Below, piece by piece: positions 1 to 64,000 of a stretch of DNA of 64,000 nt. The notes beneath the pieces are model-generated. The model had not been told where the DNA came from, ran no database searches, and was given only the letters and a program-made list of their open reading frames with translations. Both the position numbers and the translations under genes were made by a program. The stretch's first letter is position 1. Every line of letters starts with the position of its first letter. Origin of the DNA: Anaerocolumna cellulosilytica (GTDB lineage: Bacteria; Bacillota; Clostridia; Lachnospirales; Lachnospiraceae); assembly GCF_014218335.1 (NCBI RefSeq), contig NZ_AP023367.1:1551501-1615500 (forward strand). The letters are read 5' to 3'.

Positions 1-414
1 CTTATGGAAGGTGGACTGCCAGATGAGGCACCCTTATTAAATTTTGAAACAGAGTTGCCGTTATATGCAATAGAAGAAGATCTTAGTGACTACAAATACT
101 TAGGCTTTACTAGTTGGGGTGACCCTATATGCCTGTATGAAGGTGATGGGTCCGTTGTGTACTTGGATCATGAAAATGATTATGAGTATGAAACATTTAT
201 CAACTCTTCAATTCCGCAGTTGGCGGAAACATTACTGGTATATTCCCAGATGATTCAGGAAGCAAGGAAGGAAAATGGAGAAGATGCAATTCTCAATAAT
301 AATATCCCGGAACGACTGAAGCATTGGTTGCTTGAAGAATTAAAAAGGATTGATCCTCCGGCGGTGGAAGGCGGTTTTTGGCAAGCAGAGCTGGAAAACC
401 TGGATGAAGAATAG
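1..414 (+). CDS. SUKH-family (SMI1/KNR4-like) immunity-type protein, 5' end outside window
   Basis: Open reading frame cut by the left window edge, so its start is not visible; the Met near base 4 may be internal. The last ~136 residues are acidic and have the SUKH look: a Phe-Leu-Gly strand, Asp-Pro-Ile-Cys, Gly-Ser-Val-Val-Tyr-Leu-Asp-His, then Phe-Ile-Asn-Ser-Ser followed by a helix, and a tail containing Arg-Ile-Asp-Pro-Pro-Ala and Phe-Trp. SUKH proteins are cytoplasmic immunity proteins of bacterial polymorphic-toxin systems and usually have ~150-190 residues. The neighbours (second SUKH, Imm30, YezG) agree with an immunity array. Bases 331-414 recur in diverged form at 5832-5918. The family call is from recognition; the toxin target is unknown. 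Confidence 0.6.
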   Translation, partial: LMEGGLPDEAPLLNFETELPLYAIEEDLSDYKYLGFTSWGDPICLYEGDGSVVYLDHENDYEYETFINSSIPQLAETLLVYSQMIQEARKENGEDAILNNNIPERLKHWLLEELKRIDPPAVEGGFWQAELENLDEE

Positions 415-513
415 AAAACCTATCCAGAGAATATCCAAGAGCTGAAGATACTTAATAATATCTGAAAGGGATAAATCCGATACAAAATAGAATTTAAGAA
501 GGGTTAGACTTAT

Positions 514-1059
514 ATGGTTAAAAATGTATTTGAAAATTATATAGGATATTCGGCAAAACTGCGTCCTGATTATCCGGATAGCCTGGGAAGCTCCATCAGC
601 GGATGGGAAAATGTCGTAAAAACGATAACAACTGATATTCCTGCAATCTATAAAGCTATTTATGGTAAGGTTTCGGGAACGATGCGTAATATTGAAAATC
701 AGGCTCTGATGGACTTTATTCCCGGATACCGTTTAATACATATTCAGGAGTTAGAGCAAGAGAAGACGAACCTGGACGGCGTCTTGCAGTACTGTGAAGA
801 GATAGAAGGGCTAACTTTTCTACCCCTATTGGCAGACTACTCCAGTCATTATATTTGTTATTGCAAAGATGAGAGCGGAGCGGAAATGATTTATAGGGTG
901 ACGCTGGAGGATGAGCCAGAGTTATTATATGAATCACCGGAGACATTTTTGAAGACGATTTGTGAATATTATAAACAGCAGATATACTTTTTGGACCAGG
1001 ATGGATTTTTGGATTGTGATTTTGATCATTTGGACGAACACCTTGATAAGGAGAAATAG
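514..1059 (+). CDS. SMI1/KNR4 (SUKH) family immunity-type protein
   Basis: A 181-residue cytoplasmic protein without signal peptide or membrane segment. The central part has Met-Asp-Phe-Ile-Pro-Gly-Tyr-Arg-Leu-Ile-His and Pro-Leu-Leu-Ala-Asp-Tyr-Ser-Ser, and the C-terminus has a Phe-Leu-Asp-x-Asp-Gly-Phe-Leu-Asp motif. These are hallmarks I associate with SMI1/KNR4-SUKH proteins, which bind and neutralise secreted or contact-dependent toxins. An AAGAAGGG ribosome site lies ~10 bases before the ATG. It is 99 bases downstream of the first SUKH gene in the same direction. Its first codons and upstream region recur near 6000-6040, where they are joined to an unrelated gene. The toxin it opposes is not in the window. 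Confidence 0.6.
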   Translation: MVKNVFENYIGYSAKLRPDYPDSLGSSISGWENVVKTITTDIPAIYKAIYGKVSGTMRNIENQALMDFIPGYRLIHIQELEQEKTNLDGVLQYCEEIEGLTFLPLLADYSSHYICYCKDESGAEMIYRVTLEDEPELLYESPETFLKTICEYYKQQIYFLDQDGFLDCDFDHLDEHLDKEK

Positions 1060-1093
1060 GGTGTGATGAAATAGTAAAGTAAGGGGCAAATGT

Positions 1094-1507
1094 ATGGAAT
1101 ATTATGTTTTTAATGAAAATAACTGCCGGCAAAAAGTGACTGATGAACAACTGGATACTGCTTTTTTGCAAAAGGATGAGTTACCGGTACACATCATTGC
1201 GGGGATGGGGGCAGCGAAAGCAGTCAAATACCTTCCCAGACTGAAGGAAGCGCTTTATTATGAGAAGCGGAGATCAAGACACGAAGCGATATACAGTATA
1301 TTTGGTATTGAGGACAAGGAAGTAATTTCGATTTTAAAACAAAAAGAGAGCAGCTTAACTGTGGAGGAGTTAAATACCGATGGGAGTGAGAAAGCTTTTC
1401 TTCAAGCTTTGATCATACGTCTTGAGGGTGGCTCAAGTGCTGTTACGACCGCATTTTTTGATCCTTGTGTAAATGCTCTTGTAAAATACCGAATTATGTT
1501 TATGTAG
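1094..1507 (+). CDS. HEAT-repeat-like protein, possibly C-terminally altered
   Basis: A 137-residue protein made of short amphipathic helices: residues ~35-95 alternate Ala/Leu-rich helices and turns (AAKAVKYLPRLKEAL, then RHEAIYSIFGI), resembling HEAT repeats. No enzyme motif is visible. The last ~22 residues (after Leu-Glu-Gly-Gly) lose the helical pattern, so the natural 3' end may have been replaced or frameshifted. It lies 34 bases after the SUKH gene with a GGGG-type ribosome site. Small HEAT-like proteins are often found among immunity genes, but I infer no specific function. Confidence 0.4.
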   Translation: MEYYVFNENNCRQKVTDEQLDTAFLQKDELPVHIIAGMGAAKAVKYLPRLKEALYYEKRRSRHEAIYSIFGIEDKEVISILKQKESSLTVEELNTDGSEKAFLQALIIRLEGGSSAVTTAFFDPCVNALVKYRIMFM

Positions 1508-1522
1508 TACTCCCATTTCACT

Positions 1523-1948
1523 ATGGTACTTGAGGATCTTCATTTTTTGATCGATGCTTTGGAAGCCTTCTCTCGTAGAGAAGAAGGCTGGATTCAAGCA
1601 TTGAATAAGGATGATTATACAGATGCTGTTATTCAAGGAGTCGAAGCTGTAAGTAAGGCTATGGAAAGTTATAATTTGCTGGAGCATTTATCCTGTGATT
1701 ATTATAGCAAATTAGCTGTAACAGGTAAGAAATTATTAGAAATGAAGCTAGATTCTATTGTTAAGGAAACGATTGCCGATTTTTCAAAAGGATTACCACC
1801 TTCCTACGCCTATTCCATGCTTGAGCCTATCATGAATGGTAAAGCGAGAGGGGATGTTAAAAGAGAGCTTAATAAGTCACTAGCAATTCTGGCGATGAAG
1901 AGAGAGAAAAAAGAGGAAAAAGAATATCTTGATTTGGAGGAAAGCAAA
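1523..1948 (+). CDS. Unrecognised helical protein segment, reading straight into the next gene
   Basis: The reading frame opens at an ATG 15 bases after the previous stop, with no clear ribosome site, and continues without a stop into the gene called at 1949. The first ~142 residues are helical and Lys/Glu-rich towards the end (KREKKEEKEYLDLEES), with no motif I recognise. Because 1949 has its own GGAGG and ATG, and its product has a stand-alone relative at 6047, I split the 257-residue frame in two. A 5'-truncated older gene fused by deletion is equally possible. Confidence 0.35.
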
Positions 1949-2296
1949 ATGGAAACTGTGAAATGTGTCAGAACATCTATAAGCCTGGAACAGTTATTTA
2001 AGTTGGATAATGATTTGCTCGAGGAATATGACCTATATGTCAAAGAGGGTATGGTAGAATTTGATAAAAATACCATCGTGTACTTAGATGATCCTCTGGA
2101 TGTAGATGATGATACGGAGGATGAAATTTATCCAAACTTTGCACAGGAGCATGATTTACAATGGCTTTTTTCTGGTCAGGTTATTAACGATATTATTGTA
2201 AACACACAGCATCAATTACCCAATCCTACTGTGAAGGATTATATTAAAAACTTAATTTATTATAATGAAAACGATTGCTTTTTTACTTTCAAATGA
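1949..2296 (+). CDS. Small acidic protein, paralogue of the 6047 gene (DUF7716-like)
   Basis: A GGAGG at 1936-1940 precedes the ATG by 8 bases, inside a longer in-frame ORF. The 115-residue product starts with a leucine-rich segment (SLEQLFKLDNDLLEEYDLYVK), then a strand ending in TIVYLDDPLDVDDDTEDEI, then a C-terminal part with YYNENDCFFTF. The first ~60 residues are nearly the same as those of the protein at 6047; the C-terminal halves differ completely. It resembles a small family I recall as DUF7716, but that is memory, not a search. The setting suggests an immunity-type role; this is inference. Confidence 0.45.
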   Translation: METVKCVRTSISLEQLFKLDNDLLEEYDLYVKEGMVEFDKNTIVYLDDPLDVDDDTEDEIYPNFAQEHDLQWLFSGQVINDIIVNTQHQLPNPTVKDYIKNLIYYNENDCFFTFK

Positions 2297-2429
2297 ATTC
2301 GTGAAGAAATGGAAGAGTATATGGGTTGAAGAACCCATAAAGTTTAGCGCAGATACGCTAGAAGACTTAGAGATGGATGAGAAAGTAGAGGAATACAGAA
2401 TATTATGGAGACTGTTATTGGATAATTAG
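2265..2429 (+). CDS. Possible 54-residue protein or C-terminal remnant
   Basis: A 54-codon ORF starts inside the last 32 bases of the previous gene, in another frame, and ends in a coherent acidic stretch (VEEYRILWRLLLDN). There is no good ribosome site before its ATG. It may be the displaced C-terminus of another immunity-type protein rather than a complete gene. I do not recognise it. Confidence 0.25.
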   Translation: MKTIAFLLSNEFVKKWKSIWVEEPIKFSADTLEDLEMDEKVEEYRILWRLLLDN

Positions 2430-2559
2430 CACGAGCTGTGGAACTGTAATGGCATTAATTCGAAAAGGAATGTTTTGGTGTTATCTTAGCAGAAAGGAAA
2501 AAATCTGCAATGATTAAATAATTAGTCAGTACTTAGATGATTTTTAATGGAGGATTCAT

Positions 2560-4024
2560 ATGACAACTGTGGGAATTGATCTGGGAACAACAAATAGTTT
2601 AGTGGCATATTGGAGTGGTGAGAAGGCGGAAATCATCCCAAATGTAATCGGTGAAAACCTGACACCTTCCGTGGTCAGCGTAGATGAAACCGGTGAAATT
2701 CTTGTAGGGCAGATTGCAAAGGAAAGACTGATAACTCATCCAGATATGACTGCGGCTGTCTTTAAACGATTTATGGGTACTGAAAAAAATATCAACTTGG
2801 TAAATATAATTTTACGCCAGAAGAGCTTTCTTCCTTTATATTATATTAAGGTCATTAAAGGCAGATGCAGAGGCTTTTTTGGGTCAAGCGGTAGAGAATG
2901 TGGTAATCAGCGTACCAGCATATTTCAATGATATCCAGCGCAAAGCGACTAAACGTGCGGCGAAATTAGCCGGACTGTTAGATAGCGGTATTTCAGTTAA
3001 CGAATCGACATTTGATCCAGATTATGGAAGAGATTGTACGGCATTGTTTTATGCTGCGATCTGCGGTAAGGAGGCAGCTGCAAGCCTTCTTCTTGAATAC
3101 GGTGCAGAGGATACCTGTCTGAATATCATTTACTCCAGTTCTGCTGGTTTACTCGACAGGGTAAAACATCTAGTGGAAATTGAAAAAGCAGACATTAATG
3201 AAGTGGATGAGAAAGACGGATCTACCGCATTAATATGGGCAGTTAAAAATGAAAAAACAGAAGTGGTACAATACCTTATTGAACAAGGTGCTTTTATCAA
3301 CGTGTCGGATAAAAACTTATCTTCTCCGTTAATAGAAGCAGCTTTAATTCCAAATATTGAAATTATGGATATACTGATATTGCATGGTGCTGATATAGAG
3401 TTAAAGACAGAGGAAGGCTTTACTGTATTGTTTCGGTGTGCGATAGAGACCGGAACTTATGCAATGGAATATCTGATTGATAAAGGTGCGAATATAGAAG
3501 TTAGGGACATACGTGGACTTACTCCTCTCATGGCTGCTACCATGAATAAAAAATTATATTCTGTTAAGTGTCTGATTGAAAAGGGTGCAGATATCAATGC
3601 ATATGATAAAAATGGAGGTAATGCTATGTCCCATGCCATTAGGGTTAACCAAGCGAATATTGTATATTTATTAATGAAAAATGGAGCTGATATAAATTTC
3701 ATTGATAAAAAAGGGCGTACTTATCTGCATCTTGCAGCAGTATTTGGACATCTTAACTTGGTTAAATTTTTTCTAAAAAGTGGAATGAATCTAAATGACA
3801 GGAGCAATGACGGTAACACGATATTATTAACAGCAGCAGAGAATAATCACATATATATTGTAAAATACATAATAACCGAGGAAGAAGGGTTTGATATCAA
3901 CGCTAAGAACAACAAAGGAAAAACTGCTTTTGATTTTGCAGTTAAGAATGACAACAGTGAAATGAGGGAGCTTCTAATAGCTCATTGTAAAGATCTATAT
4001 CACACAGGAGGTATTTATGAGTAG
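2560..4024 (+). pseudogene. HscC-type Hsp70 N-terminus, frameshifted and fused to an ankyrin-repeat protein
   Basis: After a GGAGG, codons from 2560 encode the Hsp70 nucleotide-binding start (GIDLGTTNSLVAYW) and match the intact copy at 4017 closely. Against that copy I see two lesions. One base is missing in an A-run near 2785 (after MGTEK), and TATTA is tandemly duplicated near 2842. Together they move the frame by one. In the new frame Hsp70 similarity resumes ([25 protein letters not shown]) and then switches abruptly near 2977 to about ten ankyrin repeats (e.g. TPLMAAT...[13 protein letters not shown]), which run to the stop at 4024. A stand-alone ankyrin reading frame would need the TTG at 2879. 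The call is a decayed chimera; sequencing error could explain single indels but not the domain switch. Confidence 0.7.
4006..4011 (+). promoter_or_regulatory. Ribosome binding site deciding the start of the second Hsp70 gene
   Basis: AGGAGG lies 5 bases before the ATG at 4017, which overlaps the ankyrin stop codon (ATGAGTAG). It supports 4017, not the Met at 4086, as the original start, and so shows that the TAG at 4068 interrupts the gene. Confidence 0.7.
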
Positions 4025-5708
4025 AATAGGAATAGATTTGGGAACTTCCAATAGTCTTGTGGCTTACTAGACAGAAAGTGGCCCTATGATGATACCAAAT
4101 GTGCTGGGATCTCATTTGACACCCTCTGTAGTAGGCGTTGATGATAATGGAGAAATCCTTGTAGGACAGGTTGCGAAAGAGAGATTAATAACACATCCAC
4201 AGCTTACAGCCGCAGCCTTTAAGCGCTTTATGGGTACTGAAAAGAAGTATCAGTTAGGGAAATATATGTTCACGCCGGAAGAACTCTCGTCCTTTGTACT
4301 AAGGACATTAAAAGCAGATGCCGAAGCTTATTTAAAAGATATTGTCGAAGAAGTAATTATCAGTGTACCGGCTTATTTTAATGATTTACAGAGAAAGGCT
4401 ACAAAACGAGCCGCCGAGCTGGCAGGTTTGAGAGTTACGCGTTTAATCAATGAACCGACTGCTGCCGCACTGTGCTATGGTATCCATGAATGTGATACAG
4501 AAACTACCTTCTTAGTCTGCGACCTTGGAGGTGGAACCTTTGATGTTTCCATCCTGGAAATCTTTGAAGGTGTAATTGAGGTAAAATCCGTAGCAGGTGA
4601 TAACTATTTAGGTGGTGAGGATTTTACCGAAGTACTTATGAATCATTTTCTTGAGATAAATGGAATTAATCGGCAATCCCTAAACCCAAAGGAGCTGTCA
4701 GCCTTATATAATCAATCGGAGGCATGTAAAATTGGGCTTGGCAGATATGAAGATATGAAAATCAGTATGGAGCTGGATAACAACAACATTGAGGTCAAGG
4801 TAGGACGAAGTGATTTCGAAAATCTTTCTGAAAAATTACTTTTCAGACTCCGTAATCCAATAGAGAGAGCACTTAGAGATGCATCACTCCATCCTAAGGA
4901 TATTGACACGATTATAATGGTTGGGGGTTCCACAAGGCTGCCCGTTGTTAAAACAACCATAGGAAGAATCTTTCAGCAGTTCCCCTATTCTAATATTAAT
5001 CCGGATGAAGCAATTGCTGGTGGTACAGCAATACAGTCTGCTTTATTGGATAAAAAGGAAGTATTAAATGAAATTATATTAACAGATGTCTGCCCATATA
5101 CACTAGGAGTAGATATTGCAAGACATATAGAAAATCAATGTTATGACTCCAGGTATTTTCTGCCAATTATTGAAAGAAACACGCCAATACCGGTCAGTAA
5201 GGTGAAACATCTTAGTACAATAAGAGATAACCAGCATTCACTAACGATCGATATATATCAGGGGGAGAATCGCAGGGTGGAAGATAATATTAAGCTTGGT
5301 GAAATAGAGATTAATATTCCACCTGCTTCGGCTGGAACTGAACAAATTGATGTTCGTTATACCTATGATATAAATGGTATCTTAGAAGTTGAGGTATTGG
5401 TGCTAAGCACTGGTTTGAAGAAGAGTCTTATCATAAAAAACAGTCCAGGAACGATGACCGATGAGGAGATACAAGAAAGACTTAAAATACTGGAAGCAAT
5501 TAAAATTCATCCAAGAGATCGTATGGAATACCGTCTTCTTCTTGCCAGAGGAGACAGCTTATACAAGGAAACTCTTGGGTCGGATCGAGATTATATCGAT
5601 AATTTATTACAGCGCTTTGACTATGTTCTCTCCAAGCAAAATGAAACTGAGATAAAAAAAGCAGCAAAGGAATTAAAAATGCGTTTGGATGACTTTGAAC
5701 ATATATGA
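4017..5708 (+). pseudogene. hscC: HscC-type Hsp70 chaperone with an amber stop at codon 18
   Basis: From the ATG at 4017 the frame encodes GIDLGTSNSLVAY, then TAG at 4068-4070 where the sister copy has Trp (TGG), then an uninterrupted 540-residue chain. That chain has the ATPase phosphate loops (DLGGGTFDVS, VGGSTRLP), the INEPTAA motif, and a short substrate-binding domain ending in ILEVEVL. Length (~563) and the ICPY-like segment (DVCPYTLGVD), IIERNTPIPVS and YQGENRRV match HscC rather than DnaK; HscC lacks the long C-terminal lid. Restart at the ATG pair of 4086 would lose the first phosphate loop, so an ATPase-active product would need readthrough or suppression. It sits among immunity genes and after the ankyrin chimera. 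The rest of the frame is fully open, so the nonsense mutation may be recent. Confidence 0.75.
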
Positions 5709-6046
5709 ATGTTACCCTTGACTAAAATAATAGAAGCGGAGAGATTCATCATACTACTGGCATGAATACCAGCGAGGGGATACACTCAATATCATGTCAG
5801 TTACCAAGAGCGTCATGGCACTTATTGGGCGTTTGAAGAATTAAAAAGGATTGATCCGCCGGCGGTAGAAGATGGTTTTTGGCAAGTGGAGCTGGAAAGT
5901 CTGGACGAGGAAGAATAGAAAACTGACCAGAGAATATCTATGAGCTGAAGATACGAAATAATGTCTGAACTCGAATAATCCCATGCAAAATAGATTTTAA
6001 GAGAGGTTGATTATATGCTTAATATTATGTTTGAAGATGTGATAGA
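5709..6046 (+). pseudogene. Remnants: SUKH C-terminal tail plus start of a 514-like gene
   Basis: No intact gene. Bases 5832-5918 encode the same tail as the first SUKH gene (FEELKRIDPPAVEDGFW...), with its stop at 5916. The following non-coding stretch and an ATG at 6015 match 415-545, the leader and first codons of the SUKH gene at 514. That frame closes after 21 codons because the sequence switches at about 6040 to the family found at 1949. Bases 5709-5831 show nothing recognisable. Confidence 0.6.
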
Positions 6047-6334
6047 GTGGAAACTGAAAAATATGTCAAAACTCCGATAAGCCTGGAACAGCTATTTAAA
6101 TTAGATACTGATTTACTGGAGGAATATGACCTATATGTCAAAGTTGATATCGTAAAGTATGATGAAAATACAATCGTGTACTTAGATGATCCGCTGGATG
6201 TTGATGATGATACGGAGGATGAAATAGATTTTCGTAGTTATTTCATTTGCCAAGAGAACGCAAGACAGTTTTTATTAAATCCTGAAGATTTTCCAAGTGA
6301 CGACCCTGAATTTATACTGGAGGATATTAACTAG
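6047..6334 (+). CDS. Small acidic protein, paralogue of the 1949 gene
   Basis: The frame opens at GTG 6047, exactly where similarity to the 1949 gene begins (METEKYVKTPISLEQLFKL). It has no ribosome site of its own, because the upstream DNA derives from a different gene. The first 60 residues match the 1949 product down to DDPLDVDDDTEDEI; the last 35 residues (DFRSYF...FILEDIN) are unrelated to it. Translation may be reinitiated from the 21-codon frame at 6015, which overlaps it. Probably a recombination product; its function is unknown. Confidence 0.4.
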   Translation: METEKYVKTPISLEQLFKLDTDLLEEYDLYVKVDIVKYDENTIVYLDDPLDVDDDTEDEIDFRSYFICQENARQFLLNPEDFPSDDPEFILEDIN

Positions 6335-6352
6335 GAGAGGATATTTATAGTT

Positions 6353-6826
6353 ATGAAAATAGAGGATTTGACACAGAAGCTGGTTCATAGCCGATTACTT
6401 CAAAATGAAGAACAAGTTCAAGCCTTTGAACAATCCATTGAAAGTATAATATCTATGAAAACCAGTGACTGTATTAAAAAATTATATTTGGGTTTTGATG
6501 ATAGCACTGAAAATGATGAAATTATGTTTGGTTTATTACATACCATTGAATCCTTTGATCAGGAGTTGGGATTGGAGCAATCATTAATAAAGCTGGCGGA
6601 AGCACTTCGTTATATGCTGCCGCATGCAAAAGAGTGGGCGAAGATATTTCACAAAAGAATACTAAATCAGGAAGAAACGCGAAACGCATATGCAACAGTT
6701 ATTTCGTACGCAGACAACGCCACCAGGGATCTTGTAATATCCTTGGTGAATGAAATCAAGATTAAGAACCCTGAAAAATTTGCAAAAAAAACAGAAGAAT
6801 TCCTATTGTCTATAAAAAGCTTATAG
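6353..6826 (+). CDS. Imm30-family immunity protein
   Basis: A 157-residue cytoplasmic protein. The order of motifs fits Imm30: an N-terminal helix with NEEQVQAFEQSIESI, then LYLGFDDSTENDEIMFGLLHTIESF, then LPHAKEWAKIFHKRILN, then a C-terminal acidic helix. Imm30 proteins are predicted immunity factors of polymorphic toxin loci. The ribosome site is AGGAGAGG ~12 bases upstream, and the gene starts 18 bases after the preceding one. No partner toxin is visible in this window. The family is recognised from memory of its conserved FDD...MFGLLH and EW...RILN signatures. Confidence 0.65.
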   Translation: MKIEDLTQKLVHSRLLQNEEQVQAFEQSIESIISMKTSDCIKKLYLGFDDSTENDEIMFGLLHTIESFDQELGLEQSLIKLAEALRYMLPHAKEWAKIFHKRILNQEETRNAYATVISYADNATRDLVISLVNEIKIKNPEKFAKKTEEFLLSIKSL

Positions 6827-6846
6827 AAACTTGGAGGAAAACGTGA

Positions 6847-7322
6847 ATGAATGAAGAAGCAAGGTTAAATGAACTTTACCAAAAATTGCTGATGTTGTAA
6901 TACAAACATTACCAGGAAAATGGACGAAAGTGTATCTGTACGGAGAAATAGCAGAGGGTGTACGAAAGTCGTATTTTTTCTACTATCCTGAGAATGGAAA
7001 TTCTCCGGTTTATTGCCATGATATACCGGAGCTTTTTCCGGTAAGTCAGGAAGAGTATGATAGGCTATGGTATCTGTCGCTGGATTATCTGAAAGAATTA
7101 TGGCTGGAATTCAAGAAGTTGGAACGAAGCCAGTGGACAAGCTTAACACTAAACTTTGATTCTACAGGAAGCTTTAAGATTGACTATGATTATGATGATC
7201 TCTCAAATGCGAATGATCATGAACGAATGATTGTCTGGGAATATAATTATCTTGGACTGGTGCCTCAGAATGAATCTGATAGAAGATATTTGGAACATTA
7301 TCTTAAAAGTAAGAAGAATTAG
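6847..7322 (+). pseudogene. YezG/DUF600-type immunity protein, frameshifted near its start
   Basis: GGAGG followed by ATG 6847 opens MNEEARLNELYQK, then the frame closes at TAA 6898-6900. Inserting one A in the AAAAA run near 6882 would continue as (I)ADVVIQTLPGKWTKVYLYGEIAEG and join the 130-residue ORF that reaches 7322. The joined protein has the YezG signature: YFFYYPENG, HDIPELF, LTLNFDSTGSFKIDYDYDDLS, ERMIVWEYNYLGL. YezG of Bacillus subtilis is the antidote of a YeeF-like LXG toxin. Either a real frameshift or a homopolymer read error; in the second case this is an intact gene. Confidence 0.7.
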
Positions 7323-7938
7323 GGGGCAAATGAAAAAGCATTTTGAGGAAAAGTTATTGCCTGTTTAGGTGAAAAAAATACTATAAAGAACACAAACAGG
7401 ATCTTTCTGAGGTACTTCAGTTATTAAATGATAATTATGATCTGGAACATATTGAGGACGTAAATTTTGTACTGTTTTAAAGCTATATTGAAATCAAATG
7501 CGCGATTACGATTTATGTTGATGATGTTGGCCAAGCATTAGAAAAAGTCGGATGTAAGATCAAAAAGGTGCCTGAAATGCTTTACCCCCTCTACATTTTC
7601 CCACTACTTACATTATGTAGTATAAACCTATCGTCTCCACGCACGTGGAGAGCTGTGTGCTGCTATGCAGAGCAGATACCTAGAAATCCTTGATTTTACG
7701 CAGCATACTCCTATAAATGCGCTCCGCTTCTATAAAGCGGCGAAATTCTATTTAGCTTCTGAATCTCTATTAATAACTTCGGAAACCACGAAAATTATAA
7801 AAAGATCGATTGCTGATGAAATTTAGTAATTATTGTGGTATAATCCTGTCTTTGACAGTTATAGAATTAGAAAACCGCTGTGAATCACTAAAAATATGGT
7901 TTCCAGCGGTTTTGTTTAATTTCACAGACTATGGTAAT
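7323..7938. other. Gene-poor stretch with short remnants
   Basis: Bases 7330-7600 contain broken reading frames (for example a segment with LLNDNYDLEHIED interrupted by TAG and TAA codons), probably another dead immunity-type gene. Bases 7634-7651 form a perfect 8-bp hairpin (TCTCCACG CA CGTGGAGA). The rest shows no gene. Confidence 0.4.
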
Positions 7939-8157
7939 TTATTCTCTACCTTTACTTTTTTTCTGAATAGTTTTCATTTGACTTTTTGTAATAAACTGAC
8001 AATCAGTTCGGAAGTTACAAATGTTATGTAGATCATCTGTGATTTTTTCTCTTTTATACAATGGTATAAAGCCTTGCTCTTCAATATCTGCAAAATTCAT
8101 TGCCTTTAGTGTACCTAAGATTGTTTCACATGTAAGAGCTCCAAAACAAGGCGTCAT
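7939..8157 (-). pseudogene. C-terminal fragment of an IS4/IS1634-type transposase
   Basis: The minus-strand frame encodes ~72 residues ending in LHNICNFRTDCQFITKSQMKTIQKKSK. This is the kind of tail found at the end of IS1634/IS4-group DDE transposases (LH..F.FRTD..I..K.M..I...K). No catalytic core precedes it, because the IS66 element begins at once. It is a dead fragment. Confidence 0.5.
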
Positions 8158-8217
8158 TCCATCTGAGCTTTAAAAATGGTATTCTTCCATCAATAAGATT
8201 ACTGGAGGAAAATCATA

Positions 8218-8544
8218 ATGAAAACTAACAATGTCATCCTGTGGAAGGAGCGCTTTGCTGACAGAGCAGCCAGCGGCTTAAAGGTTGAGGATTGGTGTAA
8301 AAGAAATGGAATTACGAAACATGCTTATTATTACTGGCGCCGTAAAGTCCAGGATGACCAGCTGGGTTTAATGGAAAACAGATTCGTTGAAGTCATGGTC
8401 AATGATTCATTAAAAGAAAAGAAGGCTGGTGCAGCTGATAGCAAAATAATCGTCAATTGGAGGGATTTTTCGATTTTTGTAAATGACCCACAACAGATTC
8501 CACTCTTGGCAGAACTGATGCAAAAGCTGGTGAGAGAATGCTGA
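8218..8544 (+). CDS. tnpA: IS66-family accessory protein TnpA
   Basis: A 108-residue protein with the IS66 TnpA start (WKERFADRAASGLKVEDWCKRNGITKHAYYYWRRKV), a helix-turn-helix of the transposase_8 type, and the FVEV segment in the middle. GGAGG lies 8 bases before the ATG. The stop overlaps the tnpB ATG (translation coupling), as in complete IS66 elements. It is needed for transposition together with TnpB and TnpC, but TnpC is absent here. Confidence 0.8.
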   Translation: MKTNNVILWKERFADRAASGLKVEDWCKRNGITKHAYYYWRRKVQDDQLGLMENRFVEVMVNDSLKEKKAGAADSKIIVNWRDFSIFVNDPQQIPLLAELMQKLVREC

Positions 8545-8912
8545 ATCGTTTTACTGCTGATGCTAGGCATATATATCTTGCGATTGGTGCTACAGACTTT
8601 CGTAAACAGATCAGCAGCCTTGTATCCATGGTACAGCTCCAATTCGGAATGAATCCGTTTGCAGAAGCCTGCATATTTGTCTTCTGCAATAAGAAAAAAG
8701 ATTCTGTTAAAATCCTGCGTTATGACAGAAATGGATTTATACTGGCACATAAGAAACTAATGGAAAAGATGAAATTTCAATGGCCAAAAGATTCTCAGAT
8801 AGTCAGAGAGATTTCCGCAAAGCAAATAGAATGGCTTCTGGATGGACTGGAAATTGAGCAGAAAAAAGCTCATCATGATATAAAAATAAGCAAGGGAAAT
8901 ATCTGTTTTTAA
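8538..8912 (+). CDS. tnpB: IS66-family accessory protein TnpB
   Basis: A 124-residue protein with the canonical TnpB pattern: IYLAIGATDFRKQISSL, FGMNPF, IFVFCNKKKDSVKILRYDRNGFIL, then KFQWP and a C-terminal LLDGLEI. It is full length for the family (~115-125). It overlaps tnpA by 7 bases. Downstream there is only ~100 bases before an unrelated gene, so the transposase gene tnpC and the right end are missing and the element cannot move by itself. Confidence 0.85.
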   Translation: MLNRFTADARHIYLAIGATDFRKQISSLVSMVQLQFGMNPFAEACIFVFCNKKKDSVKILRYDRNGFILAHKKLMEKMKFQWPKDSQIVREISAKQIEWLLDGLEIEQKKAHHDIKISKGNICF

Positions 8913-8929
8913 ACAAAAAAAATGACGGT

Positions 8930-8965
8930 AAAAGTGCCGGAAATCACCACGTTTTCAGCACTTTT
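8930..8965 (-). terminator. Hairpin between the IS66 remnant and the GNAT gene
   Basis: AAAAGTGC and GCACTTTT form an 8-bp stem, with a second GGAAA/TTTTC pairing inside. On the minus strand it follows the GNAT stop codon by ~45 bases, and a T-run lies a little further on (the A-run at 8913-8923 read backwards). A plausible terminator for the MATE-GNAT operon. Confidence 0.4.
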
Positions 8966-9009
8966 CAGGCTCTTATGTCCTCTGTTTTAAATGTAAAAAG
9001 TAAGGTTTA

Positions 9010-9441
9010 CTATAAATCTTTCCAAAAGTTTATAGCATCGCTGGAATTGAACCTGCATTTTTCATAAAACACAGTGTCGTGCGGGGCAGTCATTAACTCT
9101 ATATGTGTGATTCCTTCTGATTTTATTTGTTCCATACAGTATGTAAGTAATTTACTGCCGATACCTTTTCTACTGAATTGTGGGTGAATAGCAAGCTGCA
9201 TGATGTAAAATTCATCTTCTGCATAAATTTGTATTCTGCCGATTAGTACACCAACAAAAACATCATCTTCAAAAGCAGCAAAACACCTGTCTTGCGGGTT
9301 GTTCATTGATACTGTAATGCTTTTTTGTGCCTTTTCTATCGACCAAACATTGCACCAAGGGGGCATTTTATAGGCTTCAATGATTACATTGGCGGCGTCT
9401 TCTATATTGGTGGTGCAAAGTTTATTAAAAGTGATTCTCAT
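9010..9441 (-). CDS. GNAT-family N-acetyltransferase
   Basis: A 143-residue acetyl-CoA-dependent transferase. Motif A is visible as QLAIHPQFSRKGIGSKLL (Q/R-x-x-G-x-G/A acetyl-CoA loop), followed by the helix LTYCMEQIKS and the C-terminal strand IELMTAPHDTVFYEKCRF. The start of the protein (AANVIIEAYKMPPWCNVWSIEKA) is typical of small GNATs acting on amino groups. The substrate cannot be told. Its ATG lies 17 bases inside the end of the MATE gene, so the two are translated together, perhaps giving drug modification plus export. Confidence 0.8.
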   Translation of the reverse strand: MRITFNKLCTTNIEDAANVIIEAYKMPPWCNVWSIEKAQKSITVSMNNPQDRCFAAFEDDVFVGVLIGRIQIYAEDEFYIMQLAIHPQFSRKGIGSKLLTYCMEQIKSEGITHIELMTAPHDTVFYEKCRFNSSDAINFWKDL

Positions 9442-10792
9442 TTTCTATATCCATTCTTTTCTTATAATTTTTTGAAACAATTATAAAATAAACAAGGCAA
9501 AATACTACTTGTACAAAAGTGGAGGAGGGCGTGGCAAGTCCTATATAAAATAGCGAGGTTGGGGCGACTTTACTGATCATATAAGACAATGGAATCCTAA
9601 TACAAAAGGCACCGAAAATTCCTTGAAACATAACAAAGGTTGTTTTGCCACATCCATTAAAAAATCCAATCATACTAAACAAGAAGGAGGTGAGCAAACA
9701 GTCAATGGCATAGGCTTTCATATAATCCCAAGAGGCATTTATGACTGCAACATCTTTTGAGAACATTCCGGAAAGCAAATTCCCATGAAAAAAGGTTAAG
9801 TATGCCATCACGACACCAAAACATATGGAGGCGCCAATACCATAAGCCAAAGTCTTTTTTGCCCTGGTATATTTTTTTGCACCATAGTTTTGAGCAACAA
9901 ATGCGGCAACTGACTGTGCAAAAGCGGATGGCACAAGCATAATAAATCCGGCTAACTTTTCTGCTACACCAACACCTGCGGAAGCGATGACACCAAGTGA
10001 ATTTACAATGGTGGTAATAGCAAGGAATGATAAGTTTACAAGTCCATCTTGCAGGGCAATTGGAGCTCCATATTTTAGAATTTGTGAGGTAAGACCCTTA
10101 TGAAAACGAACACAGCTTTTTGAAAATTCAAAGGGCAGCCCACGTTTATTAATAATGATGATAGAAAGCAGTACACTGATTGCCTGTGCAAATACAGTTG
10201 CAATCGCTACACCTGCAACATTCATATGAAATCCAACAACCAAAAGAATATCTCCTAAAATATTAGCAACACAGGCAATTGATACTGTTATAAGCGGAGT
10301 TTTAGAATCTCCAAGTCCTCTAAAAATACCGCAAATCACATTGTAAGCAACAATAAAAATAGTACCTGCTGAGCAAATGCGTACATATAACACCGTGTCG
10401 TCAAATGCTTCCACTGGTGCGTGCATTAGCCTTGAAATTGGCACAGCGAAAATAAGCATAGCAGCAGTGATGATAACTGCGAGTACAGTAAAAATGCAGA
10501 TACCGCTGCCTACTACATTTCCAGCTTCCTTATACTTGCCTTGACCGAGCTTTTGCCCCATAAGTATTGTAACTCCCATTGCAAACCCATTAATAATGGA
10601 AGTAATAGTCATCATCACTTGACTTCCTGTTGCAACTGCCGAAACATCTATTGCAGAACCAAATTGTCCGACAATAAGAAGGTCAACCGCACCATACATT
10701 ACCTGCAAGAACATAGCAAGGAGTACAGGCATAGCAAACTTTAATAGAGGTGATAAAATTTTACCCTCTGTAAAATCAGATATTTTTGTCAT
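9425..10792 (-). CDS. MATE-family multidrug/Na+ antiporter
   Basis: About 455 residues with twelve hydrophobic segments in two repeated halves. The start is LSPLLKFAMPVLLAMFLQVMYGAVDLLIVGQFG, the MATE signature, and the middle has GVGVAEKLAGFIMLVPSAFAQSVAAFVAQNYGAKK. MATE proteins sit in the cytoplasmic membrane and expel cationic drugs in exchange for Na+ or H+. I choose the ATG at 10792 because AAAGGAG lies 8 bases upstream; an in-frame ATG at 10837 falls inside a terminator stem. The gene has its own promoter and a ~120-base leader with a terminator (separate entries) and is followed by an overlapping GNAT gene. Confidence 0.88.
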   Translation of the reverse strand: MTKISDFTEGKILSPLLKFAMPVLLAMFLQVMYGAVDLLIVGQFGSAIDVSAVATGSQVMMTITSIINGFAMGVTILMGQKLGQGKYKEAGNVVGSGICIFTVLAVIITAAMLIFAVPISRLMHAPVEAFDDTVLYVRICSAGTIFIVAYNVICGIFRGLGDSKTPLITVSIACVANILGDILLVVGFHMNVAGVAIATVFAQAISVLLSIIIINKRGLPFEFSKSCVRFHKGLTSQILKYGAPIALQDGLVNLSFLAITTIVNSLGVIASAGVGVAEKLAGFIMLVPSAFAQSVAAFVAQNYGAKKYTRAKKTLAYGIGASICFGVVMAYLTFFHGNLLSGMFSKDVAVINASWDYMKAYAIDCLLTSFLFSMIGFFNGCGKTTFVMFQGIFGAFCIRIPLSYMISKVAPTSLFYIGLATPSSTFVQVVFCLVYFIIVSKNYKKRMDIENENHF

Positions 10793-10810
10793 AATTTCTC
10801 CTTTCTTTGC

Positions 10811-10864
10811 AAAAAAATAAGCCGGATAAAATAGCATATCTCTCGATATACCATCTTATCCGGC
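10811..10864 (-). terminator. Leader terminator (attenuator) before the MATE gene
   Basis: On the minus strand bases 10864-10821 fold into a 20-bp stem with a GAGA loop; all pairs form if three G-U pairs are allowed (outer part GCCGGATAA/TTATCCGGC). A T-run follows (10818-10811), and the MATE ribosome site comes right after. An intrinsic terminator between promoter and gene implies conditional readthrough. Upstream, AATTACT and AGTAATT (10872-10903 region) can pair and may be part of the switch. Confidence 0.75.
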
Positions 10865-10921
10865 AAAATTACTTCTTAGAGTTCTCTCTATGGAGTAATT
10901 CTCCTCCGATGAGTCTTTAAA

Positions 10922-10950
10922 AGACTATCATAACTTTTGAAAAATGTCAA
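10922..10950 (-). promoter_or_regulatory. SigA-type promoter for the MATE-GNAT operon
   Basis: Minus-strand TTGACA (10950-10945), a 17-base spacer and TAGTCT (10927-10922). The -35 box is perfect and the -10 box is weak. Transcription would start near 10915, giving a leader of ~120 bases that includes the terminator hairpin. Confidence 0.55.
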
Positions 10951-11338
10951 GATTTTAAAGTGAATTTATAGGTTAGATTAGGTCATTAAAGAAGAGAGGA
11001 TTTAAAGAAGGCTGAATTTAATTCACTAATTTTTTTGTTTTCTGCCTTACATCCGGATTTTCAGAACAACGGATGCAATTATCAAAACAATTAAGGATAC
11101 GACTGTTAAAATACCCATACAGCTCTCCAGCCCAAGGCAGGAAAGTGTTTAATTAACGTACGTACCACTCTGAAAGGTTAGAATTCCATCTGTTTGGACT
11201 ATAAATTCTATAATTGGACGAAAATACTCCAATCTCTTTTAGAGAGCCTTAGAAGATTTCTATTATGTCAGGCGTTAGAAGTTATTTTGTTATAACTTTC
11301 AGCTTGCTTGTTAAGGTAGAAAAAATAAAACATGTGTG
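10951..11338. other. Intergenic region between MATE and AraC genes
   Basis: No sizeable gene. On the minus strand 11118-11047 is a 23-codon ORF for a hydrophobic peptide (MGILTVVSLIVLIIASVVL then KIRM) with GGAGAG just before its ATG; it could be a membrane microprotein or chance. The rest is AT-rich spacer with nothing I can name. Confidence 0.3.
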
Positions 11339-11339
11339 T

Positions 11340-11371
11340 TATAATTTCGTGGTTAGGTATAGCTAACCTGA
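11340..11371 (+). promoter_or_regulatory. -10 box with DtxR/IdeR-type operator upstream of the AraC gene
   Basis: TATAAT at 11340-11345 is followed at 11353-11371 by TTAGGTATAGCTAACCTGA. This matches the 19-bp DtxR/IdeR consensus (TTAGGTTAGCCTAACCTAA, from memory) at 14 positions, with both half-sites preserved. Placed on the expected transcription start, it would block initiation when iron or a similar metal loads the repressor. No good -35 box is visible, as expected for an activator-dependent or weak promoter. Confidence 0.65.
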
Positions 11372-11464
11372 TGTGAAAATATTGATGACTTAGCAAATCT
11401 TATTTTTTCGTAATTTGGAATAAAATTATGCTTTAAATAATTCTAGTAAAGGATAAGGTGAAAG

Positions 11465-12436
11465 ATGAATGACAAACAAATAACGGATTTTTTTGATCCA
11501 GAGGTACAAAAAACAGCAAGTGAAGACGGCTGTTCTGTATATAAGATGCAAAATGAAACTGGTGAGGGCGTTATTACCCGATACAAAATATTACCCGGCA
11601 TTGAACTATTTTATAACGATTTTCATATGAAAGACGGACAAAATGAAAATAAACTTCCACACCCTGATGTGCTTGAAATCAATCATTGTAGAGAAGGTCG
11701 ATTTGAGTGTGTTTTTAGTAATGGGGATTGCCAATATGTTGGAGCAGGTGACCTTTCAATCAATCGTCTAACAAATGAAACTACATCAACCACTTTCCCA
11801 TTATCACATTATCACGGAATTTCTATTACGATTGATTTGAATGAAGCAGTAACCACAATGAAGCAAGTTGAAAATGTGCTGGGTGGTCTGCATATTGATT
11901 TGTGTCAGATTGCGGAGCGTCTTTGCAGAAAAGATACTTGTTTTGTTCTGCGAGGGCATAACATTATTGAACATATTTTTTCCGAGCTGTATAGAGTCAC
12001 TCCAAAAATGATAGCACACTATTTAAAAGTTAAAGTATTAGAATTGCTCATGTTTCTGAATGATGTCAAGGTTGGTGAATATCAAGAGGAGCGTCGATAC
12101 TTTTCAAAGAATCAGGTTCGAGCAGTAAAACAAATGCAGGCATACATGATCTCCGACTTGCAAAGACATTACACATTGCAAGAGCTATCAAAAAAATTTG
12201 TTATACCTCTTACATCTATGAAAGTGTGTTTTAAGGGAGTTTACGGCTGCTCTATTTATTCTTATATGAAATCCTACCGTATGCAAGCAAGTATAATTTT
12301 ATTGAGAGATACAGCGGAAAGCGTTACAGAAATTGCTATGAAAATGGGCTATGATAACCCAAGTAAGTTTTCAGAGGCTTTTAGAAAAGAATTTGGAGAA
12401 CTGCCATCCGAATATAGAAAGAAATTGTCCAAATAG
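11465..12436 (+). CDS. AraC-family transcriptional regulator
   Basis: A 323-residue regulator. The N-terminal ~200 residues form the ligand/sensor part (LEINHCREGRFECVFSNGDCQYVGAGDLSINRL); the C-terminal ~100 residues hold two helix-turn-helix motifs (LQELSKKFVIPLTSMKVCFKGVYG and VTEIAMKMGYDNPSKFSEAFRKEFGELPSEYR). AraC regulators in this arrangement, such as YbtA next to YbtPQ, often switch on siderophore/metallophore uptake when the chelate is present. It faces the importer operon in the same direction, 150 bases upstream, behind a DtxR-type operator. Targets and ligand are inferred only. Confidence 0.85.
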   Translation: MNDKQITDFFDPEVQKTASEDGCSVYKMQNETGEGVITRYKILPGIELFYNDFHMKDGQNENKLPHPDVLEINHCREGRFECVFSNGDCQYVGAGDLSINRLTNETTSTTFPLSHYHGISITIDLNEAVTTMKQVENVLGGLHIDLCQIAERLCRKDTCFVLRGHNIIEHIFSELYRVTPKMIAHYLKVKVLELLMFLNDVKVGEYQEERRYFSKNQVRAVKQMQAYMISDLQRHYTLQELSKKFVIPLTSMKVCFKGVYGCSIYSYMKSYRMQASIILLRDTAESVTEIAMKMGYDNPSKFSEAFRKEFGELPSEYRKKLSK

Positions 12437-12512
12437 AGGGATATTGGTCTTTTTAGAGTAGCAAATAAAAATATAATTATATAAACTCTTATCTGCGAGA
12501 GCGGATGACTTA

Positions 12513-12539
12513 AGGGCGCTGTAGAGCGCTCCTTTTTTT
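12513..12539 (+). terminator. Intrinsic terminator after the AraC gene
   Basis: GGGCGCT GTAG AGCGCTC forms a 7-bp stem followed by seven T. It separates the regulator transcript from the importer operon, which has its own operator directly downstream. Confidence 0.75.
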
Positions 12540-12549
12540 AAAACTATAG

Positions 12550-12568
12550 TTAGCTTAGTCTAACTAAA
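12550..12568 (+). promoter_or_regulatory. DtxR/IdeR-type operator upstream of the ABC importer
   Basis: TTAGCTTAGTCTAACTAAA agrees with the DtxR consensus at 15 of 19 positions and is nearly palindromic. It lies between the terminator and the AAGGAGG (12572-12578) of the first permease gene. A second box of the same type at the AraC promoter makes metal-dependent repression of the whole locus likely. Confidence 0.65.
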
Positions 12569-12587
12569 ATCAAGGAGGTGATTGAAC

Positions 12588-13529
12588 ATGAGACAGGATA
12601 TGAAAAAATATATTCTGAAAAAAATGATTGAGTTGATATTTACACTATTTTTTGTGACGTTACTTTCGTTTCTCTTGATGCGCTTGTCATCCGTTGACCC
12701 GGCAACCGCATATGCCAAACGAATGATTGGAAGCCCCACAATCGAGCAAATCGAAGCGATTCGGTTACAGTTGGGTTTTGATAAACCCTTACTGATTCAA
12801 TACGGACGTTGGGTAATTGATTTACTTCATTTTGATCTTGGAACATCACTGGCAAATGGACATAAGGTTTGGACTGATATTGCAACTGCTTTTCCAAAAA
12901 CACTTGGAATTGTTTTCATAGCATCCGTATTTCAAATTATTACTATTATTGTGTTGAGCTGCATTGCATTTTTGTCACCTTGGAAGATACCCAAAAGCGT
13001 TTTGCAGATCATTTGTATTTTAGGTGTTTCTATCCCATCATTTTACTTAGCAACAGTATATCTGGATTACTTCGCAGTAAAAAAATCTCTGATTGCTGTA
13101 ACGGGGAATACCAGTTTCCTTAGCTACATATCACCTGCACTTTGCATTGGGGTGTTTGGGGCTTCCTTCTATACACCAATGTTAATGGATGCACTGGAGC
13201 ATGAAAGTAAGGAAGAGTATGCATTCTATGCTCGTTGCCGTGGACTGTCGGAAAGTAGACTTTTATTTTTTCATTTTCTGCCTAGAGCCGCAGTTGGACT
13301 GATTCCTAGCTTTCTGCAAAGTATAGGTTTGGCGCTGGCAAACGCAACTGTAATTGAGCAGATTTTTTCTATTCCTGGCTTCGGCTATTTGATTGTCAAT
13401 CATGTATTGGATCGAGATACGCCTATGATCCATGCTGAGGTGTTCTTTCTTGCGCTAGCGATTGCCCTATGCAATATTGCTGCTGATTTGATTCAATGGG
13501 CAATTCAAAGAAAAAGGGAGGTGGCGTAA
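12588..13529 (+). CDS. Nickel/peptide-type ABC transporter permease (NikB-like)
   Basis: A membrane permease of ~313 residues: an N-terminal transmembrane helix, the LSSVDPATAYAKRMIGSPTIEQIEAIRLQLGFDKPLLIQYGRWV segment typical of DppB/NikB, then five more membrane segments and the EAA coupling loop (EYAFYARCRGLSESRLLFFHFLPRAAVGLIPS). The ATG at 12588 is preferred over the in-frame TTG at 12582 because AAGGAGG stands 9 bases before it. It is the first gene of a five-gene importer behind a DtxR-type operator. The substrate is probably Ni2+, Co2+ or a metal-chelate; this is inferred from family and regulation. Confidence 0.85.
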   Translation: MRQDMKKYILKKMIELIFTLFFVTLLSFLLMRLSSVDPATAYAKRMIGSPTIEQIEAIRLQLGFDKPLLIQYGRWVIDLLHFDLGTSLANGHKVWTDIATAFPKTLGIVFIASVFQIITIIVLSCIAFLSPWKIPKSVLQIICILGVSIPSFYLATVYLDYFAVKKSLIAVTGNTSFLSYISPALCIGVFGASFYTPMLMDALEHESKEEYAFYARCRGLSESRLLFFHFLPRAAVGLIPSFLQSIGLALANATVIEQIFSIPGFGYLIVNHVLDRDTPMIHAEVFFLALAIALCNIAADLIQWAIQRKREVA

Positions 13530-14315
13530 ATGAAAAAGAAAAGCGAGGTATTCAATCTTTTCGTTATAATTCCCGTGCTTGTGATTGTGCTGTTTTTAAT
13601 TGGATTTCTATTTGCACCCAATAATCCCATGGAATCCAATCTTTTGACAAGATTTCAGAAACCGAGCACTACGTACCTGTTTGGAACCGATCAGTTGGGG
13701 CGGTGTATTTTCTCACGAATTCTTTATGGAGGCTGGACAACACTTGGAATCGTGCTGGGCGGCTCGATGATCGTCTTTTCGTTGGGGACAATCATCGGTA
13801 TGGCAACAAGCCGAGCGGTAATGAAAGGAAATACTCTAATTGACGGATTCATCAATGCAGTCACCGCAATACCGCCTATTGCATACCTGATCGTTTTTAT
13901 AGGCGCTTGGGGGAGTGGAGCGAAAACCACGTTATTTGCGCTGACCGTATCCTATATCCTTCGCTATATTAAACTGGTGCGAACCCGAACTGATATGGAA
14001 ATGGGAAAAGCCTATGTTATGTGTGCAGTTGCTTCCGGAGCTTCAAAACTGCGAATATTGATGATTCATATCCTCCCCAATTTAATTGCGGAGATGATAC
14101 GTTTTCTCTGTTTATCTTGTGCAGACATGATACTGGCAATTACAGCTTTCTCCTTCATCGGATTAGGATTGGGAGATAATGTTGTAGATTGGGGCAGCAT
14201 GATTCTAGATGCGCGTGGTGCACTGGTTCTACATCCTATCATGATTTTGTACCCAATCGGTGCCGTTATTTTATCGACGCTCTGTTTTAATATTTTGGGC
14301 AGACGATTGACTTAA
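13530..14315 (+). CDS. Nickel/peptide-type ABC transporter permease (NikC-like)
   Basis: A second permease of 261 residues, starting on the base after the NikB-like stop, with GGGAGG before it. It has the N-terminal helix, the LLTRFQKPSTTYLFGTDQLGRCIFSRILYGG segment characteristic of DppC/NikC, six membrane segments, and the EAA loop around KAYVMCAVASGASKLRILMIHILPNLI. It pairs with the preceding permease to form the membrane channel of the importer. It is short for DppC (usually ~290-300), as NikC proteins are. Confidence 0.87.
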   Translation: MKKKSEVFNLFVIIPVLVIVLFLIGFLFAPNNPMESNLLTRFQKPSTTYLFGTDQLGRCIFSRILYGGWTTLGIVLGGSMIVFSLGTIIGMATSRAVMKGNTLIDGFINAVTAIPPIAYLIVFIGAWGSGAKTTLFALTVSYILRYIKLVRTRTDMEMGKAYVMCAVASGASKLRILMIHILPNLIAEMIRFLCLSCADMILAITAFSFIGLGLGDNVVDWGSMILDARGALVLHPIMILYPIGAVILSTLCFNILGRRLT

Positions 14316-14327
14316 AAAGGAGGCGAC

Positions 14328-15134
14328 ATGATGCTAAAAATCAACCAACTAAGTGTAAAAGAAAAATCAGGGCGTTTCCTGTTGAATCAAGTGTCCATAG
14401 AAATACCTTCCGGGGCAATCATTGGACTTACTGGCCATAGCGGTTCTGGAAAAACAACATTGCTGCGAAGTATATTCGGAATGCTACACAAGGACTGTCA
14501 AATTAAGGACGGGGAAATTTTTATGGATGACACAGATTTACTCAGGCTTTCGCGCAGGGAACATCGTGGCTTGTGCGGGAAGAAGATTGGTTTTATACCA
14601 CAGAACCCAATGACTGCTTTTGATAGCCGACTGAAAATAGGCTATCAAATTCAGGAGACTTTTCAGAGACGTTTGCAATTGACTAAACCCAAGGCAATTG
14701 CTCTTGCAAAAGAAAAATTGGATTTAGTCAATCTGAAGGAGACACAAAGAGTGCTGCATGCATACCCTGGGGAACTTTCGGGAGGGATGCTGCAACGAGT
14801 GGCTGCAGCCATTTTATTAGGGATGTCACCCGACTATATCCTTGCGGACGAGCCAACGGCTGCACTGGATGAAGAAAACCGCAATCTGCTATTAGATGTG
14901 TTGCGGATGCAAATGCAGGATAAGGGTATTCTGTTTGTTTCCCATGATGTCGACGCACTTCAAAGACTTTGTAACAATATTTATGTGCTTGGAGTAGGAA
15001 AGGTAATTGAACAAGGCAATATGAATCAACTATTAACCAAACCGCAAACGGACTGGATGAAGCAATTCGCAAGCTTAAGTAGGAAAGAAAGCCGAGGTGA
15101 ATGGGAGTGGGAGAAATTGCAATACAAAATGTGA
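14328..15134 (+). CDS. Nickel/peptide-type ABC transporter ATPase (NikD-like)
   Basis: A 268-residue nucleotide-binding protein: Walker A GHSGSGKTT (about residue 35), Q-loop GFIPQNPMTAFD, signature LSGGMLQR, Walker B YILADEPTAALDEEN, and switch His in LFVSHDVDALQ. It drives import by ATP hydrolysis with the NikE-like partner. AAGGAGG precedes the ATG, with 12 bases after NikC. The product lacks the C-terminal oligopeptide-binding extension of DppD/OppD, like NikD. Confidence 0.87.
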   Translation: MMLKINQLSVKEKSGRFLLNQVSIEIPSGAIIGLTGHSGSGKTTLLRSIFGMLHKDCQIKDGEIFMDDTDLLRLSRREHRGLCGKKIGFIPQNPMTAFDSRLKIGYQIQETFQRRLQLTKPKAIALAKEKLDLVNLKETQRVLHAYPGELSGGMLQRVAAAILLGMSPDYILADEPTAALDEENRNLLLDVLRMQMQDKGILFVSHDVDALQRLCNNIYVLGVGKVIEQGNMNQLLTKPQTDWMKQFASLSRKESRGEWEWEKLQYKM

Positions 15135-15811
15135 ATCAAATTTATCGCAGTGAAATACAAGGTGCGTTTCATGCGCTCTGTGATATTAACATTCGTTTGG
15201 AAAAGGGTGAAAATCTGGCGATAGAGGGTGAAAGTGGTTCGGGTAAAAGTACGTTAGCAAGATTGCTGATTGGGATGGAAAAACCCACATCTGGAACCAT
15301 TTTGTTAGATGGTGAAGATATTACACCGTGGAATTATCGTACATGGAAAAGCAATCGTAAAAAGATACAAGCTGTGTTTCAAGACTCTTCCGGTACCCTA
15401 AATCCAGCAAGATCAGCATTTTCCAATGTGGAAGAAGCGCTGATAAATTTAACTTCGTATAATCGAAAAGAACGAAAACGGCGTATCTATGATTTGATGG
15501 AGGCTGTTTACATGAATCATAAGCTGCTGGATACCCCAGTGTGCCGGCTCTCAGGCGGAGAACAGCGCCGACTATCGTTGCTTCGAGCCATGGCTATAGA
15601 GCCGGATTATTTAATCATGGACGAAGTGACAAGCGGTCTCGATTTAATTTCAACCGATGCCGTACTTACCTTAGTAGAGAACGCTGCAAAACTACACCGC
15701 TGTTCCTGCGTTTTTGTAACCCATAGTCGGAAGGATGCTATGCGAATTTCCAATCGGATTGCAATTATGCAAAATGGCAGGATTGTGGAGCAGGGGCATC
15801 TAATAAAATAA
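15101..15811 (+). CDS. Nickel/peptide-type ABC transporter ATPase (NikE-like)
   Basis: A 236-residue ATPase: Walker A GESGSGKST, Q-loop AVFQDSSGTLNPARSA, signature LSGGEQRR, Walker B YLIMDEVTSGLD and switch His in VFVTHSRKDA. It overlaps the previous ATPase gene by 34 bases, implying coupled translation and a fixed 1:1 ratio. Together with the two permeases and the lipoprotein at 15840 it completes a Nik/Opp-type importer. Most members have Glu-Pro-Thr after the Walker B Asp; here it is Glu-Val-Thr, a mild change. Confidence 0.87.
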   Translation: MGVGEIAIQNVNQIYRSEIQGAFHALCDINIRLEKGENLAIEGESGSGKSTLARLLIGMEKPTSGTILLDGEDITPWNYRTWKSNRKKIQAVFQDSSGTLNPARSAFSNVEEALINLTSYNRKERKRRIYDLMEAVYMNHKLLDTPVCRLSGGEQRRLSLLRAMAIEPDYLIMDEVTSGLDLISTDAVLTLVENAAKLHRCSCVFVTHSRKDAMRISNRIAIMQNGRIVEQGHLIK

Positions 15812-15839
15812 ATCTCAACACAGAAAGGAATGAAATAAC

Positions 15840-17450
15840 ATGAAAAATACCTGGAAAAGAATTCTCTCGATGCTCTTAAGTTGCCTTCTCCTAACATTTT
15901 GCTTGGCTGGCTGCGGGCAAAATGCCAAAACGACTGACACAAGCCAGACATCCTCTACAAAGGTATTAACTATTTGTACCGCAAAGGAGTTGGATAACCT
16001 AACAACTTTAACTATGAATAAAGAAAACAATATCGCTTGCGGTCTCGTATATGAAACGCTGGTGGCCTACGAAAACGGTAAAATAGTCCCAAAGCTGGCT
16101 GAAGAATGGAGCTGGGACGATACCAATACAGTACTCACATTCAAGCTGCATCAGGGCATTACTTTTACCGATGGAACGGAATTTAATGCTGAAAGTGTAA
16201 AAGCCATTTTGGAATTTAATCGTTCAAACTCCAATTTTAGTGGCATTAAGGGTATTTATAATATCCTGAGTGTTGAGGCAATTGATAAATACACGGTTGC
16301 TGTTCATTATGAGGCTCCATGTTTCTCCTATTTAAATGATTTCTGTTTCCAGAATGTTGCGGGTATGATGTCGCCCAATGTCTTCGAAGCGGGAAATTTC
16401 CAAACCTTCAAGGATGTAGTAGGAACTGGCACTTATGTACGAGATGAGATTATTTCTGGAGACTGCACTCGCTTTGTTCGGAACGAAAACTATTGGGGCG
16501 AAGCTCCGTATTATGATGAGGTCATTGTAAAATATATTCCAGAGGCTTCTTCCCGCCTACAGGCGTTACAGACTGGCGAAGTAGATATGATTTATGGAGC
16601 AGAACTAATTACATACGATGATTACAATCAGGCAATCACTCTGGATGGTATTACTGGTGAAATAAATGAAGGCAATACGCTGACACGTAATTTGGTGCTA
16701 AATGCTGCAAGCCATGTGCTTAGTGATGTTAAGGTTCGTGAAGCAATTGCTTATGCAATTAATAAGCAGGAAATTACTGAGGGGCTGACCTACGGATATG
16801 AAACTCCGGCTACGACACTGTTCAGTAAAGGCGCACCTTATACAGATATTAGTTACAAAACTATGCGGAATTTTGATTTAGACAAGGCCAGTACGCTACT
16901 GGATGAAGCGGGCTGGGTAATGAACGAAAAAACAGGTTTCCGTGAGAAAAATGGAAAAGCGCTAACGCTCAATTATACCTATTGGGCAGATATTTCTCTC
17001 GCGCAGGAAATGGCCCTGGCAATAAAAACACAACTTGCCAAAGTGGGTATTAACGCTGAGACCACTGGACAAGATCAGATGACATGGTGGACGGAAGGCG
17101 TTGCTGGCAACTATGATATTACCACTTGGAACACGGAAGGTTCTTATACAGAACCCCACAAATTCCTTCAGGAAACTCTTGGCGCCGATCCTCATGCAGT
17201 TTCTCTGCAAGCCTTGGGTAATTTTGAGGATTATTCTGCTGCAGTTAATAAGTTTTCCACAACTGCGGAACCTGACGCGGTTCAGGAGACGATTGCGACC
17301 GCATTGAACATTTCCAATGATAATGTTATTGATTTGCCGATTTCCTATTCCAAGGATTTAGTGGTGTATAATACTGCTAAAATTGCAGGATACACATTTT
17401 CCAGCGTTCCTCAGTTCTTTGACATTAACAATGTGCAGCCTGTTAAGTAA
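15840..17450 (+). CDS. Nickel/peptide-type ABC transporter substrate-binding lipoprotein (NikA-like)
   Basis: A 536-residue SBP_bac_5 family protein. A signal peptide (MKNTWKRILSMLLSCLLLTF) ends in the lipobox LAGC, so the mature protein is anchored outside the membrane. The chain begins with VLTICTAKELDNLTTLTMNKE and has the family motifs YETLVAYENGKIVPKLAEEWSW and FKLHQGITFTDGTEFNAESVKAILEF. NikA and CntA belong here and bind nickel or cobalt-chelator complexes. AAAGGAATG-type ribosome site; last gene of the importer, 28 bases after NikE. Substrate identity cannot be read from sequence. Confidence 0.87.
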   Translation: MKNTWKRILSMLLSCLLLTFCLAGCGQNAKTTDTSQTSSTKVLTICTAKELDNLTTLTMNKENNIACGLVYETLVAYENGKIVPKLAEEWSWDDTNTVLTFKLHQGITFTDGTEFNAESVKAILEFNRSNSNFSGIKGIYNILSVEAIDKYTVAVHYEAPCFSYLNDFCFQNVAGMMSPNVFEAGNFQTFKDVVGTGTYVRDEIISGDCTRFVRNENYWGEAPYYDEVIVKYIPEASSRLQALQTGEVDMIYGAELITYDDYNQAITLDGITGEINEGNTLTRNLVLNAASHVLSDVKVREAIAYAINKQEITEGLTYGYETPATTLFSKGAPYTDISYKTMRNFDLDKASTLLDEAGWVMNEKTGFREKNGKALTLNYTYWADISLAQEMALAIKTQLAKVGINAETTGQDQMTWWTEGVAGNYDITTWNTEGSYTEPHKFLQETLGADPHAVSLQALGNFEDYSAAVNKFSTTAEPDAVQETIATALNISNDNVIDLPISYSKDLVVYNTAKIAGYTFSSVPQFFDINNVQPVK

Positions 17451-17524
17451 TGCTGAAAGATTTTGTCTAAATAGGGGATTAACAGGCTTATCAGAGTAGC
17501 AGGAAAAAATCAAATCACTATACT

Positions 17525-17556
17525 AGAGGTTGGTTAACAAGAATTAACCAATCTCT
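17525..17556 (+). terminator. Hairpin between the importer and the half-transporter pair
   Basis: AGAGGTTGGTTAA and TTAACCAATCTCT form a 13-bp stem (one G-U) with a 6-base loop, followed by ATTTTATT. It may be a weak terminator or a processing/stability hairpin in a longer transcript. No DtxR-type box or clear promoter lies between it and the next ATG, which favours partial readthrough. Confidence 0.5.
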
Positions 17557-17584
17557 ATTTTATTAAGAAAGGATCGATTGTGAA

Positions 17585-19324
17585 ATGGATAAAGAACAAA
17601 GTCCTATGTCCAGATTGATGGAATTTGCAGCTCTTTACAAAGGTAAATATGTCCTATCAGTCGTTTTAGCTATCCTCGGTGTTGCCGCTGGTTTAGTGCC
17701 ATTTTTTGTAGTTTCTAAAATTGTACTGTTGTTAATTGGAGGGGAAACAACTGTTTCCGTTTATTTAAGATGGTGCGTCATAGCTGGTGTTGGTTTTTTA
17801 GCAAAAGTGTGCTTTTTCAACCTTTCTACTTTTGTTTCCCATACCGCAACCTTTGAAACACTGTCTGAAATTCGAATTCAGCTTGTGGACAAGCTCACAA
17901 GGGTTCCGATGGGATACATTATTAACACACCGTCTGGTCAACTCAAAAATATTCTTGTGGATCGTGTAGAAGGTATGGAAACAACTCTCGCTCATCTGAT
18001 TCCTGAATTAACTGCGAACTTTTGTATTCCAGTCTGTATCTTGATTTATCTACTGTTTCTTGATTGGAGAATGGCGCTTGCATCAATGGTAACATTGCCT
18101 ATAGGTATGCTCTGCTACAAAGGAATGGCGAATGGCTATGAAGAAAAATTTCAGGGGCTTATGATGCGCGTTCGTAAAATGACAAATACGGTTGTAGAGT
18201 ATATCGGAGGAATTGAAGTTATCAAAGCTTTTAATCAATCAGCAAATTCATATCAGAAGTATTCTGATGCCGTTGAGGATAATGCTTTATATGCCGTAAA
18301 TTGGATGAAGAGTGTTCAGATTTATAAGTCTATGGTGTTTACGGTTTGGCCAAGTGTGTTGGTCAGTGTACTTCCTGTTGGTTGTGTCTTATACCGCAAT
18401 GGCAACTTGAGTGTTCCGGTTTTTGTCACATGCATTGTTTTGGCACTGGGAATTATTACTCCGATTCTCAATGCATTGAATTTTACAGACAGCATTGCGC
18501 AGATGAAGTCTATTGTAGGAGAAATCTGTTCCGTTCTGGACGAAAAAGAGTTGGAACGACCTGTGCAACCAGTCAAACTTGATACATCCAGCATCTCAAT
18601 GGAGAATGTAAGTTTCTCTTATGAAGAGGGCACATCACTTTTAGAGCAGGTCAACCTTACTATTCCAGAAAAAACAATTACAGCCTTTGTAGGTCCGAGT
18701 GGAGGCGGTAAGTCTACGATAACAAAGTTGATTGCGGGCTTTTGGGATGTGACCGTTGGAGCGGTTAAAATTGATGGTATCAATATACGAAAAATTCCAT
18801 TAGAACAGTTGATGAATCAGGTTGCCTACATATCACAGGACAACTATTTATTTGATGAAACAGTACTTGAGAATATCAGAATGGGAAAGCCCACCGCGAC
18901 GGATGAAGAAGTCTATCAGGCAGCAAGGGATTGTGGATGCTATGACTTTATCTTGAAATTAGAAAATGGTTTCCAAACAGTCGTAGGTGGTGCAGGTGGA
19001 CATCTTTCCGGAGGTGAGCGACAGAGGATTGCGATTGCAAGAGCTGTGTTGAAAAATGCGCCTATCGTCATTCTCGACGAGGCAACAGCCTATATTGATG
19101 CAGAAAACGAAGCGTTGATTCAGGAAGCCATGGCGAAGATAATTGCCGGAAAAACAGTTCTGATGATTGCACATCGTCTCTCTACGATTACCGATGCAGA
19201 CAAAATTGTTGTGGTAAAGAATGGACATATTGAAGCGGAGGGTACTCATCAGAACCTGCTTCAGACATGCTCTTTGTATCAGGAAATGTGGAAAGCACAC
19301 ATGGATACAAAAGATGTTGCTTAA
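17585..19324 (+). CDS. ABC transporter with fused membrane and ATPase domains, YbtP/IrtA-like half
   Basis: A 579-residue half-transporter: six membrane segments in residues ~15-300, then an ATPase domain with Walker A GPSGGGKST, Q-loop AYISQDNYLFDETV, signature LSGGERQR, Walker B VILDEAT and switch His in MIAHRLSTI. It has the fold of type IV (exporter-type) ABC proteins. It is followed at once by a second, different half, as in the heterodimers YbtPQ and IrtAB, which import iron-siderophore complexes despite that fold. Metal-linked context supports a similar role; an exporter of a metallophore is the alternative. Confidence 0.8.
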   Translation: MDKEQSPMSRLMEFAALYKGKYVLSVVLAILGVAAGLVPFFVVSKIVLLLIGGETTVSVYLRWCVIAGVGFLAKVCFFNLSTFVSHTATFETLSEIRIQLVDKLTRVPMGYIINTPSGQLKNILVDRVEGMETTLAHLIPELTANFCIPVCILIYLLFLDWRMALASMVTLPIGMLCYKGMANGYEEKFQGLMMRVRKMTNTVVEYIGGIEVIKAFNQSANSYQKYSDAVEDNALYAVNWMKSVQIYKSMVFTVWPSVLVSVLPVGCVLYRNGNLSVPVFVTCIVLALGIITPILNALNFTDSIAQMKSIVGEICSVLDEKELERPVQPVKLDTSSISMENVSFSYEEGTSLLEQVNLTIPEKTITAFVGPSGGGKSTITKLIAGFWDVTVGAVKIDGINIRKIPLEQLMNQVAYISQDNYLFDETVLENIRMGKPTATDEEVYQAARDCGCYDFILKLENGFQTVVGGAGGHLSGGERQRIAIARAVLKNAPIVILDEATAYIDAENEALIQEAMAKIIAGKTVLMIAHRLSTITDADKIVVVKNGHIEAEGTHQNLLQTCSLYQEMWKAHMDTKDVA

Positions 19325-19335
19325 GGGGGATAAAA

Positions 19336-21066
19336 ATGATTCGCACATTAAAAAAAATATACTATTTTTCAGGTAAAATGCAAGGAACAATGAAAACGAC
19401 AATTCTGTTTTCGGTATTGCATTCTATTTTCGATATGATGTCATTTGCCGCGCTTGCACTGGTTTTTTCCGGTATTATAAATGGTTTTGAAGCGGCTACA
19501 ATCTGGCAGATATTTGGGATTACTTTTGCCAGTATGATTATGAAAATTATTTGCAGCTATATTTCAGATTTTTATAAAGTAAAAATCGGCTATTTAATGT
19601 GCGCCGAAAAGCGCATTCATATTGGTGACCGCATTAAGTATATGCCGATGGGGTATTTCAGTGATCACAATCTGGGTAATTTGACTTCTGTTGTTACTAC
19701 CACGATGGGTGATATTGAGAACAATGCATCATCAGTGTTGACTAACATTTTAGGCGGATATATTCATGTAACGATTATTACAATTGTTATGTTTATGATT
19801 GATTGGCGGATAGGATTAACAATTTTCTGCGGTGTTTTGCTGTTTACCTGGTGCATCAGCAGTCTGCAAAAAAAATCAGAAAAAGTATCCCCTGAAAGAC
19901 AGGCGGCCCAAGAATCTCTTGTCTCAAATGTATTGGAGTATGTGCAAGGAATGTTAATTGTCAAATCCTTTAACCTTGGGCGAAACTCCTACAGTAAAAT
20001 AAAACAGGCTATTTTAGAAAGCAAAAATAAAAACTTGAAACTAGAGCATTTATTTGTTCCTTACACCGTTTTACAGCAAATTATCCTTTATGCCACTAGT
20101 GTCGTAATCATTACCGAAGCGTTGATTTTTTACCTCAATGGCTCTATGAGTTTGCCAATGTGTCTGTTGATGACGGTTGCTTCCTTCATGCTTTTCGGAC
20201 AACTTCAATCAGCTGGGAATACTTCTTCACTATTGCGACTTCTGGATGTCTCAATTGATAAAGTTGAGGAAATTAATAGAACAGTGGTCATGGATGAAAA
20301 TGGGAAGGTACAGACTCCGTCTAATTACGATATTGCATTTGAAAATGTTTCTTTTTCTTATGGTGATCATAAAATTCTGGATCATGTCAGCTTATCAATC
20401 CCCCAGAAAACAACAACTGCTATTATTGGGCCTTCTGGTGCAGGCAAGAGCACTCTATGTAATCTTATTGCCCGTTTTTGGGACGTAGATGGTGGAAAAA
20501 TCACGATTGGTGGAATAGATGTCCGCAACTATACGCTGGATAGTCTATTGATGAATATAAGCGAGGTATTTCAGAAGGTCTATCTGTTTGCCGATACGAT
20601 TGAAAACAATATCAGATTTGGGAAACCGAATGCAACGCATGAGGATGTAAAGGTTGCGGCAAAGAAAGCTTGTTGTCATGACTTTATTATGAGACTTCCT
20701 GATGGCTATGACACCGTTATTGGAGAAGGCGGCGCATCGTTGTCGGGTGGTGAAAAACAACGAATTTCCATCGCTCGTGCTATTTTAAAAGATGCGCCCA
20801 TCATCATATTGGATGAAGCAACCTCTAGTGTTGATCCGGAAAATGAGAACATGCTAATGGAGGCGATTGCAGAATTAACAAAAAACAAAACGGTTATTAT
20901 GATTGCACATCGACTGAAAACCATACGAAATGCTGATTGGATTTTTGTACTGGCTGATGGATATATTGTCCAGCAAGGTACACATGAACAGCTAATAAAT
21001 CAAAACGGTATCTATGATCAATTCATCAGTGCTCGCAAAAAGGCGATTGGATGGAAACTGAAATAA
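19336..21066 (+). CDS. ABC transporter with fused membrane and ATPase domains, YbtQ/IrtB-like half
   Basis: About 576 residues from the ATG at 19336; an earlier in-frame ATG at 19267 lies inside the previous gene, and GGGGG stands 5 bases before 19336. Six membrane segments, then Walker A GPSGAGKST, Q-loop EVFQKVYLFADTI, signature LSGGEKQR, Walker B IILDEATSSVD, switch His in MIAHRLKTI. The gap to the previous gene is 11 bases, so the two halves are made together. The Q-loop EVFQKVYLF pattern is the one I associate with the siderophore-type heterodimers. Confidence 0.8.
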   Translation: MIRTLKKIYYFSGKMQGTMKTTILFSVLHSIFDMMSFAALALVFSGIINGFEAATIWQIFGITFASMIMKIICSYISDFYKVKIGYLMCAEKRIHIGDRIKYMPMGYFSDHNLGNLTSVVTTTMGDIENNASSVLTNILGGYIHVTIITIVMFMIDWRIGLTIFCGVLLFTWCISSLQKKSEKVSPERQAAQESLVSNVLEYVQGMLIVKSFNLGRNSYSKIKQAILESKNKNLKLEHLFVPYTVLQQIILYATSVVIITEALIFYLNGSMSLPMCLLMTVASFMLFGQLQSAGNTSSLLRLLDVSIDKVEEINRTVVMDENGKVQTPSNYDIAFENVSFSYGDHKILDHVSLSIPQKTTTAIIGPSGAGKSTLCNLIARFWDVDGGKITIGGIDVRNYTLDSLLMNISEVFQKVYLFADTIENNIRFGKPNATHEDVKVAAKKACCHDFIMRLPDGYDTVIGEGGASLSGGEKQRISIARAILKDAPIIILDEATSSVDPENENMLMEAIAELTKNKTVIMIAHRLKTIRNADWIFVLADGYIVQQGTHEQLINQNGIYDQFISARKKAIGWKLK

Positions 21067-21083
21067 ATTAGGAGGGAAGAAAT

Positions 21084-21368
21084 ATGCAATTTCATACATC
21101 AGATGAGGATTACACAAAACCCAGCATTAGTCACGCTGTTTCCATACTCAAAAAAGGTGGCTTTTTGAATATGGATCAAGAAGGATATCTTCATTTAACT
21201 GACTCAGGGCAAAAGGTCGCAGAAAAAATATATGAACGCCATTGCTTCTTTAAAAATCAGCTTGTAATGGTTGGAGTTGCCCCTGAAATTGCAGAACAGG
21301 AGGCTTATCAAACAGAACATACTGTAAGTGCGGAAACCTTTCAAAAAATTAGAAAATATTTACACTAA
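21084..21368 (+). CDS. DtxR/MntR-family metalloregulator with a deleted N-terminal HTH part
   Basis: A 94-residue protein behind AGGAGGG, 17 bases after the transporter pair. The recognition helix (KPSISHAVSILKKGGFLNMD), the wing (GYLHLTDSGQKVAE) and the dimer/metal part (YERHCFF, then E..YQTEHTVS) are clear DtxR/MntR features. Normal members start with ~35 residues containing EDYLEAIY and the first two helices; here S-DEDY runs directly into T-KPSIS, so ~27 residues are missing in frame and an N-terminal metal ligand (Glu in LEAIY) with them. DNA binding should be impaired. Another DtxR in the genome may serve the operators here. Confidence 0.75.
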   Translation: MQFHTSDEDYTKPSISHAVSILKKGGFLNMDQEGYLHLTDSGQKVAEKIYERHCFFKNQLVMVGVAPEIAEQEAYQTEHTVSAETFQKIRKYLH

Positions 21369-21401
21369 AGTGATAAATAAAATAATCATCAACGATAAAT
21401 G

Positions 21402-21446
21402 AAAACCCCACCAAATAAAAAAAACGAGTATTTGGTGGGGTTTTAT
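21402..21446 (+). terminator. Strong terminator closing the metal-uptake locus
   Basis: AAAACCCCACCAAATA and TATTTGGTGGGGTTTT form a 16-bp perfect stem with an 11-base loop; the A-run and T-run at the ends let it work in both directions. Confidence 0.9.
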
Positions 21447-21689
21447 TAATGCTCAAATTACGATAGCCCTTCGAACTCGGAACGATTTATGTGTTGGTCC
21501 ATATTGACTGCGTCGCTGCTCGTTAGATGCAACGATATTAGATCACTTATACAATCAATATTGTTATAGACGCTTTATATAAAAAATCGAATAAACTTTT
21601 AAGGCAGGAGTATGCCCTTTTTTTGTTAAGCGGAATTACTGCAAGAGGTCGATCGCCACCGCTTGTCCTTCGTTTTAACTCAATTTTGA
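21447..21689. other. Spacer without recognisable gene
   Basis: Short AT-rich stretch between the terminator and an IS1182 remnant. It has no ORF above 60 codons. The right part (from ~21600) may already belong to the decayed insertion sequence. Confidence 0.4.
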
Positions 21690-22100
21690 AAATTAGGAGT
21701 GCAAGCATATATCAGAGACCTGTTCTATCAGCTCGTCCGGCGGCGTGCTCTCATGGGAGAATTATCAAAAGAAACGGTTTTTATTGATGGAACGAAGCTG
21801 GAGTCATGTGCAAATAAAATACTTTATCTGGACGCTGGTACCATTTCTAAAGCATATGGAAGAAGAACTGAGATTGCGCTATCCAAGTGTGACAGCTGAT
21901 TCTTGTTACGAAAGCAAGGAAGGGTACAACTATCTGAAAGAATATAATCAGATTCCGTATATCAAGCCCCAGACCTATGAGAAGTGGAAAAAACGCAGTT
22001 TCAAGAAAGATATCAGTAAACGGGAAAACATGGATTATGACAGAGAGGCAGACACCTATATCTACCAAGGTGGTAAGAAGCTAAGCCCATTATTTTGCGA
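21690..22100 (+). pseudogene. IS1182-family transposase remnant
   Basis: One frame starts with YIRDLFYQLVRRRALMGELSKETVFIDGTKLESCANK, the first catalytic Asp region of IS1182 (DUF772) transposases. After ~21820 the similarity jumps to another frame with ADSCYESKEGYNYLKEYNQIPYIKPQTYEKWKKR and KKDISKRENMDYD, the later catalytic segment. The N-terminus, the part between, and the C-terminus are missing. It marks the left edge of the AT-rich restriction segment. Confidence 0.7.
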
Positions 22101-22231
22101 CACCCTCTTAGCTAATGTATTTGTTTTAAAAAAAAGCTAAAAAAGCAATATTTATAAATTGAATTATGGTCTCAACTATGATAAACTTACTTGTAAAATG
22201 AAATGGTTGCCTAAATTAAGGAAGTGTGAAA

Positions 22232-24346
22232 ATGAAAACTACTAAACAGATAGAAAGCACATATAATATTACTCGTCAAACTTTAGATAATTGGATGAGA
22301 GATAACTTAATATCAAAGCCAATTAAAGATTATAAAGGTTGGTACCAATGGGATGAAACTAATGAAGGTCAGATTCAATTTTTTATAGAGTCAAAAAAAG
22401 AAAATAAACATAAACTAGCAGAACAACTTGAAACACTTAAAATTACAAACAGAAGATATTTGGGTAGCAAACAAAAAATGCTAGATTTCATTTGGAAAGT
22501 AATTTCTGAAAATACAAGCGGAGTAAACACTGTTGCTGATGTATTCGGTGGAACGGGTTCAGTTGCAGAGATGTTTAGGCAAAAAGGAAAGAACATAATA
22601 GTAAACGATATTCTATACTCTAACTATTTGTCTTTTTTAACATGGTTTGGAACCGAAAAAGTAAACTATAAAAAAATCAAGCAAATACTCTCAGAATTAA
22701 ATAAACTTGAACCTACTAAAGAAAATTATGTTTCAGAGCATTTTGGCGATAAGTATTTTACATTGGAAAATGCTAAAAAGATAGGGGAAATTCGTGAAAG
22801 AATAGAAAACTATAAAGATATTAATGAACGTGAAAAAGCTTTTCTACTAACATCACTTCTTTATGCTATGGATAAAGTTGCTAATACTGTAGGGCATTAC
22901 GATGCGTATCGGCAAAAAATGGATAGTACAATGCCACTAAGATTAAGACTTCCAGAACTAAATGAAAATAAAAAAAATGAAGTATATAATAGTGATGCTA
23001 ATAGACTGGTAAGAGGTATAATTGCAGATTTAGTTTATATAGATACTCCTTATAATTCACGCCAATATGGAGACGCATATCATTTACTTGAAAACATAAT
23101 GGAATGGAAAAAACCAGAAGTTATAGGTAAAGCTATGAAGATGGTGGATAGAAGTAAAGTTAAAAGTGATTATTGCACAGTTAAAGCTCCACAAGCCTTT
23201 GAAGATTTAATTCAAGGAATAGATAGTAAGTACATTCTAGTGTCTTATAATAATATGGCTGAAAAGGGCGCAGGGCGTTCTAATGCCAAAATCTCAAATG
23301 AAGAGATAATTGAAACTCTTAAGAAAAAAGGGAAAGTTATTATTTTTGAAACAGACTTTAATGTATATACAACAGGTAAGACAAAGATAGAGAATCATAA
23401 AGAACTTCTTTATTTATGTGAAGTCAAAAAAAAAACTAATAAAAATTATTATGTTCAATCAGCATTAAATTATACTGGTGGAAAATATAAGCTTTTGCCA
23501 CAGATAGAGCCATTATTTCCTAAAGAGTATAATAACTTTATTGACTTGTTTGCAGGAGGAGCAAACGTTGGGGTAAATGCAAAGCCTAAAGAAAAGATTT
23601 ATATAAATGAAATCAAGTACTATTTAGTTGAACTCTATAAGTTTTTTAAAAGTATAGATATTGATATTCTTTTATGTAAAATAGAAACTCTCATTGATGA
23701 GTACGGACTTAGCAATACAAAGCAATATGGTTATGCTCACTATAATTCAGATAGTGGTAAAGGTGTAGGTGAATATAACAAAGAACCTTTTAAGAAATTG
23801 AAAACAGATTATAATAATGGAAAATTTACAGGAGATGATAAAAACTTAGTATTTTACATTCTCATAGTTTTTGGATTTAATAATCAAATTAGGTTCAACT
23901 CAAAGGGAGAGTATAATCTTCCGCAAGGGAAAAGAGATTTTAATGATAAAATGGTTACTAAGTTAAAAACTTTCCATAAAGCTATAAAAGATAATAAGAT
24001 AGAATTTTCAAATCTTGATTTTAGAGAATTTAGAAACTATTCAAAAGATGATTTCATTTATGTGGATCCACCTTATAGAATATCAACTGCGAGTTATAAT
24101 GAACTTGGGGGGTGGACTCTTCAAGATGATTTAGATTTACTCGAATATCTAGATAAAGCAAATAAAAAAGGTGTGAAATTTGCACTTAGTAATGTAATAG
24201 AGCATAAAGGCGAAGAAAATAATGTACTTATTGAATGGGCAAAAAAATACAATATCCACGAACTTAATTTTAATTATAATAATTCTAACTACCAATCAAA
24301 AGCTAAAGGTAATGTTACAAAAGAAGTTTTAATTACAAATTATTGA
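22232..24346 (+). CDS. Double-domain N6-adenine DNA methyltransferase (M.FokI-like) with N-terminal HTH
   Basis: About 704 residues from the ATG at 22232 (AAGGAAG 7 bases before; an in-frame GTG at 22226 is too close). Residues 1-35 look like a helix-turn-helix (TKQIESTYNITRQTLDNWMRDNLI). Domain 1: RRYLGSKQKML, SAM motif DVFGGTGSVAEMF (~103-115), catalytic DTPYN (~271). Domain 2: NYTGGKYKLLPQI, SAM motif DLFAGGANVGVN (~438-450), catalytic DPPY (~612). Two fused D12-class units are the layout of M.FokI and M.StsI, in which each methylates one strand of an asymmetric site. It protects host DNA from the nuclease at 24413. AT-richer than the flanking chromosome, so probably acquired. Confidence 0.85.
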   Translation: MKTTKQIESTYNITRQTLDNWMRDNLISKPIKDYKGWYQWDETNEGQIQFFIESKKENKHKLAEQLETLKITNRRYLGSKQKMLDFIWKVISENTSGVNTVADVFGGTGSVAEMFRQKGKNIIVNDILYSNYLSFLTWFGTEKVNYKKIKQILSELNKLEPTKENYVSEHFGDKYFTLENAKKIGEIRERIENYKDINEREKAFLLTSLLYAMDKVANTVGHYDAYRQKMDSTMPLRLRLPELNENKKNEVYNSDANRLVRGIIADLVYIDTPYNSRQYGDAYHLLENIMEWKKPEVIGKAMKMVDRSKVKSDYCTVKAPQAFEDLIQGIDSKYILVSYNNMAEKGAGRSNAKISNEEIIETLKKKGKVIIFETDFNVYTTGKTKIENHKELLYLCEVKKKTNKNYYVQSALNYTGGKYKLLPQIEPLFPKEYNNFIDLFAGGANVGVNAKPKEKIYINEIKYYLVELYKFFKSIDIDILLCKIETLIDEYGLSNTKQYGYAHYNSDSGKGVGEYNKEPFKKLKTDYNNGKFTGDDKNLVFYILIVFGFNNQIRFNSKGEYNLPQGKRDFNDKMVTKLKTFHKAIKDNKIEFSNLDFREFRNYSKDDFIYVDPPYRISTASYNELGGWTLQDDLDLLEYLDKANKKGVKFALSNVIEHKGEENNVLIEWAKKYNIHELNFNYNNSNYQSKAKGNVTKEVLITNY

Positions 24347-24349
24347 CTT

Positions 24350-24384
24350 AAAAGCTACCAATAGGGTGGCTTTTTTGCTATAAT
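24350..24384 (+). terminator. Terminator, then -10 box, between methyltransferase and nuclease genes
   Basis: AAGCTACC and GGTGGCTT pair (one T-G) and are followed by a T-run (24371-24376). TATAAT follows directly at 24379-24384; no convincing -35 box is seen. The nuclease gene would then depend on leaky termination or its own weak promoter, which delays nuclease relative to methylase. Confidence 0.6.
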
Positions 24385-24412
24385 TATACTATTGAAATAG
24401 GGGGAAGTAACC

Positions 24413-26413
24413 ATGAAATTAAAAGACATAAGTTCGGTTTTCAATATGGGTGATACAAGCTTTAGAAGAAAGACTTTACTTGAAGATTATAAAGTTTTAT
24501 TACCACTTCTAATAGTACATAAAGAGTTATATCCTACTTGGGAAAAAAATAATGAAGCACAAGCAGAGTATTTTAAAACCGTTGTTAATAATACAAAATT
24601 TTTTACAGAGGCGAGTTTAGAGGCAAATCCAGCAAAACGTGGAAGAACTTTAACAAATGCTCTTATAAAGCCAGGTTTAATTAATGAAAAGAGAGAACTT
24701 AGCGAAGTAGCTTTAAACTGGGTTAAGAATAGTAATTCAAGAGAAGATAAACTTGAAAAATTAATGTCTTTATATACTGATAACTTAGTTTTTTTTAGAC
24801 AATTTTATAAGTTGAGAGTTTATGAGCCTAATGGTTTAAAATATTTTTATCCTTTTAGAGTTGCATTAGAATTTTTATCAAAATACAAAGATGTAAGAGA
24901 AAATGATTTATTATTAATTTTACACTTAGTTTCTCCAGAAATTGGAGAAGAAAAGCTCCATGAAATTATAAATGTTTATCAAAAGGTTGTGGATGAAGAA
25001 ATTACGTTTGAAAAATTCTTTGATAATTATTTAGATAATATGAATGATGAGAAAACACTTGCTATTGAGAAAGCTAGAAATATTTTCTCGCAAGAAAATC
25101 TAAATGAAGATGAGTTTTGGGAGTTGTTTAAGAATAACAAAAGTAAGCAATTTGCATATTTAGATTTTTATAAAGCACTTCAAGAATATAGAAATACAAA
25201 ATCATACGATAGCTTAAAGGCTTTAAATGATATTTCTAAAAATCCTGCAATTAAAAAGGCTTTTGGATTTAATCAATTACCATTTAAATTCCCAAGAACC
25301 AATAAATTTACTTCAGAAGAGTTTGAGAAATTAAATGTTAATCATAAATTGCTTTCAGATAAAAAAGAAGATTTTTATATTCAATTTACCTTATCTAAAA
25401 AGGCAGATTTAGTAAGAGAATACTCTGATATGACGAAGAGAACCTTTGCACTTTCAGGAATAATCAGTTTTGATAAAGGTCTTGTTAATTTAACTCAGCC
25501 TTGGATAATCGAAAGCTTACTAAAAGTTGCGGGGAATGAGATTAATTTAACAGGTATAGAAGATATTAAAAATTACGAAGGAAACATAGAAAGTGATTTT
25601 TATAAAGATATTACTTTAGCTGTTATTCTAAACTTATCAGCAGAACAAGTACTAGATATTGAAAATATCATTAAACAAAAGTTCGGAGTCACAGATGTTA
25701 CTACTCTTGAATATCAACTTGAGCAAGAACAAGAAAATAGATTTAGGAAAGTCATTGAAAAAGACTTTCCAAGAAAAACTGTGTCAGAACTTCTTAGATT
25801 ATTTAGCGATAGAAGTATAGAAAATGACAGAGAAATTCAGAGTATTGTAACAGATTCAGCGACAGTTCCTACAATCTTTGAATATGTATTAGCAATAGCA
25901 TGGTTCTACATTGCAGAGAAAAAATTTTCTTTAAGGAAAAGTGTAAATCTATCACTTGATGGCAATTTCAAACCACTTACACATGCAGTTGGCGGAGATG
26001 GAGATATTGTTATAGAATTTGATGATGTAACTTTAATGCTTGAGGCTACATTAATGGATATAAACTCTCAAAAACGTGGAGAACTTGAACCAGTAATTAG
26101 ACATACGGCAAACTTAGCAATTAGAGATAATAAAAGAGTATTAACTATATTTGTAGCAGATAAGCTTGATTCAAATGTAATCAATATATTTAGAGCAAGT
26201 TCATTTATTGAATTTGAAAGTACACAGCAACGTGATAAAACTATAAAAGGTATTGATATATTTGCCCTTAGAATTTTGGAACTTGTAACTGCTCTTGAAA
26301 AAAAAATTAGCCAATCACGTATAATTGAAGTGGTTGAAAAATATTATAAATCTTCTCCTGTGACAATATATAATGGTTGGAGAGAAGAAATAGTAGAGCA
26401 AATTTTTAGTTAA
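24413..26413 (+). CDS. AlwI-family Type IIS restriction endonuclease
   Basis: A 666-residue protein. The C-terminal nuclease part has VPTIFEYVLAIAWFYI (Glu ~490), LSLDGNFKPLTHAVGGDGDIVIEF (Asp ~531) and LMLEATLMD (Glu ~544). The spacing Glu-41-Asp-13-Glu resembles the catalytic set I recall for Nt.BspD6I/AlwI, and LEAT..D plus HA-GG-D-D are hallmarks of this family. The N-terminal ~400 residues would bind DNA. Family enzymes cut a few bases beside a short asymmetric site, often one strand at a time. GGGGGAAG ribosome site. It is paired with the two-domain methylase before it and a third gene after it. Confidence 0.8.
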   Translation: MKLKDISSVFNMGDTSFRRKTLLEDYKVLLPLLIVHKELYPTWEKNNEAQAEYFKTVVNNTKFFTEASLEANPAKRGRTLTNALIKPGLINEKRELSEVALNWVKNSNSREDKLEKLMSLYTDNLVFFRQFYKLRVYEPNGLKYFYPFRVALEFLSKYKDVRENDLLLILHLVSPEIGEEKLHEIINVYQKVVDEEITFEKFFDNYLDNMNDEKTLAIEKARNIFSQENLNEDEFWELFKNNKSKQFAYLDFYKALQEYRNTKSYDSLKALNDISKNPAIKKAFGFNQLPFKFPRTNKFTSEEFEKLNVNHKLLSDKKEDFYIQFTLSKKADLVREYSDMTKRTFALSGIISFDKGLVNLTQPWIIESLLKVAGNEINLTGIEDIKNYEGNIESDFYKDITLAVILNLSAEQVLDIENIIKQKFGVTDVTTLEYQLEQEQENRFRKVIEKDFPRKTVSELLRLFSDRSIENDREIQSIVTDSATVPTIFEYVLAIAWFYIAEKKFSLRKSVNLSLDGNFKPLTHAVGGDGDIVIEFDDVTLMLEATLMDINSQKRGELEPVIRHTANLAIRDNKRVLTIFVADKLDSNVINIFRASSFIEFESTQQRDKTIKGIDIFALRILELVTALEKKISQSRIIEVVEKYYKSSPVTIYNGWREEIVEQIFS

Positions 26414-26447
26414 AATTAAAAACATTTATTAAGATAGGAGATTAAAA

Positions 26448-27254
26448 TTGATAGAACAATATTGGAGTGTTGGAACTGCACTAAGAAACCCTAATAGAGT
26501 AATAAGATGTTTAGATATCATTGATACATTCGCAGGAATAACTTGGACGGAAACAACACAATTAGATTATTATATTGAGCGCATTTTAAGAGGTGAAGTT
26601 AATCCACAAAATATTTCAGTAGGACGATTAAGAGTATTATCTCAAGTTGATAAAAGAGATTATATGTATTCAAATTACGAAGATGCGCCTATGCGAGGTA
26701 GAGTTGTTGGAAGTTTGTTTGAAAAATTGGGTTTAATAACAACATTTCCGACTATAAATCTGACGCCATTAGCTAAAAATGGAGTTAAAGGTATTATTAC
26801 ACAACAAGAGATGATTAAAGAGGCTTTAATAAATTGGGATGTAGGAAATGGACATAACTTATGTAGTCCGTTAGTGCTTACTATATATTTAATTTTAGTT
26901 GTAAATAATAGATATGCGATAGGTAGCAATGTAGGAATGACTGGTATTACAGTAGGCGAATTTAGGCAATTTGTAATGGAAATTGATGATTATTCGCAGA
27001 TAGATAATGCAGTTAATAATATACTTTCAAATAGAAGAGCATTGAGTGGTTACTTTTGGGAAGATTCAACTGAAAAAGATTATAAAGATAATAATTTAAA
27101 ATACTTTAAAGCAACTGATTTAGTTCTTACTAGATATCCTATTTCTTCAAGTGACAATGTTTTAATAGATTTAGACTATACTCAAAGAGCAGAATTAAAT
27201 AGAATTATAAATACTTATATTCCATCAGCTGTTAGAAGTATATGCGGTTTATAG
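26448..27254 (+). CDS. AlwI/Nt.BspD6I N-terminal-like protein without nuclease domain
   Basis: 268 residues, TTG start with ATAGGAG 7 bases upstream, 34 bases after the nuclease gene. The order YWSVGTALRNPNRVIRCLDIIDTFAG, then RVVGSLFEKLGLI..TPLAKNGV, then IKEALINWD and NLCSPLVLTIYLILVV, then VGEFRQFVMEIDD..AVNNILSNR, runs parallel to the DNA-recognition half of Nt.BspD6I-type nickases (a start such as W-V-x-x-x-x-R-x-P, later NPLVFVLSLL and DEIAEEI). No Asp/Glu catalytic cluster is present. Likely a separate specificity or partner subunit of the restriction enzyme; a regulator is the alternative. Family similarity was judged by eye. Confidence 0.5.
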   Translation: MIEQYWSVGTALRNPNRVIRCLDIIDTFAGITWTETTQLDYYIERILRGEVNPQNISVGRLRVLSQVDKRDYMYSNYEDAPMRGRVVGSLFEKLGLITTFPTINLTPLAKNGVKGIITQQEMIKEALINWDVGNGHNLCSPLVLTIYLILVVNNRYAIGSNVGMTGITVGEFRQFVMEIDDYSQIDNAVNNILSNRRALSGYFWEDSTEKDYKDNNLKYFKATDLVLTRYPISSSDNVLIDLDYTQRAELNRIINTYIPSAVRSICGL

Positions 27255-27327
27255 TTTATTAGTGGAAGTAGTTATTTTCAATCTGTGTGAGGATGAAGAA
27301 GGTGTAGGTGGATCTATATTATAAAAG

Positions 27328-28339
27328 TGGACACGATTAGTAACCATATAATACAATTAAGTAGACATAAAAAGGAGGTATCTACTCATGTCCACAAGTA
27401 AAACTGGAACAAGGTATGACGAGGACTTCAAACGTACTCTCGTTAACCTTTATCAATCTGGCGGTAAAACACAGGCTGCTCTCTGTAAAGAATACGGCGT
27501 TTCCCTAACCGCTCTTACCCGTTGAATCAAGCAATACTCAACCGTCAAAACGGATGATGGCGAGGTCTTGACCGCCAAACAAGTGAAGGATCTTCAAAAA
27601 TGCAATGCTCAGCTTAAGGAGGAATTCCTCATACTAAAAAAAGCGATTGCCATCTTCACGCCACACTCAAGCAACGATTAGATGCTGTTCATAAGCATCG
27701 TTTTCAGCATGACATAAAAATTCTTTGCAGTGTATTAGGTGTCAACAGAAGTACCTATTATAAGCATTTCCACTCAGTACCTGCTGACCGCACCAAAGAA
27801 AATCAGGAGATAGCCAAACAAATTCTCCAAATCTACGCCGATTATAACAAGCGTCTTGGTGCATATAAGATTACTTATGTCCTCCAGCGTGATCATGGCA
27901 TTCACATCAGTGTTGGACGAGTGTACCGCCTGATGAAAACACTTCAATTACCACGAATGTCAACGGTGAAGCCATATCGTAACTACCGGCATAAAGATAC
28001 TGGCAATTGCACCAATCATCTCCATCAGGAGTTCAACCAGAAATCCCCTGACATTGTCTGGGCAAGTGATTTCACTTATATTAAAGTTTCTGGGAAATGG
28101 TATTATCTCTGTATTGTAATGGATCTATCTTCTTGCAAAATCATTTCCTGGAACATTTCAGCAAAACCTGATGTCACGCTGGTAATAACTGCATTCAAAA
28201 AAGCTTATGATAAAAGGAAATACCCTACTGGGCTCATGTCCACTCTGATCGGGGATCTCAATATACTGCATTTTCATTCAGACAGTTATTGAATTCTCTT
28301 AATGTAGTGCAGTCATTTTCTAAGAAAGGTTATCCCTAA
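27328..28339 (+). pseudogene. IS3-family (IS150-like) element remnant
   Basis: The left end begins with TGGACACGATT, and AAGGAGG precedes orfA (ATG 27388). OrfA has the helix-turn-helix (YDEDFKRTLVNLYQSGGKTQAALCKEYGVSLTALTR) but TGA replaces the next Trp codon at 27523-27525. An A7 slippery run near 27640 fits the usual orfA/orfB frameshift site. OrfB keeps HTH_21 (GAYKITYVLQRDHGIHISVGRVYRLMK) and the first catalytic Asp (VWASDFTYIK). One base is missing near 28239 before the second (HSDRG), and the sequence ends before the catalytic Glu. It was cut where the DUF2971 fragment begins. Confidence 0.8.
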
Positions 28340-28815
28340 GAGATGTATGGAATGAAGTTCTCTCCTGTATATTATGATGAAGCTATTCAGAATGAATATG
28401 CTAGAGTACAAGCTTGTTCTATTGTGGAATCAATACTGGAAGGGGACTTGATATTCCATGCAGTAAGTGATGTATATGAAAATAAAGTAAATGAATATGG
28501 TTATATGAAAAACCCCATGTTTAAGGAAGAACAAGAGTGGATGCTGAGTATATCAATGGCCCAGAGTGCAGAATAAACAAAAAAGCATATTTGGGTAAAT
28601 ATATATTGTCAGAAATAAAAACATATTGTAGTAAGAATAAAATACCGATATATTTTGAACTGAATTATCAAGATAAAAATGATTGTTTTATTAATGAAAT
28701 TGTGACTGGACCTAAATGCTGTATGTCAGAACGCGAAGTGAAGCAAATTTTATTCCTATGGGGGTATGATGTATCAAATATAACCGTTGGGAAATCTGAG
28801 CTTACATATATATAA
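28340..28815 (+). pseudogene. DUF2971-type protein, 5'-truncated and frameshifted
   Basis: The first frame encodes MKFSPVYYDEAIQNEYA...NPMFKEEQEWML, the middle of a DUF2971 protein. It shifts frame around 28540-28570. The second frame continues with FINEIVTGPKCCMSEREVKQIL and KSELTYI, the family's C-terminal signature. The N-terminal part is gone at the IS3 junction. DUF2971 proteins are common in defence islands and have no settled function. Confidence 0.6.
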
Positions 28816-29110
28816 CTACTAAAAATTATAAATCCCATTTTAGGGTTAAGGAACAAAACTAAGTGAGTGAATTATGCTATTGAAAAATAATTTATTTGTA
28901 ATTTTGAATCGGTAAAATTAAAATAATCTGATAGTAGAGAAGTGCCGACAAAGTTGATTGCTTCGAAAATGATTGTTGTTTGTCTCAGATGATATACGCA
29001 AGTAAAAATATAGAAATACGTTACGATTTATTTAAGATATGTAATAAAATATATATAAATTACTCAACTTTCCCAGCTTAAGTTTCCAAACAAAGCCTGA
29101 ATAAATAAGG
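28816..29110. other. AT-rich spacer without recognisable gene
   Basis: No ORF or strong hairpin. The right part (from ~29065) probably contains the end of the IS4-type element. Confidence 0.4.
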
Positions 29111-30420
29111 TCTGAGATCTCATCCATTCATACACTTTACTTTTGAGGATTTGTAATCTCTGCGGGTAAGTTAATTAAATTCTCCACAAACAGAGCCATC
29201 AGGCTCGTAAGTGCATTTGTTAAATCCATGTCCTGTATATCATCGCGAACATGTAAAATAATTCGCCATAGGTTTTCTGGTCATTTTGATTTCTTCGTAT
29301 CCATTCCATGATTATATATCTGGTAAATACGATTGTTGTATGGCTTACTTTGTCATTAGAACTACGGCTTTGAAATTCAGTACCCAGTTACATTAAAGAT
29401 TTAGATGCTTTGAAGAATACATCGATTGACCACCTGTTGCCGTAAATTCGAACAATTTCGGCATCGGATAAGCTACAGTCTGTGCTGAGCAAATACAAAC
29501 ATTCACTTTTCCAGTTGCGGTTACGAATAACTACGATTTTTACCGGGATTCTCTCCTTGGTAGTTACAACCAGAGAACCAAAAATATTTGCTGCATATTC
29601 ATGTGATACAAATTTCCGGAGTTCGGGTAATGTATAGGCTTTACCCCGGAAGAAATACCTCTGTTTTAATTGCTTTACCATACCGATTGCATCAATTCCT
29701 GTTTTTAAGATTTCCTTCAGCATCGGTTCTGTAGTAAACCAGGTGTCCATCAGTACGTAGTCAGCTTTGATTCCAGAGGCTAATGCCCTCTGAATCAGCA
29801 AAATAGCAGCAGCGGTCTTTTTTATTAGGCTTTCTGTACGACTTATATATCCGTTAGTCCGGTGGTCAATATCAGAAGAAATTTCCTGATAGCGATTGTC
29901 CTTGTTTGCCGAAGAAAGCATGTTAAATCCGACAGGTATAAAACTGTAACTGTCTGACCATCCAAGTGTTAAAAGTGTAAACCCCCTTTGGAATTTATGG
30001 CTTACATGGTCATAGACCTTTGCAAGTAGTTAAACATTTTTACTACGATTGCGTTGTATAACGGAATCATCCAGAAAACTAAGACCTTAACACGTTCCGG
30101 TCTGGTCAATTCATCAAAAGCGGAAGTAACCTTTGAGGCTAAAAGCAGCAAAAATTCTTTCAGTTGTAGGATGTTTCGTTCAGGAAACGATAATAAGTAT
30201 TCTTAGAAACAGCCTGGTCTTTATGTTTAGAATTCAGGAATCGAAATAAATTCTTTCCCTGAAATACTAACAGAAGCATAAATTGGAACACCTCAAACAG
30301 GAATTCCACAGGATTTTGTGACATTGGACTTGCGTAACAGTTTCCCTAAGTGAAGATTTCTGATTGCATCAGAAAATTGATTCTGGGTATTTTCAATTGA
30401 GTCGTTTTGGTATATCATAA
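29110..30420 (-). pseudogene. IS4-type transposase pseudogene with several frameshifts
   Basis: Read on the minus strand, the start (MIYQNDSIENTQNQFSDAIRNLHLGKLL) lies at ~30418. A frame change follows near 30300 and more interruptions near 30050-30200. A clean 177-residue piece (29921-29388) holds ADYVLMDTWFTTEPM, GMVKQLKQRYF and LSTDCSLSDAEIVRIYGNRWSIDVFFKASKS, the IS4-group DDE core with its Y-(2)-R-(3)-E-like segment (here YGNRWSID). The C-terminal part (29110-29388) is again out of frame. Inactive. Confidence 0.7.
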
Positions 30421-30930
30421 GATTAGTACCTTTCTTTATATGGTATGGATTGTGGTGATCTTATTATACCAAAGTTTGGTGCTATTTTTATGTCAATACA
30501 CCCCAATTTATGAAATTGTTTTGCTTGATTTATCAAGCGTTACACCCGCCATTACAGGTGGGAAAATATTAATAGTAAATAGAAAGAGCCTTGAAAGTAG
30601 TATTTCGGGGCTTTTTTTATGTTTGATGAAAATTATATCATTTTTAATGCTTAACACTTTCGGTTTTTAACTAAAAGTTTTTAATGTTCTTTATTAGAAC
30701 CATATTGTTATTATTTTAAGATAAAATGTATAGGTATTGTACATGCCAATTTATAACAACGGAAATATAGAGTGATTCAGGATATCAAACATGTAAATCT
30801 TATTATAGTAATCGTGGAGTGAGGTAAACTTTTGTTTGCAAAGACTTAAAAGTATAAGCATAATATTATAGAATGCTCTAAATTAATGCTAAATTAAAAT
30901 CAACAATTATGGTGAAAGGAAAGAAACAGA
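30421..30930. other. Spacer; possible terminator only
   Basis: No convincing gene. Around 30585-30620 an imperfect hairpin is followed by seven T (GGGGCTTTTTTT), perhaps an old terminator. The left ~100 bases may be the IS4 end. Nothing else can be supported. Confidence 0.3.
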
Positions 30931-31206
30931 AAGGAATCAATACTTAAAAAACTATATTACGGCTATTTTAACCGTGAACAATCTATTCATAATAATAATC
31001 CAGAATACCGAAATATCAATAATAAGGAAATTAATGTTATGGAAGAATTATTAGAAAAGAAAGTTTCGGACGAAGACTATAAAGAGATTATAAAACTGAT
31101 GGAATTACATACTGAATCTGCATCACTTGAAACAGTGGATGCTTTTGAATGTGGTTTTAGGTTTGGGGCATTAATTATTATAGATCTTTTAAAAGGTAAT
31201 GAATGA
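30931..31206 (+). pseudogene. DUF6809-family gene copy lacking a start codon
   Basis: Ninety-one codons are open and parallel the intact copy at 31806 (KESILKKLYYGYFNREQ..., NPEYRNIN, KKVSDEDYKEIIKLMELHTES, FECGFRFGALIII). At the start position AAG stands in place of ATG (30931-30933), with the same GAAAGGAAAGAA leader. Translation could begin only at the internal ATG near 31039, giving ~56 residues. The duplicated block includes ~35 bases of upstream DNA. Confidence 0.65.
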
Positions 31207-31461
31207 GATAAGGGGAGTATGATTCTTTATAAACAGCGCACCACTTCTTGGGCGGTGGCAATTAAAGCATTGACTACAAGAAACCACATTCCGTGCCGGC
31301 CTAGTATGGTTTCCCCCTATAGTAAATACATGAAATACCAGTAGTAGTGCATACGCTGTTTGAACAAAATGTTACTCCATTTTCGAGTAACACCTACGTC
31401 TTTAAACCCAGATATACATTATAAAGTAAAAAGACAGCAATATTATATGTTTCAACATAGA
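31207..31461. other. Spacer between DUF6809 copy and RHH gene
   Basis: A 41-codon ORF at 31219-31344 directly follows AAGGGGAG, but it is too close to it and resembles nothing known. No other feature. Confidence 0.25.
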
Positions 31462-31632
31462 TTATTCCAGTTCTATATTTCCGTGATTCTTTTCGAATTC
31501 GTCAACATGTTTTTTCATAAGGACTTCTATTTCGCGATTAGCAGAGCGAGCATTATATTCTGCTACAAAACGGAATTTTTTTAATAATTCGGAATCAATC
31601 CGTAGTGTGAATTTGGATAGTTGAGTTGGCAT
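31462..31632 (-). CDS. Arc-type ribbon-helix-helix DNA-binding protein, 56 residues
   Basis: A complete small gene: AAGGAG 8 bases before the ATG at 31632 and stop TAA at 31462. The product has a strand with alternate polar residues (LSKFTLRID), helix 1 (SELLKKFRFVAEYNARS) and helix 2 (ANREIEVLMKKHVDEFEKNHG), the Arc/CopG pattern including the ARSANREIE turn. Such dimers bind direct or inverted repeats, often their own promoter. Directly upstream lie repeats of the kind expected for autoregulation, shared with the divergent DUF6809 gene. Confidence 0.8.
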   Translation of the reverse strand: MPTQLSKFTLRIDSELLKKFRFVAEYNARSANREIEVLMKKHVDEFEKNHGNIELE

Positions 31633-31680
31633 ATTAGCATCTCCTTAAAAAAGTTATTTAACTTCATTATACTGTCCAAA

Positions 31681-31716
31681 TGACGGCAAGATAATTATTG
31701 ACGGCATAATGGCGTC
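31681..31716. promoter_or_regulatory. Repeat cluster, likely RHH operator
   Basis: TGACGGCA occurs at 31681-31688 and again at 31699-31706 (18-bp period). The second copy with ATGGCGTC at 31709-31716 forms the near-palindrome GACGGCATAATGGCGTC (31700-31716). The cluster lies upstream of the RHH gene (minus-strand TATAAT at about 31672-31667) and covers the -35 of the plus-strand promoter. Confidence 0.6.
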
Positions 31717-31726
31717 GTACTATAAT
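31698..31726 (+). promoter_or_regulatory. SigA-type promoter for the DUF6809 gene
   Basis: TTGACG (31698-31703), 17-base spacer, TATAAT (31721-31726). It lies inside the operator repeats, so the RHH protein probably controls it. The leader to ATG 31806 would be ~73 bases. Confidence 0.7.
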
Positions 31727-31805
31727 TAAAGAAGATATTCTTATTGCAACGTATAATCAAAAATGTAAATAAAACCAACAATTACGATGAAAGGAAAGAA
31801 CCAGA

Positions 31806-32084
31806 ATGGAGTCAATTCTCAAAAAACTATATTACAGCTATCTTAACCGAGAACAATATTTTTATGATAAAAACCCGGAATACCGTAATATCAATGAAAA
31901 GACAATTAAGGCTATGGAAACATTAGAGAAGAGAGTTTCAGACGAAGACTATAAAACCATATTGAAGCTGATGGAATTACATACTGAATCTGTAGCAATT
32001 GAGACAGCGGATGCTTTTGAATGTGGTTTTAAGCAAGGGGCATTAATCATGCTAGAAGTTCTAAAAGATGAAAAAACGAGATAA
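31806..32084 (+). CDS. DUF6809-family protein
   Basis: A 92-residue cytoplasmic protein, GAAAGGAAAG ribosome site. The pattern fits DUF6809: an N-terminal ILKKLYYSYL, a middle NPEYRNINEKTIKAMETLEKRV, a helix ILKLMELHTESVAIETADAFECGFKQGALIMLEVL. These proteins are frequent in Lachnospiraceae, often inside mobile or prophage-like DNA, with unknown role. Its promoter overlaps operators of the divergent RHH gene. A degenerate duplicate lies 870 bases upstream. Confidence 0.7.
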   Translation: MESILKKLYYSYLNREQYFYDKNPEYRNINEKTIKAMETLEKRVSDEDYKTILKLMELHTESVAIETADAFECGFKQGALIMLEVLKDEKTR

Positions 32085-32513
32085 GAAAATTTAAGTGAAT
32101 ACTCTATATGAAATAAATATTGTTTTAATCAATTCTAATTGAAATAATTCGAAATTAGATAATGAGAGAAAACCTCATAAGTTGACACAAAAACGTTATA
32201 ATGATAGTATGATAAGTAATTGAATACTATATAGAAAGAAATGCCAAACATAAAAACTTGGCGTTTTAAAAAGGGAATCAGGCGAGTCCTTCACTATAAA
32301 TCCATGTAGCAAAGCTATAAGAAGGAAAAATACAACAAATAAAGAGCGGTTTGTGTTTTCTTAAATAAGCAAGGCTGTACAATATAGATACAAGTCCACA
32401 GTACTTAAAGAGTATAACGGAGCATATGGCTTCGCGCCATATACAAGAACAAAGAAAGGAAAACAATCCAATTACTTAATAATAGGATAATTGGATTATA
32501 CAAACGAATAGAA
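32085..32513. other. Non-coding region with two hairpins
   Basis: ATGCCAA/TTGGCGT (32241-32264) followed by TTT may terminate the DUF6809 transcript. ATATGGC-TTCGC-GCCATAT near 32425-32443 is a perfect 7-bp hairpin. A 62-codon minus-strand ORF (32278-32466) has no ribosome site and no recognisable content, so I do not call it. Confidence 0.35.
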
Positions 32514-33278
32514 ATGGGAAGATATGAAGTAGAGAGAAACTTTTTAAAATCTAATTTTAATAAATTGAAGAGTATTAAGACGGATAGAATGAAGGGATTA
32601 CCCCAGCCAGAAGGAATAAAGCATTATGACACCGATTCAGAAATAATCAACTTACCGACCGTCAGTGCTGATATTATAAAAAAACAGGGGATTTTCCAAT
32701 GTATCAAGGATAGGAGAAGTATTCGGCTTTATAGTGAGGAGGCCATAAATCTTGCAGAGTTATCCTATCTTTTATGGGCTACACAGGGTGTAACTGGAAC
32801 AAATAAAACCGGTTTGACTTTTAGGACAGTTCCCTGCAGCGGAGCAACACATACTTTTGAAACCTATCTATTCGTAATGAATGTGATTGGCTTAGAGAAA
32901 GGGATTTATAGATATTTACCATTAGAGCATGCGCTAATATTCTTGTTTCCATTAGATGATATAGAAAAGAAGCTAGATGAAATTTCATTGGACCAGCCTT
33001 TTATTCCTCATTTTACTAAAAAATCAGCGGTAACCTTTGCATGGAGTACGACACCTTATAGAGCGGAATGGAAATTCGATGTGTCTGCGCATAAGAAAAT
33101 CTTAATTGATGTTGGACATATTTGCCAGAATCTTTATTTGGCGGGTGAATCACTGGATATGGGAGTTTGTGCTATTGGCATCTATGATCAAGAGGCGATT
33201 GATAAGTTATTGCAATTAGATGGAAATGAAGAATTTATCATATATTTAGCAGCTGTTGGTAAAAAGAAGAATAAATAG
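32514..33278 (+). CDS. SagB/ThcOx-family FMN-dependent oxidoreductase
   Basis: A 254-residue nitroreductase-fold protein: CIKDRRSIRLYSEEAINLAELSYLLWATQGVTG with the Arg-Arg-Ser FMN-binding motif, FRTVPCSGATHTFETYLFV, and the C-terminal VGHICQNLYLAGESLDMGVCAIGIYD. SagB enzymes oxidise azolines to azoles in peptide maturation, but many family members (SagB/ThcOx) stand alone. No YcaO, precursor peptide or protease gene is near, so a peptide-modifying role is not supported here. The ribosome site is weak. Confidence 0.8.
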   Translation: MGRYEVERNFLKSNFNKLKSIKTDRMKGLPQPEGIKHYDTDSEIINLPTVSADIIKKQGIFQCIKDRRSIRLYSEEAINLAELSYLLWATQGVTGTNKTGLTFRTVPCSGATHTFETYLFVMNVIGLEKGIYRYLPLEHALIFLFPLDDIEKKLDEISLDQPFIPHFTKKSAVTFAWSTTPYRAEWKFDVSAHKKILIDVGHICQNLYLAGESLDMGVCAIGIYDQEAIDKLLQLDGNEEFIIYLAAVGKKKNK

Positions 33279-33376
33279 TGATACTAACTTAGTGTTAATA
33301 TTAAAGTAGAGTTCTTAACTATGTCAAACTCACGATATCGTAACATAAACTCATAAAAATATATTGGAAGTGAAGT

Positions 33377-33955
33377 ATGATGTTATTCGAAAAAATCAAA
33401 CAAGAAATTATGGCTGACCCAATGAATGAATCCTATACAAAAATGGGAATTTCACCATTATTTAAAGCTTCTGTAGAGGCTCGTATTGCCATAGTCGGAC
33501 AAGCACCAGGACGTAAAGCAGAAGCAACTGGGTTGTTTTGGAATGATTTAAGTGGTGACCGATTAAGAGAGTGGATGGGAGTATCGCGTGAGGTATTCTA
33601 TAATACGAATCGCATTGCTCAATTGCCTATGGATTTCTACTACCCGGGAAAAGCGAAAACGGGTGATGCCCCACCTAGAAAAGGATTTGCAGAAAAATGG
33701 CATCCACGCTTACTAGATGAGATGCCAAATATTGAAATTATAATTTTAATTGGAAGCTATGCACAGAAATATTATTTAAATGAAAAGCGTGAGAAAAGTT
33801 TAACAGAAACAGTGAGAAATTTTAAAAAATATTTACCGGAATATTTTCCATTGGTGCATCCTTCTCCTTTAAATCTTGGCTGGTTGAAACAAAATCCATG
33901 GTTTGAGAATGATATTTTACCGGTTCTAAAAGAAATTGTGATTAGGAACTTATAA
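33377..33955 (+). CDS. Uracil-DNA glycosylase family protein
   Basis: A 192-residue protein of the UDG-like superfamily: IAIVGQAPGRKAEATGLFWNDLSGDRLREWMG carries the Gly-Gln-Ala-Pro-Gly motif that holds the catalytic water region, LILIGSYAQKYYL is the central strand, and LVHPSPLNLGW is the His-Pro-Ser-Pro motif binding the DNA minor groove. Length and motifs fit the compact bacterial subfamily near families 4-5, without visible iron-sulfur cysteines. Substrate range is unknown. It stands alone, ~100 bases after the SagB gene. Confidence 0.75.
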   Translation: MMLFEKIKQEIMADPMNESYTKMGISPLFKASVEARIAIVGQAPGRKAEATGLFWNDLSGDRLREWMGVSREVFYNTNRIAQLPMDFYYPGKAKTGDAPPRKGFAEKWHPRLLDEMPNIEIIILIGSYAQKYYLNEKREKSLTETVRNFKKYLPEYFPLVHPSPLNLGWLKQNPWFENDILPVLKEIVIRNL

Positions 33956-34047
33956 GCAATCAATAATTAATTCAATGCAAGAACCAATATATATACTCCA
34001 ATTGGGGTATATTAAAGTTTAAACATACATTTTAGGAGGGTTTATCT

Positions 34048-34395
34048 ATGAATAAGTTTGTTTTTAATGATTATTTTCATGAGCCACAGGGGAAAATTGC
34101 CAAACGAATGATTTTTAAAAGCGATAATGTAATTGCTTTTGTTCTAAACATTGCAAAAGGGGAAATACTACCGGGACACACGCATTTAGAATCAACCCTT
34201 TTCCTGCAGGTCATGGAGGGTAATGCCAAGGTTGTCACGGATGGTAAAGAAACCTCATTGCAGGTAGGAGAATTAATACAGGTTGATGGACAGGAGAGCC
34301 TGCAAGTTATAAACAACGGCGAAGATGTCTTGCGCCTTTACGTTACAATTTCACCAATGGGTTCAGAGGCTTTTGCAACAGATGCAAATGTTTAA
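34048..34395 (+). CDS. Small cupin-domain protein
   Basis: A 115-residue single-cupin protein. Motif 1 is visible as LPGHTHLESTLFLQVMEGNAKV (His-x-His plus the Glu position) and motif 2 as GELIQVDGQESLQVINNGED, with the second metal His replaced by Gln or lost. TAGGAGGG precedes the ATG. Such small cupins bind a metal or small ligand; the function is unknown. Confidence 0.75.
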   Translation: MNKFVFNDYFHEPQGKIAKRMIFKSDNVIAFVLNIAKGEILPGHTHLESTLFLQVMEGNAKVVTDGKETSLQVGELIQVDGQESLQVINNGEDVLRLYVTISPMGSEAFATDANV

Positions 34396-34416
34396 TTGTG
34401 CAGATTTGGGCATAAA

Positions 34417-34576
34417 ATGAACAGCAAAAGAAAATGAACGAGATAAACATATTAAAACAATACCAAACTGGCGCAGCACTTGTCCTGTGTGTGAACGTAC
34501 AGGTGTAAAATTATTATGGACAAGTATAAAGAAAGATAAAAGTCTGCTAAGTGTTTGTAAACGCTGTGGCAATTAG
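34417..34576 (+). pseudogene. Small zinc-ribbon protein, frame broken near its start
   Basis: An ATG at 34417 opens MNSKRK and meets TGA. In the next frame ~45 codons encode RDKHIKTIPNWRSTCPVCERTGVKLLW...LLSVCKRCGN, with two Cys-x2-Cys knuckles ending at TAG 34576. One indel in the A-rich stretch 34424-34434 would restore a ~53-residue zinc-ribbon protein. Too short and broken for a safe call. Confidence 0.4.
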
Positions 34577-34647
34577 CTACAAGACCAAAGTTTGTGATAT
34601 ATAAACAATTAAAGTCAAAGTAATTATAAACAATCTACACAGACGGT

Positions 34648-34680
34648 AAAAGCCACTAACAATTGAGTTGGTGGCTTTTA
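34648..34680 (+). terminator. Intrinsic terminator
   Basis: AAAAGCCACTAAC and GTTGGTGGCTTTT form a 13-bp stem (one T-G) with a 6-base loop and end in T-run/A-run, so it can act in both directions. It ends the cupin/zinc-ribbon transcript. Confidence 0.85.
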
Positions 34681-34873
34681 TTGTACCAAATATTTTATAT
34701 GTATTTCCTATGTACGGTAGGAAACATTCTCACATCTACTCTATATGCCTATACATGATTCTTATTCTACTGCATTACTAGCTGGCACATTGTTCTTTAT
34801 AACAGCATAAAGTTTAATTAGAGTAGTTAAGTTGTTTAGAAATATATAGGTAAGAAAGGGAGTGTATACTTCT

Positions 34874-36751
34874 ATGTTAACAAGAAAAAGCCGTTTGAAA
34901 GATGTCTATGCGAATCCAATTGGTCGGGACATTCTTGACCGAGCAGCTTTACAACTAAATATCAGCAAAAAGGTTATAGCAAATCCGTTCATAAGAAATC
35001 TAAGGCTAAAGACCTTGCCTAAGCTTTTAAAAAGACGATTGAGTGAAGGCTTTGTGGATACTTTGCTTACCCTTTTAAATACCGAACAGGATACAGCAAT
35101 GTCTGGTGATGGCAAAATGCAAAAAGCATGGTGGAAGGAGGCAGTATTTTATCAGATTTACCCTAGAAGCTTTAAAGACAGCAATGGAGATGGTATTGGG
35201 GATTTACAGGGTATCATAAGTAAATTGGATTATATAAAGGAGTTGGGGATTGATGCTATCTGGCTTTCACCGATTTATGATTCGCCCAATGATGATAATG
35301 GCTACGACATCAGAGATTATAACAAAATTATGACTGAGTTTGGAACAATGGAGGATTTCGAAGAATTAGTAATAGAAGTTCATAAACGTGATATGAAGCT
35401 TATCATGGATTTGGTGGTTAATCATACCTCAGATGAACATGAATGGTATCAGAAGGCTGTAAAGGAACCGGAATCCAAGTACAGAGATTATTACATCTTT
35501 CAGGATAAGCCAAATAACTGGACATCATTTTTTAGCGGTAGTGCCTGGAACTATGTAGAAGAACGTCAGCAGTATGCACTGCATTTATTTTCAAAGAAGC
35601 AAATGGATTTAAACTGGGAAAATGAAAACCTGCGGCAAGAAATTCATGAGATGGTAAAAACGTGGCTGGAGAAAGGTGTAGACGGATTCCGTCTTGATGT
35701 CATTAATTATATTTCTAAGCGCAACGGTTTACCTGATGGAAGTGAAGATATTGGTAGGCTCATGGGGTATTATGGAGCGGAACATTATTTTTATGGACCT
35801 CGTCTCCACGAGTATCTGCGTGAAATGAATGAAAAGGTATTTCGCCCATATAATGCGTTTTCAGTGGGTGAAACACCCGGAACAGGGCTGGAAATGAGTA
35901 AGCTGTTAACCGCAGATTACCGGTACGAGCTGGACATGGTATTCTCCTTTGACCATCTGGAAACACCGGGGCATACCCGTTTTGATGAGTATCAATATGA
36001 CCTAGGTTATCTGAAAAGTTATATGATTTATTGGATGGAGAACTACGGGAACCACTGTCAGCCATCCCTGTTTTATGAGAATCATGATAACCCACGTATG
36101 ATTTCTAAGATAAATGCAGATCCCCAGTACCGGATTGTTCTGGGGAAGCTTTTGGCAGTAATCCAGCTTACCTTGCGAGGCACGCCATTTATTTATCAGG
36201 GACAGGAACTTGGAATGGTCAATCAAGACTTTCATACAATTGAGGAGCTTCGTGATGTAGAGTCCTTGAATCTTTATAATAAGTTATGTAAGACTATGGG
36301 AAAAAAAGAGGCGTTTGCAAAGATACTTGCCGGTACAAGAGATCATGCCAGAACACCAATGCAATGGAATAATCAGCAATATGCAGGTTTTTCCGATGGG
36401 GAACCTTGGATTAGGATGGATGAGGATTATAAGTATTGCAATGTAGAGTCACAGCTTCAGGATGAGGATTCCATTCTTCACTTTTATCAGGAATTGCTTG
36501 CATTCCGAAAGGAACATAGCGTCATTTATTATGGAGAAGTATGTTTTACCAATAAAAAAGAAAAAGATTTATTTATATATTATCGTAAGGATGAAACAGA
36601 AACTCTATGTATTGAAATAAATCTGGGTTCATATAACAAGAAAAGAAAAAAGTGTCCGCAAGGGGTTCGTCTGTTATCAAATTATGCAGAGCTTTCGCCT
36701 GTATTCTTACGACCTTATGAGGCAAGTATATGGAAACAAGGAAACAAATAA
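34874..36751 (+). CDS. GH13 alpha-glucosidase (oligo-1,6-glucosidase type) with N-terminal extension
   Basis: About 625 residues from ATG 34874 (AAGGGAG 11 bases before). Residues ~1-80 form an added helical domain (KDVYANPIGRDILDRAALQL...LKTLPKLLKRRLSEGFVDTLLTLLN). The GH13 barrel follows from WWKEAVFYQIYPRSFKDSNGDGIGDL. Catalytic residues: Asp ~275 (GFRLDVI), Glu ~333 (FSVGETPG), Asp ~405 (YENHDNPR). The set matches cytoplasmic oligo-1,6-glucosidases/alpha-glucosidases cleaving short alpha-glucosides; there is no signal peptide. The N-terminal domain recurs in clostridial glycosidases in my memory, and its role is unknown. Confidence 0.85.
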   Translation: MLTRKSRLKDVYANPIGRDILDRAALQLNISKKVIANPFIRNLRLKTLPKLLKRRLSEGFVDTLLTLLNTEQDTAMSGDGKMQKAWWKEAVFYQIYPRSFKDSNGDGIGDLQGIISKLDYIKELGIDAIWLSPIYDSPNDDNGYDIRDYNKIMTEFGTMEDFEELVIEVHKRDMKLIMDLVVNHTSDEHEWYQKAVKEPESKYRDYYIFQDKPNNWTSFFSGSAWNYVEERQQYALHLFSKKQMDLNWENENLRQEIHEMVKTWLEKGVDGFRLDVINYISKRNGLPDGSEDIGRLMGYYGAEHYFYGPRLHEYLREMNEKVFRPYNAFSVGETPGTGLEMSKLLTADYRYELDMVFSFDHLETPGHTRFDEYQYDLGYLKSYMIYWMENYGNHCQPSLFYENHDNPRMISKINADPQYRIVLGKLLAVIQLTLRGTPFIYQGQELGMVNQDFHTIEELRDVESLNLYNKLCKTMGKKEAFAKILAGTRDHARTPMQWNNQQYAGFSDGEPWIRMDEDYKYCNVESQLQDEDSILHFYQELLAFRKEHSVIYYGEVCFTNKKEKDLFIYYRKDETETLCIEINLGSYNKKRKKCPQGVRLLSNYAELSPVFLRPYEASIWKQGNK

Positions 36752-36757
36752 AATAGA

Positions 36758-36803
36758 TTGACAAATTATATAGTGCATTGTATATTTAAGTATAGTTAAG
36801 TAT
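36758..36803 (+). promoter_or_regulatory. Promoter of the marR gene with two direct repeats
   Basis: TTGACA (36758-36763), 17-base spacer, TATATT (36781-36786). Two TTAAGTAT repeats (36786-36793 and 36796-36803) follow one helical turn apart on the transcription start, a fitting place for autoregulation. Confidence 0.65.
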
Positions 36804-36816
36804 TAAGGAGGATAAA

Positions 36817-37266
36817 ATGAATAAAAAACTTATTGCATTTGTACGAGAACTGAACGAGATTGAATACGCATGCCAAAGGATGTTGTCTCAAGAGTATGCG
36901 GATGTTTTGGATGAGACAATAACGAGTAGTCAGATTATTATACTTAATCATCTCTATGACGGTGGTCGTCTACTCACTGGGGAATTAGCAAGATTGATGA
37001 ACATCTCTCCAAGTGCAATTAGTCAGATGCTGAACAAAATGGAGAAACGCAAGCTTATCCGGCGATTTATAAACCCAGAAAACCGAAGGGAAATTTATGT
37101 AGAGCTGGACATTGCTGGAACTAACTATATTGGAACCAGTCAAAAAATAGAATTATCAATTATAGAGCGATTTTATTCCAAGCTCTCGATGGATGACCTA
37201 AAGGAGCTTAAGAGTATCATGCAAAAATTTAAGCAAATTATTGAGCAGGAACAAACGAATAAGTAA
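36817..37266 (+). CDS. MarR-family transcriptional regulator
   Basis: A 149-residue winged helix protein: SQIIILNHLYDGGRLLTGELARLMNISPSAISQMLNKMEKRKLIRRFINPENRREIYVEL is the classic MarR core with the Asp/Arg wing (ENRREIYVEL). AAGGAGG lies 6 bases before the ATG. It lies 39 bases upstream of the SLH serine hydrolase gene in the same direction, so it likely controls itself and that gene. The ligand is unknown. Confidence 0.85.
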   Translation: MNKKLIAFVRELNEIEYACQRMLSQEYADVLDETITSSQIIILNHLYDGGRLLTGELARLMNISPSAISQMLNKMEKRKLIRRFINPENRREIYVELDIAGTNYIGTSQKIELSIIERFYSKLSMDDLKELKSIMQKFKQIIEQEQTNK

Positions 37267-37305
37267 GATTTCAGGACATTCAATACAAAGGAGATTAAAA
37301 AGCAG

Positions 37306-39372
37306 ATGGATAAAAGAAAAAAGGTGTGGTTTGTTAACTTAATATTGAGTATTACAGGGCTGGCCATTATCTTAACAGTGATTACCTTTATATCGCAGAA
37401 CAAAAAGAATGAGGCAAAACCTGTCAAGCAGCCATCTTCTGGTGTAATTGACTCGGCTGAACTAGAGAAGCTGCTTAATCAGTTCATGGATGAAAAGATA
37501 GGTGTGGATAAGGAAGCTCCAGGAGCTGCTGTGGCGGTTGTACAAGATGGACGTATTGTATTGAGTAAGGGTTATGGTTATGCCGACCTGAACAAAAATA
37601 CAGCAGTTGACCCAAAGCAGACCTTATTCCGAATTGGTTCAGTGACGAAGACATTCACGGCAGCAGCAATCATGCAATTGGTTGAGGAAGGGAAGCTGGA
37701 CCTTTATAGGGATATTCAAGCATATCTTGATGGAATTGAGTTTAACAATCCATTTGCAGAACCTGTAACGATACATCATCTTCTTACGCATACCTCAGGG
37801 TTTCAGGTAACAACTGAAACTATGCAGGACATCTATGAAGACCTGAGTACCTTTATATCACTGAAAGAATATATTGATAAAAACAAACCTCCGGTTATAC
37901 GCGAGCCCGGAACTTCTTATATGTATGATAATTACGCATATAATCTGCTTGGATTCATCATTGGGAATGTCACCGGAATGTCATACCAGCAGTATATGGA
38001 GGAGTATATACTTAAACCATTGAAAATGAATAATACACATATGATTATCACAGAACAGGCTTTGATGCACTTAGCTGTCGGATATGGAAGCGATGACAAT
38101 CCACTTGCACCATATACTTTGACTCCGGCAGAAGCTCCTGACGGAGGGATGCTTACCACTGCCGAGGATGTGGCCCACTTTATGATAGCCCAGTTGAATG
38201 GAGGCATATATGATGGTAACTATTTGTGGAGTGAAGACTCCTTAAAGTTAATGCAACAGTACCAATCAAGCATCTCTTCCGAGTATCCAGACGCCTCATA
38301 CGGATATGAAAATCTGTTGGAGTCTGGCAAACATTATGGGCAATGGATTATTGGCAAAGGAGGAGATGTACCTGGCTATAGCTCTTTTATCTTAATGTTT
38401 CCTAAGGAAAAATTCGGAATATTTATTGCTTTTAACAAACAGGTTTCGTCAGCTTATGTCGCAAGAGAATGGAATCAGCTGTTTATAGAGCAGTATCTTC
38501 CCGTTCCGTCTACCGCACCTCCCACTTACCTTAAATCGTCCCAACAGCAATTGAAGCGGTTTGAGGGGACATATTCAGACCTTAGGATTAAGATTATGCT
38601 GACGAAGGTTACGGCAACGGGCAATGGAGAGCTCACAGTAGAGGATGACTTCACTGGAGTTCACAAATTAAAGCAAAAGGAAGAGTTGGTCTTTGAAGAT
38701 GAGAATGGAGATTTACTGGCATTCAAAGAAGACAAATCCGGTAATATAAACTATCTCAAATACGGAAATCCGGTCAGCTATGCCGGCAAATCTACGATTA
38801 TTTTCCAGGATGTCTCTGCAAATAGTGTATATGAGCCATATATTAGCAACTTAAAGGCTATGGGGATTGTTTACGGGGCATCAAATGGAAAGTATCACCC
38901 GGAGCAGCCATTGACAAGGGCACAGTTAGCCGCAATGCTTGTCAGGATGATGGGGATTAACCTGGTTCAAACGAGACCGCAATTTATTGATACGGAAGGA
39001 ACATGGGCTGAGCGCCAAGTAGAAACCGCTGTTGCTGCCGGCCTGATGAAAGGAATGGATGGACAGCATTTTGAGCCGGATAAGGTATTGACCCGCCAAG
39101 AGGTTGCAGCCATTCTTGTTCCAGTGTTCCAAACAGCGGTGCCTGATTTTCTTTCATTGTTTCAGTCTGAAAAGGTGAAACTCTCAGAAAAACCCACTTC
39201 TGAAGTTGCCGATAGTATAAAAGTTCTGGTTGCTGCCGGTATCACGGGTCCGGATACGGTCGTCAATGAGAATGGGACAGTTGTTTTTCGGGGAACAGAA
39301 CTGTTGACGCGGCAAGAAGCGGCGGTTTGGTTCAATAATTTTATTCGTAAAGTGGTTCTTGGTATTGAATAA
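37306..39372 (+). CDS. Beta-lactamase-type serine hydrolase with C-terminal SLH repeats
   Basis: A 688-residue exported protein. An N-terminal membrane segment (~8-28) is followed by a class C beta-lactamase/D-alanyl peptidase domain: Ser112-Val-Thr-Lys115 nucleophile motif (FRIGSVTKTFTAAAIMQL), YDNYAYNLLG (Tyr-x-Asn) and HYGQWIIGKGGDVPGYSS near the third motif. A short domain (~400-490) leads to SLH repeats: VYEPYISNLKAMGIVYG..LTRAQLAAMLVRM, then WAERQVETAVAAGLMKGM..LTRQEVAAIL, and a diverged third. SLH repeats tether it to cell-wall polymers, so it probably acts on peptidoglycan or peptides outside the cell. AAGGAG ribosome site; under the MarR gene. Confidence 0.82.
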   Translation: MDKRKKVWFVNLILSITGLAIILTVITFISQNKKNEAKPVKQPSSGVIDSAELEKLLNQFMDEKIGVDKEAPGAAVAVVQDGRIVLSKGYGYADLNKNTAVDPKQTLFRIGSVTKTFTAAAIMQLVEEGKLDLYRDIQAYLDGIEFNNPFAEPVTIHHLLTHTSGFQVTTETMQDIYEDLSTFISLKEYIDKNKPPVIREPGTSYMYDNYAYNLLGFIIGNVTGMSYQQYMEEYILKPLKMNNTHMIITEQALMHLAVGYGSDDNPLAPYTLTPAEAPDGGMLTTAEDVAHFMIAQLNGGIYDGNYLWSEDSLKLMQQYQSSISSEYPDASYGYENLLESGKHYGQWIIGKGGDVPGYSSFILMFPKEKFGIFIAFNKQVSSAYVAREWNQLFIEQYLPVPSTAPPTYLKSSQQQLKRFEGTYSDLRIKIMLTKVTATGNGELTVEDDFTGVHKLKQKEELVFEDENGDLLAFKEDKSGNINYLKYGNPVSYAGKSTIIFQDVSANSVYEPYISNLKAMGIVYGASNGKYHPEQPLTRAQLAAMLVRMMGINLVQTRPQFIDTEGTWAERQVETAVAAGLMKGMDGQHFEPDKVLTRQEVAAILVPVFQTAVPDFLSLFQSEKVKLSEKPTSEVADSIKVLVAAGITGPDTVVNENGTVVFRGTELLTRQEAAVWFNNFIRKVVLGIE

Positions 39373-39391
39373 TAGAATCAGTGAAAGATAT

Positions 39392-39434
39392 AAAGAAAGA
39401 GGTTGCTTGCTTTTATAGCAACCTCTTTCTTTAT
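39392..39434 (+). terminator. Strong terminator after the serine hydrolase gene
   Basis: AAAGAAAGAGGTTGCT and AGCAACCTCTTTCTTT form a perfect 16-bp stem with a 9-base loop, with T/A-rich ends in both directions. Confidence 0.9.
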
Positions 39435-39546
39435 AATGAAAAGTACTAATATCTATTATTAATGTTAAGACTAGCAAAAAAAGCTAATTCTTAAAAAGAT
39501 TAATGATCATAAACTAAACTTGGTATGAATACAACAAAAAACCTAA

Positions 39547-39593
39547 TTGACAACGAATATTTTTATCTGTTATAATAGACTGACAGTCGGTCT
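39547..39593 (+). promoter_or_regulatory. Promoter with palindromic operator for the TetR operon
   Basis: TTGACA (39547-39552), 18-base spacer, TATAAT (39571-39576), then the 17-bp near-palindrome AGACTGACAGTCGGTCT (39577-39593; half-sites AGACTGAC/GTCGGTCT) on the transcription start. AAGGAG of the regulator gene follows. Autorepression by the TetR protein is likely. Confidence 0.8.
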
Positions 39594-39609
39594 ATAAGGA
39601 GTGATAAAA

Positions 39610-40257
39610 ATGAGAGTAGTAAAAGATGCGAATGAAAGAAAAGAAGAAATACTAGATGCAGCACAGGAATTATTCATTCAAAAAGGGTTTGATGGAACAA
39701 GTACGAATGAGATTTTAGATAAAGTTAAGATTGCAAGAGGGACATTGTATTATCATTTTAAGTCCAAAGAAGATATTATGGATGCATTAATTGAACGATT
39801 AAATCAACAGATTTTAACCTCTGCCTCTAAAATTGCAGGGGATAAGAGCATATCCCTTGAGGAAAAATTAATAAGAGTTATTTTATCACTAAATATCAGT
39901 GGGGATGAAAGCAAAGAAATCATTGAACATATGCACAAGCCTCAAAATGCCTTAATGCATCAAAAAATGCAAAGCAAAGTAGTAAGTGGAATAACACCAA
40001 TCCTGACGGATTTGGTACGAGAAGGGATGGAAGCAGGATTCTTTAACACGCCTTATCCATATGAATCGATAGAAATGATAATGATATATGCAAATGTAGC
40101 ATTTGATAGTAATGAAAGCTATCTGATAGAAGAGCAGAGAAAAAATAAGGAATTAGCTTTTATATATCACATAGAAAGATTGCTCGGAGCAAAAGAAGGG
40201 AGCCTTAAGTTTATGAGGAATATGTTTGAGAACAGAAATGAGGCTTATAATGAATAA
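39610..40257 (+). CDS. TetR/AcrR-family repressor
   Basis: About 215 residues from the ATG at 39610 (AAGGAG 8 bases before; the GTG at 39601 overlaps the ribosome site). The N-terminal DNA-binding domain is clear: RKEEILDAAQELFIQKGFDGTSTNEILDKVKIARGTLYYHFKSKEDIMDALIERL. The rest is the ligand-binding helical bundle. It is the first gene of a four-gene operon and overlaps the MFS gene by 8 bases. It probably represses the operon through the palindrome at 39577 and is released by an exported compound. Confidence 0.9.
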   Translation: MRVVKDANERKEEILDAAQELFIQKGFDGTSTNEILDKVKIARGTLYYHFKSKEDIMDALIERLNQQILTSASKIAGDKSISLEEKLIRVILSLNISGDESKEIIEHMHKPQNALMHQKMQSKVVSGITPILTDLVREGMEAGFFNTPYPYESIEMIMIYANVAFDSNESYLIEEQRKNKELAFIYHIERLLGAKEGSLKFMRNMFENRNEAYNE

Positions 40258-41566
40258 GGAAAGAAAAGGTTTCGGTTTCAAAAAATTTTTACTTCTGTGG
40301 TCGGGAGAATTTATATCAGCCATTGGCAGTGGTCTTACTTCTTTTGGTCTAGGTGTTTATGTTTATCAGATGACAGGCAAAGCTTCTGCAATGGCATTGG
40401 TCACATTATTTGCATTTATGCCTGGAATGTTGCTTAGTGCTCCGGCAGGAGTATTGGCAGACCGCTATGATAGGAGAATTTTGATGGTACTAGGAGACAG
40501 CCTTTCAGCACTTGGACTCCTTTATATTCTATGGTGCATGCTATCGGGAGAAGCAAAGTTGTGGCAGATTATGGTAGGGGTGACAATCAGTTCTGTTTTT
40601 TCTTCTTTGCTTGAGCCGGCATACAAGGCAACAATTACCGACTTACTTACGGATGAGGAATTTACAAGAGCAAGTGGCTTGGTTCAAGTAGCAGGCGCGG
40701 CAAAATATTTAATATCCCCAGTTTTAGCAGGATTTTTACTGACCGTTACAAATATTAAGCTGCTTCTCATTCTTGACATTGGAACCTTTTTTGTAACAGT
40801 TTTTTCAGCATTGGCAGTTAAGAGGGGGTTAAAATCTAAGAGGACAGATAATACTGCATCTTTCTTATCTGAATTTAAGGAAGGATTTAGAGCCATATCC
40901 CAAGAAAAAGGTGTTCTGATTCTTATTGTATTTGCTTACATAATCACATTCTTTTTAGGTTTTGTGCAAACACTTTGTATGCCAATGATATTATCTTTCT
41001 CAAGTAGTGGTGTTCTTGGAGTAATTGAAACAGTATCGGCGGCAGGAATGCTTGTAACAAGTGTAATTATCGGAATTTTCTCAATTAAGCTTTCATATGT
41101 TAAGTTATTGTCCTTATCTATTATGGGGGCGGGAATATTTCTTGTGCTATTTGGATTAAAAGAAAATGTGATACTAATTGGAATAGCCGGATTTTTATTC
41201 TTTTCTATGCTTCCGTTTGCCAATACCTGTCTTGACTATTTAATACGTATTAATCTTGATAATGAAGTACAAGGCAGGGCATGGGGACTAATTGGTGTTA
41301 TATCCCAGATGGGTTATGTATTTGCCTATGTCTTATCCGGTAATCTTGCAGATTATGTATTTACGCCCCTTCTTATGGAAGATGGTGTTCTTGCGGATAG
41401 CATTGGTAGAATTACAGGAACAGGAGCCGGGCGTGGAATAGGATTACTCATAAGTGTATCAGGTTTTCTTTTGTGTCTTTCAGCAATTTTGTTAAAACAG
41501 ATGAAATCAATCCAATCGCTTGAAAAAAAGGAGGATAATTATGTATCGCAGATTAATCTGGAATGA
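40250..41566 (+). CDS. MFS-family transporter
   Basis: About 438 residues and twelve hydrophobic segments, starting at the ATG inside the TetR stop region (ATGAATAA overlap). The loop PAGVLADRYDRRILMVLGDSLSALG carries the major-facilitator motif G-x-L-x-D-R-x-x-R/K after segment 2. It resembles the enterobactin/macrolide-type exporters (DUF-less MFS_3 group). The substrate is unknown; TetR control and the adjoining ABC exporter suggest expulsion of a toxic compound. Confidence 0.85.
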   Translation: MNKERKGFGFKKFLLLWSGEFISAIGSGLTSFGLGVYVYQMTGKASAMALVTLFAFMPGMLLSAPAGVLADRYDRRILMVLGDSLSALGLLYILWCMLSGEAKLWQIMVGVTISSVFSSLLEPAYKATITDLLTDEEFTRASGLVQVAGAAKYLISPVLAGFLLTVTNIKLLLILDIGTFFVTVFSALAVKRGLKSKRTDNTASFLSEFKEGFRAISQEKGVLILIVFAYIITFFLGFVQTLCMPMILSFSSSGVLGVIETVSAAGMLVTSVIIGIFSIKLSYVKLLSLSIMGAGIFLVLFGLKENVILIGIAGFLFFSMLPFANTCLDYLIRINLDNEVQGRAWGLIGVISQMGYVFAYVLSGNLADYVFTPLLMEDGVLADSIGRITGTGAGRGIGLLISVSGFLLCLSAILLKQMKSIQSLEKKEDNYVSQINLE

Positions 41567-43859
41567 TTTTAAAAAAAGTAAACTTAGTACATTGACCATT
41601 TTTATTTTTACTGGTCTTGTGGCTTTGCTTATTTCTGTCGCGGCTATTTTATTTGTGAATCTCACAGGTTCAATAGACACCTTGATGGAAAAAGCAAAGA
41701 CGGCTCATTTTATGCAGATGCATACGGGTGAGATTAATCAGGAGAGGCTTAAACGCTTTGCTATGCAAAACAGTACTGTAGAGGAATACCAGGTTGCTGA
41801 ATTCCTTAATATTGATGGCACAGATATCGTCTTAAAAAGCAAATCTCTTTCGGATAGTGTTCAGGATAATGGTGTCAGTATTCAAAATAAGAAGTTTGAC
41901 TTGCTGCTTGATTTAGAGGGTAACGAAATCAAGGTACAAGATGGAGAAATTTATGTACCGATTATCTATAAAAAAGAATATGCTCTTACTATCCATGATA
42001 AGGTGTATATAAAGGGAATGGAATTTGTAATTGCAGGTTTTCTCAGAGATTCCCAAATGAATTCCTCACTTTCTTCTTCTAAACGGTTTTTAGTAAGCGA
42101 ATCAGAGTATGAGAAATTAAAAGAAAAAGGAAATATAGAGTACCTGATTGAATTCCGGCTAGCAGACCTATCAAAGCTTGGAGAATTTGAGGCGGCATAT
42201 ACCAATTTCGGACTGGAGGCAAACGGCCCGGCGGTCACTTATCCTCTTTTTAAATTTTTGAGTGCCATTTCTGATGGAATGCTGATTGTAATTATTTTAT
42301 TGATTAGTATTCTGGTATTGATAACGTCATTTTTATGTATCCGGTTTATTTTAGTTGCAAGGTTGGAAGAGGATTATAGAGAAATTGGTGTCATGAAGGC
42401 GATTGGAATCAGAGATTTTGATATTAAAAAGATTTATATGGCTAAATACGCAGTTATTTTTTTTAGTGGCTGTATGCTTGGGTACCTGCTATCTTTATTG
42501 ATCCAAGATGAACTGCTTAAAAATATAAGGCTTACCATAGGAGAAAGTAAAAATGCCAATCTTTCGGTATCTATTGGAATGGTTGGAATTCTTGCAGTTT
42601 TTATTCTAATGATGCTTTATGTGAACAGGGTAATGAGATACTTTAAGAAGATATCCGGAGCCGAGGCAATACGTTTTGGCAGAAGACTAGAGAAGGGTTC
42701 CAGTATGGCTAGTCTTCAGCTAAACAAAAACAGACTTTATCCGGTTAATTTTTTCCTTGGAATGAAGTATGTATTGATTCGAAGGAAGCTGTACTTTGTT
42801 TTACTGCTGGTTCTGATTATTTCAACCTTTATTATGGTAGTTCCAAATAATCTCTATTCGACTCTTTCTTCTGAAAGCTTCATTACGTATATGGGAGTAG
42901 GAAAATGTGATTTCAGGGTTGATATCGCACAGTCAGAAGATATTTTATCAAAAACAAAAGAAGTAGTGAGTAAACTAGAAAAAGATCAGAATATTTTAAA
43001 ATATACCCAGCTTACTACAAAGGCATTCATTATGACGACGGAAGAAGGGGAGAAAAAGAGCATTAAGATTGAACTTGGAGATCATACCGTATTTCCAATC
43101 CAGTATGAAAATGGTCAAGCACCTACTCTAGAGCATGAAATTGCGATTTCTGCCATGAACGCCGAAGCGTTGCAGAAAACGATTGGTGATACGATTTTAG
43201 TGAACATAGATGGGCAGGAAAGACCTCTTATTGTATGTGGAATCTATTCGGATATTACCAATGGAGGGAAAACAACAAAGGCGGCATTTACAAATAGGTC
43301 AGGAACAATCATATGGTCTGTTATCTGTGCACAGGCGAACAGAGGAATAGATATTGATTCTATTGTTTCAGAGTATGCTAAACAGTTTGATTTCGCAAAA
43401 ATATCAGATGTTGATGTCTATGTAAGGCAAACGTTTGGCAATACACTGCAGTCAGTCAATATGGCAGCACGTACAGCGGTTCTGGTAGCAATGCTTATTC
43501 CGCTATTTGTTACTTTATTATTTATAAGAATGCTGGTAGCAAAGGATAAACATGCAAGAGCAATCCTGCGTGTGGTTGGATTCCGGCCTTCGGATATTAC
43601 CAAACAGTATATGGGAGCTGCAATATTCATTTTAATACTTGCACTGCTTTTAGGCACAGGACTTTCCAATACGTTAGGGGAAGTGATAGCAGGTAAAATG
43701 ATAAAAGGTCTGGGTGTTCATTCATTCCGATTTCATATCAATCCGTATGTGTCCTATATACGCAGTCCATTCCTGCTGGCAGGAATAACACTCATTGCAG
43801 TAATAATAGCGACTCATAATGCTGGTAAAGTAAAAATGGCAGAACAGATAAAGGAGTAG
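41541..43859 (+). CDS. FtsX-domain ABC transporter permease
   Basis: About 772 residues from ATG 41541 (AAGGAGG 6 bases before; overlaps the MFS end by 26 bases). An N-terminal membrane segment (RLIWNDFKKSKLSTLTIFIFTGLVALLISVAAI), a large extracytoplasmic domain, then three segments with the FtsX motif around LEEDYREIGVMKAIGIRDFDIKKIYMAKY. A second half repeats this (ARAILRVVGFRPSDITKQYMGAA). This is the ten-segment MacB/BceB-like layout of mechanotransmitting exporters in Gram-positives. It works with the ATPase at 43863. Confidence 0.85.
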   Translation: MYRRLIWNDFKKSKLSTLTIFIFTGLVALLISVAAILFVNLTGSIDTLMEKAKTAHFMQMHTGEINQERLKRFAMQNSTVEEYQVAEFLNIDGTDIVLKSKSLSDSVQDNGVSIQNKKFDLLLDLEGNEIKVQDGEIYVPIIYKKEYALTIHDKVYIKGMEFVIAGFLRDSQMNSSLSSSKRFLVSESEYEKLKEKGNIEYLIEFRLADLSKLGEFEAAYTNFGLEANGPAVTYPLFKFLSAISDGMLIVIILLISILVLITSFLCIRFILVARLEEDYREIGVMKAIGIRDFDIKKIYMAKYAVIFFSGCMLGYLLSLLIQDELLKNIRLTIGESKNANLSVSIGMVGILAVFILMMLYVNRVMRYFKKISGAEAIRFGRRLEKGSSMASLQLNKNRLYPVNFFLGMKYVLIRRKLYFVLLLVLIISTFIMVVPNNLYSTLSSESFITYMGVGKCDFRVDIAQSEDILSKTKEVVSKLEKDQNILKYTQLTTKAFIMTTEEGEKKSIKIELGDHTVFPIQYENGQAPTLEHEIAISAMNAEALQKTIGDTILVNIDGQERPLIVCGIYSDITNGGKTTKAAFTNRSGTIIWSVICAQANRGIDIDSIVSEYAKQFDFAKISDVDVYVRQTFGNTLQSVNMAARTAVLVAMLIPLFVTLLFIRMLVAKDKHARAILRVVGFRPSDITKQYMGAAIFILILALLLGTGLSNTLGEVIAGKMIKGLGVHSFRFHINPYVSYIRSPFLLAGITLIAVIIATHNAGKVKMAEQIKE

Positions 43860-43862
43860 AGT

Positions 43863-44621
43863 ATGAGTAAAGTGATACTAGGAGAAAATATTGAGAAGTT
43901 CTTTGGAGAGGGAAAAGAAAAAACAAAAGTATTAGATAACATAACGGTTTCGGTTGAAGAGGGGGAATTTGTATCTGTAATGGGGCCTTCAGGTTCAGGG
44001 AAATCAACTCTTTTATTTGCTCTTGGAGGAATCGATAGAGTGGATAAAGGAAGGATTGTATTTGACGGTAATGAATTGTCCGCTGGTAAGGAAAAAAAAC
44101 TTTCAGATATACGAAGAACTGGCATGGGATTTGTATTTCAGCAGCCAACGATGTTAAAAAATCTGAATCTTCTTGATAATATCATTTTACCTGCTGTGAG
44201 GCAAGATAGAGGAAGAATAGAGCAAATTACAAAAAGAGCACTTGAACTTATGCGTCAGGCAGGAATCGAAGAATTAGCCAAAAGAGATATTACACAGGTG
44301 TCCGGTGGACAGCTTCAGCGTGCGGGAATCTGCCGCGCACTTATTAATAAACCTAAGATAGTATTTGGGGACGAGCCAACAGGTGCACTGAACTCAAAAT
44401 CAGCAGAAACAATTATGGAATTGTTTACAGAAATTAACCAAGAAGGAACAGCCGTTATGTTAGTTACCCATGATGCAAGAGTCGCTGCCTGCTCGGAACG
44501 AGTTCTATTCTTGTGTGATGGAAAAGTTGTGAGTGAATTAAGACTTTCAAAATATAAAGAAAAAGACATGAAAAGAAGAATGGAACAAGTAACAGGACAG
44601 ATGAGAGTGCTTGGAATTTAA
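43863..44621 (+). CDS. ABC transporter ATPase (MacB/LolD type)
   Basis: A 252-residue ATPase: Walker A GPSGSGKST, Q-loop GFVFQQPTMLKNL, signature VSGGQLQR, Walker B IVFGDEPTGALNSKS, switch His in MLVTHDARVAA. The usual LSGG is VSGG and the Asp after the Walker B Gly is kept. The gap to the permease gene is 3 bases. Last gene of the TetR operon. Confidence 0.88.
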   Translation: MSKVILGENIEKFFGEGKEKTKVLDNITVSVEEGEFVSVMGPSGSGKSTLLFALGGIDRVDKGRIVFDGNELSAGKEKKLSDIRRTGMGFVFQQPTMLKNLNLLDNIILPAVRQDRGRIEQITKRALELMRQAGIEELAKRDITQVSGGQLQRAGICRALINKPKIVFGDEPTGALNSKSAETIMELFTEINQEGTAVMLVTHDARVAACSERVLFLCDGKVVSELRLSKYKEKDMKRRMEQVTGQMRVLGI

Positions 44622-44818
44622 GTGAGGCGGACAGCACCATTCACAAGATTACCTTACCTTTACACCTCTGATGTTTACAGTTTTTATATGTAAGTATCTG
44701 GGGAGCAGTATAAAGAGCGAGAATGGTGTTGCAAATGCCACTGTATCCCAATCACAGAATACAGATTACTTATAGCGCCTCTTGGTCTTAATTTATGGCA
44801 GCAAATACCTGTTTTGAA

Positions 44819-47413
44819 TCAAGTCATATCATCCCGGAGCGCATCAATGATATTTTCTTTCTTTATCTTACTAATAGCATATAACATTGTAATGAACACA
44901 ATAAAGAACACGCTGAACATACCGATTGTCATACTGCGCCATGGAAATAAAAAATCCAAGTTGTCCATCCTTTCTTGAGCCACCAACCCTTTAAAAATCA
45001 GCCACGAATTGATTCCTGCTATTGGAAGCCCAAATAGCAATGTCCTCATGCCATAAAAGATACACTCAAAATTCATCATTTTATTGAAATCCCGCTCAGA
45101 CATTCCTACTGACCGGAGCATAGCAAGCTCACGCCTGCGCAGCCTGATATTTGTGGAAATCGTGTTAAACACATTGGCAATCGCAATCAGCGAAATCATG
45201 ATGACAAAAACATAGGTGAACACATCAATAACAAATGTCAGACTGTGGTATTGTTCAAGTATCTTGTACACATTATGCAGAGTATATGCAGATGTAATCC
45301 CCGCACTCTGAAGTATCTTTTCCATTTCCGCTACCGATTTAGAAGGATTCTTTGACTGAAAGCCAAAACCTATAGTAACATGGTTATCCGGGATTACAAA
45401 ATCCGCCATAAGTGAATAGGGAGCCACCACCATAAAAACACATGGATTTTGTTCGGGAGATTGCTTTTGATTTGGAGGCGGATCCACCGGGTACGTATCG
45501 ACAAACATGATGTTTATATTTTGCCCCTGTTCCATATTTGACTTATCATTTGTCGCAGGAGAGACACTGAACGTCTTTGAAGGACTCGTGAACATATCAA
45601 ACACCTCGGTCGTACCATCTTTCTTGTCAACCCGCTGTTTGGCAATGGCAACTATTTTCGAATTCTGTCCTGTATATTCGACTGTGGACAGGCCCAATTC
45701 ATTGACAAAGTGAAGGTACTCGCTGTCAGGGATAAATTGAATGTCTATAGGCAGATGTACCGTTTCGTCTGACACAGTATATCCTGCGTATTCCCGGTAA
45801 TAATCTGATAAATCCGTTGTATTAACGGAGCATGTATACGGGAGAATCACTTGGTACGAGCTTTCGTAAACTCCATCTGTGGTTTTTAGGTTGTCATAAA
45901 GGGAGAACATTTCGCGCTCATCCAAATCCTGAGTGATAAAAAGAATGTCATAATCCATATCCACTATATATTGTTTGGAAAGTTGCTTTAGGGTGGTTCC
46001 AAAGGCACTTCCTGATACAAACAGCACAAGGCTTAATGTAAGGGATAATACAATGCTGCGATAACGTTTTTTATTTCTCTTAAAGTTTTTCAACGCAAGA
46101 GTTCCCTCCAAACCATAAATCCGTTGTGAAAGTTTTGAAGTTCTCACGGTTTTTGATTCGGTTTTAACTTCTCCTGTCTGGCGAATACTCTCCATCACAG
46201 GAGTGTTTGCCGCCTTTCTGGCCGGGATATAGGCTGAAATCAAAATGGTAACCAAACTGACTGCTGCTGCCGCGATAATTGCAGGGACCGATACTGCTAT
46301 AGTCAAAGGCACGTTACTGTGAAGAATGTTCTTAAAATTCCCTGCAACAATGGGAAGTAGAAGTCCAACGCTGCCTATACCGACTAGAACACCAATAGGT
46401 ATGCCGATTATACCAATGCAAAGCCCTTCAAACAGTACGGAATTTCGCAGTTGTCTTGCTGTGGCGCCCACTGACGAGAGCATTCCGAACTGACGTATGC
46501 GTTCATTCAGTGAGATGTTGAAAGCGTTATAAATCAGAAAAATAGAGCCTACCATTATTATGGCAATCAAAATGCCGCCTACCGTATACAAAAGTGCGTT
46601 AAAGAGTTTATTGTCCGAAACGCCAAGAAAGCGCAGAACAGAATCATTAAAGACATAAGCACCTGCACCTGCTTTGCTGCTTGCATAAGCCTTTATCCCA
46701 CGCGGGTTTTTTAGCTTGACAAATAGGCTGAAGCTGTCTGCCTGATTCGTTGTATCTGCTTTCGTTATCAGGGTATATCCTGGTGCAGAATGTTCTTCAA
46801 AACCGGGTCTTTCGCAGATTCCCACAACTGTGTAGGTTCTATCTTCTTCCGGCACAAGTACTTCTTTGGCTACTCCTGATTTTCCCACAGAAAGATAAGG
46901 GTCATATTGACTAAGATTCTTACCCCCATCCATGCGGCTTCCCACTGCAAGTGAAAGGGTGTCACCCACCGTAAATCTGACACCGCCCTTTAGTGCAACG
47001 TGTGCCGGAACAAGAACCTCTCCGCTATTTTCAGGCTGTCTGCCGGAAATCAGGCTTATGGGTAAGGTATGAAAGGTTTCCTGGCTGAATCCGGCTATAA
47101 AAAGATAGGGCTTTTCAGGGCTTTTCACACCGTCAAGCATTGCATAGCCGATATTTTCAAATACTGCGGTATTTGTAACTTCATTGTCATGGGTTCGCTC
47201 CTGCACGAAAGAGGAGGGGGCATCCATAAACGCAACATGCCAATCGCCGTATTTCTGGATGGAAATGTTTAACAGAAAGCTTAACAAGGTAGTACCAAAG
47301 GTGGCGACTGCCGTAATCATGGCGGCGGAAAGAATAACTCCGATAATTGTGACAATGGTTCGGGTACGGCTTTTTTTCATGCTTTGAAGAGTGACTTTGT
47401 TAAAAATGTTCAT
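44819..47413 (-). CDS. FtsX-domain ABC transporter permease (Vex/MacB-like)
   Basis: An 864-residue permease with two FtsX units. It starts with VTLQSMKKSRTRTIVTIIGVILSAAMITAVATFG; the first FtsX motif is NERIRQFGMLSSVGATARQLRNSVLFEGL, the second RRRELAMLRSVGMSERDFNKMMNFE; large extracytoplasmic parts lie between. Ten membrane segments are expected. Its ATG overlaps the stop of the ATPase gene (ATGA), so the pair is co-translated. Controlled in all likelihood by the two-component system upstream; such units answer cell-wall antibiotics or antimicrobial peptides. Confidence 0.87.
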   Translation of the reverse strand: MNIFNKVTLQSMKKSRTRTIVTIIGVILSAAMITAVATFGTTLLSFLLNISIQKYGDWHVAFMDAPSSFVQERTHDNEVTNTAVFENIGYAMLDGVKSPEKPYLFIAGFSQETFHTLPISLISGRQPENSGEVLVPAHVALKGGVRFTVGDTLSLAVGSRMDGGKNLSQYDPYLSVGKSGVAKEVLVPEEDRTYTVVGICERPGFEEHSAPGYTLITKADTTNQADSFSLFVKLKNPRGIKAYASSKAGAGAYVFNDSVLRFLGVSDNKLFNALLYTVGGILIAIIMVGSIFLIYNAFNISLNERIRQFGMLSSVGATARQLRNSVLFEGLCIGIIGIPIGVLVGIGSVGLLLPIVAGNFKNILHSNVPLTIAVSVPAIIAAAAVSLVTILISAYIPARKAANTPVMESIRQTGEVKTESKTVRTSKLSQRIYGLEGTLALKNFKRNKKRYRSIVLSLTLSLVLFVSGSAFGTTLKQLSKQYIVDMDYDILFITQDLDEREMFSLYDNLKTTDGVYESSYQVILPYTCSVNTTDLSDYYREYAGYTVSDETVHLPIDIQFIPDSEYLHFVNELGLSTVEYTGQNSKIVAIAKQRVDKKDGTTEVFDMFTSPSKTFSVSPATNDKSNMEQGQNINIMFVDTYPVDPPPNQKQSPEQNPCVFMVVAPYSLMADFVIPDNHVTIGFGFQSKNPSKSVAEMEKILQSAGITSAYTLHNVYKILEQYHSLTFVIDVFTYVFVIMISLIAIANVFNTISTNIRLRRRELAMLRSVGMSERDFNKMMNFECIFYGMRTLLFGLPIAGINSWLIFKGLVAQERMDNLDFLFPWRSMTIGMFSVFFIVFITMLYAISKIKKENIIDALRDDMT

Positions 47414-48096
47414 GGCCGCACCATCCTCTCATCCCGCGTTACTTTGCCGTCTGATATACCGATAATACGGTCTGCCTGCAAAGCAATATTTTCGTCATGG
47501 GTGACTAGGAGCAGGGTCTGCCCGTATTTTTTATTGCTTTCTTTCAGAAGCTTAATGATTTCGTGTCCATTCTGGCTGTCTAAACTGCCGGTGGGTTCAT
47601 CGGCAAGCATGACTGCTGGGGCGTTCATCAAAGCACGTCCTATGGAAACACGCTGCTGCTGACCGCCTGAAAGCTGATTCGGTAAGTGCATTTTACGGTC
47701 TTGCAATCCAAGCATTTCAAGTAAGTCATTCAGACGTTCTTCATTGACTTGCCGTTTGTCCATCAGGATAGGCAAGGTAATATTTTCTACCACATTCAAA
47801 GTGGGAATAAGATTGTGGAACTGGTAAATCAGTCCGACCTGCCGTCTGCGGAATATGGCAAGTTTCTCATTGCTCCCTGCATATACATCCTGCCCGTCCA
47901 AATACACCTTTCCGCTTGTTGGCACATCCACGCCGCCGATGATGTGCAGCAATGTGGATTTGCCGGAGCCGGAGGAGCCGATGATTGCAGTAAATCCCCC
48001 CTTTTCAATTGTAAGCGAAACATGGTCAAGGGCGGTAACTTGGTTTTCACCCTTGCCATAGACCTTGCAGAGATTTTCAATTTTTAAGAACTCCAT
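47410..48096 (-). CDS. ABC transporter ATPase (MacB/BceA type)
   Basis: About 228 residues from ATG 48096 (AAGGAGA 7 bases before; an earlier in-frame ATG at 48150 lacks a ribosome site). Walker A GSSGSGKST, Q-loop GLIYQFHNLIPTLNV, signature LSGGQQQR, Walker B VMLADEPTGSLDSQN, switch His in LLVTHDENIA. Pairs with the permease that begins inside its stop codon. Confidence 0.9.
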   Translation of the reverse strand: MEFLKIENLCKVYGKGENQVTALDHVSLTIEKGGFTAIIGSSGSGKSTLLHIIGGVDVPTSGKVYLDGQDVYAGSNEKLAIFRRRQVGLIYQFHNLIPTLNVVENITLPILMDKRQVNEERLNDLLEMLGLQDRKMHLPNQLSGGQQQRVSIGRALMNAPAVMLADEPTGSLDSQNGHEIIKLLKESNKKYGQTLLLVTHDENIALQADRIIGISDGKVTRDERMVRP

Positions 48097-48249
48097 TATA
48101 TGAGTCTCCTTTCTTATGGTAACTCCATTCCTGCGCATATTTTTGCACATCTGAAGTTTTGTGCTGTGTAAAGATATTTTTACTTCACACGTTACCCATA
48201 TAATAGAACAGTCAACTTACATCTCGGTGACTTTTTGGTGAGAGATTCG

Positions 48250-49239
48250 TCACTTTGGGAAACGGACAGAAAATAGTGCTCCTCCCTTGGGGTGATTCTT
48301 TGCAGTAATCGTCCCGCCCTGCCGGGTTATAATCATCTTGCAGAGAGCCAAGCCAATTCCGTATCCTGTAGCGTTTGTATTTTTACCACGATAAAACCTG
48401 TCAAATAAGCAGGGCAAGTCTTCTTTTTCAAAGCCCTCACCACTGTCGTGGATGGCAATCTCGGTAAACAATGGATTGTCCATACAGACAAGTTCAATTA
48501 TCCCGTTCTCGCCTGTATTTTCTATGCAATTTTTAAGGATGTTTTGAATTGCTTCCGAAAGCCATCTTAAATCACCCTGAATAGTCAAACCACTCGGTAT
48601 ATTTACCTGTACAGCAATATTGTGCAGTTCCATCGGGATTAAGAACGGGCGTAGTGCAGTGTTTATTAGTTTATGTACATCTATCTGCTCGCATTGGAAT
48701 AGCACAATACCTGCATCCAAGCGGGATAATTTTAGAAGAGAAGTAATCAGCCAATCCATATGGAGAAGCAATTCTTCTGTTTCCCGAACGAATGCTTTCC
48801 GCTCGTTTTCATCCGGAGTATTCCCTAACAAAGACAGGATGAGGTTGGCGGATGTGAGCGGAGTTCGGAGTTGGTGGGCTATATCGGCCAGTGAATCGGC
48901 AAGATGTTCTTTTTCTTTTTTTAGTTCGTAGTTTTGCTCTCTAATTCGCAACAACATTTTAGAAATTTCGCTTTGAAGAATAGAAAGTTCGCCCTCCTCC
49001 GATTCGCCGATATACAGATGGTCAGCATTATGAAGTACATGGTCGATTTGATCTGAAATCCGTGCAATATTTTTGTATCTAGTACTGGTAAATATATAAA
49101 AAGCTATGCCAAAGGCAGCGGCAGAGGTGGTGATAAGGATACCCGCCGATTTATTGATTGCAAATCCCAGTATTATGGCGACAGCGGCTATTAAGGAGAA
49201 GATAAGGGTAAACTGTCTATACTCTCTATTCCGAAGCAT
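48250..49239 (-). CDS. Sensor histidine kinase, short-sensor type
   Basis: About 329 residues from ATG 49239 (GGGAG 6-7 bases before; ATG 49245 is also possible). Two membrane segments close together (~12-50) leave almost no outside domain. A linker/HAMP-like part leads to the H-box LADIAHQLRTPLTSANLIL (phospho-His), N-box AIQNILKNCIENT, and G-boxes IHDSGEGFEKED and GYGIGLALCKMI. Kinases of this build (BceS/VncS class) often sense through the adjacent FtsX-type transporter. It overlaps the response regulator gene. Confidence 0.88.
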   Translation of the reverse strand: MLRNREYRQFTLIFSLIAAVAIILGFAINKSAGILITTSAAAFGIAFYIFTSTRYKNIARISDQIDHVLHNADHLYIGESEEGELSILQSEISKMLLRIREQNYELKKEKEHLADSLADIAHQLRTPLTSANLILSLLGNTPDENERKAFVRETEELLLHMDWLITSLLKLSRLDAGIVLFQCEQIDVHKLINTALRPFLIPMELHNIAVQVNIPSGLTIQGDLRWLSEAIQNILKNCIENTGENGIIELVCMDNPLFTEIAIHDSGEGFEKEDLPCLFDRFYRGKNTNATGYGIGLALCKMIITRQGGTITAKNHPKGGALFSVRFPK

Positions 49240-49912
49240 ACTCATCTCCCAATCGATACCCTGTCCCCCGAACGGTTAGAATAATCTGGGGGCTTGCTGG
49301 GTCGTCCTCTATCTTTTCCCGTAATCGTTTTATGTACACAGTTAATGTATTGTCATTGACGAACTCCCCTGCTGCGTCCCATAATTCGTCAAGCAGCCTG
49401 CCCCTCGTGAGTATACTTTTAGGATTGCTTATAAATACCAATAACAAGCGGTATTCCAGTGCTGAGAGGAAAATCTCACTACCGTTTTTTTTCACAATGC
49501 CGCTGGCCGTATCCACATGAAGTCCGCGAATTTCATAATCTAACCTGAACCGTCCGCTTTTTCGTAGGGCGGTTCCTATTCGCGCAATCAATTCACGCGG
49601 GCGAAAAGGCTTGGTGATATAGTCATCTGCACCCATGTTAAGCCCTGTGACAACACTAGCCTCATCACCGGATGCCGTTAAAAAGATAACGGGAATATCG
49701 CCTGTTTCTTTTATTTCCGTGCAAACAGTAAAGCCATTGCCATCAGGCAATGAAATATCAATGAGTGCCAAGTCAAATGTATTCCCGGTAAGTGCGGCAA
49801 GGGCTTCACTCCGCGTAGGAGCGTGTGTGACTGAAAAACCTTCTTCTCGGAGCAAAAGTATAAGGTTTTTTGCAATTGCCTTATCATCCTCAACTAAAAA
49901 TATTCGTTTCAA
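49226..49912 (-). CDS. OmpR-family response regulator
   Basis: A 228-residue regulator: receiver domain (residues 1-120) with acidic pocket VEDDK, phospho-Asp in FDLALIDISLPDGNG, Thr in VIFLTASGDEAS and Lys in DDYITKPF; then a winged-helix DNA-binding domain (LTRGRLLDELWD...TLTVYIKRLREKIEDDPASPQIILTVRGTGYRL). AAGGAAGG precedes the ATG. It should activate the kinase and transporter genes downstream on exposure to an envelope stress. Confidence 0.92.
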   Translation of the reverse strand: MKRIFLVEDDKAIAKNLILLLREEGFSVTHAPTRSEALAALTGNTFDLALIDISLPDGNGFTVCTEIKETGDIPVIFLTASGDEASVVTGLNMGADDYITKPFRPRELIARIGTALRKSGRFRLDYEIRGLHVDTASGIVKKNGSEIFLSALEYRLLLVFISNPKSILTRGRLLDELWDAAGEFVNDNTLTVYIKRLREKIEDDPASPQIILTVRGTGYRLGDEYASE

Positions 49913-49933
49913 TTATTTTTACCTTCCTTTACA

Positions 49934-50029
49934 TTACTTTTCTATATCGCCCGTTATAACCCGGTACACAATCATTTTATCTATAATTTTCATATGTTTT
50001 GCTGCTTCTTCTGTTGTTCTATAGTCCAT
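49934..50029 (-). CDS. 31-residue ORF upstream of the response regulator, excisionase-like start
   Basis: GGAGG lies 8 bases before an ATG at 50029, and the ORF ends 21 bases before the response-regulator ATG. The start MDYRTTEEAAKHMKI resembles the first helix of small excisionase-type helix-turn-helix proteins, but the chain stops after 31 residues. It may be a shortened regulator or a leader peptide. The ribosome site is strong, the product is uncertain. Confidence 0.4.
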   Translation of the reverse strand: MDYRTTEEAAKHMKIIDKMIVYRVITGDIEK

Positions 50030-50146
50030 CTATAACACCTCCATAACAGTATTATATTTTTTTTGACGGGAATATACAAGTTTAGATAACAAACAAAATG
50101 GGGAGCACTGAAGGAGAAGCTGTTGAAAAACAAAAAATTCACAAAT

Positions 50147-50156
50147 ATGGTATAAT
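50147..50156 (+). promoter_or_regulatory. Extended -10 promoter element upstream of the sigma gene
   Basis: TGGTATAAT (TGn-TATAAT; hexamer at 50151-50156) ~125 bases before the sigma-factor ATG. No matching -35 box; extended -10 promoters do not need one. Confidence 0.45.
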
Positions 50157-50281
50157 GGTTTCATAAATCATGTACTGGGAAATCATCTTTTTAGGCAGAT
50201 AAAAACTTTTAAAAAAATTTTCTTCTGCAAGCTGTAATAAAAAAGTGAATTTTGTGACTTATATTATGAAAGGAGGGGCCG

Positions 50282-50776
50282 ATGTTTTCGATTGAAGAAC
50301 TATATCAGACTTATAAAAAGGATATATTTTGTTACCTACAAAGTTTAACAAGAGATTATACATTATCCGAGGATTTACTTTCCGAAACTTTTATGAAAGC
50401 ATTGCTTGCATTACCCTCTTTCAGAGGAGAGTCTTCTATAAAGACTTGGTTGATTGGTATAGCACGAAATGTGTGGCTTCAGCATTTACGAAAAGCAAGA
50501 CATTGGGTTCAATATGATGACCTTTTGTGTGTATATTTGACTGAAAGCGAAAGCGTAGAAGAACATTTTATTACTAAGGAGAAGTTAGAGCGTATTCGTG
50601 CACTTCTAAAGACAAAGGATGAGAGAACACGTTCTATTGTGGATTTACGTGTTGAAGGCTGGTCTTATACAGAAATAGCTAAAAAGTGGAGTATTACTGA
50701 AAACTCCGCCCGCGTTATCGACTTCCGTACCCGAAAATGGATGAAAGAAACTCTTAGAAAGGAGGAACTTTTATGA
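50282..50776 (+). CDS. ECF-type RNA polymerase sigma factor
   Basis: A 164-residue sigma factor with region 2 (LYQTYKKDIFCYLQSLTRDYTLSEDLLSETFMKAL, then FRGESSIKTWLIGIARNVWLQHLRK) and region 4 (RSIVDLRVEGWSYTEIAKKWSITENSARVIDFRTRKWMKE). AAAGGAGG precedes the ATG. Its stop overlaps the anti-sigma gene (ATGA), the usual arrangement for co-made sigma/anti-sigma pairs. It redirects polymerase to a small stress regulon when released. Confidence 0.9.
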   Translation: MFSIEELYQTYKKDIFCYLQSLTRDYTLSEDLLSETFMKALLALPSFRGESSIKTWLIGIARNVWLQHLRKARHWVQYDDLLCVYLTESESVEEHFITKEKLERIRALLKTKDERTRSIVDLRVEGWSYTEIAKKWSITENSARVIDFRTRKWMKETLRKEELL

Positions 50777-51324
50777 AGAAACAATATATTTCTTGTGATG
50801 TATGCCAGGATTTGATTCCCCTGGTGAAAGATCAAGTTGCTAGCGAAGATAGTATAACTTTAGTTAGCGAGCATGTAGCCTCCTGTACAATGTGCCAACA
50901 ATTAATTGATAAGCATGAATTATCCGCTGACATACCAATTAATGATAAGAGAGTATTGTCCGCTATACACAGGAAATTTTACCTTGGTGGACTGATTTTG
51001 CTTGGTGCAGGTACATTGTTTGGTATTTATCTGACAAACTCCATGGGTATATTTTATAATTTCGCTGTTATGCCGCTGATGGGTGCTCTTGGTTATTTTA
51101 CCTTTAGGCGATTCTGGCTTTTTGTGCCGTTTGTAATCGGAATAGTAACCTTTATATGGACAGCTGTACCTATGTTACAGAATAAATTAGAGAATGTTAT
51201 ACTTGCCTGTACATTTTATGCAGCTATCTATGCGGTACTATGCTTATTAGGTGGAGTTGCAGCTTTACTTTTGCATTTTGCCTTTACTAAAGAAACGCGA
51301 CCAAAGGTCGCAGATGGGAGCTAA
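50773..51324 (+). CDS. Membrane anti-sigma factor with zf-HC2-type zinc motif
   Basis: A 183-residue protein. The cytoplasmic part has SCDVCQDLIPLVKDQVASEDSITLVSEHVASCTMCQQL, with His and Cys-x2-Cys of the zinc-anti-sigma (ZAS) fold, preceded by a conserved DLIPL(x)D helix. Four hydrophobic segments follow (~70-170). It should hold the sigma factor at the membrane. Translation is coupled to the sigma gene by a 4-base overlap. Confidence 0.87.
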   Translation: MKKQYISCDVCQDLIPLVKDQVASEDSITLVSEHVASCTMCQQLIDKHELSADIPINDKRVLSAIHRKFYLGGLILLGAGTLFGIYLTNSMGIFYNFAVMPLMGALGYFTFRRFWLFVPFVIGIVTFIWTAVPMLQNKLENVILACTFYAAIYAVLCLLGGVAALLLHFAFTKETRPKVADGS

Positions 51325-51326
51325 TT

Positions 51327-52139
51327 ATGAAAAAGAAAAATATATTTTTGAGAATACTTGCTGCTGCCACCGGGCTAATGATTATTTTTTTGTTACTTAT
51401 GATACTTAACAGTATGGTTGGAAATCCCATATCGGCATATATTGCCACAAATAAAATTCGTACTTATATAACAGAGGCGTACCCTGCGGAGAACTTAATT
51501 ATTGACAAGGCTTCTTACAATTTTAAAGACAATAGCTATGGTTGTGTAGTGCATTCATCAACCAGTGAGGACACTATTTTCTTTGTATCGGTGAGATATG
51601 GAAAAATTAATGACGATTATCCTTATGAAGTGGCGAATAAATATACCACTCTCCGTCGACTTGAAGATGCCTTAGATAAAGAAGTGGAAGCTATTATTAA
51701 GGATGGCTTTCCTTATCAAATGCGGTTATTTGGTGCAAAAATAATTGAGGATGATGTACAGAATTTAACTTTGGATATGCCATATAATATAAAAGAACTC
51801 CCAGGTTCCATTGAAGTAATAGTTTGGACCTGTGCTGAAAAGCCAAGCTATGACATAATGGCACAGCGTATGCTGGAGCTAAAGAATCTTATGGAGCACT
51901 ATGACATTCCGGTTGAAAGATACTCTCTTAGTCTGGAGTATCCTTACCACGAGGAAGATGGGCAACTGATTCCGGATATGTTTGACAGCCTGACGGTTAA
52001 TGAATTCCCGGCTGAACAACTAATTGATAGTTCTGATTTACCGCGTTTATTAGAAGAATATGCCGTGAAAAAAGAAACAGAAGGAGAAAAAGTAAAGGAA
52101 GCGGAGATAAAAGATACAAATGAAAAGAGTCTGGAATAA
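51327..52139 (+). CDS. Membrane-anchored YfjL-like protein
   Basis: A 270-residue protein with one N-terminal membrane segment (FLRILAAATGLMIIFLLLMILNSMVG) and an extracytoplasmic part containing ISAYIATNKIRTYITEAYP and SYNFKDNSYGCVVHS. This pattern is the one I know from YfjL-like proteins, often found with ECF sigma/anti-sigma pairs. The C-terminus is charged and repetitive (KKETEGEKVKEAEIKD). It starts 2 bases after the anti-sigma stop, hence the third gene of the unit. Function unknown. Confidence 0.65.
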   Translation: MKKKNIFLRILAAATGLMIIFLLLMILNSMVGNPISAYIATNKIRTYITEAYPAENLIIDKASYNFKDNSYGCVVHSSTSEDTIFFVSVRYGKINDDYPYEVANKYTTLRRLEDALDKEVEAIIKDGFPYQMRLFGAKIIEDDVQNLTLDMPYNIKELPGSIEVIVWTCAEKPSYDIMAQRMLELKNLMEHYDIPVERYSLSLEYPYHEEDGQLIPDMFDSLTVNEFPAEQLIDSSDLPRLLEEYAVKKETEGEKVKEAEIKDTNEKSLE

Positions 52140-52199
52140 AATCAAAAAAATAGCCAACGTTTGAAGAACAATATAGGGAAGATTAGAAGGAGAGTCAGT

Positions 52200-52250
52200 A
52201 TGAAAAATTTTTATATAAATCTGAATAGTAAGGAGAGTTGCTTGCTATGA
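52200..52250 (+). CDS. Possible 16-codon leader ORF coupled to the ATL gene
   Basis: AGAAGGAGAG stands ~5 bases before an ATG at 52200. The 16-codon frame ends in TGA overlapping the next ATG (ATGA, 52247), and a second AAGGAGA lies inside it for that gene. It may be a translational leader or chance. Confidence 0.25.
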   Translation: MKNFYINLNSKESCLL

Positions 52251-52546
52251 CACAATTTACAGAGGAAGTCCTTGTAATAATACAGAGAATACCATATGGG
52301 AGCGTTATGAGCTACGGTCGGATTGCAAGACTTGCAGGAAATGCAAGAGGAGCGAGGCAGGTAGTCAGGATACTTCATTCAATGACTGAGAAGTACAATC
52401 TCCCATGGCATCGGATAATTAATTCCAAGGGCAAAATATCTATTACGGATGAAAGCTATGCAGCGATTCAAAGAGAACTTCTTATATCGGAAGGAGTAGA
52501 AGTATCGGAGAATGGATACATAGATATATCTAAATATGGTACTTGA
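52247..52546 (+). CDS. Alkyltransferase-like (ATL) DNA-repair protein
   Basis: About 99 residues from ATG 52247 (AAGGAGA 10 bases before). The fold of the O6-alkylguanine transferase C-terminal domain is clear: IPYGSVMSYGRIARLAGNARGARQVVRIL and NLPWHRIINSKGKI. In active enzymes the motif is Pro-Cys-His-Arg; here it is Pro-Trp-His-Arg, so it cannot remove alkyl groups. ATL proteins instead bind such lesions and hand them to nucleotide excision repair. Confidence 0.85.
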   Translation: MTQFTEEVLVIIQRIPYGSVMSYGRIARLAGNARGARQVVRILHSMTEKYNLPWHRIINSKGKISITDESYAAIQRELLISEGVEVSENGYIDISKYGT

Positions 52547-52911
52547 GCTACTTAAACGATGCCGTCTCAATTTATACCAAGTTATAAGAACACTAATTCC
52601 TAAAGTATGGATTTGAACTATATTTAGGTTTAATAAAACAAGTTAAATTATGTTAATGCACTCATTTATTAATGGGTGCATTTTGCTGTAGAAAAAAGAA
52701 TAAATCCTTTGAAATTTCTACGTCATTGGTATATAATGGGGTAACTAAATAATTGCATGATATGAAATTTAGAAAGCTAGTAACAAGTTGAAATCGGATG
52801 ATTGAATGTGATAGGAGTGATGGAGTATTTCCCGAAAGTATAATCGAGTATAGTTTTTGATGAGGAAATGTGATTGTGGGATAAATTTTTACCTTAAGAC
52901 AAGAGAAGGGA
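52547..52911. other. Intergenic region with one terminator
   Basis: At 52657-52684 TGCACTCATT and AATGGGTGCA pair and TTTT follows, terminating the ATL transcript. Otherwise AT-rich with no gene. Confidence 0.55.
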
Positions 52912-52923
52912 ATGGACATACAA

Positions 52924-53958
52924 ATGAAGAAAATGGGTATAGTTTTTACAATTATAGGAGCAATATTAATGTTATTTATAGTAATTGTTACCACCCAAAT
53001 CTATAAGTATTATGGGGATGATTCTATAGGTAGCTTTTCAAATGCATATTATTATATCATTTTAATTGATGTATTGTTTTTTGCTGTAGGAGGCTTCTGT
53101 CTTACCTATAAGCAGTTAAAAAAGAGGAGTGAGCAGAGAAAGCAGATTCTGGAGGCAAGGAAAGCGCAGAGCAAACCAGCAACAAAACCAGTTGCAAAAC
53201 CGGCAACAGAATCAGTATCACAGCAAACTGCTCCGAAACCTGCCCCAACTAGACTTCAAAAACCAAGTGTGCCGGGTAGTGCATCACAGCCACAGTCAAT
53301 TCAGTCTATATATCTTTATGAGAACGCACATCCACTCGTTATAATAAGGTGTGTTGTGGGAATTATAATGATGACAGGATCATTGGCATCCATACCTTTT
53401 TTGGTGGAGATTGTGCCAGAAGATTACATATTGGCCTACGCAACAGCTGCAACTGTATTATTTTGGAGTGGACTACTGATTTTAGGAGCAGCCAGATCTC
53501 ATGCAAAACTGCAAAAAACATCGGGCTTTGTAGTAACACTGGATGATCTTCTCTACTATCTAAGTATCGACCCAATTGTATATCAGGACAAGAGAATACC
53601 GTTTACGAGGCTTGGAAGATTCATCTACAATACCAAGAAAATGCAACAAGTAAGTGAAGCTGAGAGAGCACAGGAAGAATTTTTAAATAGTAAAGATGCA
53701 AAAGAGGAAATTGAAGAATGCCTGAATGGAAATCAGGTTCGTGGTTTATTTCGCATAGCCCGTATGGATGCACCACATATAATGCGAAGAAATACAAGTA
53801 ATATTCATGTAAAGTATTGGAATGAAAAATTGAGTCGAGTTGAAAAAATAACTTTATTCAAGAATAACAAGGGAATTCAGCAGATTTTAAGTACAATAAA
53901 TAAACTAGACCAGAAAATCGACTATAAAGAATTTGAAAAGAGTCTGCACAAGCAGTAA
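52924..53958 (+). CDS. Uncharacterised membrane protein with Pro/Ala/Lys-rich linker
   Basis: About 344 residues; ATG 52924 is preferred because GAAGGGA lies 8 bases before it and directly abuts ATG 52912. Two membrane segments at the N-terminus (~5-25, ~42-62), a charged stretch, a low-complexity linker rich in Lys-Pro-Ala-Thr repeats (~85-120), two further membrane segments (~140-195) and a soluble C-terminal part (~205-344, rich in Lys/Glu/Ile). I recognise no family. The linker suggests two separately folded cytoplasmic parts. Possibly one unit with the lipoprotein that follows, 97 bases away. Confidence 0.65.
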   Translation: MKKMGIVFTIIGAILMLFIVIVTTQIYKYYGDDSIGSFSNAYYYIILIDVLFFAVGGFCLTYKQLKKRSEQRKQILEARKAQSKPATKPVAKPATESVSQQTAPKPAPTRLQKPSVPGSASQPQSIQSIYLYENAHPLVIIRCVVGIIMMTGSLASIPFLVEIVPEDYILAYATAATVLFWSGLLILGAARSHAKLQKTSGFVVTLDDLLYYLSIDPIVYQDKRIPFTRLGRFIYNTKKMQQVSEAERAQEEFLNSKDAKEEIEECLNGNQVRGLFRIARMDAPHIMRRNTSNIHVKYWNEKLSRVEKITLFKNNKGIQQILSTINKLDQKIDYKEFEKSLHKQ

Positions 53959-54055
53959 ATATGGCAGTAAGGAAAATAAGATGGAGATATCGTTCTAATG
54001 GCTAAATATGGTTGTAAGAACAAATGATAAAAATAGCAGGAAAACAAGGTGAAAA

Positions 54056-55288
54056 ATGAACAGAAGGAATTGTATTAACACCACAACATCTATAAGAAAG
54101 CTAACGTATATTTTTATTATTATAAGCCTTTTAGCATTGACTGGCTGCACATCGAAGGAGGAAAGGCAGAAAGCAAAAGATAATGAAGTACTGGCTAAAC
54201 CCATTGTACAGGAGTATCTGGAACTAAATTACGGTGGTGGAAAAGTAGACTATCTGGACTGCCTGAAAACACCAATAACCGATAACGGTCCAATACCCCT
54301 TTTCTATAAAAATGCCAGTCCTTTCGTCAAAGCATCCGTTCGTGTAAATGATAAGGAATTTTTAGTGATTGCCAATGTTGAAACGGGCAAATGCTATGAC
54401 AATTATAATGAGTCATTGGTCTTGGAGGATTTAAAAAGTTATGTGGTATCTTCTTTGTCAATTGATGCTCCCTATGAGATGGAAGTACATTACTATCCAA
54501 AGGAGCTTATTGGAGAAGTGGACAATAGTAAATATGAAAATTTTGCAGAATATGGCATAAGCTCGACAGACGGTTTATTTAAAAATGACCATTATCGAAT
54601 TTATGTAGTATGCAAATATATTGACAGTGATATGGAATTTGGAAGTGTTGATACCAAGCACTTTTTCCCAGAAACGGAGGTATCCGAGGTATACCTGGCG
54701 CTTATAAATTTCCGCAATAAAGACAGATATATTAAAGGAGATATGGTATCAGTCAGCAACTTTAGATTTAATGATTATCAACATTATTACAGTTTAAGTG
54801 ATGTCGTTACCGCTAAAAAAGAAAAAGTATTGGATTACGAGTCTCAAAATTACGTTTATGACGATAATGTCGATTACAACTATGCCCGTTATCGTTTAGA
54901 GAGCATGAATGGTATAGAATTCGTCTGGAATGATTCACTCTTTTCGGTAGATTTGGAGGTAGTACCGGCTGAGAAAGAGATTCAAACCAAGTTTTATGAG
55001 TATTACACCACCAACGATGAAGCCGTGTATCTTGAGAGTACTCCGCGACTTGAGAATACGGATTACATTAGGAAAGATATTGATAATAAAATATACTGCT
55101 ATTTTGATAAAGCAATGTATGATCAAGAAATATTAATTACTTATAATAACGATAGTTACAATAAAGAGGATGATTGGACTGTGAAAGAGACTCTTTCCCT
55201 GAAAACAGACGGTTACATATATGAACACTTATATATTTCCGATAATAAAAAAACAACAATGACCCTTGGGTTTTATAAAGAAAAATAA
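54056..55288 (+). CDS. Uncharacterised lipoprotein
   Basis: A 410-residue lipoprotein: signal segment LTYIFIIISLLAL and lipobox LTGC at ~residue 31. The mature part is rich in Tyr and Asp, with a segment VQEYLELNYGGGKVDYLDC near its start, and has no motif I can assign. AAGGTG precedes the ATG. Its transcript ended in a terminator that an IS256-type element has since split (see 55396 and 56921). Confidence 0.65.
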   Translation: MNRRNCINTTTSIRKLTYIFIIISLLALTGCTSKEERQKAKDNEVLAKPIVQEYLELNYGGGKVDYLDCLKTPITDNGPIPLFYKNASPFVKASVRVNDKEFLVIANVETGKCYDNYNESLVLEDLKSYVVSSLSIDAPYEMEVHYYPKELIGEVDNSKYENFAEYGISSTDGLFKNDHYRIYVVCKYIDSDMEFGSVDTKHFFPETEVSEVYLALINFRNKDRYIKGDMVSVSNFRFNDYQHYYSLSDVVTAKKEKVLDYESQNYVYDDNVDYNYARYRLESMNGIEFVWNDSLFSVDLEVVPAEKEIQTKFYEYYTTNDEAVYLESTPRLENTDYIRKDIDNKIYCYFDKAMYDQEILITYNNDSYNKEDDWTVKETLSLKTDGYIYEHLYISDNKKTTMTLGFYKEK

Positions 55289-55395
55289 TCAGATATAGTA
55301 CAGCAATCTGGAGTACATGACAGACTAAGTATGCATGTAGTATCAATTGAGAGTTAGTTATATTGTCAGATTGCAGGTAGTTTAATATAATACAT

Positions 55396-55406
55396 AAAGC
55401 TGCCTC
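55396..55406 (+). terminator. Left arm of a terminator split by the insertion sequence
   Basis: AAAGCTGCCTC pairs with GAGGCGGCTTT (56921-56931) over 11 bp with one T-G; T-run follows the right arm. Without the insertion and one copy of the target repeat the loop is ~18 bases and also contains AAGG/CCTT. The element lies in this loop. Confidence 0.7.
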
Positions 55407-55412
55407 AAAAAG

Positions 55413-55420
55413 GGTAAACC
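55413..55420. repeat. Left target-site repeat of the IS256-family element
   Basis: GGTAAACC, almost repeated as GATAAACC at 56909-56916 (7 of 8). The 8-bp length fits the IS256 family. Confidence 0.6.
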
Positions 55421-56908
55421 GAGTCTGTGAAAGTTTTTCTGTAAATAAGGATTTATTAGGTCTTCTATGATAAAATATTAAATCATAGGAGGCCTTTTAT
55501 TATGGCAAGAGAAAAGAAACCAGTACACAGAGTACAAATGACGGACGGAAAACGCAACATCATTCAACAACTTCTGCAGGAGTACGACATCCAGTCTGCA
55601 GAAGACATTCAGGATGCACTCAAGGATCTGCTTGGCGGCACCATCAAAGAAATGATGGAAACAGAAATGGATAACCATCTTGGCTATGGAAAGTCAGAGC
55701 GTTCGGACAGTGACGATTACCGCAATGGCTACAAGCCCAAGCGTATCAACAGTAGCTATGGAAGCATGGATATCCAAGTCCCGCAGGACCGCAAGTCCAC
55801 CTTCGAGCCGCAAGTAGTCAAGAAACGCCAGAAGGATATATCAGATATCGACCAGAAGATCATCTCCATGTATGCCAAAGGTATGACCACCAGACAGATT
55901 TCTGATACTCTCGAGGATATTTACGGTTTTGAAGCTTCGGAGGGCTTCATTTCAGACGTTACAGATAAAATCATGCCACAGATTGAGGACTGGCAGAATC
56001 GTCCTCTTTCAGAGGTATATCCAGTGCTTTACATTGATGCAATCCATTATTCCGTTCGTGATAACGGGATTATCCGTAAGCTTGCAGCATATGTCATCCT
56101 TGGCATTAACAATAACGGGCACAAGGAAGTATTGACCATAGAGGTAGGGGAAAACGAAAGCTCTAAGTACTGGCTTTCCGTTCTAAATGGATTTAAGAAC
56201 CGCGGTGTAAAAGATATTTTAATTATCTGTGCGGATGGTCTGACCGGAATCAAAGAAGCAATCTCTGCGGCATTTCCTAAAACAGAGTATCAGCGCTGTA
56301 TCGTTCATCAGGTACGGAATACAATGAAATATGTCGCTGACAAGGATAGGAAACCATTCTGCACAGATTTAAAATCCATTTATCAGGCAGCTAACGAGGA
56401 AAAAGCGCTTGAAGCTCTCGAGAGGGTCATCCAAAAATGGGACGAAAAATATCCAAACTCTATGAAAAGTTGGAAGCAGAACTGGGATGCTATTTGTCCA
56501 ATTTTTAAGTTTTCAACAGAAGTGCGTAAAGTTATCTATACTACAAATGCGATTGAAAGCCTGAATGCAACTTACCGAAAGCTAAACCGTCAAAGGAGCG
56601 TATTTCCTAGTGATACAGCGCTTCTGAAAGCCCTGTATTTATCTACTTTTGAGGCGACCAAGAAATGGAATATGCCGCTTAGGAACTGGGGACAGGTCTA
56701 CGGTGAACTCAGTATCATGTATGAAGGGCGGCTACCTGAATAATCATTTATTCATACGAATTTTTCACAGGCGGAATATCCGCCTGCTATTGACATGTAG
56801 CAGCATACGCTGTTATAAATAAAACAAGGTCTGAAAGCTTATTGCTAAGCCTTCAGACCAGTTATTATCATAGAAGATCAGTAATTACAGACTTTTCTTC
56901 ACACACTC
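55421..56908. mobile_element. IS256-family insertion sequence, apparently complete
   Basis: Left end GAGTCTGTGAA...TCTGTAA; the right end read backwards is GAGTGTGTGAA...TCTGTAA, imperfect inverted repeats of ~24 bases. Length ~1.49 kb with one intact transposase gene. A strong hairpin (GGTCTGAA/TTCAGACC with GCTTA/TAAGC, 56826-56857) after the gene can terminate its transcript. Flanked by 8-bp near-identical repeats. Confidence 0.75.
55502..56743 (+). CDS. IS256-family transposase
   Basis: A 413-residue transposase, full length for the family. The N-terminus has DIQDALKDLLGGTIKEMMETEMDNHLGYGK and the DRKSTFEPQVVKKRQ segment. DDE catalytic residues are in LYIDAIHYSVRD (Asp), IICADGLTGIKEAI (Asp) and TTNAIESLNATYRKLNRQR (Glu), with the family's C-x2-H-like segment RCIVHQVRN. 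AGGAGG lies ~8 bases before the ATG. No lesion is visible, so the element may be active. Confidence 0.92.
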   Translation: MAREKKPVHRVQMTDGKRNIIQQLLQEYDIQSAEDIQDALKDLLGGTIKEMMETEMDNHLGYGKSERSDSDDYRNGYKPKRINSSYGSMDIQVPQDRKSTFEPQVVKKRQKDISDIDQKIISMYAKGMTTRQISDTLEDIYGFEASEGFISDVTDKIMPQIEDWQNRPLSEVYPVLYIDAIHYSVRDNGIIRKLAAYVILGINNNGHKEVLTIEVGENESSKYWLSVLNGFKNRGVKDILIICADGLTGIKEAISAAFPKTEYQRCIVHQVRNTMKYVADKDRKPFCTDLKSIYQAANEEKALEALERVIQKWDEKYPNSMKSWKQNWDAICPIFKFSTEVRKVIYTTNAIESLNATYRKLNRQRSVFPSDTALLKALYLSTFEATKKWNMPLRNWGQVYGELSIMYEGRLPE

Positions 56909-56916
56909 GATAAACC
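56909..56916. repeat. Right target-site repeat of the IS256-family element
   Basis: GATAAACC, compare GGTAAACC at 55413-55420. The single difference may be a mutation after insertion. Confidence 0.6.
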
Positions 56917-56920
56917 TTAA

Positions 56921-56935
56921 GAGGCGGCTTTTTAT
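56921..56935 (+). terminator. Right arm and T-run of the split terminator
   Basis: GAGGCGGCTTTTTAT; complements 55396-55406. Separated from its partner by the 1.49-kb element, it should no longer end the lipoprotein transcript. Confidence 0.65.
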
Positions 56936-56959
56936 TTGCATTTTATTACAAGTGTACCA

Positions 56960-57541
56960 TTATCTAAAACCCATGGACTTCTTAACAATCTCCATTTCAT
57001 CGTTTGAGGTTAATAATTCTAATAACTTAAAGGCGACACCTGGTGCAGTTTCAGGACAGTAAGAGGTAATTACATTCTTGTCAACTACGATGGGCTCATT
57101 TATCACATGTACATTAAATCCTTTTAATTGGTTTTGCCGCATTCCATCTCCCAAATGATAGGTTGTTGCTTTTCGATTATTTAATATTCCACTTTTGCCT
57201 AAGGGTAAGGCACCGACGCAAATCGATGCGATAATTTTATTTTTGGCGTCAAAGCTTCTTATAAGGTCTAAAAAGTTTTCATTATAAGCTTCTTCATAAA
57301 AGCCGAAATCTTCAAATCCACCTGGGATTGCCAAGGCATCGTAGTCATCAACGGAGATTTCTTCTATTGTCTTTTCAACTAGTACAGGGATATTAAATGC
57401 ACTTATAACTTCTCTTTTGAATCCACATGTCACTACAGAAACATCTATTCCATAGTCGTTTTTTGCCCAACCCATAACATCTATAAATGGACTGAATTCC
57501 ATTGTTTCAAATCCCTTGGCTAAAAATAGTAAAATTTTCAT
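56960..57541 (-). CDS. DJ-1/PfpI-family protein
   Basis: A 193-residue protein of the class-I glutamine amidotransferase-like fold: start KILLFLAKGFETMEFSPFIDVM (conserved Glu of the ETxE motif), VDDYDALAIPGGFEDFGF, and the nucleophile elbow IIASICVGALPLG with the Cys. C-terminal ITSYCPETAPGVAFKLLELL closes the fold. Family members act as glyoxalases, deglycases or chaperones under stress; which one cannot be told. AAGGAGATT ribosome site. It stands alone on the minus strand. Confidence 0.87.
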   Translation of the reverse strand: MKILLFLAKGFETMEFSPFIDVMGWAKNDYGIDVSVVTCGFKREVISAFNIPVLVEKTIEEISVDDYDALAIPGGFEDFGFYEEAYNENFLDLIRSFDAKNKIIASICVGALPLGKSGILNNRKATTYHLGDGMRQNQLKGFNVHVINEPIVVDKNVITSYCPETAPGVAFKLLELLTSNDEMEIVKKSMGFR

Positions 57542-57681
57542 TTTTAATCTCCTTAACGTGAATGAAGTGCAACCGTATGAAATATAATCATATTACCATA
57601 GTTAGTAACTCATTTCAATTAATACAAGTGATATCGGTGTGATATCGGATTGTTTTGCATCAAGTTATTAAGGATGTAAGT

Positions 57682-58515
57682 TTATATCAAATTTAATTTA
57701 ACAAATGCCTTGTATAGCCCATCATTATCTACATCATCCGTTACATAATCTGCCATTTCTTTGATTTCCTTACCGCCACTTCCCATTGCAACACCATATG
57801 CGCAATAATTTAGCATTGGAATATCTATTTTTGCATCTCCAAAAGCAATCGTGTCCGATATATCGGCATTTAAGTAAGTTAACAGGTGCTCAATTGCATT
57901 GGCTTTGCTAATCCCCTTAACCCCTAAATCTCCAAAAAGAGCTTCTTCATTTTTTCCTCCCCAGGTACCGGATTCTAATTCTGGGAATCGTTCTTTTGTG
58001 TCTATAAAATCCTGATAGCAATCCAGAACATAGCTAACTTTATTAACATCATCCCGGTACAAGTGTCCGCCAAAAATCATTTCGGGAAACACTTTGCGAA
58101 TTGTCATACGACTAGCATCATCATTACCTTTTCTTTTTGAATATTCTTGAATGGTTACTACAGCTCTAGTTTCAAATTTTTCGCTTGCAAATAACCCATT
58201 GTTGCTTTCTAAGTAAAATGCAAGACCGCGGTGATGCAGCCAGTCCACAATTTCTTTACATTGTTCCTTGGTAATCATCTGGTGCATCACTATATGACTA
58301 TTAGCTTCTACATAGCTTCCATTTCCGCCTATCATTCCATCCAGACCTATATCCCAAATATTTTGGTACACTTCTGCCTTACTGCGGCCCGTACTTATAT
58401 ATACTTTATGGCCATTTTCTCTTGCTTTTCGAATTGCTTTTACAGCAGATGCAGGTAGGTTGTTATCATAATCCACCAGTGTTCCGTCTACATCGATAAA
58501 TAGCATTTTACCCAT
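57682..58515 (-). CDS. HAD-superfamily phosphatase, Cof/YidA type
   Basis: A 277-residue HAD-IIB hydrolase: motif I DVDGTLVDYDN (nucleophile and acid Asp), motif II ISTGRSK, a cap domain inserted in the middle (~85-190), Lys in GVKGISKANAIEHLL (motif III), and motif IV TIAFGDAKIDIPML. Enzymes of this group dephosphorylate sugar phosphates and cofactors in the cytoplasm. Ribosome site AAGGAGAAAT. No operon partners. Confidence 0.9.
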   Translation of the reverse strand: MGKMLFIDVDGTLVDYDNNLPASAVKAIRKARENGHKVYISTGRSKAEVYQNIWDIGLDGMIGGNGSYVEANSHIVMHQMITKEQCKEIVDWLHHRGLAFYLESNNGLFASEKFETRAVVTIQEYSKRKGNDDASRMTIRKVFPEMIFGGHLYRDDVNKVSYVLDCYQDFIDTKERFPELESGTWGGKNEEALFGDLGVKGISKANAIEHLLTYLNADISDTIAFGDAKIDIPMLNYCAYGVAMGSGGKEIKEMADYVTDDVDNDGLYKAFVKLNLI

Positions 58516-58737
58516 AGTTATTTCTCCTTTATTTTCAATCTGTTAGCCTTATAATAATACACCTTCAATGAACTTTCTATTATAATTTAGTTTATTTTTA
58601 TCATAATTTTATATTAGTAACAAGCCATAAACTATGACTAAAAGACGTTTGACTTATGAAAGCCCCATTTGGCAGTATGGGGGAGGATGTATGGATATGC
58701 GCGCCAACCAGGTTGAGTGGTAAAGAAGGATTCTTTG

Positions 58738-59373
58738 CTAATCTACTACAGAAGTGAAGCCATGATTCGTTCCGAGTTCTTCGAACTTGATCACTCTGGA
58801 ACAAATTTGCTCAGCCAGCTCAAGGCTATGGGTAACGACCAAAAGCCCCAAGCCTCTTTTTTCAAGGATAGTAAGCATTAATCGCCACATTTGTGCCTGG
58901 GTTATGACATCAAGCATGGTGGTCATTTCATCAGCGATTACAAATTGTGTCTGAGGACCCAATGCTCTTGCTACACAGAAGCGCTGCAGTTCCCCACCTG
59001 ATAATTCGTTAGGGTAACGGGTTAGCCATTGTTTTTCAATTCCCATTTCTGCTAAGAAAGTCTCGTCAGGCTCCCAAGCTTCATTTAGAGTTTTTTGTAG
59101 TTTCCACCTTGGATTAATTGCCTTTTCAGGGTGCTGATAGATTAATTGCACCGGACAGTACCCCTCTTTTGGAAGAGGTTTTCCCTCAAAAAGTACACTG
59201 CCGGAAGAAGGTGTCAAATAACCTGCTAAAATTTGAGACAAGGTACTTTTACCACAACCGGAAGGGCCTATTAGTGCCACTCGTTCTCCAGGTTTAATTC
59301 CTAAATTGATATCCTTTAATACCATGTTATTTTTAGTATATCCAAAACAGATATCTTTTGCTTCAAGTAGCAT
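58738..59373 (-). CDS. Nickel/peptide-type ABC transporter ATPase (NikE/DppF-like)
   Basis: About 211 residues from ATG 59373; the longer in-frame start at 59577 lies inside the previous gene, and GGAGGAGAGG stands ~11 bases before 59373. Walker A GPSGCGKST, Q-loop QLIYQHPEKAINPRW, signature LSGGELQR, Walker B FVIADEMTTMLDVIT, switch His in LVVTHSLELA. It overlaps the preceding ATPase gene by 11 bases and is the last gene of the operon. Short for DppF, like NikE. Confidence 0.85.
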   Translation of the reverse strand: MLLEAKDICFGYTKNNMVLKDINLGIKPGERVALIGPSGCGKSTLSQILAGYLTPSSGSVLFEGKPLPKEGYCPVQLIYQHPEKAINPRWKLQKTLNEAWEPDETFLAEMGIEKQWLTRYPNELSGGELQRFCVARALGPQTQFVIADEMTTMLDVITQAQMWRLMLTILEKRGLGLLVVTHSLELAEQICSRVIKFEELGTNHGFTSVVD

Positions 59374-60280
59374 GTATACAGCACACCTCTCCTCCTCGTA
59401 ATGGTCGCATGGAAGGTCTTTCTTCACATGCTTTGGTTCTTTGGGGACATCTTGGGGCGAATAAGCAGCCTTTTGGAAGCTCGCCTGCATATGGCTGTGA
59501 GCCTTCAATGGGCTGAAATCCGTTTTGAGGCATGGCACGCCATAAGGCTTTTGTGTAAGGGTGCCGCAATGCCTCAACTCCTGTATTAAAATCTTTTGCA
59601 GCAGCTACCTCTACGGTTGTGCCGGAATAAAAAACAGCTATCCGGTCTGCATAGGCCAATGCAAGGTCTAGATCATGGGTAATTAGTATAACACCACGGC
59701 CTTCATCAGCCAGCGCACGGAAATGTCCCATAGTTGTTTGTGCAATCTCTTTGCTAAGACCTGGTGTCGGTTCATCCGCAATTATCAGCTTCGCATTACT
59801 GATTACGGCAGTTGAGACCAGGACGCGTCTGGCCATACCTCCGGAAAGCTGAAAGGGATACATTTTTTTGACAGAATCCTCTAATCCATATTTTTTAAAT
59901 ACTGCCTTCTGCTTTTCTTTACTGCCATCAACACCGATTACCTGCCGTCCGACCTGCATCAGCGGGTCTAAGTATTCCACTGACTGGGGTACGAGAGCAA
60001 TTTCTTTTCCCCGAAGCTGTTCCTGCTTTTTACGGGTAAGCTCCTTCCCACAGTAAAGCAACTCCCCGTTTACCCGTGAGTTGTTTGGTAAAATACCTAA
60101 TATGGCATGTGCCAGCAGACTTTTTCCGGAACCGGAGGAGCCGGCAATGGCAAGAATTTCCCCTTCTTTTACAGATACACTTAAATCACTGATTACAGTA
60201 AGTTCCTTTTGTTCCAGTCCCTGACCGTACATTAGAAATGAAACCGACAAATTATTGATATCAAGCATATTCTTACTCAT
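59363..60280 (-). CDS. Nickel/peptide-type ABC transporter ATPase (DppD-like)
   Basis: About 305 residues from ATG 60280; an ATG at 60301 in the same frame is equally possible, neither ribosome site being strong. Walker A GSSGSGKSL (Leu replaces Thr/Ser at the end), Q-loop ALVPQSVEYLDPL, signature LSGGMARR, Walker B LIIADEPTPGLSKE, switch His in ILITHDLDLA. The C-terminus keeps the oligopeptide-transporter cysteine segment (GCLFAPRCPQRTKACEERP), which in DppD binds an iron-sulfur cluster. Confidence 0.85.
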   Translation of the reverse strand: MSKNMLDINNLSVSFLMYGQGLEQKELTVISDLSVSVKEGEILAIAGSSGSGKSLLAHAILGILPNNSRVNGELLYCGKELTRKKQEQLRGKEIALVPQSVEYLDPLMQVGRQVIGVDGSKEKQKAVFKKYGLEDSVKKMYPFQLSGGMARRVLVSTAVISNAKLIIADEPTPGLSKEIAQTTMGHFRALADEGRGVILITHDLDLALAYADRIAVFYSGTTVEVAAAKDFNTGVEALRHPYTKALWRAMPQNGFQPIEGSQPYAGELPKGCLFAPRCPQRTKACEERPSMRPLRGGEVCCIHAT

Positions 60281-60344
60281 CTTAACACCCGTGCCTTTCA
60301 TTTTTTATCGACCTACTCAAAAATTGAACAGGCTTAATATAGAA

Positions 60345-60370
60345 AGGTTGAAAATGGTCTTTTTCAACCT
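60345..60370 (-). terminator. Hairpin between permease and ATPase genes
   Basis: AGGTTGAAAA and TTTTCAACCT form a 10-bp perfect stem with a 6-base loop. On the minus strand it lies between the NikC-like stop and the next gene and is followed by TTTCTAT. It might lower downstream expression or stabilise the upstream mRNA. Confidence 0.45.
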
Positions 60371-60380
60371 AATGCCCTCA

Positions 60381-61223
60381 TCATTCCTGTGCACTGCCAG
60401 GATCTAGCAGCAGCCTAAGGTACTCACCAAGTTTATCAAACAACATTACAACGATAACCAGCATTGCTCCGGGGAATAAGACTAACCACCACATTCCGGT
60501 AGCAATGTGTTTGAGTGCTTCAGATAAAATGTTTCCAATAGCAGGCGCATCAATGGGGAGTCCAAAGCCTAAAAAGGTTAGTCCTGCTTCGTGGAGAATG
60601 GCATGAGGAAACAGCAAAATTAAACCTATAATAAATTGCGGCAGAACATGGGGAACGATATGACGCAAGGCCACCCGTAGTTTACTAGTACCAAACTTAC
60701 GGGAAGTTTTAACATATTGGGCATTCCTTACTTGCATAACCTCCCCTCGAATAACCCGAGTCAGATTGGGCCAATGTGTTAAGGCAATGCCTATGATGAC
60801 ACCTTTAAGTCCTCCTCCTAACATAAAGGAAATCAGCATAAGCAATACAATATGTGGAATTCCCATAAATAAATCTACAAAATAGGAAACTACCTTATCT
60901 AGCAAGCTCCCTGCAGTTGCTGCGAGCAGTCCCAAAGCAAGTGCCATACATGCACTGACTGCCCCGGCCAGTGTACCAATTAAAATACTTGTGGACAAAC
61001 CTTTAATCGAACGAAAAAACATGTCCCGACCTAAATAATCTGTTCCAAAGGGATGTATGAAAGAAGGGAGCAGCTTTTTTGCTGAGTAATTAGGTGCATA
61101 TAGCTCCGGGTTCATAAAAATTCCGGCTAAAGATATTATAACGAGCAGTGAAGCAATAACACATGCTAAAACGATGGTCTTTATTCTTCGATTTATTTTA
61201 TTTTTGATTTTGAGGTATTTCAT
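60381..61223 (-). CDS. Nickel/peptide-type ABC transporter permease (DppC/NikC-like)
   Basis: A 280-residue permease: N-terminal helix, then YSAKKLLPSFIHPFGTDYLGRDMFFRSIKGLSTS, six membrane segments, and the EAA loop NAQYVKTSRKFGTSKLRVALRHIVPHVLP. The ATG overlaps the preceding permease stop (ATGA). Pairs with it to make the membrane channel. Confidence 0.87.
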   Translation of the reverse strand: MKYLKIKNKINRRIKTIVLACVIASLLVIISLAGIFMNPELYAPNYSAKKLLPSFIHPFGTDYLGRDMFFRSIKGLSTSILIGTLAGAVSACMALALGLLAATAGSLLDKVVSYFVDLFMGIPHIVLLMLISFMLGGGLKGVIIGIALTHWPNLTRVIRGEVMQVRNAQYVKTSRKFGTSKLRVALRHIVPHVLPQFIIGLILLFPHAILHEAGLTFLGFGLPIDAPAIGNILSEALKHIATGMWWLVLFPGAMLVIVVMLFDKLGEYLRLLLDPGSAQE

Positions 61224-62206
61224 AAGAGAGTACCTCCCTCACGAATTTGTGGATTTAGTATTCCGTATAGAAGGTTAGCACTCAAATTACCAACGAATAC
61301 AAAAAGGACGGAACATAATGCGATACCAAGCAGTAAAGGAACATCTCCCTTTAGACCTGCAGCACTTGCAGCACTGCCGAGTCCAGGGTAGGAGAAGACA
61401 TTCTCCGCCAGCACACTCCCCCCAAACAGTTCGCTAAAAGACGCGAATTGTAGTGTTATGGCAGGTATAGCGATGTTCCTAAGTCCGTGCCTTCTGATTA
61501 AGGTCCATTTATTTTCACCCCGTGCTTTGGCAAATAATATATAATCGCTTTTTAAAACATCAATGATTTTCTGTCTGGTGTGTAATGCAATACTGGAAAT
61601 CCCGGTAATGCTCAGGGTAAGAGCAGGCAATATAAGATGATGTACTCGTTCTAAGAGGGTAACCTCACTAGAAAGTTTCCCAATAGGTACTGATAATCCA
61701 ATGGGAAACCATCCAAGTCTTATGGAGAACAGCATCAGCATCAGAAGAGCAATCCAAAAAGTGGGGGTAGAGGATATAACAAAGCAAAAAGTTTTCACGC
61801 ATTTATCAAAAAGGCTTCCCTGCATCGCACCGGACATAATTCCCAGTAAAAAACCGAATAGACCGGATAATAACCAAGCAATTGCCATTAAAGTAACGGA
61901 GGCAAGAAAACGACTTCCCAAAATCTGTGTTACGGGTTTTTGATAGGTGATAGAGGTTCCCATGTCGCCTTGCATCAGTTTAGAAAGCCATGTGAAATAA
62001 CGTTTTACAGGAGGCTCATTAAGTCCCCAATATTCCGCCACATTCTCTCTTTGCTCCTGAGATACATTAGACTCCGCACCTACATAAGCATCAATGGGAT
62101 CAATGGGAGAAGAAATAACTAATAAAAAAGAAATAATACTAACGCCTGCCAATAAGAGTATCATCCGTAATAAAGTGGTGACAGCATGCTTCAAAATTTG
62201 ATTCAT
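61220..62206 (-). CDS. Nickel/peptide-type ABC transporter permease (DppB/NikB-like)
   Basis: About 328 residues from ATG 62206 (TTGGAGA 8 bases before; in-frame ATG 62224 has no site). It has the family's VSSPIDPIDAYVGAESNVSQEQRENVAEYWGLNEPPVKRYFTWL segment after the first helix, five further membrane segments, and the EAA loop DYILFAKARGENKWTLIRRHGLRNIAIPA. Second gene of the operon, ~85 bases after the lipoprotein gene. Confidence 0.87.
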   Translation of the reverse strand: MNQILKHAVTTLLRMILLLAGVSIISFLLVISSPIDPIDAYVGAESNVSQEQRENVAEYWGLNEPPVKRYFTWLSKLMQGDMGTSITYQKPVTQILGSRFLASVTLMAIAWLLSGLFGFLLGIMSGAMQGSLFDKCVKTFCFVISSTPTFWIALLMLMLFSIRLGWFPIGLSVPIGKLSSEVTLLERVHHLILPALTLSITGISSIALHTRQKIIDVLKSDYILFAKARGENKWTLIRRHGLRNIAIPAITLQFASFSELFGGSVLAENVFSYPGLGSAASAAGLKGDVPLLLGIALCSVLFVFVGNLSANLLYGILNPQIREGGTLL

Positions 62207-62290
62207 TGAATTATCTCCAATCATGCTATAAGTTGTTTTTGTTTTTTCTGAACAAACCGTAAAAGTCTGAATCTATAGTTCATATTTCTT

Positions 62291-63922
62291 TTAATTTGTA
62301 TAGGTCCATTCACTTAAATTCTGAATTACAGGTGCCCCATGTCCATGAGGATGAATTCTTTGGGTACCAAGATTTAAGCCGTCACGTACAAAATATGTAT
62401 GATCAATATTGACTAACCAGATATAAGGGAAGTCAGCATTTGCTCCAGTAGTGCCATCATACTGGGCTTTTTTACCGAATTCAATCGCCTCATCTTCTGA
62501 AGTAGCTGCAATCATTGCCTCCAAATACCCGTCAACAGTGGGATTGGAATACATAGCGGAATTGCTTAAATTAACCATATCCACTCCCGAGAAGGAAGAA
62601 TGAAAAGCATTGTATACATCAATGAAGCTATAATCGCCTGTACCAATGCAGGTCGGCACATTTCTGGCAATCTGCTTACAGGTTGTCCAGTCAAGAGCTT
62701 CGGCAATTATATTGATGCCAAGAATCTTAGCGTTTTCACTGAAGGCAACAGCCAAATTATAGCGTTGCAAATCATCTGTTCGACCTGAGATACGGAATTC
62801 ACACTTGATACCGTTCTTTTCACGAATACCGTCTCCATCTGTATCCACCCACCCAGCCTCTTCCAGCAGGGCTTTTGCTTCTACGACCCGTCCATCAGTA
62901 AGCAGAGGTTCTTCATTCGCCCAAGGTAATCCTTCAAATCGTACCCAGCTTGCTGTGCCCACGCCGTTAAGAGCGTTATCGATGATTTCCTGACGGCTAA
63001 TACCAATATTTAGAGCCTTTCTCACAACGGGATCGGAGGTAATGTTATTACCAACAGTCTCTCCAGCTGCATTTGTTGTCTCGGGTATACATGGCAAATT
63101 AAATCCTCGGTTATCAGCAGTTTTAATGGTTTCGATATGCATACCTTCAACGGTTTCCTTGGCGTATTCAGGATTTACCATCACCAAATCTAACTGGCCG
63201 GACTTTGCAGCAGCAAGAGCCGTTTCCTCATCAATATTTAAGAAGGTGATTTGCTTAAATTGTGATTTTGTTCCATAGTAGTATTCATTTGGCTCTACAA
63301 TGAGCTGTTGACCCACATCAAGTTGCTTTACTTTAAAGGGGCCGGTTCCAATTGGGTTAGACGCATAGGAATCATTATAGGCATGTTCTGGCACTATACC
63401 CAGTAAAGCTACGGTGCGGGTAAATGGAGAGTATGCTCTGTTTAGCGTAAACTGTATTTTATTACTATCAATAACTTCGACGTTCTCAAGCATTGTTAAG
63501 TCCACGCTGGAACCACTGTTTTTGGCAGTTTTAAAAGTAAATACCACATCTTCTGGTTTCAGCTTCTGACCGTCGGAAAATTTGACATCTTCCCTCAGAG
63601 TAAAAGTATAAATCAGACCATCCTCACTGACTTGATACTCCGTAGCTAAGTCACATTCTGTCTTCACATTAGTGGTGATTTTCAAAAGTGAGGTATGAAA
63701 CAGGCCATACCCATAGGTACCGTAACCAGTGCAAGGATTAAAATTACCTTCATAGAAACCACCGCCGACAGAAACTGTAAGAGCATCCTTTAATTTGGAA
63801 GAGGAATTTACTGATGGTTGTGTAAGTGGTTCCTCTATTTTAGTCTTGTTCGATTTACAACCCACTAATAGGATGGTGGTTAATATGGCTAAAAGCATTC
63901 GCATGATTCGTTTCTTTTGCAT
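62291..63922 (-). CDS. Nickel/peptide-type ABC transporter substrate-binding lipoprotein
   Basis: About 543 residues from ATG 63922 (AAGGAGG 9 bases before; the in-frame ATG at 63991 is too far upstream). Signal RIMRMLLAILTTILLVGC with lipobox LVGC. The mature SBP_bac_5 domain has FHTSLLKITTNVKTECDLATEYQVSEDGLIYTFTLREDVKFSDGQKLKPEDVVFTFKTAK. First gene of a complete importer read on the minus strand (lipoprotein, two permeases, two ATPases). No DtxR-type box is seen upstream in the 78 available bases, unlike the other importer. Substrate unknown. Confidence 0.87.
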   Translation of the reverse strand: MQKKRIMRMLLAILTTILLVGCKSNKTKIEEPLTQPSVNSSSKLKDALTVSVGGGFYEGNFNPCTGYGTYGYGLFHTSLLKITTNVKTECDLATEYQVSEDGLIYTFTLREDVKFSDGQKLKPEDVVFTFKTAKNSGSSVDLTMLENVEVIDSNKIQFTLNRAYSPFTRTVALLGIVPEHAYNDSYASNPIGTGPFKVKQLDVGQQLIVEPNEYYYGTKSQFKQITFLNIDEETALAAAKSGQLDLVMVNPEYAKETVEGMHIETIKTADNRGFNLPCIPETTNAAGETVGNNITSDPVVRKALNIGISRQEIIDNALNGVGTASWVRFEGLPWANEEPLLTDGRVVEAKALLEEAGWVDTDGDGIREKNGIKCEFRISGRTDDLQRYNLAVAFSENAKILGINIIAEALDWTTCKQIARNVPTCIGTGDYSFIDVYNAFHSSFSGVDMVNLSNSAMYSNPTVDGYLEAMIAATSEDEAIEFGKKAQYDGTTGANADFPYIWLVNIDHTYFVRDGLNLGTQRIHPHGHGAPVIQNLSEWTYTN

Positions 63923-64000
63923 AACTATAACCTCCTTGTTTTGTTTTTCAATTGATTTGTATACATATTTTAGACAAATTTCATCGTACATTACATAAAC
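63923..64000 (-). promoter_or_regulatory. Upstream region of the second importer operon, cut by the window end
   Basis: AT-rich. Only the AAGGAGG ribosome site (around 63932-63938) is clear; the promoter may lie beyond the window. Confidence 0.3.

Follow-up and report, generated by a model that had tools for sequence, protein, structure and literature searches.

Within the window, the whole 64,000-nucleotide stretch of Anaerocolumna cellulosilytica DNA that was analysed, three genes (MT, RE and SP) follow one another on the plus strand, at the positions where the original prediction had placed three open reading frames, and are followed by an insertion sequence (IS), as set out here:

22232..24346, plus strand: MT, fused double D12 N6-adenine DNA methyltransferase, 704 aa from ATG (an alternative open reading frame start at GTG 22226 gives 22226-24346 and 706 aa)
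24413..26413, plus strand: RE, AlwI-family Type IIS restriction endonuclease, 666 aa
26436..26440, plus strand: AGGAG motif resembling a ribosome-binding site, 7 nt 5' of the SP start, read directly
26448..27254, plus strand: SP, stand-alone AlwI-family recognition domain, 268 aa, without linker and without nuclease
27255..27308, no strand: 54 bp separating the SP stop from the IS; full-length relatives run on into the linker at this point
27309..28337, plus strand: IS element, which we take to be IS3-like, with a right end lacking about 260 bp and a broken reading frame

The RE stop and the SP start are separated by 34 nt, with the TTG start codon of SP sitting behind AGGAG and corresponding to the homologous start of the SP relatives, and the block common to the three genes has a GC content of 27–30%, against 37–41% on its left side. 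Promoter and terminator scans gave results no better than shuffled sequences, and no RNA elements were found at the gathering threshold.

The double D12 organisation predicted for MT was recovered in a Pfam profile search (PF02086, E = 1.5e-62, two stretches), with the C-terminal half matching TIGR00571 (dam) and MT matching the PADLOC model MTase_II PDLC03292 (E = 1.7e-203); presumably, one half acts on each strand. An added HTH, also proposed for MT, is visible by eye as the N-terminal segment TRQTLDNWM, with similar starts in the related loci L002, L003 and L004, but no significant Pfam HTH match was obtained, the best having an E-value of 0.17. Between the halves of MT and their counterparts elsewhere, identity is 56–68% for plasmid systems of S. 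aureus, E. faecium and L. lactis, 46–60% for an L. plantarum system, 47–52% for the methyltransferases of loci L041 and L043, and 46–54% for RE-type systems of the same family as the host (L070, L071, L080).

The assignment of RE to the AlwI-family nucleases, with an acidic catalytic set, is confirmed by matches to PF09491 (RE_AlwI; E = 3.4e-34, residues 89–616, profile positions 5–430 of 441) and to the PADLOC model REase_II PDLC03557 (E = 4.6e-158), by alignment of its C-terminal part with the nuclease of N.BspD6I (Nt.BspD6I), and by the invariance of E490, D531, E544, E557 and E559 across a 12-row alignment of RE-type proteins, RE included. The Nt.BspD6I mutants E418A and D456A are named in PDB titles, and RE carries FEY and DGDI where it is aligned to Nt.BspD6I, a correspondence at the level of motifs. 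The N-terminal part of RE (residues 10–197) is homologous to the SP-family profile (hhalign probability 97%, E = 1.2e-10). Recognition half, nuclease half and acidic set are accordingly all found in RE, as in an AlwI-family Type IIS endonuclease; with both halves in hand, there is no obvious need for an outside recognition domain, and we infer that RE would be active alone.

An AlwI-family endonuclease adjoining a fused double adenine methyltransferase is the composition of SfaNI-like systems, and on the strength of sequence comparison MT and RE probably form such a system with the site GCATC/GATGC. In the available portions of the literature, SfaNI of Enterococcus faecalis is given as the prototype for this site (PMC9465063), the AlwI-family R.Cal02329 system of Caldicellulosiruptor is described as recognising GCATC (PMC9799307), and S. 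xylosus TMW 2.1324 is reported to carry an AlwI-family REase gene of 2121 bp and an MTase gene of 2127 bp assigned to GCATC/GATGC, with no third gene listed beside the pair in that portion of the report (PMC10030836). The same portion describes almost full methylation of both strands by the S. xylosus MTase alone, expressed from a strong promoter in E. coli (PMC10030836). The window thus shares with SfaNI-like systems a REase and predicted adenine methylation of both GCATC/GATGC strands, and, so far as these partial accounts extend, membership of the S. xylosus and Caldicellulosiruptor enzymes in the AlwI family and a single methyltransferase gene of ~2.1 kb in S. xylosus and in MT; the likeness of the S. 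xylosus pair to MT and RE is one of family and gene sizes, not of compared sequences, and SP is an extra gene by which the window differs from these systems. The methyltransferase scoring highest against MT belongs to plasmid locus L038, whose two genes measure 2106 and 2133 bp. GCATC is not depleted in the window, with 107 occurrences found against 108 expected, and site counts therefore do not strengthen the assignment.

For SP, resemblance to the recognition half of AlwI and Nt.BspD6I, without a nuclease, had been predicted, and both homology and a structure model agree with this. SP matches PF09491 with an E-value of 1.9e-8 (34.2 bits, cut-off 23.1; best stretch 2–112 of 441; 25.8 bits in the genome-wide search), its residues 5–197 match a PADLOC nicking-endonuclease model (E = 4.2e-9), and the C-terminal nuclease domain of PF09491 members is absent; at E ≤ 0.001, RE and SP are the sole PF09491 matches in the whole genome. 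Structure prediction, proposed at the outset as a check, yielded a model with the fold and segment order of the Nt.BspD6I recognition half, apparently a whole domain, in a model that leans on the alignment of the relatives; the end of SP corresponds to residue 277 of Nt.BspD6I, a domain border lying before the linker and nuclease. The second-best fold match is the recognition domain of BpuJI, itself part of a full-length enzyme, with 12% identity over the structural alignment. The SP frame is without internal stops, and only in this frame does the codon usage agree with that of MT and RE (−3.75 log-likelihood per codon, against −4.85 and −4.87). After SP, tblastn with eight full-length relatives identified no AlwI nuclease sequence, the only matches in the window falling inside RE, and the 54 bp following the SP stop contain no convincing AlwI homology in any frame, by eye or by tblastn. 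SP is probably still able to fold and may bind DNA.

When the SP alignment was used to scan 84,980 species genomes, by two peptide patterns only and therefore not exhaustively, 11 loci emerged, at 21–26% identity. Ten of these hold large enzymes (frames of 587–675 aa, among them two nearly identical pairs) in which SP matches the N-terminal part, and the remaining one, L046, is a 211-aa fragment. Closest to SP are two enzymes of spirochaete MAGs, those of L041 (587 aa, E = 1e-14) and L043 (588 aa, E = 3e-14). SP is placed as their sister in both trees that were built (support 87/96 and 90/88), with an exact sister group that is uncertain because of the very long SP branch (3.2–4.2 changes per column, against 0.09–0.16 for L041/L043), a situation for which the tree program issues a warning. 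Unlike SP, the enzymes of L041 and L043 are full-length, and each is the sole REase seen at its locus; their methyltransferases fall in the MT clade. As the methyltransferases of L041/L043 and of RE-type systems are similarly close to MT, two kinds of AlwI enzyme are served by methyltransferases of a single clade; the window carries one of each kind, the second without its nuclease. This shared clade also suggests that the parent enzyme of SP probably read the same site as MT and RE. These comparisons point to SP as the N-terminal half of a further AlwI-family enzyme with an evolutionary history of its own.

Closer counterparts of SP were sought within the family and beyond. No SP match was present in 298 other family genomes or in 14 congeners (only 4 of the 15 congeneric genomes, counting that of the host, satisfy limits of 90% completeness and 5% contamination). 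Profile searches recovered other AlwI enzymes within the family (18 of 396 further genomes) and the class (4 of 290), none with a score near that of SP itself. Comparison with plasmids gave two records at 27% identity, both inside full-length enzymes; SP was absent from phage records, and searches of viral contigs with SP, the SP-relative alignment and RE returned nothing useful. The divergence of SP is also evident column by column: in a nine-row alignment, SP differs at 29 of the 61 columns invariant in its eight relatives, where each other row differs at 0–4 of its 32–36 such columns, a contrast inflated by SP being the most distant row. With one outgroup, 54 unique changes were assigned to SP and 20 to L041, and over nine outgroup rows (two of nearly the same sequence) the counts were 37–62 and 12–20, an excess of 2.5–3.4 times, from which it follows that SP had diverged long before the IS arrived, either in an unsampled, fast-evolving full-length lineage or as a stand-alone protein.

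Had SP served as a functional third subunit that divides the work in a new way, as was proposed, the gene trio should recur in other genomes, and no such co-conservation was found. RE matched 67 plasmid records by tblastn (coverage reached 80% or more in 39) and 17 of 299 family genomes (own included), with near full-length matches in 11 of the 16 others, at 12 loci. Eighteen RE-type loci (L002–L004, L035, L038, L070–L081 and L086), five of which (L002, L003, L004, L035 and L038) are opened plasmid loci, were screened with the SP-family profile, and an SP-like gene was found in none; RE-type enzymes aside, nothing scored below E = 0.1, the leftovers standing at 0.18 and 0.61. Sixteen of these loci have at least 800 bp downstream and are full tests, the contigs of L072 and L081 ending less than 500 bp after RE. 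A 150-aa gene following the RE-type gene in L002 (the L. lactis locus) and a 327-aa gene beside a second AlwI enzyme in L035 (Priestia), the latter judged from its sequence, were considered as partners and rejected for lack of any SP match. The species-genome scan with RE alone returned nothing useful. A two-gene system without SP is common.

The account that we hold to be rather probable is that MT and RE constitute an ordinary Type IIS system, probably of the SfaNI kind, and that SP is the IS-truncated remnant of a second AlwI-family enzyme. MT would methylate adenine on each strand of GCATC/GATGC, and a site left unmethylated would be read by the N-terminal half of RE and cut nearby by its C-terminal nuclease half. 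Into the gene of the second AlwI-family endonuclease, near codon 287, an IS would have inserted, and a deletion out of this IS would have removed its right end together with the nuclease half, leaving SP as the surviving recognition half of another lineage, unable to cut; RE would function independently of SP, which we infer to be dispensable. Truncation is supported by the position of the IS 54 bp after the SP stop, by its missing right end, and by its 97% identity to six sister copies elsewhere in the genome, each of ~1.29 kb (a distance between copies, not a measured insertion age). Full-length relatives of the L041 type require ~900 more bases beyond SP, and similar breakage at other loci gives further support: in L064 a related gene is split by a frameshift, and in L036 a short gene for the nuclease part adjoins IS257. 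Neither an empty site nor an intact sister copy was found, which speaks against it.

Several features argue against this history, namely the termination of SP at a domain border, its native-looking start with a Shine-Dalgarno motif, the lack of internal stops, the codon fit and the whole-domain model, as well as the fact that the IS does not interrupt the SP frame, which stops 54 bp before it, and the lack of clear AlwI homology in those 54 bp; the excess of change in SP relative to L041 argues against a young truncation in particular, and could mean a long separate life. An open frame is, however, no proof of function, since under simulated neutral substitution of 2–5%, of the order of the distance between IS copies, the SP frame remained open with a probability of 0.40–0.10. 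Should SP be such a remnant, the locus would illustrate the loss of one of two restriction enzymes that differed in lineage but probably recognised the same site and shared a single methyltransferase.

The same intact features invite the reading, possible but unlikely, that SP is retained as a nuclease-dead binder of the same site, competing with RE (and MT) for GCATC and damping cutting, for example on entry into a new cell. Its frame, start, ribosome-binding-site-like motif and predicted fold are all preserved, its end coincides with the domain border, the methyltransferases accompanying its parent enzyme belong to the clade of MT, which makes a common site likely, and the recognition domain of BpuJI was solved alone on cognate DNA (title of PDB entry 2vla). 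Weighing against retention are the absence of SP from the 18 other RE-type loci and from the congeners, and its changes at 29 of 61 invariant columns, in part expected of the most distant row. Simple autoregulation through a promoter site was rejected as a role for SP, since no GCATC occurs in 21531–22900, a span covering the 701 bp 5' of the MT start codon (ATG) and the beginning of the gene. A broader version, in which SP is a maintained nuclease-dead competitor setting the balance of cutting and protection, and two other loci, L082 and L046, exemplify a recognition module re-used in trans, is less likely again. Were SP in use, it would be a dominant-negative restriction subunit that occurs in nature, a form of control of Type II systems not found described in the open-licence PMC literature, and would offer an isolated AlwI-family recognition domain for engineering; in the same literature (titles and abstract starts, among the matches listed), no nuclease-less AlwI-family protein was found.

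That RE instead requires SP for specificity or assembly, the two forming a new heterodimer, is very unlikely. SP adjoins RE in one low-GC, operon-like block, and its homologue in BspD6I is the recognition half of the large subunit; in that enzyme, by the available part of the report, the large subunit recognises and nicks and the small one only cuts (PMC4081073). SP is, however, the opposite half to that small subunit and was rejected as its counterpart: compared with R.BspD6I/Nt.BspD6I (and BtsI and BsrDI), SP resembles the Nt.BspD6I recognition half and RE aligns with its nuclease, but the small protein here holds recognition only and RE holds both parts. Neither a small nuclease subunit without recognition nor subunit genes co-occurring across genomes (0 of 18 RE-type loci), as would befit a Type IIT or BspD6I-like enzyme, was found. 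With a recognition half of its own in RE, relatives lacking SP at 18 of 18 loci, and no third gene listed for the S. xylosus pair in the available part of the report (of which the MTase was the component assayed; PMC10030836), a requirement of RE for SP was set aside, and a three-subunit arrangement is not supported. Scarcely credible is a sequencing or assembly error that conceals a nuclease half belonging to one gene with SP, as the full-length relatives might suggest: tblastn with the eight relatives detects no such half downstream, where the sequence is that of an IS with six other copies in the genome.

It is very doubtful, finally, that AlwI recognition halves are a separable module working in trans with other nucleases, as SP, L082 and L046 might together suggest. 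In L082, two D12 methyltransferase genes precede an N-terminal half of 321 aa, which overlaps the end of the second; 52 nt further on lie genes for an McrB-like protein of 724 aa and an McrC-like protein of 350 aa, names that are our own reading, a 452-aa part of the McrB-like protein having given no Pfam match; in L046, the 211-aa N-terminal half overlaps a PLDc_2 protein by one base. Each case is single and the neighbours differ, and L046 ends within the second subdomain, on a contig with a repeated gene start, so may be a product of chance or assembly. The L082 methyltransferases, only 26% identical to MT, place that locus on another branch. Both loci are explicable by an inserted defence gene replacing the nuclease half, and may represent the same kind of breakage as is proposed for SP, with other defence genes having moved in.

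Mobile-element remains may lie on both flanks of the restriction block, which comprises the methyltransferase, the AlwI-family endonuclease and the nuclease-less recognition half, because a transposase-like fragment, presumably IS1182-like on the basis of a motif, is found upstream of the methyltransferase. A Pfam search of this fragment returned no match. This fragment and further features of the window are as follows:

21745-22140, transposase-like fragment, immediately upstream of the methyltransferase
29388-29921 (-), partial DDE transposase (PF04693, E 3e-5; PF01609, E 1e-3)
30916-31206 and 31806-32084, DUF6809 proteins, two adjacent paralogues
37306-39372, beta-lactamase-fold protein with S-layer homology domains (PF00144, a family that also takes in penicillin-binding serine hydrolases)

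AlwI-family genes occur in other settings in three comparison loci from other genomes, two of which carry an N-terminal piece:

L082, 3394-4359 (-), nuclease-less AlwI N-terminal recognition half, 321 aa
L082, 1167-3341 and 118-1170, McrB-like and McrC-like genes, immediately after the recognition half
L046, 6001-7562, AlwI N-terminal piece with a PLD-domain protein, archaeal contig

L082 belongs to another genus within Lachnospiraceae; two D12 methyltransferases precede its recognition half, and EVE-like and AAA segments were assigned to the McrB-like gene by reading the sequence. The 308-aa PLD-domain protein and 211-aa AlwI piece of L046 share one base, with a repeated ksgA-like gene start (labelled by reading) flanking the cluster on either side. 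The Priestia megaterium plasmid L035 carries two divergently oriented AlwI-family enzymes, adjoining a single fused methyltransferase and a 327-aa gene.
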